Positions 1 to 37,338 of a stretch of 37,338 nt of DNA are shown here, piece by piece (positions within the stretch are counted from its first letter, which is position 1; every line of letters starts with the position of its first letter). The notes under the pieces were generated by a model. That model saw nothing but the letters and a program-made list of their open reading frames with translations, had not been told where the DNA came from and did not search any database. Source of the stretch: Thermoplasmata archaeon. Lineage in GTDB: Archaea; Thermoplasmatota; Thermoplasmata; Halarchaeoplasmatales; Halarchaeoplasmataceae. Position numbers and translations under genes: made by a program. The stretch spans positions 1 through 37,338 of the forward strand of contig PWHU01000046.1 in NCBI GenBank assembly GCA_003555395.1, in the 5' to 3' direction.

Positions 1-625
1 CTTTGGTCTTTCTCTGTAAAGGTGTATCTACAGTTTCTTCTTGAAGTTCTCCCGCTATCTCTCCAAGTTTAGTTTCCATTCCCGTTCTAGTGATCTTAGC
101 TTCAGATCTTCCCCTTGAAACCACTGTTCCTGAATAGATCTCATCGCCATCATGTTTGGTCACCGATTCGCTCTCACCCGTTAAGATAGATTCGTCCACT
201 TTAAGGTTATTAGATTGGATCACCTCGGCATCCGCTGGAACTTTATTCCCCATCTCCAAAGTCACCACATCACCAGGTACCAAATTTTTACTCTCTATCT
301 CTTTGATCTTTCCATCTCTATATACCTCGACAGCCGGAGCGGCCATCTTCTGTAGTTCCTGCATGGATTTTTCTGCTTTCCATTCCTGTATGAAGCCCAT
401 TGCCGCGACAATTATGATTATTGAAACAACAAAATAGAACTCGGCCATCTCATTAGCTGCATAGGATGCGATAGCGGCGACCATCAATATCCAGATCAAG
501 ATGTTCTCCTTAAATTGATCCAAAAGTACATCTAAAGGTGTTGTCTCTTCACCCGTCTCTAATTCATTAGGTCCATATTTATCCAGCCTCTCTTCGGCGG
601 CCTTGGATGTCAAACCCTTGGTCAT
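1..625 (-). CDS. Cation-transporting P-type ATPase, N-terminal part (truncated by window edge)
   Basis: Reverse-strand translation from ATG at 625: MTKGLTSKAAEERLDKYGPNELETGEETTPLDVLLDQFKENILIWILMVAAIASYAANEMAEFYF...ILTGESESVTKHDGDEIYSGT; N-terminal cation ATPase domain plus the TGES actuator motif. Absent from the ORF track because it runs off the edge. Confidence 0.93.
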   Translation of the reverse strand, partial: MTKGLTSKAAEERLDKYGPNELETGEETTPLDVLLDQFKENILIWILMVAAIASYAANEMAEFYFVVSIIIIVAAMGFIQEWKAEKSMQELQKMAAPAVEVYRDGKIKEIESKNLVPGDVVTLEMGNKVPADAEVIQSNNLKVDESILTGESESVTKHDGDEIYSGTVVSRGRSEAKITRTGMETKLGEIAGELQEETVDTPLQRKTK

Positions 626-650
626 GGGATTTGGAAGAACAAAAATATCC

Positions 651-660
651 TTTATATAAT
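651..660 (-). promoter_or_regulatory. TATA-like element for the P-type ATPase gene
   Basis: Minus-strand ATTATATAAAG about 25-30 nt upstream of the ATG at 625; implies a leaderless or near-leaderless transcript. Confidence 0.5.
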
Positions 661-684
661 TTTGGAATGTTCAAGATTTTTTTC

Positions 685-718
685 AATCCACGCATATCCG
701 CAGAGCTATGCTCGAGGA
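685..718. repeat. Direct repeat copy 1 (34 bp) with internal dyad
   Basis: AATCCACGCATATCCGCAGAGCTATGCTCGAGGA; contains GAGC-TAT-GCTC dyad; one mismatch to copy 2. Confidence 0.9.
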
Positions 719-731
719 TAAAGGGATGGCT

Positions 732-765
732 AATCCACGCATATCCGCAGAGCTGTGCTCGAGGA
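732..765. repeat. Direct repeat copy 2 (34 bp) with internal dyad
   Basis: AATCCACGCATATCCGCAGAGCTGTGCTCGAGGA; 47-bp offset from copy 1; the single difference is the central loop base of the dyad. Confidence 0.9.
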
Positions 766-770
766 GTGGT

Positions 771-828
771 AAAAAAAGTCCTAGTCTCGACCAGTGTTCT
801 ACCCCGATGATCTTTGTCTATAGATCAT
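771..828 (-). terminator. Putative terminator of the pilus-like operon
   Basis: Just beyond the stop at 837: 7-bp inverted repeat ATGATCT/AGATCAT (807-813 / 822-828), then a T7 run on the minus strand (771-777). Confidence 0.4.
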
Positions 829-836
829 ATATTAGA

Positions 837-1703
837 TCACAGTATCAACTCGACCTCGATCCTTGCTCTCACGATGTCCAGTTCGTAAACATGTTCCTCG
901 TCAAAGTTGAGTTCTACGGTGTTTCCGTTGATCCCTACATTGTCCGCAGGAAGGTCTGTTTCATTCTCGAAATACCTTCTCCATACTTCGGGGTAAGCCG
1001 TTGTCAGCTCGAAAGAGAAGTTCCCAGGATCGTCGTATGAATTACGGAAGGAACTCACTAGTTCGCTAGTCACACCTACCGTACCTCTGCCACCTATATC
1101 TCTCTCGCTGCCCATCAAATCGACCATGGTGAGTCTGATCCTGTAGTCTCCACCGATCTCTTCTATCGATATGGGTGGTCGTGCTCTCATCACTTCGCCT
1201 TCGTCCTGCTCTAAGAGTATAGACCCATGCTCATATATGATGGTCTGCTCTTCAAAATATCTGTTATAAGCCCTAAGTGAGAGATTGCCTGAACTCCGCA
1301 GTATTGTCTCCTCTCCTGCGTGTGTCCAATTCACTCTCATGCCCCTATCTTCCTCAGCCGACCAACGAGGACGTAATCTGAGCACGCCTGGACTGCTGCT
1401 AGCGAAAAGAGGTATGCCCTCGGCACCAAGCCTTACCGAAGAATAGCGGGGATATCCCATTTGATCATTCAATATCAAGCTGTCTATACCGCCCTTCATC
1501 TCCGCGAACTGCCCTTTAACATCCTCCATGTGATAGGCCTCGTTATCCTCCATCCAAACAGGAACGTACTGTTGAGTGATCAACGATAGAAGGCTCAAAA
1601 ATACCAAGAGAGCCATGATGGTACCTACTGTGGTTGCAACTCCCTCTTCCGATTCTTCTACACTTCTCCTCTTTATTATTCCATCTTTTTTCTTCGATGA
1701 CAT
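837..1703 (-). CDS. Pilin-like secreted protein with single N-terminal hydrophobic helix
   Basis: 288 aa; short basic/acidic N-terminus then GVATTVGTIMALLVFLSLLSLITQQYVPVW, then a soluble beta-rich domain; co-directional with the secretion ATPase and platform genes. Confidence 0.75.
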   Translation of the reverse strand: MSSKKKDGIIKRRSVEESEEGVATTVGTIMALLVFLSLLSLITQQYVPVWMEDNEAYHMEDVKGQFAEMKGGIDSLILNDQMGYPRYSSVRLGAEGIPLFASSSPGVLRLRPRWSAEEDRGMRVNWTHAGEETILRSSGNLSLRAYNRYFEEQTIIYEHGSILLEQDEGEVMRARPPISIEEIGGDYRIRLTMVDLMGSERDIGGRGTVGVTSELVSSFRNSYDDPGNFSFELTTAYPEVWRRYFENETDLPADNVGINGNTVELNFDEEHVYELDIVRARIEVELIL

Positions 1704-1715
1704 GTGAACTACCTC

Positions 1716-3380
1716 TCAAGACCTGCTAAATTCCTTTTTCTTATAATCGTCCAATTTGCTTTTGGCTTTCTTCAACACCTTTTCTTTATCTCTATAATAG
1801 GTGGTGACCACCTGTGCGAAGTCACGATAGTTGTATATCTCTTCCTGGTCTAGATATTCGAGTACTATTTTCCTTCTTTTCACTTCTCTTTCCATCTCTC
1901 TTTGACTCCAATTCTTCGATTGAGCCACTTTATCATAAATATAACTATGACCGCTGTAGTTGAAGGAATCATCAGCGGGATTCCATGTGTAAGCTTTGTT
2001 CGTTATCAACTCTCCAGAATCTGGATCGGCACCTACTATCTCCGTCATAGCCTTGACCCTTCTAACCATCTTGGTGCCAACTTTTACCTTCGCTTGTAGA
2101 GCAACTATGTCTAAAGCGCCTACAAGAGCTCTCGGTAGATTGATGGGGTCGTTCTCCATCCTGTTCACCATGGTCTGGACGTCATCGGCGTGGAAAGTGG
2201 TATAAGCGCTTTTACCCGTAGCCATGGCCTGAAATACCACGTAAGCCTCTTCACCTCTTACCTCACCGACCATCATGTATTGGGGCCGCTGTCTCAGCGC
2301 TGCCTGCAGCAGCTGATACATGTCTATCTCGCCGGCCTTTTTCCCAGTGGATTCATCTACCTCTCCAAAACCGCTCCGAGTGAGAAGTGGAACCCAATTT
2401 TCATGCGGCAGGTTCAATTCACGGGTATCTTCGATACTGACGATCTTCTGTTGAGGGGGTATGAAAAGTAAGATCGCGTTCAAAGTTGTTGTTTTACCGG
2501 ACGCAGTACCCCCACATATCAGCATAGATTGTCCATTCTCGATGGCTATCCAAGCATACGCCATCATCTCTGGATTGAAAGTTTGGAAATTGATAAGATT
2601 GATTGGGGTATAAGGTTCCTCTTCGAAACGTCGGATGGTGAACGAAGATCCTTTCTGAGTCACGTGAGTACCCAGGGTTTCCTGCAAACGAGAACCGTCG
2701 GGCATGGTAGCATCTAACATGGGGTCCGCCACTGAGATGTGTTTACCACTCCTCTGCGCCAACCATATAACGTAATTATCCAGTTCTTCCGCATCATCGA
2801 AAGATACGTTAGATTTCATCGAACCATATTTCCTGTGGAAGACGTAAATGGGGATGCCCACACCGTCGCAGGAGATATCTTCCGGATCCGCGTCGTTCAT
2901 CATCACGTCGATGGGACCGAATCCAAGAAAATCCCTTTTCACATAATACAAGATCCTTTCTTTAGATTCTCTCCTCAATGTGATGTCTAGGTCTCTGATT
3001 ATCTCTTTGGTCTTGTGCTCAAGATATTCCTCTTCTTCTTCTTTGCTTTCAAGGGAGATCAGCTCGACTCTATCCACTATCTGGTCTTTTACCGCTTTCA
3101 ATACTTCTTCTTCCTCTTCGCTCAGTTGCGGCTCGATTACTTCGTATATGTATTCGTTAGATGTATTATCATACTTGATACGAACGTAGGTGTAAGGATC
3201 ATCAACCGCATTTGTCTCTATCTCTTTGACGTTCTCTTCTGCGATCTTGGGGACTTCCGTGATCTCGCCTCGGTAGGCGGATTTATCGGACTCACCCGCT
3301 GGAACGTAAACTTTTTTCGGCTTTTTTGTTCCTATTATCCTATCCAACTTTTCTCCGATACTCGTTGCCATATTAATCAT
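1716..3380 (-). CDS. Type II/IV secretion (GspE/VirB11/ArlI-like) ATPase, copy 2
   Basis: 554 aa; Walker A GGTASGKTTT, Asp box EDTRELNLPHENW, Walker B MMVGEVRGEE, His box TTFHADDVQTMVNRME. Confidence 0.95.
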   Translation of the reverse strand: MINMATSIGEKLDRIIGTKKPKKVYVPAGESDKSAYRGEITEVPKIAEENVKEIETNAVDDPYTYVRIKYDNTSNEYIYEVIEPQLSEEEEEVLKAVKDQIVDRVELISLESKEEEEEYLEHKTKEIIRDLDITLRRESKERILYYVKRDFLGFGPIDVMMNDADPEDISCDGVGIPIYVFHRKYGSMKSNVSFDDAEELDNYVIWLAQRSGKHISVADPMLDATMPDGSRLQETLGTHVTQKGSSFTIRRFEEEPYTPINLINFQTFNPEMMAYAWIAIENGQSMLICGGTASGKTTTLNAILLFIPPQQKIVSIEDTRELNLPHENWVPLLTRSGFGEVDESTGKKAGEIDMYQLLQAALRQRPQYMMVGEVRGEEAYVVFQAMATGKSAYTTFHADDVQTMVNRMENDPINLPRALVGALDIVALQAKVKVGTKMVRRVKAMTEIVGADPDSGELITNKAYTWNPADDSFNYSGHSYIYDKVAQSKNWSQREMEREVKRRKIVLEYLDQEEIYNYRDFAQVVTTYYRDKEKVLKKAKSKLDDYKKKEFSRS

Positions 3381-3381
3381 C

Positions 3382-4314
3382 TCACAGAAGTAATCCTATT
3401 CCTCCATACATTATCCTCAATGCTACAAAGCCTATTAGAACCAATATAAAGCTGTGCTTCATCCCGTTGGTGATCTTACCAGTTTGAAGTACGCCTGCCA
3501 CTATACCGTCTCCCACTGCATGTGCGAAAACGGCGAGGGTGAAGATATACTGTATGACAGGGATATGCTGCACCTGGATCTCTGCACCGCCCATACCTCC
3601 TGGCGCTTCCTGGGCTACGTCGTCCTCTAGTTCGACATCGGCCCCGGCCTGCTCCATCTGAGCTAAGAACTGGGTGTTAAGTATTATTATAACCACGATG
3701 AAAACTGCGAATGAAACGTAGATGACCGCAAGATAAGACGTCATAGCGATCCTCTGTTCATCCTCAGACTGATGAACCTTTTTAGCGTCTTGAGAGACCA
3801 TAGTCAATACGTCCGCTACGTTACCGCCTGCCTGATTGGCTTTAGCGATTATGGCGACAACCCTGTTCACCAATGGAGTGTCAACCCTTTCTGCAAAAAG
3901 ATTTAAAGCCTTATTTGCAGGAACGCCCCACTGGATCTGAGCCGCCATCTTCCTTATCTCGGGGGTCAATTCTCCGTAGCGTCCTCCGGCAGAAACTACG
4001 ATAGCGTCAGCAAGAGTCATACCGAATCTTCCTGCCTCTGAAACGTCTCTAAGAAAATCCGGAAGTCTTCTTTCTATTTGCTCTATCTGCTTTTGTTTAT
4101 AACTCACGTAGATGCCCACGGGTCCGAAGAAGACCATAGACGCTATCATCGACCAATCCAACGGTTCAAGAGGTATGGGTCCTGCTTCTAGGTATGAAAG
4201 AAGTGCTATGAACAACATTATAGCAGCACCTATTGTCGAACCGATGAGTACCTCTTTAGTATATCCAAGCGTCAGTAATTTCTCGAACGGAGTTCTTTTT
4301 TCTTTGCGAGGCAT
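3382..4314 (-). CDS. Type II secretion system F-domain (TadC/ArlJ-like) platform protein, copy 2
   Basis: 310 aa; LPDFLRDVSEAGRFGMTLADAIVVSAGGRYGELTPEIRKMAAQIQWGVPANKALNLFAERV plus C-terminal TM helices; between platform copy 1 and ATPase copy 2. Confidence 0.9.
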   Translation of the reverse strand: MPRKEKRTPFEKLLTLGYTKEVLIGSTIGAAIMLFIALLSYLEAGPIPLEPLDWSMIASMVFFGPVGIYVSYKQKQIEQIERRLPDFLRDVSEAGRFGMTLADAIVVSAGGRYGELTPEIRKMAAQIQWGVPANKALNLFAERVDTPLVNRVVAIIAKANQAGGNVADVLTMVSQDAKKVHQSEDEQRIAMTSYLAVIYVSFAVFIVVIIILNTQFLAQMEQAGADVELEDDVAQEAPGGMGGAEIQVQHIPVIQYIFTLAVFAHAVGDGIVAGVLQTGKITNGMKHSFILVLIGFVALRIMYGGIGLLL

Positions 4315-4346
4315 ATTATCACTTCATATCTTTATCTTCTACATTC

Positions 4347-5366
4347 TTAATCCTGATTTATCATCCATATTATGGCTATAAATCCTGCCTGTGATCCAGG
4401 GATCATTATACCCACGATCGCATAAAGTAACGGTATGGGATCACCGGCGCCCATACCCATCAAAGACATTATAGCCATGATGACCACTAAGAACAATGGG
4501 AACGCGACCACAACGGTGACGAAGGACTCGGCCAACATCCCCAGAGTTTCCATGTTTTGTTTTACCATCAACCGTCTCTCGTCCTGATACTCTTCCATCT
4601 TACTTTTGAAATAAGGTTTCAATTGTCCACCGGATGTGGAAGTGGTTATCACTCCCTGAAGAAATTCTCTAAAATTATCCGAGGGACATCTGTCAGCAGC
4701 TCTTTCTAGAGCGTTCAATATGTCTATCCCCAGGATTTCGGTGTCTCTTGTTATCAATTTTGCTTCTTCACAAACTTCGCCGTAAAGAGGCTGCTTAGAC
4801 AATTCTTTAAATATCATATCTATATTTATGTTGGCAGAGGACATAGAGGCGATGAAACTCATCGCATTAGAAAGTTTCTTGTCTATCTTGTTGCCCCTAC
4901 TGTTTGCTTTAAAAGATGGTGCAGATTTTAAGCCCATATAAGCAGCCGCTGGAACCAACACGACGGTCAAAATGGCTAGAAGGTAAGATAAAAGACCAAG
5001 AACTGGAGACAGTGCGAGAGCTAAAATAACAGCGCCTATCAGCCCGCCTAATGCTGCTAAAGCGGTACTCATCCAAACATATGCGATATACTCCTCAACA
5101 CGTATCTTCATATGAGCTCTCGTGAGATTGGCCTCGAGTTCCTCGTCGTGAACGTCCTTTCTCTCAACCAAGGGCCCCAGCATCTTCCAGCAGAATTTTT
5201 GATACGGTGTGAGCGTAAGATACTCAGGCACCGCGTCTTTAGGCAGTCTTTTTACGTGGGGACCGTATTTTTCTATATGATCCGTAACTTCGGCCCTCTT
5301 CGAAGAGAAAAATGATTCGTCCTTGAACTCGAATCCGCTGAATACGTCGCCGCTCTCAGCCATCAA
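4347..5366 (-). CDS. Type II secretion system F-domain (TadC/ArlJ-like) platform protein, copy 1
   Basis: 339 aa; KKLSNAMSFIASMSSANINIDMIFKELSKQPLYGEVCEEAKLITRDTEILGIDILNALERAADRCPSDNFREFLQGVITT plus TM helices; 4-bp overlap with upstream ATPase. Confidence 0.9.
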   Translation of the reverse strand: MMAESGDVFSGFEFKDESFFSSKRAEVTDHIEKYGPHVKRLPKDAVPEYLTLTPYQKFCWKMLGPLVERKDVHDEELEANLTRAHMKIRVEEYIAYVWMSTALAALGGLIGAVILALALSPVLGLLSYLLAILTVVLVPAAAYMGLKSAPSFKANSRGNKIDKKLSNAMSFIASMSSANINIDMIFKELSKQPLYGEVCEEAKLITRDTEILGIDILNALERAADRCPSDNFREFLQGVITTSTSGGQLKPYFKSKMEEYQDERRLMVKQNMETLGMLAESFVTVVVAFPLFLVVIMAIMSLMGMGAGDPIPLLYAIVGIMIPGSQAGFIAIIWMINQD

Positions 5367-7084
5367 TCTTCACCTCTCTTTCTTCTTATCCTTGCTAGAG
5401 TTTCATCTGGTTCTTTATAATAAGATGTGATGATCCTGGAGATATCCTTATAATGCGTCATGTCCTCTTCAACTAAAAATTCAATGACTTCGGTCCTTTT
5501 TTCGTGCTCTTCCATCATCTCTTCCTGGGTCCAATTGTTTGCCGTCATGATCTCATCAAAGTTATAACTGTGACCTTGCCAGCTGAAACTGTCGTTTTGC
5601 CTGTTCCACTTGAAAACGGTGTTGGTGATGAGCTCATCGCTCTCCGGCTCGAAACCCACTATCTCAGTTATCTCTCGTATCCTTCTAACCTGCTCGTCCT
5701 CGACTCTAGCAAAGGTCTGGATTATGACGAATCTGAGAGCCGTGAGTAAAACTCTAGGACAATTGATGGGAGGATTCTCCAACCTGTGTACCATGGATTG
5801 TACAGAATCCGCGTGCATTGTACTGTATGTAACGTGGCCCGTAGCCATAGCCTGGAACATAGTATGAGCCTCTTTACCTCTAACCTCTCCAACGATTATA
5901 TAGTCGGGTCTCTGCCTCAAAGCGTTCCTGACCAGATCGTACATGTTGACTTCGCCTGGATCCCTTCCCTTCCCCTGACTCATGGTTGTTCCGGAACGTG
6001 TGGTGCTTGGGATCCAATTCTCGTGGGGGAGATTGATCTCTCTGGTATCTTCCAAAGAAACTATCTTCAACCCCGGAGGGATGAAAAGAGTGTAGGAGTT
6101 CAAAGTGGCCGTTTTTCCACATGCCGTACCCCCTGCAACGATAGATGATTTTTCGTTTTCGACCATGAGCCAGAGATAAGCTATCATCTCTGGATTAGCA
6201 GTGTTATATTTTATCAACTTCACAGGCGTGAACGGTTCTTCTTTAAATCGCCTTATCGTGATAGAGGAACCCCTAGTCGAGACTTCATCGGCGTAAGTAG
6301 CCTGAACTCTGTGCCCTTCTCTAGTGGTCCCGTCCAATATAGGCTGCGATACCGAGACCTGTTTACCGCATCGCTGACCCAGTTGAATTATATAGGAATT
6401 GAGTATTTCCTCATTTTCGAACTTGACGTCTGTCTTTATAGATTCGTATTTTGAATGATAAATGAAGATAGGGATACCGATCCCGTCACAGGATATGTCC
6501 TCCACGTTCTCATCGTTCATCAGAATATCCAAGGGACCGTATCTAACGTAATCTCTAACTATGTGGTATAGTATCCTATTCTCAGTCATATCATTTATTC
6601 TCATGCCTCTACTCTCGATATAGCTTTTGACGGACTCTTTAATAAACTCCTCTTTATCCTTTGTCTGCATTGTTCTCCATTCGTAAGAAAGAGTCCTGTC
6701 TAGAGTGTCCTTGATCTTCTCCAAAAGTTTTTTCTCATCTTCCCGTAGAGTGGGCTCTATACCCTGATATATGTGTTCATTTTTTTCTTCATCGTAGATT
6801 ATGCGAGCGTAGCTGAAGGGCTCTTTTATAGGATTTAACTCTACGACTTCTTGATATTCATTTTCCAAAGCCGGGGCCTTTGTATATTCAGATATCCATT
6901 CTTCTCCTTTCTTACCTCTAGTTTTATGCTCCTCAACCTGTGTTCGTGGAAGCTTTACTCTTTTTGCCTTCTCGGGTTCAAATATAAGGGCAAATAGCAG
7001 GAAGAGTAGCAGGTTTATCATTGTAGATTTCTTTTCCATCGCGCAATTAGACGAGGGGGAAATTCTTCCGTACATATTGATCAC
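5363..7084 (-). CDS. Type II/IV secretion (GspE/VirB11/ArlI-like) ATPase, copy 1
   Basis: Up to 573 aa; Walker A GGTACGKTAT, EDTREINLPHENW, Walker B IIVGEVRGKE, His box STMHADSVQSMVHRLE. Alternative starts at 7039 or 7021. Confidence 0.93.
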   Translation of the reverse strand: MINMYGRISPSSNCAMEKKSTMINLLLFLLFALIFEPEKAKRVKLPRTQVEEHKTRGKKGEEWISEYTKAPALENEYQEVVELNPIKEPFSYARIIYDEEKNEHIYQGIEPTLREDEKKLLEKIKDTLDRTLSYEWRTMQTKDKEEFIKESVKSYIESRGMRINDMTENRILYHIVRDYVRYGPLDILMNDENVEDISCDGIGIPIFIYHSKYESIKTDVKFENEEILNSYIIQLGQRCGKQVSVSQPILDGTTREGHRVQATYADEVSTRGSSITIRRFKEEPFTPVKLIKYNTANPEMIAYLWLMVENEKSSIVAGGTACGKTATLNSYTLFIPPGLKIVSLEDTREINLPHENWIPSTTRSGTTMSQGKGRDPGEVNMYDLVRNALRQRPDYIIVGEVRGKEAHTMFQAMATGHVTYSTMHADSVQSMVHRLENPPINCPRVLLTALRFVIIQTFARVEDEQVRRIREITEIVGFEPESDELITNTVFKWNRQNDSFSWQGHSYNFDEIMTANNWTQEEMMEEHEKRTEVIEFLVEEDMTHYKDISRIITSYYKEPDETLARIRRKRGED

Positions 7085-7238
7085 ATATCGGTTTCGGTTG
7101 GGTTCACAACCTTCACTATATCATAGCAAAGTAACACAACCCTAAAAGAACTTTTCCCTTTTGTACTTTTGTAATAGTTCTTAGGGAGAGATCTCACACT
7201 CAAAATCCTATGAGGGTTTGTGGTTTGGCGGAAACTAG

Positions 7239-7493
7239 TCAATCCCAGTTCAACCTTTTGGTAGTTCTTTCATCTTTAGTTGCTTTTTTGTATTCTTTGT
7301 AATGTTCTTTGCACAGATATGCCTTTCTTCCCGAACTATCTATTTTCAAGTCTGTTTTCTTGGTAACTTTCTTAGCGGAAAGTGATTTTCTCTTGTCTTC
7401 GTCACAGCCTTTCACATCACAAGTTTTTTTCTTCTTTCTTTTACTTTTTCTTTTGTGCTTCAAGATAGCACCCATATACCTCAAGGACGACAT
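7239..7493 (-). CDS. Small basic putative zinc-binding protein
   Basis: 84 aa; KHKRKSKRKKKKTCDVKGCDED...RKAYLCKEHYKEYKK, a CX4C...CX2H arrangement; TATA-like TTAAAATATT upstream on the minus strand. Alternative start MGAILKHKRK. Confidence 0.6.
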   Translation of the reverse strand: MSSLRYMGAILKHKRKSKRKKKKTCDVKGCDEDKRKSLSAKKVTKKTDLKIDSSGRKAYLCKEHYKEYKKATKDERTTKRLNWD

Positions 7494-7587
7494 CGTTTTT
7501 ATCTTTTTCGCCTTGGCAATATTTTAACCGGTTTCTTTCAAAAAGAATTAGATAGGAGTAGTCTTCATACAGCCTTGAGGTAAAAAG

Positions 7588-8520
7588 ATGGATGAATTGG
7601 ATGAGTATTTGATAGTTCTGAATAAGGATGAAGATAGTGTTTCAATAATAGACCTGGAAAAAAGAGAAGAAATTAGGAGGGTAGAAACAGGACACAATCC
7701 ACACGAGATTGCAGTGACGCCTGACGGTAAAAAATCATACATCACTTGCTCTCTAGGAAACGAGATCAACGTTATGGATAACGAAGACTTCAAGATCGTA
7801 GATAAAATAGAGCACGGGGATTTTGAGTTCCCCCACGGCGTAGGATTGACCAAAGACGGGAGTAAGCTGTATGTAGCTTCCACCTACAGCAGTATGATCT
7901 TCATAATAGACACTTCTACGGACAAGATCAAGAAGCATTTCCCAACCTATCAAGAACATTCCCATATGATCACTTTCTCCGAAGACGAGAATAAAGTTTA
8001 CGTACCTAACATAGGAAGCGATAACATCACAGTGATAGACGTCGAAAAGGAAAAAGTGGTCAATCATTTCCCAGTAGGTGAAGGACCTGAAGGCACCGCC
8101 TTTCATTCCGAGAGCGAAATGCTTTATGTAGCTAACCAGAAAGATGGAACCTTGTATGTTATCGACGCTGATATGTACGAAGTGGAGTACAAAAGAAGGC
8201 TCGGAACAACGCCCATCAGGATAATTTTCTCACCAGACGAAAAGTACGCTTTCATCCCTAACAGGGAATCCAACGATGTTTCTGTAGTAAAAACGGATTT
8301 TGACCGTGATGGAGATAAAGTTCCCTGGGAGATGAAAAGGATACCTGTTGGAGTATGGCCTGGAGGTGTCGTCTTCGATCATTCGGGCGAAAAAGCGTAC
8401 GTTGCAAATAACAAAACAAACGATATCTCCATCATCGATGTTAAAAAATTGGAAGAAAAACCTGAACGTATAGACGCGGGCATACATCCAGACGGGATCG
8501 CCTATCTGCGGAAAAAATAG
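7588..8520 (+). CDS. YVTN-type beta-propeller repeat protein
   Basis: 310 aa; repeated (Y/F)V(A/P)N...(I/V)(S/T)VID...P.G...(S/P)D.(K/E)..Y motifs, e.g. VYVPNIGSDNITVIDVEKEKVVNHFPVGEGPEGTAF; RBS-like GAGGT upstream. Confidence 0.9.
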   Translation: MDELDEYLIVLNKDEDSVSIIDLEKREEIRRVETGHNPHEIAVTPDGKKSYITCSLGNEINVMDNEDFKIVDKIEHGDFEFPHGVGLTKDGSKLYVASTYSSMIFIIDTSTDKIKKHFPTYQEHSHMITFSEDENKVYVPNIGSDNITVIDVEKEKVVNHFPVGEGPEGTAFHSESEMLYVANQKDGTLYVIDADMYEVEYKRRLGTTPIRIIFSPDEKYAFIPNRESNDVSVVKTDFDRDGDKVPWEMKRIPVGVWPGGVVFDHSGEKAYVANNKTNDISIIDVKKLEEKPERIDAGIHPDGIAYLRKK

Positions 8521-8544
8521 TCTTTGTTGAAAAGAACAGCTATA

Positions 8545-9435
8545 TCATCTTAACGCTTTTACCATGAACAGACAAGGATTGCCTTCATCCCATAGAGTAG
8601 GTAGCTCCTCCAACGGTATGAATCCCCTGGATCGATAGAACGCTCTAGTCTTTCTATAACCTTGGTCGGGATGAGACGGCGCTAGAGTTTTAACAGTGAG
8701 GTACTTCTTTCCCTGATCTTCAGCTTCATCTTCTATCTCCTCGACCAGCCTCTTCCCTATACCTCTACCTTGAAGTTCTTCACGCACACCCACTACGTAG
8801 ATCTCGCCGGTGAATTCGTTGTGGTCTTTTAGAGCTATAAAGCCCACGACCGTGGTCCCTATTCTAGCGGATACAAAATACATGTCTCTAACTTTTCTAA
8901 TATGATCCCCTACGGCTTTCTCAATGCCGAAATATTCAGTAAGTTCATCTAATATCTTTTTACAAATATCGCTTTTCACATCCGGATCATCCTCTTCTTG
9001 GAATTGAACAAATCGGAATACATCTTCATCGACGCGATCGTGCATCTTCTGGCATCTTTCTATCCACAACTCTTTGAACTTTCCCTCTTCTACTATCCTA
9101 TCTTTTAGATCCGCAATAGATTCCAAACCTTCCTTTTCACACCAATCAACACAGATCAAGTATTCCAGCCAGTCCATATCCTCTTTGTCTTCATAGACTT
9201 CGACTTCGTGTTCCCCTCTTTTCCAGAGTGTAAAAGCTCGGTGATGACCGTCGGTAAAAAAGAGCTTATCACCGATATATTTGACCGGCAGCGGACCTAT
9301 ATCTACTTTGTTTTCTTCTACATATTTCAACCTTTGAGAACTGAGATACAGCTCGCTGGGCAGGATCTTCGATAATTTGATCCATCTTTTCTCTTTTTCA
9401 TTCTCTTCCATGTTCAAAATAAAGTATAGAAACAA
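8545..9435 (-). CDS. GNAT-family N-acetyltransferase with N-terminal ParB/Srx-like domain
   Basis: N-terminal LPVKYIGDKLFFTDGHHRAFTLWKRGEHEVEVYED; C-terminal IYVVGVREELQGRGIGKRLVEEIEDEAEDQGKKYLTVKT...TRAFYRSRGF (GNAT motif A RGIGK). Likely start at MEENEKEKRW. Confidence 0.85.
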   Translation of the reverse strand: MFLYFILNMEENEKEKRWIKLSKILPSELYLSSQRLKYVEENKVDIGPLPVKYIGDKLFFTDGHHRAFTLWKRGEHEVEVYEDKEDMDWLEYLICVDWCEKEGLESIADLKDRIVEEGKFKELWIERCQKMHDRVDEDVFRFVQFQEEDDPDVKSDICKKILDELTEYFGIEKAVGDHIRKVRDMYFVSARIGTTVVGFIALKDHNEFTGEIYVVGVREELQGRGIGKRLVEEIEDEAEDQGKKYLTVKTLAPSHPDQGYRKTRAFYRSRGFIPLEELPTLWDEGNPCLFMVKALR

Positions 9436-9437
9436 GT

Positions 9438-10379
9438 TCAGCCGTTGAAAAGTCTGTTAGTCATCCATCTAGCGTTGAACTCGACGAGGTCACTGTAATC
9501 CTCGCCGGTCCCAACGAATAGCATCGGCCTTCCCACTGCGTGCCCTATGGATAATGCTGCGCCTCCTTTAGCGTCGGCGTCGATTTTGGTTAAGATCACA
9601 CCGTCTATGCCTACGGACTTTTCGAACTCTTTAGCCTGTTCTACGGCGTCGTTACCTGCTAGAGCATCGCCTACGAAGATTATCATATCTGGTTCTGCAA
9701 CCCTCTTGATCTTCTCCATCTCGTTCATCAAATTTTGATTGGTCTGCATCCTGCCCGCCGTATCGATCAGAACAACGTCCTTACCCCTTGCTTCAGCATG
9801 TTCCAGAGCATCATATGCAACGGCAGCCGGGTCACTGCCTTTAGAATGCTTTATCACTTTCACGCCGAGGTTGTCGCCGTGCTGCTGTATCTGTTCTAGG
9901 GCTCCGGCTCTAAAAGTATCTGAAGCTGCGAGAACACAACTGTAATCTTGATCCAGCATCCTTTTAGCTATCTTTGCGATGGTCGTAGTTTTACCGGTCC
10001 CGTTCACTCCGACGAACATTATAGAAAAGGGTTTATCCGCCTTTTCGATCTCTTCGTCGAAGTCGATCTCTTCGACTTTAAGTGCGGATCTAACCGCTTT
10101 TTTTAAACTAGCTTCGACGACCTCTTTCATCTCGTACTTCCGGCTTATCTTCTCCCCTACAAGATCTTCCTTGACAGTTTCCTGGATCTCTTCAGCAACC
10201 GGTAAAGCCACATCGGCCTCTAGAAGAGATACTTTCAGATCCCAAAGGATGTCTTCTATCTTACTCTCTTTTATCTTCGAGCCCCATCCGTCGACAAAGG
10301 CTTCTTCCGGTGACTCCCCCACCTCCTTTTTGCTAGATTTCGTCAATCCGGATAACTTATCTTTTAATTTCTCAAACAT
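9438..10379 (-). CDS. ftsY: Signal recognition particle receptor FtsY
   Basis: 313 aa; GVNGTGKTTTIAKIA, DTFRAGALEQ, DTAGRMQTNQNLMNEMEKI, LTKIDADAKGGAALS, GTGEDYSDLVEF. Confidence 0.98.
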   Translation of the reverse strand: MFEKLKDKLSGLTKSSKKEVGESPEEAFVDGWGSKIKESKIEDILWDLKVSLLEADVALPVAEEIQETVKEDLVGEKISRKYEMKEVVEASLKKAVRSALKVEEIDFDEEIEKADKPFSIMFVGVNGTGKTTTIAKIAKRMLDQDYSCVLAASDTFRAGALEQIQQHGDNLGVKVIKHSKGSDPAAVAYDALEHAEARGKDVVLIDTAGRMQTNQNLMNEMEKIKRVAEPDMIIFVGDALAGNDAVEQAKEFEKSVGIDGVILTKIDADAKGGAALSIGHAVGRPMLFVGTGEDYSDLVEFNARWMTNRLFNG

Positions 10380-10426
10380 ATTTACATCTGATCAAAGTGT
10401 GAATTCGCCTTCATGGCCTGCTGATC

Positions 10427-10897
10427 CTAACGTAAGACCTGTCCGCCGCCTTGTTGCTGTTCCTGCTGCTTTCTCTGCAGTTCCTGATATTCCTGTCTGA
10501 CCTCATTTTCAAGTTCGTCTGCGCTCTCGTTCAATTCATCTATATCTTCCTGAAGTTCCTGCTTTTCGTCTCCGATCTTATCCTTCTTTCTATCGATTAT
10601 CTCCAATGCGTCTTCTATTTCCCTTTCGGCCGAAAGTTCGGCACCGAGCCCTATCAAGACCTGTTCGTTGTTGCTGACTTCAGTATATATATAGGAATCG
10701 GCCCCTACAGGTACCAAAACTTCTGCACCCTCGTCTTCTTTTTTGTAGTTCTCCATTGTCTTTTTGGCTTCGTCGTGTCTTTTGATCTTTTCGTTCAATA
10801 ACTCTTTCTGCTGCTGCAGAGCTTCCACTTGATTCCTCATTGCTTCCAAGGTCGATACTTTTTGCTGTAACTCATGTTGGTTAACCACTCTATTCAT
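10427..10897 (-). CDS. pfdA: Prefoldin subunit alpha
   Basis: 156 aa coiled coil with central VLVPVGADSYIYTEVSNNEQVLIGLGAELSAEREIEDALEII; between rpl18a and ftsY as in many archaea. Confidence 0.93.
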   Translation of the reverse strand: MNRVVNQHELQQKVSTLEAMRNQVEALQQQKELLNEKIKRHDEAKKTMENYKKEDEGAEVLVPVGADSYIYTEVSNNEQVLIGLGAELSAEREIEDALEIIDRKKDKIGDEKQELQEDIDELNESADELENEVRQEYQELQRKQQEQQQGGGQVLR

Positions 10898-11142
10898 GCC
10901 TCCTTTTCAATCTTGGTTCTTATCAAATAATCCTCTACTTCGTCCTCGCTTACTTCCTCGGTAGCGTAGATCTTTATGTTCGTTCTCTTAGTACGGTGCT
11001 TACTACCAAACAGTGAGTAGACTTTCTCTATGGCTTCTTCTCTCGTCTCGCTTATGATCTCTTTGGAAAAGCGCTGGAACTCTCCTTTCCTTTTTCCCAT
11101 TCTGAATTTTCCCTTTACTCTGTGTACTTTCATACGATTCAC
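10894..11142 (-). CDS. rpl18a: Large-subunit ribosomal protein L18Ae/LX (eL20)
   Basis: [70 protein letters not shown]-type overlap with pfdA. Confidence 0.93.
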
Positions 11143-11237
11143 CTTGTATAAGGATTATAACAGTAGCCAATTATGGGAGTGGTATTAAAAATTACCCCCG
11201 TACCTGTTTACCGTTTGATTTAAGTTCTTACACAACT

Positions 11238-11246
11238 AATATATAC
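11238..11246 (+). promoter_or_regulatory. TATA-like element for L15e gene
   Basis: AATATATAC immediately upstream of the track ATG at 11250; expected TSS about 11268-11272. Confidence 0.5.
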
Positions 11247-11342
11247 TACATGCATGTAAAAGTTAGCCAAGTCGCGGGGTATGACCCGCAGGAGATGTGC
11301 CCTATTCAGGGTGAATCCATAAACGAGAAGAACGTGATAAAT

Positions 11343-11969
11343 ATGTCTGAAGAATTCAGCGGCGAAGAAAAAGAAGAAGAGACTGTCGAAACGCATCCGA
11401 GCATGTACAAGTACATCGAAAAGGCCTGGGAAAAGCCAAAAGAAGGTTTTTTGAAGGAACTCCAGCGCAATCGTTTAAAGAGATGGAGAAGAGAAGACAA
11501 TTTCATAAGGATAGATAGGCCAACTAGATTAGACAAGGCTCGAAAATTGGGCTACAAAGCAAAGCAGGGTTTTGTTCTTGCAAGGGCCAAGGTGAGAAGA
11601 GGTAACCTAAGAAAATCTAGACCCACCGGCGGCAGAGGACCTAGACGCATGGGTGTCAAGAAGATCACGCCCAAAAAGAACCTCCAGTGGATCGCGGAGG
11701 AAAGGACCTCGAAAAAATATCCCAATCTGAGAGTTCTGAACTCTTACTGGGTAGGAGAGGACGGCCGGAACAAGTACTTCGAAGTCATAATGGTGGACCC
11801 GGACCATCCTTCTATCAAGAACGACTCCGATATAAATTGGATCTGTGATCAAAAACAAAAAGGCAGGGCTTTCCGTGGAAAAACCTCAGCCGGTAAAAAG
11901 TCTAGAGGGCTGAGGAGCAGGGGAAAAGGCGCAGAAAAATCAAGACCTTCCGAAAGCAAAAAGAGCTGA
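11343..11969 (+). CDS. rpl15e: Large-subunit ribosomal protein L15e (eL15)
   Basis: [133 protein letters not shown]...[26 protein letters not shown]. Track ORF starts at 11250; ATG at 11343 preferred; L15e core begins at 11403. Confidence 0.95.
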
Positions 11970-13031
11970 TCAGAACTCTTTGTCCTCCCCGCCAAATTCG
12001 GGAAAAGGCCTTGAAGGAGCTTCGTCGGCTTCGGTGAAAAACTCCAGATCATCATCTTCTATGTCCTCTACAGGATATCTTTTATTCAGTATACTCTTTA
12101 TCTTTTCCTTGAGTTCTTCAAGATTATCCTCTTTCAAAGCCGATATCTTCAGCCTGTCCGTCTCGCTCTCCTGTATATCCATCTTGTTTTCTACTTCGAT
12201 CAACCCTATTTCCGACATATCCTCTTTGATCTCTTGACAGAGCTTTTCCTGCTTCTCCATGGGATAGCCACATGTTTCCGTAGGATCGTAAAGAAAGACG
12301 ATAACATCGGCAAGACTCTCTATAGCTTTAACCGCCTGCAATTCTATCTCATTTCTTTCCTCCTTAGGACGATCAAGCATACCAGGAGTGTCGAGCAGCT
12401 GGCATTTTTGATAACCTAAGTAAAAATGGCCTATGCCCACTTCTTTGGTCGTGAACGGATAGGTAGCGATCTTAGGTTTACCGCTTGATATCTTGGAAAC
12501 CAGCTCCGATTTCCCCACGTTAGGGTATCCTGCTACCACCACAGTCGGTTCTTCCGTTCGAATATCCGGCAGTGAATTCAATTTTTTCCTAGCCGCCTCT
12601 AGAAACTTTAACTCCCCGTTCACCTGCTTCAGAAAAGAGTCGGTTCTGGCATAGGCTTTCCTCCTGATCCTCTCTATCTCGTCCAAGTCATCTTCGGAAA
12701 CGACTTCTCTAGCGGCCTCCATCATCGTTCTTTTCACCCTCCGTTTGGCCCAGTTTATGGCCCCGATGCTCCTCTTGAAATCGTCGAGACCGATGGTGAT
12801 ATCTATGATTTCACGATAAAATTCAGGCAACGCTTCCAAAGTTGGAAATTCATCTTCGTATCGCCCTATGGTATCTTCTATGGTATGAGCAATAGAATTT
12901 AATTTCGCTGAGACCGTTTTCTTTTTCCTCTCGATAGGCGTATTTCCTCTTTTGGTCTTTTTAGAAGCCCGTCCAAAGGCCTTGTCTAATAGCTGTTCGG
13001 CGTTCAGCACAGGTGTTATCTTGAAATCCAT
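11970..13031 (-). CDS. NOG1-like GTP-binding protein
   Basis: VVAGYPNVGKSELVSKISSGKPKIATYPFTTKEVGIGHF, DTPGMLDRPKEERNEIELQAV, SALKEDN; start at MDFKITPVLNAEQLLDKAF (13031) preferred over the track start 13112, which lies beyond a minus-strand TATA-like TTTTTAATAC. Confidence 0.92.
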   Translation of the reverse strand: MDFKITPVLNAEQLLDKAFGRASKKTKRGNTPIERKKKTVSAKLNSIAHTIEDTIGRYEDEFPTLEALPEFYREIIDITIGLDDFKRSIGAINWAKRRVKRTMMEAAREVVSEDDLDEIERIRRKAYARTDSFLKQVNGELKFLEAARKKLNSLPDIRTEEPTVVVAGYPNVGKSELVSKISSGKPKIATYPFTTKEVGIGHFYLGYQKCQLLDTPGMLDRPKEERNEIELQAVKAIESLADVIVFLYDPTETCGYPMEKQEKLCQEIKEDMSEIGLIEVENKMDIQESETDRLKISALKEDNLEELKEKIKSILNKRYPVEDIEDDDLEFFTEADEAPSRPFPEFGGEDKEF

Positions 13032-13114
13032 ATCTGCCTTTACTCCGAAGGTGATGAATAAGGTTAACGGTCGGGCGAAAAGTATTAAAAAGGAGTGAGT
13101 TTTACACCCCATAG

Positions 13115-13933
13115 GTGCTCCAAATGCAAGAAGGAGATCTAATTTACGTGGATTATGATATCTGGATAATGCCAGATGAAGAAGACGAAGAACCCCTCCT
13201 CTTCGATACTACCGACGATGAGAAGGCCAAGGAGAATGATATATATGAAGAGGGTGAGATTTATGGTGCTAGACCCATCCTATTGGGTGGTGGGCATTTA
13301 ACAGAGGGTTTTGAAGAAGCTCTGATGGAAAAAGGAGTCGATGAAGAAGATTCAGTGGAGGTGCCTCCCGAAAAGGGCATAGGTATGCGGGATCCCGAAA
13401 ACATCGAACTCTTCAGCAGAAGGGAGATGAAGAGAAGAGACATCGACCCGGTTGAAGGTAAAGAAGTCGAGATCGATAATCGACGCGGAACCATCATCCA
13501 AGCCACCGCAGGTAGGGTGAGAATAGACTTCAACCATCCTCTCGCCGGTAAGACCTTGAAATACGATTTCAAGATCGTCGATAAACCAGAAAGTCTGGAA
13601 GAGATAGCTGAAGGCATATTGATAATGGACTATAATGACAGCGATTTCAAGGTGAAAGAAACCGAGGACGGATTAGATATCACACTACCAGAACAATGCA
13701 AGTATGATCAAAACTGGTTCGTGGCAAAATACAGGGTCGTAGGCGACTTGAGAGATCATCTAGACGTCAAACGGATAAGGTTCATAGAAGAGTACGTACA
13801 AGATGAGGACGAAGGAGATATCGAAGAGGAATTAGATGATCTGGAGGATGAGGATCTGCTTGATGACGAAGAAAGCGATGGATCAGAGGAAGAAGAACAG
13901 GAAGAGGACGAAAGTGAAGACAGCGAAGAATAA
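13115..13933 (+). CDS. FKBP-type (SlyD-like) peptidyl-prolyl cis-trans isomerase with acidic C-terminal tail
   Basis: GDLIYVDYDIWI...GARPILLGGGHLTEGFEEALMEKGVDEEDSVEVPPEKGIGMRDPENIELFSRREM...TGRVRIDFNHPLAGKTLKYDFKIV-like core (here TAGRVRIDFNHPLAGK). Start GTG 13115 or ATG 13124. Confidence 0.93.
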   Translation: MLQMQEGDLIYVDYDIWIMPDEEDEEPLLFDTTDDEKAKENDIYEEGEIYGARPILLGGGHLTEGFEEALMEKGVDEEDSVEVPPEKGIGMRDPENIELFSRREMKRRDIDPVEGKEVEIDNRRGTIIQATAGRVRIDFNHPLAGKTLKYDFKIVDKPESLEEIAEGILIMDYNDSDFKVKETEDGLDITLPEQCKYDQNWFVAKYRVVGDLRDHLDVKRIRFIEEYVQDEDEGDIEEELDDLEDEDLLDDEESDGSEEEEQEEDESEDSEE

Positions 13934-13977
13934 AACACAAAAAAACCTTTTAACTTTCTTTAATCACCTAGTACTAT

Positions 13978-14214
13978 TTGGTCGGGAGTAATATGGGGAT
14001 AAAAGTCACTTTGAGAGAATGGATAATACTACTTATCATGTTCAGCGTATTTATAGCTATAACAGGAGTTTTGATCACTTTTTATTTTGATATCCCGGGC
14101 CCTCTTGTGATGATGGTCGTTCTGATCGTCGTGTTCGTAGCCTTTAAGCTTTACAAGTGGAATAAAGAAGATACTGTCGATCACGAAGAAGACGACCTAA
14201 ATCAAGAGGAGTGA
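13978..14214 (+). CDS. Small membrane protein (2 TM)
   Basis: 78 aa; two hydrophobic helices then an acidic tail; likely start ATG 13993 (MGIKVTLREWIILLIMFSVFIAITGVLITFYFDIPGPLVMMVVLIVVFVAFKLY). Confidence 0.6.
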   Translation: MVGSNMGIKVTLREWIILLIMFSVFIAITGVLITFYFDIPGPLVMMVVLIVVFVAFKLYKWNKEDTVDHEEDDLNQEE

Positions 14215-15978
14215 AAAAAGCACTAGTATGATGAAGAACCCAGCCTTTATCACTCTTTTATCTTCTAGAAGGTAAAACCATGCTGTAGTACCTACGGATA
14301 AAGATATTATCAAAATCAGAGACAGTAAAGAGAAATTGAAGATTAGGGGGAAGAGTAAGAGCGGAACGATAAAAGCGGTATAAAGTTTGCTAGGATCGGT
14401 ATCGGGGACCATCTCGGATATCTTAGACCAAAAGTGTGTTTTAGAAACGCTGAAAAGAGATAGAAAAACCATACCGATAACTACCCAGAGTAAGATAACA
14501 AAAGTCTCGGATGTGATAGGAGGTGTTCTAAGAACTGTTTCATTGGAAGCGTATATCCACTCTCCTTCCGCGTGTTCAAGTATGAAAGCCACCCATGAAC
14601 CAGGCGTGTAATAGCCGATCAAAAAGGCTAAAGCGGCAAGCGTTCCGCCTTTGAACATCCCATTATACCTGTTTTTAGCTGATGTTGAAGAGAAGATCAA
14701 GGATAAAACTATCCAGATCAAAGCCAATATGAGAGTCCACCATCCTAAAACAAAGGCTATAAAAAGGGCACTTAACGCATATCCTGAAGCTAGTTGCTTG
14801 TAATGATATTTTGGAATTTCCCCGTTGGAAAGTGGATTATCTCTTACTTCATCTCTATCGTAAGCAAAAATTTCATCGATCAAAAATGAAAATTGAGAAA
14901 GGAAAAAAATTGCTACGAAACAAAATAATACGTATTGTACATGTAATATATGGAACGGATCAATTGCCCACCCCTGAGAGAAGTCACCGTCAATCAGGTG
15001 TAGAGAAGCTACCCCTATAAAACCTGCAGAGATCAGCAATGAGGAATCTAAAATAGGTATGCTCTTTAGCATCTTTAAGAGGGATTTTCTATAGCTGATA
15101 TACAACGATACGAACGCTACCAAAGCGCCGACCGCGAGAAAAACGAATCCAAAAAATAGATTGCTTTGATTGTACGCTAAATTTTGTGCTAGACCCATTC
15201 TAGGACCGACTGGAAAAACTTCCGCTTGTCTGTATCCGTGGGTAAAGAAAAACTCGTAATATTTCGCACCTACAGTGAACGAAAAGGTATCGAACAGAAC
15301 GATACTTTCGGGTTCTATCCTTATGATCCATTGGAGAGTTCCTATGATCCAGTAGGTGATCAACAATCCGTAATATGTCAAAGCCGTGAGTACTAAAGAT
15401 GCAAAAAATGACCTAGTTTTCTTCTCACCTCCATCAAACAAAGCCCTCAATCGCCCGGGTAGATCATTCTTAAGAGCTACATATGCCAAGGCGGCGATGA
15501 TCATGGCAAAGAACATCACCATCTGCCCTGTACTGGCGATATCCTCTGGCCTGTGAAAAGGGTTCACGATAAGGCTCCTAAGCATCGGCAGCATTTCATC
15601 CATAGCTAGATATCCATATTGAGCTCCAATTTCAGGACCGTACTCTCCAAGGATAAAATAATCCACTATCGGTGGTATAAGAAGAAGCCAAAAACCTATC
15701 AATATCACATTCCATACTTTCCGTATAGGGGTTTTTCTATTTAAAGGATAGATCAGCAGATAGATGATCAAGGAACCCAATAAAAATTCAGGATAAGCGA
15801 CGAAAACGTAATGGGCCATCTCGTAAATGTTGTACCATCCATGATCCTTTATCAGCGAATCTAAAAAAGAGCGGAAGGCTCCTAAAAGAAAGATATATAT
15901 CAAAGCTGTGGAGAGTGTGAATCTATCTTTTTCGAGCCAATCTAATAATATATCTCTCAAGCTCTTTTCTTCTGTCAT
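14197..15978 (-). CDS. Large polytopic membrane protein; C-terminal half UbiA-prenyltransferase-like
   Basis: 593 aa, many TM helices; LIDEIFAYDRDEVRDNPLSNGEIP resembles the UbiA NDxxDxxxDxxN-RPLxSG motif, followed by TSAKNRYNGMFKGGTLAALAFLIGYYTPG. Confidence 0.6.
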   Translation of the reverse strand: MTEEKSLRDILLDWLEKDRFTLSTALIYIFLLGAFRSFLDSLIKDHGWYNIYEMAHYVFVAYPEFLLGSLIIYLLIYPLNRKTPIRKVWNVILIGFWLLLIPPIVDYFILGEYGPEIGAQYGYLAMDEMLPMLRSLIVNPFHRPEDIASTGQMVMFFAMIIAALAYVALKNDLPGRLRALFDGGEKKTRSFFASLVLTALTYYGLLITYWIIGTLQWIIRIEPESIVLFDTFSFTVGAKYYEFFFTHGYRQAEVFPVGPRMGLAQNLAYNQSNLFFGFVFLAVGALVAFVSLYISYRKSLLKMLKSIPILDSSLLISAGFIGVASLHLIDGDFSQGWAIDPFHILHVQYVLFCFVAIFFLSQFSFLIDEIFAYDRDEVRDNPLSNGEIPKYHYKQLASGYALSALFIAFVLGWWTLILALIWIVLSLIFSSTSAKNRYNGMFKGGTLAALAFLIGYYTPGSWVAFILEHAEGEWIYASNETVLRTPPITSETFVILLWVVIGMVFLSLFSVSKTHFWSKISEMVPDTDPSKLYTAFIVPLLLFPLIFNFSLLSLILIISLSVGTTAWFYLLEDKRVIKAGFFIILVLFSLLLI

Positions 15979-16036
15979 CTGTACATGTAGATGAATTATG
16001 TAATAAATATTCTTTGCTCTGGACCAAAATCTGAAG

Positions 16037-16111
16037 CGGGCGTAGGGGGATTCGAACCCCCGTTCTACAGCTTAGGAGGCTGTCGCCATATCCAGACTAG
16101 GCCACACGCCC
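16037..16111 (-). tRNA. tRNA-Arg (anticodon CCT)
   Basis: Minus: GGGCGTGTGGCCTAGTCTGGATATGGCGACAGCCTCCTAAGCTGTAGAACGGGGGTTCGAATCCCCCTACGCCCG; 7-bp acceptor with one G-U, anticodon stem ACAGC/GCTGT with loop CTCCTAA, T-arm GGGGG TTCGAAT CCCCC; no encoded CCA. Confidence 0.95.
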
Positions 16112-16273
16112 ACCATGTTATAAGATGCAAGAATGGAACTCATAATTAAAATTTTACTTGTGAAAAAGGTCAGTGTAAGTGAAGAGCACATAGATCCTTC
16201 GATAATCTCTTCCTCGAAAAGATAAATTATATATCATCCTCTTACTATATCATAAACAGGAGAGTGATTAAAG

Positions 16274-16750
16274 ATGACTAAAATCAAAAGAAAAGGAGAA
16301 AAGACACTGATCAGTCTTGAGTATAAAGGCCCTATAGAAGAACTTCCTTTAAAAGATTATATCAAGGATCTAAAGAAATGGGCTAAAAAGAAAAAGGCGA
16401 AAGCCTATGGAAAACCGATCTTGTTTTATTACCACCCTTTCAACGAGATGAAGGAAGAAAGGTTCAGAATCGATATAGCTAAGCCGATAAAAAAATTGAG
16501 AAAGGCCGGCGATGGTTACAAGCTTAAGTTCCTGCCTCCTATGAAAGTCGCGTCAAAGAATTTTAAGGGCGAGCCTTTAGACTACCCCAAGGTCTACGAA
16601 GAAATGTACGATTGGATAGAACAAAAGGGCTACAAACCTTTTGGAAACAGGATGGAAGTTATAAATGATTTTTCTAAAGATGAGGAAGGCGAACTCAACA
16701 TTAAAAGTCAGATCCAGATACCTGTAGAAAAGTGGAAAAAGAAAAGATAG
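16274..16750 (+). CDS. GyrI-like small-molecule-binding domain protein
   Basis: 158 aa; YKGPIEELPLKDYIKDLKKWAKKKKAKAYGKPILFYYHPFNEMKEERFRIDIAKPI...KFLPPMKVASKNFKGEPLDYPKVYEEMYDWIEQKGYKPFG resembles the GyrI/AraC-effector fold; TATA and AGGAGAG upstream. Confidence 0.75.
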   Translation: MTKIKRKGEKTLISLEYKGPIEELPLKDYIKDLKKWAKKKKAKAYGKPILFYYHPFNEMKEERFRIDIAKPIKKLRKAGDGYKLKFLPPMKVASKNFKGEPLDYPKVYEEMYDWIEQKGYKPFGNRMEVINDFSKDEEGELNIKSQIQIPVEKWKKKR

Positions 16751-16796
16751 GAAAAGTTTTAGGATTGATATAAGACCGACCACATCCGTGAGCCGA

Positions 16797-17900
16797 TCAC
16801 ATCTCTTCGAACCTGTCTTCCAATTCGTCCATCACATTTGGTAGAGTAGTATACTCCATCTCCTCTAGAGGTAACCTGTGCGGCTCAAAGGGACCGTGTC
16901 TTCTCATGTACTCCGCCACATCTGCCGATTTTTTCCTAACTTGATCGAAGGCGGGATCGTCGAACAGGTCCGCGGGTTCGTCGAATTTTCCGTCCTTTAC
17001 CTGTGTGCCCAAGGCAAGAACTCTGGGAGGACCATCGAACCTTGTACATTTTGCATCCTTTTGTGAGACTGGCATTATCGGACCGTTATGGCTTCCTCTC
17101 ATCCAACCCGAGACCAAATAAGGATGGGCGAAGGGCTCGAGAACCTCTCCAAGAGCCGGTAGTCCAGATTGAGACCTGACCACGGCCACGGGGTCATCCT
17201 TGCCAACGTACTCCCCTGCGATCTGATAGAGCTTTTCGGTGCTAACTGAAGCTACGGGCTCGTCTTCCGGTAGTTTACTCTCTTTCTTGGGATACACCTT
17301 CTTTATGACGAATCTACCCTTTGCACCTAGAAGAGCTAGCATATCATAAAGTTCCTCGGGAGTTTCCATCATTATTGTCTTTTCTTTCTTTATATCCCAT
17401 ATTTCAAATCGGAATCCTATATGGAGTGAAGGATCGATGACTAATCCGGCGGTATTGAATGGATCGGCAAACATCTTGAAGATGGGATAGTTAAAGGCAC
17501 CTGGTTCGGTTTTGTCCATGAGAAAAGCTACGACCGGTTCCGCCTTCCTTTCGGTGAATTCCATCTCGGCGATACCTGGACCCATCCCACGTACGTTACC
17601 GGAAAACGCATCGGACAAGATGTCCTGCCCGGCGCCGTATAGTCCGAGTTCTTCTGCTTTTTCGGTAGCCTCTTGAAAGGTTTCCCATGCCAAGGAGTGT
17701 ATCTTTTCCGAATCTTCACCTTCTTTGTGGGTCATCAAAAGTTCGAGGTCATCTCCGCAGTGTGTAACATGATGATCGATGAGATCTTCCGATTGGCTCA
17801 GTTTTTTTTCCGCCACTTCCATCAATTCGTTATGGACTCTAGCATGGCCTGGGTAACCACCTACGTCCGCTTTTATTATGCTAAAAGTCGTTTTGCTCAT
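16797..17900 (-). CDS. fbp: Fructose-1,6-bisphosphate aldolase/phosphatase (archaeal type V FBPase)
   Basis: MSKTTFSIIKADVGGYPGHARVHNELMEVAEKKL...DHHVTHCGDDLELLMTH...GNVRGMGPGIAEMEFTERKAEPVVAFLMDKTEPGAFNYPIFKMFADPFNTAGLVIDPSLHIGF...GWMRGSHNGPIMPV. Track start 17909. Confidence 0.97.
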   Translation of the reverse strand: MSKTTFSIIKADVGGYPGHARVHNELMEVAEKKLSQSEDLIDHHVTHCGDDLELLMTHKEGEDSEKIHSLAWETFQEATEKAEELGLYGAGQDILSDAFSGNVRGMGPGIAEMEFTERKAEPVVAFLMDKTEPGAFNYPIFKMFADPFNTAGLVIDPSLHIGFRFEIWDIKKEKTIMMETPEELYDMLALLGAKGRFVIKKVYPKKESKLPEDEPVASVSTEKLYQIAGEYVGKDDPVAVVRSQSGLPALGEVLEPFAHPYLVSGWMRGSHNGPIMPVSQKDAKCTRFDGPPRVLALGTQVKDGKFDEPADLFDDPAFDQVRKKSADVAEYMRRHGPFEPHRLPLEEMEYTTLPNVMDELEDRFEEM

Positions 17901-17950
17901 ATCTATCATTCCTCGTTTACGGCCTAAGAAGACGTATAATAAAAGATTAT

Positions 17951-17967
17951 CGATTTGTTAAAAATCG
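17951..17967. promoter_or_regulatory. Inverted repeat between divergent fbp and Mth938-like genes
   Basis: CGATTT-GTTAA-AAATCG, between oppositely oriented TATA-like elements (about 17938-17948 minus; about 17976-17985 plus). Confidence 0.35.
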
Positions 17968-18009
17968 GTATGAAAAGTTTTTAATCCTCGATGTGAAATT
18001 ATCAAAAAT

Positions 18010-18354
18010 ATGCCTTCGGACTTCATCGAAGATTACTCCTTTGGGAGTATGATCATAGATGGGAAAAACTACACTGATGACGTCATACTCTTAGATGAAA
18101 AAGTGATCTCGACATGGTGGCGAAAAATCGGTCATCGCGTCGTTATCGAGGACCTAAACGAAGTCATAGATCATGACCCTGATGTCTTGATAATCGGTAC
18201 CGGAAGTTCTGGTAGGATGAAAGTACCTGCTGAACTTTCGAAAAGATTGGATATGGTGGTCGAATCGTACCCGACAGGGGAAGCCTGTAAGAGATACAAT
18301 GAACTTTTTAAAAAGGATAGGAAGATCGCAGGAGCTTTTCATATAACATGTTGA
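18010..18354 (+). CDS. Mth938-like domain protein
   Basis: 114 aa; FIEDYSFGSMIIDGKNYTDDVILLDEKVISTWWRKIGHRVVIEDLNEVIDHDPDVLIIGTGSSGRMKVPAEL...SYPTGEACKRYNEL...KIAGAFHITC. Confidence 0.9.
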   Translation: MPSDFIEDYSFGSMIIDGKNYTDDVILLDEKVISTWWRKIGHRVVIEDLNEVIDHDPDVLIIGTGSSGRMKVPAELSKRLDMVVESYPTGEACKRYNELFKKDRKIAGAFHITC

Positions 18355-18504
18355 ATATATAATGTTCTAGTTTTGGCGAGATAGTCGTGAACGATCAAAA
18401 ATACGAGCACGATATCGTTATTGACTGTGAAGAGAAAAAGACGAATAGATGACGAAAGAACCTTGGTGATGATACACGTGACCTGTTAAACTGTGAGACG
18501 GAGT

Positions 18505-20007
18505 TCAAACCATACCGTATTCTTCAACGCCCTCTTCGACTTCATCTAGGAATTTTTCCGTACCGTCGGGCGGCTCGGTCATCAAGCTCACGCCGACAAA
18601 TATAGAAACGGTAACTATAAGGCCCCAAAAAGAAGGCCACCATCCTAACGGGTAATAAGCTTCTCCAGCTAGGTAAAGAAAAGAGGTTATTATGCCGCCG
18701 ACGACCATGCTGGATAGAGCTCCCTCCGTAGTAGATCTTTTCCAGAAAAAAGAACCAATTATTGTAGGAGCCATGACCAATAGTCCCCCTGAGGCCATGC
18801 TCGACAGCACGGCTATCATGTCCAATCTCAGGTTGGCAAACACTATACAGCTCAGCAGTATGATCACGATTATTATCTTCCCCGAATACACTTCCAGTTT
18901 TTCCGATATAGAAGGTTTTACTTTTTTAACTAGGTCCCTAGAACCCAGTGAACTCAAAGTTAAAGTCACGGAACTTAACGTAGAAGTCGCGGCGGCGAAT
19001 ATACTCACGAAGACTACTAGGGCCAAAAGTACCGGTACATTTCCAAGGAGTACAGGCATAGCTCTATCGGGATCCGTAACTGTAAGACCTGTCCCGGCGA
19101 TAGAGAGTCCTAATAGTGTCGTTATTATAGTATAGACCAATGCAAATATAGAGAAGTAAATTATCATCTGCTTTATGCTTTTAACAGAATCAGAAACGAA
19201 CATCCTCTGCGAGACCTGCGGGTTAGTGAGAGCGAAAAAGGCCCATGGCAGTGTCAATCCTATGAACATGCTCAAGTCCCAGTTGAGTTCCAGCAGATGA
19301 GATTGCTCAGTACTTATCTCGGTCACGAAGCCGGCTGGGCCACCAAAAAAATGATAGAATACGAAGATCACCAGGATAACACTAGCTCCCAACATGATGA
19401 TCGCCTGAAATGCGTCGGTCCAGGAAACGGATCTCATACCGGCCCAAAAAGCGCTTATCCCGCTGAAGCCGGCCACGAGTAAAACGCCGATGAGATATAA
19501 ACCAGAAACGGTGACGCCGAAGATCTGAAAGGATGGGAGGCTGGTCGAAGTCATCCCCTCTATAAGGAAACCAACACCCATCATCTGTACTGAAGCGTAG
19601 GGTATCAACATGATAAGACAGATTATCGATGAAACGATACCCACCCATCTGCTGTTGTACCTTTTTGCCATGAGCTCGGGAGGCGTGATTATATCGTATT
19701 TTTTACCCGCAACCCAGAAGCGTGGAGCGAAAATGACCAAAAGCAAGATAGTGAATATTATATAGATCATCTCAAATCCAACGGCGCCGACTCCAGTACT
19801 ATATGTCAAACCGACAAGGCCGACCATCATGAACGCGCTGAAAGTCGTTGCACTATAGGTCATGCCGGATATGAAGCCACCCAATTTTCTGTTGGCGAGA
19901 AAGAACTCGGGCATACCTTTTCCAAGGTGCTTCCTTGCCATGTATGCGATGACAACACCTATGAAGAACCAGATCGTGAGCGCCGCACCTATATAAATAG
20001 GATTCAT
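18505..20007 (-). CDS. Sodium:solute symporter (SSS family)
   Basis: 500 aa, about 13 TM; FFLANRKLGGFISGMTYSATTFSAFMMVGLVGLTYSTGVGAVGFE...GMRSVSWTDAFQAIIML...AAATSTLSSVTLTLSSLGSRDLVKK. Confidence 0.94.
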   Translation of the reverse strand: MNPIYIGAALTIWFFIGVVIAYMARKHLGKGMPEFFLANRKLGGFISGMTYSATTFSAFMMVGLVGLTYSTGVGAVGFEMIYIIFTILLLVIFAPRFWVAGKKYDIITPPELMAKRYNSRWVGIVSSIICLIMLIPYASVQMMGVGFLIEGMTSTSLPSFQIFGVTVSGLYLIGVLLVAGFSGISAFWAGMRSVSWTDAFQAIIMLGASVILVIFVFYHFFGGPAGFVTEISTEQSHLLELNWDLSMFIGLTLPWAFFALTNPQVSQRMFVSDSVKSIKQMIIYFSIFALVYTIITTLLGLSIAGTGLTVTDPDRAMPVLLGNVPVLLALVVFVSIFAAATSTLSSVTLTLSSLGSRDLVKKVKPSISEKLEVYSGKIIIVIILLSCIVFANLRLDMIAVLSSMASGGLLVMAPTIIGSFFWKRSTTEGALSSMVVGGIITSFLYLAGEAYYPLGWWPSFWGLIVTVSIFVGVSLMTEPPDGTEKFLDEVEEGVEEYGMV

Positions 20008-20186
20008 CTTTTATCATCCCATCCTCTCAAGTGGATAAAACCTATCACTATAGTCAAAACGGTCAAAATCGTCCAGTACAGATAACTTGCCCAGATCCTA
20101 CCTATATCTCCTAAAATAGTATATGGAACACCAACGCTCAAGATGGCCATTATCAACGCTATCATTCCCAACGTCCTTATCTTCAT
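20004..20186 (-). CDS. Small two-TM protein, probable SSS transporter accessory subunit
   Basis: MKIRTLGMIALIMAILSVGVPYTILGDIGRIWASYLYWTILTVLTIVIGFIHLRGWDDKR; 4-bp overlap with the symporter gene; track start 20246 (TTG). Confidence 0.7.
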   Translation of the reverse strand: MKIRTLGMIALIMAILSVGVPYTILGDIGRIWASYLYWTILTVLTIVIGFIHLRGWDDKR

Positions 20187-20242
20187 TCTATCGCCTATTG
20201 TTACGAGTCTCGTCTCGTGAACACTATTTGAATATGCTGTGT

Positions 20243-20974
20243 TCAAGATTTAATGAAGTGGTTCCTCAAAGTCCCTATCCCTTCTATATCTATACTTACC
20301 TCGTCTCCATCTTCGATAGGTCCAACGCCGGAAGGCGTGCCAGTGGATATTATGTCGCCTCTCTCTAACGTCATGTATGTTGTGATCTCATCGATGAGTT
20401 CTTCTATGGAAAAAGCCAATTGATCTATCGTCGAAGATTGTCTTACTTCGTCGTTGACTATCGCTCTGATCTCCGCGTCTTTAGGGACGTGTTTTTTCTC
20501 AGCGACCACGGGGCCTATCGGTGCCGCACTATCAAAGGCTTTACCTCTCACCCAGTTCTGTTCCCGTCTCTGATCGTCCCTATTTGACAGATCGTTCACG
20601 CAAGTGAAACCCATCACTTTATCCATCGCGTCCTCCTGATCGACGTTTTTACACCTTTTTCCTATCACTACACCGAGTTCAGCTTCGTGATCGATCCTCT
20701 TTTTTCCCTTAAGAAGTTCTATAGTATCCTGATGAGCTGCAACGGTGTTAGGGGTCTTCAAGAACAATTTTGGTCTGTCTGGAACCTCTCTTCCTGTCTC
20801 TTCCGCATGATCTTGGTAATTCAGGCCGATACAAACCAGCTTTGTTGGCTTTACAGGTGCCAGTATATCTACCTCGTCAACCCTATATATATTATCTTCA
20901 TGCTCTATCTCATCACCCTTCATCTCCCCTATCAGGACTGATCCGTCTTCATCTTTAAACCTGACTCGTCTCAT
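20243..20974 (-). CDS. Fumarylacetoacetate hydrolase family protein
   Basis: 243 aa; KLVCIGLNYQDHAEETGREVPDRPKLFLKTPNTV...IDHEAELGVVIGKRCKNV...GFTCVNDLSNRDDQ...LERGDIISTGTPSGVGPIEDGDEVSIDIEGIGTLRN. Confidence 0.96.
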   Translation of the reverse strand: MRRVRFKDEDGSVLIGEMKGDEIEHEDNIYRVDEVDILAPVKPTKLVCIGLNYQDHAEETGREVPDRPKLFLKTPNTVAAHQDTIELLKGKKRIDHEAELGVVIGKRCKNVDQEDAMDKVMGFTCVNDLSNRDDQRREQNWVRGKAFDSAAPIGPVVAEKKHVPKDAEIRAIVNDEVRQSSTIDQLAFSIEELIDEITTYMTLERGDIISTGTPSGVGPIEDGDEVSIDIEGIGTLRNHFIKS

Positions 20975-21021
20975 GTATTTTGCAGTGTTAAAAATGATAT
21001 AAATATTCTTCCTAAAATCGA

Positions 21022-21678
21022 CTACGCTTTTTTTAAAGCTTCTATGTAATTGTTGCCCCTTGAGTGATAGGCTTGGACCACCTCCAATCCCGATCTTTTA
21101 ACGTCCCTTTCCAATCCATCCAGCGTGTATAGATGGTAGAACCTATCTACCACTTCTCCGTCGTCTCTGTGCCAAGGCACTATAACGTCTCTCTCTTCCT
21201 TATCCAAGTCCCACCTATCGAGCTCACGTGCCCAACTTGAAACCAGTAAATTTCCACGGGGTTTCAAAACCCGTTTCGCTTCTTTCAGACTATCGACCCT
21301 TCCTCTTTTCAAGTGATGTATCGCGGCAATATATATGACATGGTCGAAAGAATTTTTCTTTAAAGGCAATCTTTTGACATCCGCCCTTACTAAAGCGGTT
21401 TTAGGAGATCCTTCTTCTCTAGTCTCTTTTTTGATCTTATCAGAAGATATTCCAAGCAGTTCGATGGAGGCGTCGACACCCACTACGTCAAAGCCTTTTT
21501 TCAAAGCATCTATCAGGTGTCTTCCGTTCCCGCAGCCCATGTCTAAAAGTTTGCCCTCTCGCCTATCAAGAAAGTCTATCACCTCTTTCCAAGCCCTATT
21601 TCTAGTCCTGTCAAAATGTTCCGCTATAGAGTCAAAGGTTTCCGAAGCTCTCTCAAAGTCTCTTTTCATGTACATCAT
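21022..21678 (-). CDS. Class I SAM-dependent methyltransferase (Trm9/ALKBH8-like)
   Basis: 218 aa; ETFDSIAEHFDRTRNRAWKEVIDFL...GKLLDMGCGNGRHLIDALKKGFDVVGVDAS...DHVIYIAAIHHLKR...KEAKRVLKPRGNLLVSSWA. Confidence 0.88.
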   Translation of the reverse strand: MMYMKRDFERASETFDSIAEHFDRTRNRAWKEVIDFLDRREGKLLDMGCGNGRHLIDALKKGFDVVGVDASIELLGISSDKIKKETREEGSPKTALVRADVKRLPLKKNSFDHVIYIAAIHHLKRGRVDSLKEAKRVLKPRGNLLVSSWARELDRWDLDKEERDVIVPWHRDDGEVVDRFYHLYTLDGLERDVKRSGLEVVQAYHSRGNNYIEALKKA

Positions 21679-21738
21679 ACGATATAACTTCAGATAAAAA
21701 CATAACTTTTATATCCTCCGGTAGTGTAGGATTTAAAG

Positions 21739-22503
21739 ATGGGAATTTTGAGCGTTGAGACAATATTCATAATATTGATCTGCATCATACTCGCTTCCAT
21801 TACTTACTACAAAAGTCTGCTTAATCTTGACGGTGCAGTTACCGCTTTCTTCATGGCTCTTTTCATAGGTTTTCAGGGCGGTATCAGTCTGATCTTACTC
21901 CTGGTCATCTTTCTTTTCAGTGCTTTCTTGGCCACCAGATACGAGTTCGGATACAAAAAAGAGAGAGGGATACAGCAAGGATTCGAAGGTGAGAGGGGCT
22001 GGAGAAACGTTGTAGCTAACGGAGCGGTTCCCACGACCATCCTTTTATTAAGCGGTTCTGGCTCATTGGTCAGTTTTGGGTTCTTAGAAAGCTCTTGGGT
22101 TCTACCCCTTTTCGTGGCTAGTATAGCCGCGGCAGCTTCGGATACCCTTGCCTCTGAGATGGGTATGGTCTCAGATAAAACATACCTTATAACGAATCTA
22201 AAGAGGGTCGAACCCGGAACCAACGGAGGCATATCTTTATACGGTGAGATTTGGGCATTCATAGGACCGGTTTACACTTTCTTAGTGGCCCAACTCATGT
22301 TTTATTTTTCAGGTCTTCGCCTACTTTCACTAAAAATTATGATCTTGGGTGCTCTGATCAGCTTTTTGAGTTGTCATTTCGACAGTGTATTCGGTGCAAC
22401 CCTCGAGCGAAAAGGTTTCATGAGCAAATCCATGGTCAATTTCACTTCGATCTCGATATCTATGATAATATATGGAGGAATACTATGGCAGATAGGATAT
22501 TGA
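21739..22503 (+). CDS. DUF92 family membrane protein
   Basis: 254 aa; ATRYEFGYKKERGIQQGFEGERGWRNVVANGAVPTTILLL...AAAASDTLASEMGMVS...LKRVEPGTNGGISLYGEIWAFIG...FDSVFGATLERKGFMSKSMVNF. Confidence 0.9.
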   Translation: MGILSVETIFIILICIILASITYYKSLLNLDGAVTAFFMALFIGFQGGISLILLLVIFLFSAFLATRYEFGYKKERGIQQGFEGERGWRNVVANGAVPTTILLLSGSGSLVSFGFLESSWVLPLFVASIAAAASDTLASEMGMVSDKTYLITNLKRVEPGTNGGISLYGEIWAFIGPVYTFLVAQLMFYFSGLRLLSLKIMILGALISFLSCHFDSVFGATLERKGFMSKSMVNFTSISISMIIYGGILWQIGY

Positions 22504-23705
22504 TGTTCATATTGGATGGTGTTGGGGACAGAGCGGTACGAGAGTTGGATAACAAAACGCCTCTTCAGGTCGCCGACACTCCTAACTTAGATCACTTCGC
22601 GAAGATAGGAGAAAACGGACTGATGGACACCATCGCTCCGGGTATCAGACCGGGTAGCGACACTGGACATCTAGCATTGTTAGGCTATGATCCTTACGAA
22701 GTCTATACAGGTAGAGGGCCTTTTGAGGCGGCAGGAGCTGGATTGAGCCTAGAAGCTGAGGACGTAGCTTTCAGGTGCAACTTCGCCACCTTGAAAGACG
22801 GTAAAGTGGTGGACAGAAGGGCTGGGAGGATCAAAGAAGGAAGAGGAGAACTTACTGAAGCGATCCAGAAGATCAAACTGGACGTCGATTTTGAATTTAA
22901 AGATACGGTAGAACATAGAGCAGTTTTGATGCTCAAAGGCGAAGGGCTGGATGGTGAAGTCAGCGACGTCGATCCTCACGAGAAAAATGTGGCTTTTCAC
23001 GAAGCCGTACCTCTAGAAGATACGAAAGAGAACAAAAGAACGGCGAAAATACTGAACGAATTCACTGAAAAGTGCGTAGAAGTACTTTCCAACCATCCAG
23101 TGAACAAAGAACGTGAGGAAAGAGGAAAAGCTCCTGCAAACGTGATCCTCCCTAGAGGTGGAGGAAAAGTCCCTCATCTCGAGGATATCAGATCAAAACA
23201 CGGATTAGATGCCGGTGCGATCTCGGGGATCACGTTGGTAAGAGGAGTGTGCTCTCTCGCAGGCATGGATATAATCGACGTAGAAGGGGCTACAGGCGGT
23301 CTGGATACTGACGTGGACGCCGTAGTAAGTTCATGCATCGACGCTTTAGAAAAACATGAGTTCGTTCTCGTGAATATCAAAGGATGTGATCTATCAGGGC
23401 ACGATGGATTACCTGAACAGAAGATAGATTTCATCGAGAAGATAGATTCTTCTTTGGAGCCGTTAAGAGGCCTTGAAGATACGTACGTCGCGATCACAGG
23501 CGACCACTCGACTCCTGTCACCGTGAAGGGTCATAGCGGCGATCCTCTACCTATCACTATATGGGGAAAGGATGTTAGAAGAGACGAGGTCGCGGAGTTC
23601 AACGAGATCTCCTGCAGCAGAGGAGGTCTTCACAGGATAAGAGGTGAAGACGTATTGAATATATTGAAAGATCTAGCGGATAGGGCGGAAAAGTTCGGTG
23701 CCTAG
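22485..23705 (+). CDS. apgM: Cofactor-independent phosphoglycerate mutase (archaeal type)
   Basis: MADRILMFILDGVGDRAVRELDNKTPLQVADTPNLDHFAKIGENGLMDTIAPGIRPGSDTGHLALLGYDPYEVYTGRGPFEAAGAGL...KGCDLSGHDGLPEQK...AITGDHSTPVTVKGHSGDPLPITIWG. Track start 22251 is an upstream extension through the DUF92 gene. Confidence 0.97.
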   Translation: MADRILMFILDGVGDRAVRELDNKTPLQVADTPNLDHFAKIGENGLMDTIAPGIRPGSDTGHLALLGYDPYEVYTGRGPFEAAGAGLSLEAEDVAFRCNFATLKDGKVVDRRAGRIKEGRGELTEAIQKIKLDVDFEFKDTVEHRAVLMLKGEGLDGEVSDVDPHEKNVAFHEAVPLEDTKENKRTAKILNEFTEKCVEVLSNHPVNKEREERGKAPANVILPRGGGKVPHLEDIRSKHGLDAGAISGITLVRGVCSLAGMDIIDVEGATGGLDTDVDAVVSSCIDALEKHEFVLVNIKGCDLSGHDGLPEQKIDFIEKIDSSLEPLRGLEDTYVAITGDHSTPVTVKGHSGDPLPITIWGKDVRRDEVAEFNEISCSRGGLHRIRGEDVLNILKDLADRAEKFGA

Positions 23706-24184
23706 CGTTTGTAACCTATGGTCTGTAAAAACTCCTTTCTCTTTTCTTTATCCTCTTGATTTTCTACTCCGACTGTAGGGTCACCGTCGATGACGCCCAT
23801 TATACCTCTCCCGCTTTCAGCATCGGCGACGACGACTTCCACCGGATTTGCCGTTGCACAGTATATCCTGCAGACTTCAGGTACGTTCTTTACGGCTTTC
23901 ATCACGTTTATCGGAAAAACGTCCTCCATGATTATGATGAAGGAATGACCCGCATTTATATCTCTCATATTTTTCACAGCCAGTTCTTCCAGTTCCTCTT
24001 TCGTTCCGTCGTACCTAACGAGCCTGTCACCAGATGCTTCGCAAAAAGCGATCCCGAACTTTACATCGGGAACCGATGTGATCACAGCTTCGTAGATATC
24101 TTCTACTGTCTTGATGAAATGACTCTGCCCTAAAATTATGTTCATCTCTTCTTCCTTTTCTACCTTCACTCGCTCCAAATCCAT
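23702..24184 (-). CDS. Adenosine-specific kinase family protein
   Basis: 160 aa; EEMNIILGQSHFIKTVEDIYEAVITSVPDVKFGIAFCEASGDRLVRYDGTKEEL...AGHSFIIIMEDVFPINVMKAVKNVPEVCRIYCATANPVEVVVADAESGRGIMGVIDG. Confidence 0.95.
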   Translation of the reverse strand: MDLERVKVEKEEEMNIILGQSHFIKTVEDIYEAVITSVPDVKFGIAFCEASGDRLVRYDGTKEELEELAVKNMRDINAGHSFIIIMEDVFPINVMKAVKNVPEVCRIYCATANPVEVVVADAESGRGIMGVIDGDPTVGVENQEDKEKRKEFLQTIGYKR

Positions 24185-24264
24185 ACTATCGTAAGGGTAA
24201 TGATGTACGGAATAAATAGATTTAACGCCTAAGACCCTTCATCCTCTTCACCATCTTCCTTTTG

Positions 24265-25224
24265 TTACTCAGGGGGTTCTGGTTGATCGGTTTCCTTTAC
24301 GTCTTCAGGGTCCGGTTCCTCCTTAGCGCCGATCTCCCATCCACAATTTTTACACGCGCTGGAACCTTCCAAAAGTGTGCCGCACTCCGGGCATGCCTCT
24401 TCCAATTCTTTTTCTTTTTCTTCCAATCCTTCAACACTTTCGCTCACGCTTTTATCCATCCTTCTCTTCAACCACAGAATGCCCATCCCAAATATAAAGA
24501 TTATAACGGTAGAAGTGAAATACTCGAATGTCAGCAGTTGAAAAGCTCTAGATTCACTGATCGTGATCGGTCCGTGAACTATCGATGTCCTGTGCCAATC
24601 GTAGTCCAATTCGTCATCTATATCCGTCCTATTTCTTCTGACGGAGAATCGATGGCCGAAGAGCCTCTCCTCTAAATCCGATACCTGCACCGAATAATGA
24701 TATGTCTCATTATCTTCGCCGACACGTTGCATCCTGTAGCCTTCGTAAGGGATAGGATGAACGCTGCCGATGGTAGCAAGGGTCAGATTCAGGTAGACAG
24801 TGTAGTTGTAGCCTTCTACGTATTCTTTTGTGAGATTTACGGTGAATGTGAAAGTCGTGTCAGTATCGCCGTACAGATTGTCTACGTTCCCGTCTTGGAA
24901 GTGATCCGATTCTAAAGTTCGGTGAGGCTGATCGTAGATGAGACCTAGTTGGAAAGTAGAGAGGGTCACAGCCAATAGTAGGATCGCTACGAGACCGACC
25001 ACGAGTAACTTCTTTAAGTTGTTCTCCCCGTACAGTTTGTAAGGTATTAGTATCGCAAGGATCGGTAGTAGTATGTTCATCAAGCAGGGGTTCACGAAAA
25101 CGAGCCAGAGCGAAGCGATATAAACCGTTCCTATGTAAGCTAAAATAGAATATCGTGTTTTTTTTATCTTCTTGAACTTTTTATCCAATCTATCTAAAGT
25201 GGATTCTAGGTCCTGCCTTTTCAT
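24265..25224 (-). CDS. Membrane protein with sequon-rich ectodomain and C-terminal zinc ribbon
   Basis: 319 aa; N-terminal TM helices, about 150-aa soluble region, TM, then acidic linker and CPECGTLLEGSSACKNCGWEIG. Confidence 0.8.
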   Translation of the reverse strand: MKRQDLESTLDRLDKKFKKIKKTRYSILAYIGTVYIASLWLVFVNPCLMNILLPILAILIPYKLYGENNLKKLLVVGLVAILLLAVTLSTFQLGLIYDQPHRTLESDHFQDGNVDNLYGDTDTTFTFTVNLTKEYVEGYNYTVYLNLTLATIGSVHPIPYEGYRMQRVGEDNETYHYSVQVSDLEERLFGHRFSVRRNRTDIDDELDYDWHRTSIVHGPITISESRAFQLLTFEYFTSTVIIFIFGMGILWLKRRMDKSVSESVEGLEEKEKELEEACPECGTLLEGSSACKNCGWEIGAKEEPDPEDVKETDQPEPPE

Positions 25225-25376
25225 ACTTTATCCGCGCTCGAAAACCGATAGCATAGATGGAGATAATAATCTTTTGCATGAAGTCGATCTTATTCTTTAT
25301 CTTTGATCAAATAAAATTAGGCGAAGATATAAATATAGTGACTTACCTACTTTTTTTAACATCCTTAGGGATATGT

Positions 25377-28139
25377 ATGAAATGGAAAAATGTCTTTTTT
25401 GTGCTCGGCCTCGTTATAATACTGTCACTTTCAGGAATCTCGATTGCATTCGGTAGTTCTGAATCGATATCCGACGACCATGGATCCGCTTCTTCATTTT
25501 TGGATGAAAGTGTTCTCGAGCTAGAGAACGATCTGGATGATTACCCTTTTCCAGAAGAATATCCGTCGGTAGCCGCTTTGAACGATTGGTATGACGATCT
25601 GGTAGCTGAGTATCCAGACCTGGTTGAAAAGCACCACTACGGGACTTCCTGGGAAGGAAGAGACCTTTGGGCTCTGGAGATAACATCGGATGAAGATACG
25701 CAGGTAGATGAGAAGCCAGGTGTTCTCGTCGACGGAGCTTTACATGCCCGTGAATGGTCTTCCGTACAGGTCTCAGCCTATTTCATGTGGAGGGTATTAG
25801 ATGAATATGACAGCAACGAAACGATCTACTGGTTGGTGAACAACAGGAGGATCTTCGTTGCGCCTATGGTGAATCCCGACGGATACATATACGATGGAGA
25901 CGGAGATTATGGCGGTGACGGAGAAGGCGAATGGTGGCGAAAGAATCGCAACGAGTCCGTTGGGGACGAAACCGAGGTCGGCGTCGATCTGAATAGAAAT
26001 TGGGATATAGATTTTGGCGGTGCGGGTTCTAGAGGTGACCCAGGATCGGACACATATCACGGTGAAGAACCCTTTTCAGAATATGAAACAAAATACTTAA
26101 GGGATCTGATCATCGAAGAAGATATAGACTCTTATCAAAATATTCACAGCTATGCCGATTGTCTTTTGATACCTTATATGTACACAGATGATCCTTCACC
26201 GCACGATGATTGGTACAGGGGCATGGCCGGACACATGACATCTCTGACCTCACTTATGGGAGACGAAAGCCAGCAGTACTCCTACGGTCAACCGCACGAG
26301 GAGATCGGTTACAGCGCAGCCGGCGGAGCCGCTGATTGGGCTTATGCGAAGGAAGGTTTGCAGGGTCTCACATTTGAAATACATACTGGTGGTCATGAAT
26401 TCTATCCACCTGAAGAAGATATCATGACCATCAATAAGGATCTGGACGATTCTCTTATCTATCAATCGAGAGTCGCGGACGTCGATCTTGGGGATGGACC
26501 CATGAATGAAGGCGGTGAAGATCTATTTCCTCCCGTACCATACTTAGTGTATGGGGGCGTAGAAGACGATATGGATGATCCCGTGACAGATGTCGAGGTC
26601 GAAGTCGAAAGTCAGGAAACCGGAGAGAACCTGACCATAGACACTGACAGTAACGGTTATTACGAATTAAATTTCGGTAAACTTGTAGAAAACGGTTATG
26701 AAGTTGGAGACGACTTCACAGTAGGTGTGAGTCAAGATCAAGATAGTCAGGTCGACTTTACCGTTGACGATAGTTGGGGAAAGAGGATAGACCTTCAGTC
26801 CTTACAGACTACTTCAGTGGAGACTATAGGATCGTCTGATATAACGACTGATTCTGCCGAGTTGACCGGTCATATCACTTTGGGCGAGGTAGATAACGTA
26901 GATGCATATTTTGAATATAGGACGGAAGGTGCACCCGATTGGGAGACGACCGCGTCCCAAAATATCGATGTGGATGGAGAGTACAGCCAGGTAGTAGACG
27001 ATCTTGAATCTGGCACCATCTATGAATTTAGAGCGGTCATAGGATGGGACGGCGGTGCAGAAGAAGATAGAGGCGAGATACTTTCATTCACTACCTTAGA
27101 ACCCACTTTGAATCCTCCCACGGGACTCAGAGTCGAAAAGGATGAAGAGACTGACGACGTGATCTTGGAATGGGATGATGTTGGCAGCCCAGAATATAAT
27201 GTGTATCACTCTGAGGATCAGTACGCTGATTTTGACACATGGGATGATATAGCAACAGTTGTAGACACAACTTACATCCACGAAAATGCACTGGGCGGAG
27301 AGAACTATTATATCGTAAGGTCGACAGACGGTATAGAGGAAAGTGAAAATTCATCCATGGGATTCTGCGTAGAGAAGTATTTCGGTAGTGAAAGACCTAG
27401 GCATTATCTCTCCATACCGATGGGTTTTGAAGATCATACCGGTGACGGCGAGCTGAAAGCCAGCGATCTGGTCATGTCCATCGAAGGTGATCTAGAGACG
27501 AGCGAATACATATCGGATGTTGTTAGATGGGATCACATGAAAAGAGGTTACGATGAAAGGTATAATTACGACGATGGAACAGGAGAGTGGGTCGATGATT
27601 TCGTTATAGAACCGGGAGACGGCATCGGCTTCGCGGTAGAAGAGGAATTCACGTGGCATATCACCGCTACAGATATAGAGTACGAGGTCACTTACGGGGA
27701 CGAGCGTCCGCGTCATTACACATCTATACCTTACACTTTGGCTGACCAAACTGGAGACGGCGAACTGATGGCCAGCGATCTAGTCATGATGATCGAGGGC
27801 GATCTCGAAACTAGCGATTACATCTTTGACGTTGTTAGATGGGATCACATGAAAAGAGGTTACAGCGAAAGGTACTATTACGACGGTCTTGCAGGAGAAT
27901 GGACAGACGATTTCGTCATCGAACCAGGAGACGGCATAGGTTTCGCGGTGAAAAACGAGTTCACATTGGAATCAGAATTGATAACTCCCGAGAGGAATTC
28001 AGCTCTTCTTGAAAACAGTGTTGAAGGAACAGAGGCTATACAAAACAAACTAGATGTTACGATCATGGGTCAAAGGTGTGCATCCTTGAGAAGTCCATAT
28101 TTTGAAGCATGCTCGCTGGCTTTGAAAACGAAACTGTGA
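25377..28139 (+). CDS. Secreted M14-family zinc carboxypeptidase with carboxypeptidase-regulatory-like, FN3-like and duplicated C-terminal modules
   Basis: Signal peptide MKWKNVFFVLGLVIILSLSGISIAFGS; YGTSWEGRDLWALEI, GALHAREWSSVQ (HxxE), VDLNRNWD, IHSYADCLLIPYMYT, LTFEIHTGG; upstream TATA GATATAAATATA. Track start 25257. Confidence 0.93.
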   Translation: MKWKNVFFVLGLVIILSLSGISIAFGSSESISDDHGSASSFLDESVLELENDLDDYPFPEEYPSVAALNDWYDDLVAEYPDLVEKHHYGTSWEGRDLWALEITSDEDTQVDEKPGVLVDGALHAREWSSVQVSAYFMWRVLDEYDSNETIYWLVNNRRIFVAPMVNPDGYIYDGDGDYGGDGEGEWWRKNRNESVGDETEVGVDLNRNWDIDFGGAGSRGDPGSDTYHGEEPFSEYETKYLRDLIIEEDIDSYQNIHSYADCLLIPYMYTDDPSPHDDWYRGMAGHMTSLTSLMGDESQQYSYGQPHEEIGYSAAGGAADWAYAKEGLQGLTFEIHTGGHEFYPPEEDIMTINKDLDDSLIYQSRVADVDLGDGPMNEGGEDLFPPVPYLVYGGVEDDMDDPVTDVEVEVESQETGENLTIDTDSNGYYELNFGKLVENGYEVGDDFTVGVSQDQDSQVDFTVDDSWGKRIDLQSLQTTSVETIGSSDITTDSAELTGHITLGEVDNVDAYFEYRTEGAPDWETTASQNIDVDGEYSQVVDDLESGTIYEFRAVIGWDGGAEEDRGEILSFTTLEPTLNPPTGLRVEKDEETDDVILEWDDVGSPEYNVYHSEDQYADFDTWDDIATVVDTTYIHENALGGENYYIVRSTDGIEESENSSMGFCVEKYFGSERPRHYLSIPMGFEDHTGDGELKASDLVMSIEGDLETSEYISDVVRWDHMKRGYDERYNYDDGTGEWVDDFVIEPGDGIGFAVEEEFTWHITATDIEYEVTYGDERPRHYTSIPYTLADQTGDGELMASDLVMMIEGDLETSDYIFDVVRWDHMKRGYSERYYYDGLAGEWTDDFVIEPGDGIGFAVKNEFTLESELITPERNSALLENSVEGTEAIQNKLDVTIMGQRCASLRSPYFEACSLALKTKL

Positions 28140-28153
28140 TCCTCCGTTGAGAC

Positions 28154-29389
28154 TTACACAACCCTTTTTCCCTCTTTATAAACTTGCTCTACCAGATTGA
28201 CAGCGAAGCGGTAAGGTATGTGGCGATGGTTTGGCACGTCTAGTACTAAAAAGTCAGCTTTCTTTCCTTCTTCTAATGAACCTATATCATCTCTATCGAC
28301 GGCTCTAGCCGCATTGAAAGTCGCAGCGGTGAGAGCTTCGCTGGGGGTCATCTTCATCTGTAAACATGCTAGAGTTATGATCATCTGCATAGATTCGGTC
28401 CAGCAGTTCGGATTCAGGTCCGTAGCGAGAGCCACCGCCATATCGTTCTCTATCATCTTCCTTGCCGGCGCATATTCTTCTTCCATCAGCATGAAAGGTG
28501 TCCCGGGCAGGAGTATGCCGATGGTTCCACTTTCGGCCATCATCCTTATTTCCTCTTCCCCGGTCTTCACCAGATGTTCTCCAGATATAGCGCCGAGTTC
28601 GGCGGCCATCCTACTGCAGCCTATATTCTCTATCTCGTCAGCATGGACTCTTATTTTCAATCCCACAGCTTTAGCTTTTTGGAGCAGTCTTCTGCTTTCA
28701 TCCGCGTCGAACACTCCCTTTTCACAGAACACGTCACAGTATTCCGCTAGTCCTTTTTCGGCTATCTCGGGTATGACTTCGTCGATACAAAAATCGATGT
28801 AATCTCCTGTTTGGTCGAACTCCGGCGGTAGCGAATGAGCCCCTAAATACGTTGGGATAAGATCGACGGGATGAGACTTGTTCAGTTCCTCTATAACTTC
28901 CAAGCACTTGATCTCGTTATCCTTGTCAAGGCCGTAACCACTTTTCGCTTCTGCCGTCGTTGTTCCGTGACGAAGCATGGTATCCAATCTTTTCGATGCC
29001 TGTTCTATCAATCTTTGTTTAGATGATTTCCTGGTCGATCTTACTGTGCTCAGTATACCTCCACCTTCCTCTAGTATCTCCATATAAGTCTTGCCTTTGA
29101 TCTTCATCTCCAGCTCGTCTTCTCTAGACCCCGAGTAGATCAAGTGCGTGTGAGGATCGACAAAACCGGGTATTACGGTTTTACCAGAAGCATCGATCAT
29201 TTCTTGGGCTTCGTAATTTTTTTCAACTTCTTCAGTCGGACCTACCGCCGTTATCTTATCGTCCTTTACGGCGACAGCCCCTTTCTCCACTTTACCTGTC
29301 TCTTTCATTTCGTCTCCCCTTCTAGCCCGTCTGGGGCCTTTCAAGGTGTGTATTTCAGCACAGTTTTTTATCAGCAGGTCCGCTTTCAT
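28154..29389 (-). CDS. hutI: Imidazolonepropionase
   Basis: MKADLLIKNCAEIHTL...VIPGFVDPHTHLIYSGSREDELEMKIKGKTYMEILEEGGGILSTVRSTR...HGTTTAEAKSGYGLD...TYLGAHSLPPEF...VHADEIENIGCSRMAAELGA...ALATDLNPNCWTESMQMIITLACLQMKMTPSEAL. Track start 29473. Confidence 0.96.
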   Translation of the reverse strand: MKADLLIKNCAEIHTLKGPRRARRGDEMKETGKVEKGAVAVKDDKITAVGPTEEVEKNYEAQEMIDASGKTVIPGFVDPHTHLIYSGSREDELEMKIKGKTYMEILEEGGGILSTVRSTRKSSKQRLIEQASKRLDTMLRHGTTTAEAKSGYGLDKDNEIKCLEVIEELNKSHPVDLIPTYLGAHSLPPEFDQTGDYIDFCIDEVIPEIAEKGLAEYCDVFCEKGVFDADESRRLLQKAKAVGLKIRVHADEIENIGCSRMAAELGAISGEHLVKTGEEEIRMMAESGTIGILLPGTPFMLMEEEYAPARKMIENDMAVALATDLNPNCWTESMQMIITLACLQMKMTPSEALTAATFNAARAVDRDDIGSLEEGKKADFLVLDVPNHRHIPYRFAVNLVEQVYKEGKRVV

Positions 29390-29565
29390 AATATCACTCC
29401 TAATATGCCTAGATTTTTCATTATATAATATATCAGTATGCCTACACCTATGATCATGGCTACAACAGCCCATATCTGAGCGAAAGTTATAAGCAAGTAA
29501 AGCTTGGCTTTCTTTTCTGGTGTATCGAAGTACTTCTCTATCAGACTCTTCAGTTTACCACCCAA
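29386..29565 (-). CDS. Small membrane protein missed by the ORF track
   Basis: 59 aa from TTG: LGGKLKSLIEKYFDTPEKKAKLYLLITFAQIWAVVAMIIGVGILIYYIMKNLGILGVIL; TGA overlaps hutI ATG (ATGA). Open frame extends upstream to the atpD stop; exact start uncertain. Confidence 0.6.
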   Translation of the reverse strand: MGGKLKSLIEKYFDTPEKKAKLYLLITFAQIWAVVAMIIGVGILIYYIMKNLGILGVIL

Positions 29566-29589
29566 CGCATCCAGGCCGTTAGTCCCTGT

Positions 29590-30219
29590 TCAATTCTCTT
29601 CTTCCATCATGGATTTTATCTTCTTCCTTCTGAAGAAGTCCTCTCTTTCCCTTTCCTCCAATTGTCTTTCTATGTATTTGATCGTAGCCTCCAGTTTGGG
29701 GATGTAGACGTATTCTAAAGCGTTGACTCTCCTTTTCGCTTTCTCTATCTCATCAGCTAATCTGTTCAACTTACCCTCTATCTCGGCTGCACGAAGAGAC
29801 AATTTTAGGGCTTCTCTGAATTTTTCGACGGCTTCGTCTAATTTCACAGATGTATCCGTATAGCCATAAAATCTCTCCTCTGCTATATTAGGTTCTATAT
29901 CAGGGACTTTAACCCCCATTATATTGTCGGATCTTATCTCTAGGTCTTCCATGGGTACTGCGCCTTCAGCTATGGATTCAACGTCTGTTCTGCCCATCAT
30001 CATCTGTGCTTCAGTGAGTTTCTCAAAGCTTTCCTGGAGGATGTCCTCCAATTCTTCTCTGATCTCCTTCCTTTGATCTACTATCTTGAAAAATTCGTTT
30101 ATCAGCGCATCTTTCTTTTCACTCAACAGATCATGACCGTTCTCAGCCAACATCTTCCTTTTTCTGATGCGGAGGAGTTCCATCCTTGTCGGTTTCACGT
30201 CTTCGAGTTTCTCGGCCAT
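29590..30219 (-). CDS. atpD: V/A-type ATP synthase subunit D
   Basis: MAEKLEDVKPTRMELLRIRKRKMLAENGHDLLSEKKDALINEFFKI...IAEERFYGYTDTSVKLDEAVEKFREALKLSLRAAEIEGKLNRLADEIEKAKRRVNALEYVYIPKLEATIKYIERQLEEREREDFFRRKKIK. Confidence 0.96.
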   Translation of the reverse strand: MAEKLEDVKPTRMELLRIRKRKMLAENGHDLLSEKKDALINEFFKIVDQRKEIREELEDILQESFEKLTEAQMMMGRTDVESIAEGAVPMEDLEIRSDNIMGVKVPDIEPNIAEERFYGYTDTSVKLDEAVEKFREALKLSLRAAEIEGKLNRLADEIEKAKRRVNALEYVYIPKLEATIKYIERQLEEREREDFFRRKKIKSMMEEEN

Positions 30220-30266
30220 CGGGCAAAGAGGATTGGGCGATGTATAATATTTTTTCCCATGACTTA

Positions 30267-30288
30267 CATTTCAACCCATGTTGAAATG
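30267..30288. promoter_or_regulatory. Perfect 9-bp inverted repeat upstream of atpD
   Basis: CATTTCAAC-CCAT-GTTGAAATG, between the Nudix gene stop (30295) and a minus-strand TATA-like AAATATTATA (about 30241-30251). Confidence 0.6.
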
Positions 30289-30294
30289 ATCCGT

Positions 30295-30786
30295 CTATGG
30301 TGAATTTTCTAGATATTCAAGTACCATCTTCGTTTCCGGTAGAAAAGGTTTTTCCTCCATCTCTGAATTCAATCTTTCTATTGATATAAAAAGACCTTCT
30401 TCAAATTCTTCTGCCGATAATTCTATCTCTTCGGGTCTCACGACCGTTCTGAACAATTTGACGTTTTCCTTTTCTTCCTTTATTTCCTTGGTGAAAGATC
30501 CCAACTCTTCGTACTCGGCTGAAACTCCCAACTCTTCCTCCATCTCCTTTTCAAGGGCCTCTTCGTAATCATATCCTGACGGGACGTGTCCACCTAGAAC
30601 TATACTCCAGTAACCGGGAAAAAATCTTTTATCGGCGCTCCTTTTTGTCATGAGTAGTTTTCCATCTTCGCTGAAAACGAAGAACATGACGCTCCTGTGT
30701 CTCAATTTTTTATCGTGGACTTCTTTTCTTGTCTTCACATCGATGACTTTGTCATCCTCGTTCACTACATCGAGTTTTTCCTTCAT
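30295..30786 (-). CDS. Nudix hydrolase (IPP isomerase-like subgroup)
   Basis: 163 aa; RHRSVMFFVFSEDGKLLMTKRSADKRFFPGYWSIVLGGHVPSGYDYEEALEKEMEEELGV. Confidence 0.92.
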   Translation of the reverse strand: MKEKLDVVNEDDKVIDVKTRKEVHDKKLRHRSVMFFVFSEDGKLLMTKRSADKRFFPGYWSIVLGGHVPSGYDYEEALEKEMEEELGVSAEYEELGSFTKEIKEEKENVKLFRTVVRPEEIELSAEEFEEGLFISIERLNSEMEEKPFLPETKMVLEYLENSP

Positions 30787-30873
30787 ATTTTAGGGTAAAA
30801 ACTGGTAAATGAAAAATCTATCGCAGGTGGTTTGTACCCCAATGCAAACGTTTAATAATGCCATAATCATAAC

Positions 30874-32142
30874 TTGCTGAGAATGACAGGCCCTGAAGAG
30901 CAAGAAAACTTCGGCGTAGCCAGCGTTGTCTCTGATCTCAAGATCGTCCTTGAGTACAAGGAGCTGCTGGTGTTGATATTCGCGGTCTTCGTCAGCATGA
31001 TAGGTTTCGGTCTAGTTATGCCTTTTCTCCCCATATATGCGAGAGATTTCGGAGCCTCAAAAACACACATAGGACTCATGCTCGGCATATTTTCAGTTGT
31101 AAAGATCTTCGTCGCGCCTCTTGGTGGAAAGCTTGCGGACATGTACGGAAGGAAATACATCATGGTCGGAGGCATGTTTATGTATATGATCGTGATGTTT
31201 CTCTTTGGAGCCGCTAGGACTTTACCCGAACTTTTCCTATACAGGGGGGGACAGGGCGCTGCTTCCGGCCTGGTTTGGCCCGTGGCTATGACATACATAG
31301 GTGACGTGGTGAAAGAAGAGGACAGAGGCAAAGCCATGGGACTCTATTCCATGGCCTTCGCCAGCGGGAACGCTACGGGGCCCGTTTTAGGTGGGTTGAT
31401 CGCAAGTTATTACTCTCTGTCAGTACCCTTCTTTTTTACTTCTGGACTTGCCGCGGTGAGCGGAATCCTCCTCTTGGTCGGCGTAAAAGAATCTTATGAG
31501 GGGTCTAGAAAGTTAGGAACCGTTTCACACAAGAAAAGACATCCATTTTCCTTTTTTAAATTCGATCTCAGTAAGATCACACCCCGCCCGAAAACGTTTC
31601 TCGGTCTTACCGTCGGTTCTTTCACAGTTTTTTTCGGCCTTTCCATGGTCTGGTCGATGCTCTCTCTCTTCGGTGACGAGATATTACTTCTTACAGCATT
31701 TCAGATCTCCTTGATCTTCACATTGATAGGAGTTGTACAGGTAGTCGTGATGTTCCCGGCCGGAAGTCTATCGGATAGGATCGGAAGAAAAAAATTGATC
31801 GTGTCAGGAGCGCTGATCTCATCGATATTCGCCGGTGTCATCGGTCTTTCGACAGGTTTTATATTTATAATGATAGCAGTAGGCTTTTACACTTTGGGAA
31901 GAGCTTTGGCTAGACCCTCTTTTCCCGCTTTCGTTTCTTCACTCTCTCCGATAGAACATCGAGGTAAAATCATGGGAGTCTACAACTTTGCCCAGAACTT
32001 GGCCTTCGCCACGGGATCTTTTTTGGGCGGTGCGGTAGCCGACATACTGGGACTTCGCTTCCCTTTCTTCATAGCGCTGATAGTTGGTGTGACCGGTGTT
32101 ATATTCATCACTTCTACCGTGAAAGAAGAAGGTGGAGGCTAG
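30874..32142 (+). CDS. MFS transporter (DHA1/multidrug-like)
   Basis: 422 aa, 12 TM; GFGLVMPFLPIYARDFGASKTHIGLMLGIFSVVKIFVAPLGGKLADMYGRKYIMVGG...YRGGQGAASGLVWPVAMTYIGDVVKEEDRGKAMGLYSMAFASGNATGPVLGG. Start TTG 30874 or ATG 30883. Confidence 0.95.
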   Translation: MLRMTGPEEQENFGVASVVSDLKIVLEYKELLVLIFAVFVSMIGFGLVMPFLPIYARDFGASKTHIGLMLGIFSVVKIFVAPLGGKLADMYGRKYIMVGGMFMYMIVMFLFGAARTLPELFLYRGGQGAASGLVWPVAMTYIGDVVKEEDRGKAMGLYSMAFASGNATGPVLGGLIASYYSLSVPFFFTSGLAAVSGILLLVGVKESYEGSRKLGTVSHKKRHPFSFFKFDLSKITPRPKTFLGLTVGSFTVFFGLSMVWSMLSLFGDEILLLTAFQISLIFTLIGVVQVVVMFPAGSLSDRIGRKKLIVSGALISSIFAGVIGLSTGFIFIMIAVGFYTLGRALARPSFPAFVSSLSPIEHRGKIMGVYNFAQNLAFATGSFLGGAVADILGLRFPFFIALIVGVTGVIFITSTVKEEGGG

Positions 32143-32171
32143 ATAGAGAATATTTTCGATCTCTCGATAGT

Positions 32172-32603
32172 CTAGACCTTCTCGCTCTCCCTTTTAGAAT
32201 AATACTTTATGTTTTTATCTTCAAAGCCTATATGCTCGAAGAATTCCATACCTTCCGGATTGTCCGGCTCTATCAGGGCGGCCCATATCTTGAATCCTTT
32301 CTCTTCGAAGACGTGTTCCAACTTTTCGACCAATCTTTTTCCGATGCCGCGCTCTCTGTAGTTCTCATCCACCGCTAAGCGGTTGATCCATCCCTTCCTG
32401 CCGTCGTCGGTGCCGAAGATGATACCCACCATCTTTTCGCCGTCGTAAGCTCCGATCCAATATTCCGGCTGCTCCTCTAGCTCTTCTTTTATGTTCTCTC
32501 TCCTGTCTCTGCCTTCAGGCTTGTAAGGGATATCGTTTTTCTCCCAGAGTCCGATCATCCTGTCGTAATCATCTATATCTGGCGTCTTATATTCTATCGA
32601 CAT
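32172..32603 (-). CDS. GNAT-family N-acetyltransferase
   Basis: 143 aa; GWINRLAVDENYRERGIGKRLVEKLEHVFEEKGFKIWAALIEPDNPEGMEFFEHIGFEDKNIKYYSK. Confidence 0.93.
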   Translation of the reverse strand: MSIEYKTPDIDDYDRMIGLWEKNDIPYKPEGRDRRENIKEELEEQPEYWIGAYDGEKMVGIIFGTDDGRKGWINRLAVDENYRERGIGKRLVEKLEHVFEEKGFKIWAALIEPDNPEGMEFFEHIGFEDKNIKYYSKRESEKV

Positions 32604-32624
32604 GGAGATGCTTTAAGTGTACAA

Positions 32625-32634
32625 ATATTAATAT
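32625..32634. promoter_or_regulatory. Shared palindromic TATA-like element of divergent GNAT and amidohydrolase genes
   Basis: ATATTAATAT, perfect palindrome, 22 bp from the GNAT start and 27/42 bp from the amidohydrolase TTG/ATG starts. Confidence 0.55.
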
Positions 32635-32675
32635 ATCCTTCCCCTTTTGTTATCAAGCACTTGGAAGGGACTTAT

Positions 32676-33893
32676 ATGGTCAAGAAAGAAACAATGCCTC
32701 TACTTTACGATCATCATACACATACTACCGGCTATGCCGCTCTTCTTCACTCCGTCGATCTGAGCGAAGTTAGAGAAAAGGACGAGGCTGTCTCGCTCAT
32801 AAAAGAAAATTGTTCCGAAGATAAAGCTAACGTAGTATTAGGATGGAACAATTCATATTACTCTTTCGGTAGAACGGAGGTAGAAGAACTCCCACCAGTG
32901 GTGATATGCAATCTCTCATTCCACGGATTTATATTCAACGAGAAGGCACGAGAAAAGGTGAAGAAAATATCCGATCACGCAGACATACTGGAAAAGATGA
33001 ACGATCCATACTGGGTGGAGAGGAACTTACCCGCTATAATGAAATTTTTAGTCAAACTCGAAGGATTGGATGAAGAAAAACTTGATGCTTTTTTTGATTT
33101 TCTGTCCGATAACGGTATCTGGAGAACCGACGACATGCTGCTTCCTAGCGAAAGTGTTCTGGACTTATTCGAGAATACTGGATATCATAAAAGGACGGAT
33201 TTTTGGGCGGATATACAGACTTACGAGGAATTAAGCGAAGAGGGTAAGAGAAAAGTAAAAGGCGTCAAACTATTCGCGGATGGAGCACTCGGCCCCAGTA
33301 CAGCCGCTATCAAAGAAAAGTATAGTGACGGAAGTGAGGGCATACTGATATATGCCGACGATGAATTCAAAGAGGTTTTGGAGGGGTTAAAGTATCTTGA
33401 TGCGGAAAAGATCTCTATCCACGGCATCGGTAACAGAGCTACGGAACAGATAGTAAGAGTGATAAAAAAGATGGAAAAGAGCGGCGCCTATGTTCCAAAA
33501 ACTCGGATAGAACACGCCCAGTTCATATCGAAAAGTACTGCGGAGGAAGCTAAAAGGTTGGGTATAAAGCTGAGTATGCAGCCAAACTTCAGTTTCGATT
33601 CGGTGCATTACAGTGACAGACTACCAGAGAATTACGTGAAGAGGAACAATCCGTTCAGGATGTTGATAGACGATGTAGGTTTCATCCCCGGTGAAGACTT
33701 GATTTTTGGATCCGACGGTATGCCCTACGGAGTCAAGCCCGCTTTAGAGTCCTCTTTGTTTCCGCCTTACAAAGGACAAAGATTAGCCTTAGATGAGTTC
33801 AAAGATGGCTTCTGCTTGAGGAGTAAAAAGCAGGGTTCTATAGAACTCCGTATACGTGAAGAAGAGGTCTTCATCGAGAAGATCAACATATGA
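32676..33893 (+). CDS. YtcJ-like amidohydrolase family protein
   Basis: LYDHHTHTTGYAALLHSVDLSE...VKGVKLFADGALGPSTAAIKEKYSDGSEGILIY...ISIHGIGNRATEQIV...TRIEHAQFISKSTAEEAKRLGIKLSMQPNFSFDSVHY...LIFGSDGMPYG; GGAAGG upstream of ATG. Track start 32661 (TTG). Confidence 0.85.
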   Translation: MVKKETMPLLYDHHTHTTGYAALLHSVDLSEVREKDEAVSLIKENCSEDKANVVLGWNNSYYSFGRTEVEELPPVVICNLSFHGFIFNEKAREKVKKISDHADILEKMNDPYWVERNLPAIMKFLVKLEGLDEEKLDAFFDFLSDNGIWRTDDMLLPSESVLDLFENTGYHKRTDFWADIQTYEELSEEGKRKVKGVKLFADGALGPSTAAIKEKYSDGSEGILIYADDEFKEVLEGLKYLDAEKISIHGIGNRATEQIVRVIKKMEKSGAYVPKTRIEHAQFISKSTAEEAKRLGIKLSMQPNFSFDSVHYSDRLPENYVKRNNPFRMLIDDVGFIPGEDLIFGSDGMPYGVKPALESSLFPPYKGQRLALDEFKDGFCLRSKKQGSIELRIREEEVFIEKINI

Positions 33894-33915
33894 ATTCGCA
33901 TGTGAACAGTAAAAT

Positions 33916-35541
33916 TCATCTCTTGCCCCTTTTTGGCTTTTCCTCGTCTAACGTTACGTTTGATTTCGATATCGGCTTATCTTCGATAACTTTCTCCTTC
34001 CATCTACCAGTTTTATAGACGCCTAAAGCTAGAGCGAATGCGATGACGTTACTGAGTGCCATGCCCATCCATACACCCGTAGAATGGAATGAGAGGAAGA
34101 TAGCGAATAGAAATACCAGAGGAAGCCTCAGACCCCAAAGTCTGACCAAACTCAACCCCATCTGGAGCCTTGTATGACCGGAACCACTGAGTAGCGAAGT
34201 CACACCTCTAAAAACGCCGAAGAAAGGCATCGCAAGAGAGAATATCATGAGGAAAGTGGCTCCCTCGGCAATTACCTCTGGTGACTCCGGTATGAAGATC
34301 ATTATCAGGTTGTTCCTCAATGCGAAAAGTGCGAACGTGAATACGACCATCAAACCGGCCACGGCGAGAAAGCCCTTTTTGGCGACCTCCTCAGACCTTT
34401 CGATATCGTCGGCCCCTAAACTCTGACCCACCATGGTACTGATAGCCATGGCAAAACCTCCCATGATCAAGAAGGTGATGTTCAAGATCCGATTACCAAC
34501 GCTGTATGCGGCCCCTGCCACCTCCGGATTCGGTAGTCGATAAATAATAGCCCATAAGATTATGAAACCGATAGAGGTACCGAACCTGCCTATACCGGCC
34601 GGGATACCTATATTCAAGAATTTTTTCAATCTAGATAGATCTGGTTTAAGGTAGGAAAGTTCCAGTTTCAGACCCACCTTTCCCGTGAACAGCATGTAAG
34701 TCGCATATATGGAACCGATACCTCTGCTCATTATGGTTCCTATCGCGGCGCCTCTCACCCCCAGTGCCGGTATCGGACCGATGAAGGGAAGCTCTGGTAT
34801 GGTAACTCCTAGGAAAGGCATAGGTCCGGAGCCGAATATAAGGATAGGATTGATAATCATATTCAGACTGACGGAGAACGCTGTTATCTTCATGGGAGTT
34901 ATGGTGTCGCCCCAGCCTCTCAAAGTATACATGAAGGCAAAGAAGAGGAACATGAACGGGAGGCCGAGGAAGATTATCTGTATATATTGAGTGCCGTAAT
35001 AGGCTAATTCCTCCTCACCTCCTGTCAAGAGGTTCATAAATGTGGGAGTCATGAAATAACCGAAGATACCTATGATGAGTGAAGCTACGATGGCTATGAA
35101 ATAAAGTTGGCCCGCGGTCCTATCAGCCTCCTCAAAGTTCTTTTGACCAGTGTATTGCGAGATAAGTGCCAGTGCCGCGATCCCGAACCCCATCTCGATG
35201 GACATCATCATGAACACTACAGTCCAGCCCTGACCCACCGCAGTTACGGAATACTCCGCGATTTCCGGATTAGGGATCCTTCCAAGCCAGAAGGTGTCTA
35301 TTAGATTATAGAGTGTTCTTAAAAACGTGGCGACCATCATGGGCCATCCCAGCTTGAACATCACGGCTAGAACGTTTCCTTCCAATATCTCGTCTTTACT
35401 GGGTTTTTTCATCCTTTCTTTTAAAAAAGCATAGACTCCTTCCCGCCGCATCCCCCTCAGTATAGCTCCAGGTTTTTTTAGTATGGCTACCAGGAGACTA
35501 TAGATACTTCTTAAAATTTCGGCAGGTCCCCTTTGCATCAC
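33916..35541 (-). CDS. MATE family efflux transporter with about 55-aa N-terminal extension
   Basis: 541 aa, 12 TM; GWPMMVATFLRTLYNLIDTFWLGRI...GFGIAALALISQYTGQKNFEEADRTAGQLYF...NIGIPAGIGRFGTSIGF...AMAISTMVGQSLGADDIERSEEVAKKGF. Confidence 0.95.
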   Translation of the reverse strand: MMQRGPAEILRSIYSLLVAILKKPGAILRGMRREGVYAFLKERMKKPSKDEILEGNVLAVMFKLGWPMMVATFLRTLYNLIDTFWLGRIPNPEIAEYSVTAVGQGWTVVFMMMSIEMGFGIAALALISQYTGQKNFEEADRTAGQLYFIAIVASLIIGIFGYFMTPTFMNLLTGGEEELAYYGTQYIQIIFLGLPFMFLFFAFMYTLRGWGDTITPMKITAFSVSLNMIINPILIFGSGPMPFLGVTIPELPFIGPIPALGVRGAAIGTIMSRGIGSIYATYMLFTGKVGLKLELSYLKPDLSRLKKFLNIGIPAGIGRFGTSIGFIILWAIIYRLPNPEVAGAAYSVGNRILNITFLIMGGFAMAISTMVGQSLGADDIERSEEVAKKGFLAVAGLMVVFTFALFALRNNLIMIFIPESPEVIAEGATFLMIFSLAMPFFGVFRGVTSLLSGSGHTRLQMGLSLVRLWGLRLPLVFLFAIFLSFHSTGVWMGMALSNVIAFALALGVYKTGRWKEKVIEDKPISKSNVTLDEEKPKRGKR

Positions 35542-35579
35542 TCATCGTTCGATCATTTGGACTAAAGGTATTAATATTT

Positions 35580-35595
35580 TTGCATCGCTGTGCAA
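35580..35595. promoter_or_regulatory. Inverted repeat abutting the MATE-gene TATA element
   Basis: TTGCA-TCGCTG-TGCAA directly upstream (minus strand) of TATA-like AAATATTAA (about 35570-35578). Confidence 0.45.
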
Positions 35596-35636
35596 TCATT
35601 TAGATGGTGTGATAACGATTCTATATTCCGTTAAGG

Positions 35637-36398
35637 TTAGATGGACGTTTTAGAGGCTAAAAATTCCGTCCCCACGTCGAATCTTTCTTCCAGCAGCTCT
35701 TTTATCTTCTTTACGCCTAAAGTTTCCGTGGCGTAGTGACCAGCGAATATCAAAGGCATGTTCAGATCTAACGCCTCGTTATAGGCCATGTAAGTTCGTT
35801 CTCCGGTGATGAAAAGTTGCGCACCGTTTTCTTTTGCTCCGGAGAGTGCCTGTCCGCCCTTGCCCGTCAATATACCGATCTTTTTCACTTCTTCTTTTCC
35901 TCGTAGGACAAAAGTGTCTGTATCCAATTTGTTTTTTAGCTCTTCAGCTATATCCTCTACTTTCCTTTTCTCATGAAAATCAGCCATCCTGGCTATCTTC
36001 GTTCCCTGATACTCCATGAAAGGTTCTCCTACCTCCGCATCGATGGTCTCGGCCAAGAGTACGTTGTTGCCGACTTCGGGATGCACATCTAAAGGGAGGT
36101 GTGCGCCGTACAAGCCTATGTCGTTCCTGATCAGGCTTCGGACCATGTCGTATTCTCTTCCAACGAGCTTTTTGATGCCGCCTCCCCATATCAGCCCGTG
36201 ATGTACGAATAAAAGGTCGGCGTCGATCTCGACGGCCCTATCAACGATATCTTTTCTCACGTCCACGGCGAAAGCGATCTTTTTGATCTTCGAAGGAGCG
36301 TCGACCTGAACTCCGTTCTCGCTTTCATCTTCTATCTCATCTATCGAAAGGAAGTCATCAAGGAACTTTACTACCTCTACATCGCTTATCATTTTCAC
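35637..36398 (-). CDS. Nif3-like dinuclear metal center protein
   Basis: 253 aa; VVKFLDDFLSIDEIEDESENGVQVD...IAFAVDVRKDIVDRAVEIDADLLFVHHGLIWGG...GLYGAHLPLDVHPEVGNNVLLAE...GILTGKGGQAL...LFITGERTYMAYNEALDLNMPLIFAGHYATETLGVKKIKELLEERF. Confidence 0.95.
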   Translation of the reverse strand: MKMISDVEVVKFLDDFLSIDEIEDESENGVQVDAPSKIKKIAFAVDVRKDIVDRAVEIDADLLFVHHGLIWGGGIKKLVGREYDMVRSLIRNDIGLYGAHLPLDVHPEVGNNVLLAETIDAEVGEPFMEYQGTKIARMADFHEKRKVEDIAEELKNKLDTDTFVLRGKEEVKKIGILTGKGGQALSGAKENGAQLFITGERTYMAYNEALDLNMPLIFAGHYATETLGVKKIKELLEERFDVGTEFLASKTSI

Positions 36399-36619
36399 AC
36401 CTTTTCTTAGGCAAAAGCAGCAGAATACATATCCCTTTCGGTGTACGAAGAGATAAGTGAGATTGATCAGTTCTGAAGATCGTTCATTTTACCTAGCTGC
36501 GATGATCTTTGGATGATCGTCGGTCTCTACGATGGAGGTTAGAAAAATAGGATCGTTTGTTGATAGCAGATCGAGCAAAATATTATTAATCATCACACAT
36601 TTCTTTTCTCGGTGAAAAC

Positions 36620-37338
36620 ATGACATATTTGTTCTCGGTGGATATAGAAGGTATTTCAGGAGTGGTTTCAGGCCCTCAATGTAAGATGGACTCTAAAGAG
36701 TACGATAGAGCCCAGAAATTGATGACAAAAGAAGCCGACGCCGCGGCAAAAGGAGCATTCGAAGCGGGAGCCGAAACCGTTTACGTGACCGACGGCCACG
36801 GAAAGATGAGGAACATAATCATCGAAGATCTAGATGAAAGAGTCGAATTGTTCAGCGGAAGACCAAAATTGCTCTCGCAGATGGAAGGGTTGAGCGAAGA
36901 ATTGACCGGCGTAGGTTATATCGGTTATCACAGCTCGGCTCACAGTCAGGGCACGCTTTCACACACTTATTCCGGTGCGGTGGTAGATAAACTGATGATA
37001 GGAGATGTTATGGCCAGCGAGTTCGCGATGAATTCGTTTCTCGCCGCTAAATACGACGTTCCGATCTTCTTCTTAGCTGGAGACGATGAGATAATACGTG
37101 AGGCCAAGGAACTTTATCCCGAGATACCTCATGTACGTACTAAAAAAGCAACGGGTAGATACAGCGCCAAGTGTAGACATCCAAAAGTTGTCAGAAAAGA
37201 GATACGGGAAAAGGTGGAAGAAGCTATTGAGAACGATAGAGGCAAGATAATAGAGCCGGAAGAGACCCGCTTCCACGTCTGGTTCAAAGACGCCGGTAAG
37301 CTCGACAACGTAGAGCTTTTGCCTTCTGTTGAAAGAAC
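36620..37338 (+). CDS. M55-family D-aminopeptidase (DppA-like), truncated by window edge
   Basis: MTYLFSVDIEGISGVVSGPQCKMDSKEYDRAQKLMTKEADAAAKGAFEAGAETVYVTDGHGKMRNIIIEDLDERVELFSGRPK...GVGYIGYHSSAHSQGTLSHTYSGAVVDKLMIG...GEVMASEFAMN-like (here DVMASEFAMN). Absent from the ORF track because it is open-ended. Confidence 0.95.
   Translation, partial: MTYLFSVDIEGISGVVSGPQCKMDSKEYDRAQKLMTKEADAAAKGAFEAGAETVYVTDGHGKMRNIIIEDLDERVELFSGRPKLLSQMEGLSEELTGVGYIGYHSSAHSQGTLSHTYSGAVVDKLMIGDVMASEFAMNSFLAAKYDVPIFFLAGDDEIIREAKELYPEIPHVRTKKATGRYSAKCRHPKVVRKEIREKVEEAIENDRGKIIEPEETRFHVWFKDAGKLDNVELLPSVER

Follow-up and report, generated by a model that had tools for sequence, protein, structure and literature searches.

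A conserved type IV pilus operon of Thermoplasmata with a split platform and two distinct motor ATPases

Gene content of the locus

The window analysed here is a stretch of 37,338 nucleotides (contig PWHU01000046.1, assembly GCA_003555395.1) from a 2.03 Mb Thermoplasmatota MAG. Five open reading frames on its minus strand are transcribed in the order A1–Fa–Fb–A2–P, which agrees with a preliminary description of an operon of ATPase, platform, platform, ATPase and pilin-like genes. The gaps that separate them on this one strand are so small (A1/Fa −4, Fa/Fb +32, Fb/A2 +1 and A2/P +12 bases) that the five genes almost surely form one operon. The nearest named records to Fb are from Thermoplasmata or Thermoplasmatota MAGs, at 75–85% identity. 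The features of the locus are as follows.

5363–7084, minus strand: ATPase A1, GspE2/PilB3-type, ortholog of the first CdiP-operon ATPase; GTG start, exact start uncertain
6308–6319, minus strand: EGHR signature of A1, which is PDGSR in A2 and in single ATPases and adjoins the NTD arginine finger
4347–5366, minus strand: Fa, T2SSF protein of CdiPFa type, N-terminal half of the split platform
3382–4314, minus strand: Fb, T2SSF protein of CdiPFb type, C-terminal half of the split platform
1716–3380, minus strand: ATPase A2, GspE2/PilB3-type, ortholog of the second CdiP-operon ATPase
2211–2213, minus strand: signature Lys of A2, which replaces the first His-box histidine
837–1703, minus strand: P, DUF7289 pilin-like protein with a conserved hydrophobic N-terminus, a probable minor pilin

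The products of both ATPase genes are full-length members of the T2SSE/FlaI type (Pfam E values of 4e-33 for A1 and 6e-32 for A2). As first described, they are collinear and share a common tail: identity is 46% over 535 residues, tail included, and the tail matches the Pfam family PilB3_C. The solved structure nearest to both is Archaeoglobus GspE2 (2OAP), followed by FlaI, and the GspE2 match (E 1e-127) far exceeds that to CpaF (E 6e-41). Indeed, the two ATPases are closer to AfGspE2/PilB3 than to ArlI, Tad or PilT, and are set apart from ArlI with a tree support of 100. Their scores against the ArlI equivalog model, 443 and 408 bits, fall below its cut-off of 550 bits. The window locus is not set in an archaellum operon; the genome has its standard archaellum locus at another place, where a single ATPase accompanies a single two-domain platform. 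The ATPases also fall outside the TadA/CpaF family (TIGR03819, 150 and 145 bits versus a cut-off of 373), and profile and solved-structure comparisons place neither in the PilT/PilU family.

Fa and Fb carry one T2SSF domain apiece (Pfam) and show little similarity to each other (21%, E 0.006). When aligned with the ArlJ model (NCBIfam), Fa covers positions 5–243 and Fb covers positions 268–542, and the UpsF and BasF models are split alike. The same division is seen in a 679-amino-acid haloarchaeal platform, where Fa matches residues 27–326 and Fb residues 301–677. Profiles built from the whole class assign Fa to the N-terminal half and Fb to the C-terminal half, cleanly in three haloarchaeal fused platforms and also in most ArlJ proteins tested, where the Fb signal is weaker. 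Thus, Fa and Fb correspond to the two halves of two-domain archaeal platforms such as ArlJ, UpsF, haloarchaeal PilC and those of the AapF type, and the locus consists of ATPase, split platform, ATPase. On these alignments, Fa and Fb are predicted to constitute one membrane platform. This result rules out the earlier proposal of a mirror arrangement of two ATPase–platform units, and leaves the related suggestion, a coupled pair of secretion units that share a substrate, unsupported. Platform pairs have precedents: that of Tad/Epd systems has been explained by gene fission (Denise et al., PMC6668835), and many clade-2 loci contain two tadC genes (Makarova et al., PMC4858521).

The protein P matches DUF7289. 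Of 41 copies, nearly all share its N-terminus, (D/E)(E/D)GVA(S/T)TVGTIMALLVFL, which resembles a class III pilin leader; two copies are start-truncated. P is probably a minor pilin. A poor AlphaFold model (pLDDT 40) gives it a long N-terminal helix followed by strands. The gene lies downstream of A2 in the family of the window genome and upstream of A1 in most families. PilA-type pilins of this genome are encoded outside the operon, and one of them has the CdiP pilin (8REY) as its best solved match (E 6e-8). An archaeal prepilin peptidase (Arc_PepC_II and Peptidase_A24) is likewise encoded elsewhere in the genome, and none is present in the window, as had been noted before.

Conservation and signatures of the two ATPase lines

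The order A1–Fa–Fb–A2 is found complete in 67 copies from 25 families of the class Thermoplasmata, and the genes are separated by −4, 0 and +1 bases in the median. Departures from the complete order coincide with contig ends, except in one genome (G029, 81% complete) in which A1–Fa–Fb is present and A2 was not detected; A2 may be dispensable there, or may have been lost in assembly. G029 is the sole assessable genome with the system that does not retain both ATPases; some lineages of the class are without the whole system.

One member of this set provides a direct connection to a described pilus, the CdiP system of Cuniculiplasma divulgatum, whose operon encodes the ATPases CdiPE1 and CdiPE2 and the platform proteins CdiPFa (N-terminal) and CdiPFb (C-terminal) (PMC12448462, ISME J 2025). 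Genome G128 encodes the CdiP pilin 8REY, with 100% identity over 123 residues, and its machinery locus (L189) has the order A1–Fa–Fb–A2. A second pilin gene lies roughly 0.9 kb from the CdiP pilin gene, and the machinery is roughly 535 kb away, in agreement with the published account (PMC12448462). Given the perfect CdiPB match and the shared gene order, the window locus is almost certainly an ortholog of the CdiP-type (archaeal clade-2) pilus machinery. The preliminary description had set the arrangement apart from known Tad/Epd-like loci, but for the most part it is routine among relatives and previously described, having been reported for C. divulgatum (PMC12448462) and, in part, for Aciduliprofundum boonei (PMC4858521).

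In a tree of 109 proteins, all class A1 sequences and all class A2 sequences each fall on one side of a single branch (support values of 95 and 100). The A1/A2 split therefore predates the class, which confirms that the operon holds two truly distinct ATPases, both old and constrained. These clean clades rule out a recent duplication, and the tree and the conserved motifs together contradict a strain-specific duplicate under relaxed selection. The family f17, on which orthology with the ATPases of the C. divulgatum operon was judged, departs in part: its fast-evolving A1 joins class A1, and its A2 forms a long branch outside class A2. Because this A2 shares both the operon position and the DGSR signature of class A2, we read its placement as a long-branch effect.

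Other classes of the phylum have single A–Fa–Fb, tandem A–A–Fa–Fb and A–Fa–Fb–A loci. In free trees, the two copies cluster with each other in f40/f34, and likewise in f29/f42. A single origin is not rejected by AU tests, either for first-position copies (p = 0.08 for all and 0.38 for the A–F–F–A set) or for second-position copies (p = 0.13), and the pairs share two signature states, Ala or Ser after GKT in the first copy and a His-box Lys in the second. The ATPase pairs of f36 look independent in origin.

Across the class, the catalytic Lys, Thr and Glu and the arginine fingers are kept at roughly 100% in both lines. Specifically, both retain the G, K and T of Walker A, the Glu of the Asp box and of Walker B, the Arg of LR.RP, DG.R and TIR, and the second His-box His. 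At 21 other positions, A1 and A2 are fixed differently. Class A1 carries LDG..EGHR in place of LDA..PDGSR, and has Ala or Ser where a Thr ancestrally follows GKT. Class A2 is ancestral at both of these sites and has replaced the first His-box His, with Lys in most families and Arg in f17; the histidine stands at this position in every A1 and in 88% of single ATPases. The four motifs previously assigned to both window ATPases (Walker A, Asp box, Walker B and His box) are thus present, with the qualification that A2 has Lys for the first His-box His and A1 has Ala after GKT. The candidate explanation that one window ATPase is degenerate was discarded, given intact motifs and constraint in both.

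Known structures indicate where these differences lie. The Arg of DGSR aligns with R223 of CpaF, an arginine finger (PMC12019362). In GmPilB, the backbone of T411 touches T327 in the P-loop of the neighbouring unit (PMC5424180), and the first His-box His is H413, flanking T411 (numbering derived from the structure chain, with an offset of 20). A1 has therefore changed by the NTD arginine finger and the P-loop, and A2 at the His box, which places the divergence of the two lines close to the ATP site between subunits, on separate elements. We infer that these differences could reflect a mixed ring. Signature residues of A1 and A2 were also compared by eye for association between families, a line dropped because independent events are too few.

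Tandem motor genes also occur in archaella of this class. Two archaellum operons (L105 in genome G048 and L106 in genome G040) contain two adjacent ArlI genes, with scores of 722–740 bits against the cut-off of 550 where tested. The copies in L105 are 57% identical to each other and precede a single ArlJ gene; L106 ends at a contig edge. The first copies of the two genomes share 62% identity, and both have lost the first His-box His (Asn or Ile). The same residue is thus altered in one co-encoded ATPase in pilus and archaellum operons alike.

Catalytic loss of A1 and the role of a second motor

In the genus g35, four genomes, among them two that we take to be Thermoplasma volcanium and Thermoplasma acidophilum, preserve the A1–Fa–Fb–A2 order with both ATPases shortened. 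Their A2 retains Walker A, Walker B and His. Their A1 has lost Walker A, which reads GPDSPMKIA or GPHTELKYS; VVNG or VIDT stands where the catalytic Glu is expected, and MEID or IDID has replaced the His box. Judged by these residues, this A1 should not hydrolyse ATP. The two proteins are nonetheless similarly constrained, as estimated from NG86 dN (0.109 for A1 and 0.116 for A2, L107 versus L213), dS being saturated at roughly 2.5. An A1 that is conserved yet catalytically lost favours a partner subunit over an independent motor. With both copies shortened and fast-evolving, the pilus may no longer be made in these organisms.

Our preferred explanation is that A1 and A2 would act as obligate partners on one Fa/Fb platform, either as a mixed ring or as two touching rings, rather than as independent machines. 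ATP hydrolysis would drive movement of the platform, which in turn would lift PilA-type pilins, cut by the prepilin peptidase and like it encoded in trans, into a filament that, by analogy with CdiP, is expected to be adhesive. Co-assembly of A1 and A2 is suggested by sequence, and we hold the explanation as a whole, the obligate partnership included, to be somewhat better than evenly probable. Its strictest form, a true mixed ring that is obligately heteromeric, asymmetric at its ATP sites and tolerant of lost catalysis in one subunit, is a tentative proposal that we consider possible but short of probable. To our knowledge, a hetero-hexameric motor would be new to the type IV filament superfamily. 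Outside Thermoplasma, where both proteins are catalytically complete, each could form its own homohexamer. PilU, which functions only when PilT is present, even an inactive PilT sufficing, is the nearest precedent for the dead-partner A1, and its authors argue against hetero-hexamers (PMC6762196). Partner ATPases therefore need not share a ring.

The main rival to obligate partnership is a division of labour in which extension and retraction of the pilus fall to different ATPases, separate homohexamers alternating on the Fa/Fb platform like PilB and PilT. This analogy was raised for CdiP (PMC12448462), and is consistent with the presence of two catalytically complete ATPases with different fixed signatures in nearly all genomes. 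However, neither ATPase belongs to the PilT/PilU family, and no twitching was seen in C. divulgatum, which has both (PMC12448462). CpaF and the Sulfolobus Aap motor, moreover, accomplish extension and retraction with one ATPase. The Thermoplasma-type A1, catalytically dead though conserved, also fits poorly with a motor that works on its own, and we regard a division of labour as unlikely. Both heteromeric and extension/retraction motors had been offered in the preliminary description, and both survive, with the conserved dead A1 favouring partnership.

Two extension motors might instead serve one platform at different times or under different control, such as initiation versus processive growth, in the manner of PilB and TfpB of Acinetobacter baylyi (PMC8213720). 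Two intact paralogs encoded in the same operon would suit such a scheme. The PilB and TfpB genes, however, do not form a fixed cassette, whereas A1–Fa–Fb–A2 is nearly invariant, and the Thermoplasma pseudo-ATPase again stands against it; we therefore consider this reading rather improbable. Even less can be said for redundant paralogs that are functionally alike and kept for dosage. Although an identity of 46% and full catalytic motifs accord with redundancy, the class-wide differences at 21 positions and the near-universal retention of both genes make it very improbable. Finally, two complete units side by side, in which every single-domain platform would be served by a separate ATPase, are hardly credible, being suggested solely by a gene order that is symmetrical by family name, when Fa and Fb are halves of one platform and single-ATPase loci of other classes carry the same Fa–Fb pair.

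The two-ATPase layout, known from one cultured relative, is here conserved class-wide and is thus an ancestral feature rather than a quirk of a single species. Both orthologous ATPase lines are strongly constrained, each with a diagnostic signature, and Thermoplasma offers a natural catalytic-loss experiment for A1. The locus itself is of the already described CdiP kind. The second motor is the unexplained part of the system, and the class-wide data make the need for it a directly testable question.

Comparison with known filament systems

The CdiP operon is the closest counterpart of the window locus. Both have two FlaI/GspE2-type ATPases beside a platform split into Fa and Fb, in the same order, with a CdiPB-type pilin encoded in trans. 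The two ATPases of C. divulgatum were called unique, and the second one enigmatic (PMC12448462). The loci differ in that the window operon holds the DUF7289 gene, which was not detected in L189, and the window organism additionally has a standard archaellum locus.

A type IV pilus locus of A. boonei with two distinct ATPases and one pilA-like gene was noted in a single sentence by Makarova et al. (2016, PMC4858521, clade 2). Two distinct ATPases in one euryarchaeal locus are also what the window contains. Among the genomes analysed here, G027, presumably A. boonei, has the order P–A1–Fa–Fb–A2, with P upstream rather than downstream as in the family of the window genome.

More distant systems share some of these parts. 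Haloarchaeal PilB3-type pili have a homologous ATPase (PilB3_C), the same platform family and PilA-type pilins, but in the haloarchaeal loci examined a single ATPase is accompanied by a platform encoded in one two-domain gene. Tad/Epd systems (CpaF/TadA, TadB and TadC) likewise distribute the platform over two one-domain genes, but have one ATPase and form a separate branch of the superfamily, with CpaF far more distant from the window ATPases than GspE2. The PilT/PilU pair resembles the window locus in that two paralogous ATPases serve one pilus, but belongs to another ATPase subfamily and works beside a separate PilB.

ATPase1 in Thermoplasma-type genomes

The order A1-Fa-Fb-A2, in which genes for the paralogous pilus ATPases 1 and 2 flank those for the two halves of a split platform, is retained in Thermoplasma-type genomes at the following loci:
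L107, 5379-9442, A1-Fa-Fb-A2
L197, 5139-9229, A1-Fa-Fb-A2
L213, 4269-8338, A1-Fa-Fb-A2
L214, 355-4440, A1-Fa-Fb-A2
At all of these, ATPase1 is conserved although its Walker A motif, its catalytic Glu and its His box have been lost. This protein is a pseudo-ATPase, apparently under purifying selection.

Composition and neighbours of the operon

A2 was not detectable at the A1-Fa-Fb locus L081 (G029:C1:2256000-2271000), which lies in a single-contig genome with a completeness score of 81%; here, a run of N falls inside the ORF immediately downstream of Fb. In most families, the gene for the DUF7289 pilin-like protein P (window 837-1703) sits upstream of A1; the family of the window instead has it downstream of A2. 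At this locus, one further neighbour is restricted to the family of the window:
window 7239-7493, minus strand, upstream of A1, small Lys-rich protein
Its Cys/His pattern is possibly zinc-binding.

Tandem ATPases in other loci

Tandem A-A-Fa-Fb pilus loci occur in other Thermoplasmatota classes (L148, L149; L151, L153, L175, L176, L183 and L184). The loci of family f36 appear to have arisen by a separate duplication, and those of families f40 and f34 have signature residues in common with A1 and A2. Separately, an archaeal A-Fa-Fb pilus locus resides on L055 (JAJPHT010000022.1), a record whose title, 'Proteobacteria bacterium', looks wrong.

Two ArlI motor ATPases also stand in tandem within archaellum operons:
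L105, 5025-10148, genome G048, tandem ArlI pair, then one ArlJ (platform)
L106, 1-2972, genome G040, two tandem ArlI
The first His-box His has been lost from the first ArlI copy in both genomes. Known archaella reportedly have one ATPase each.
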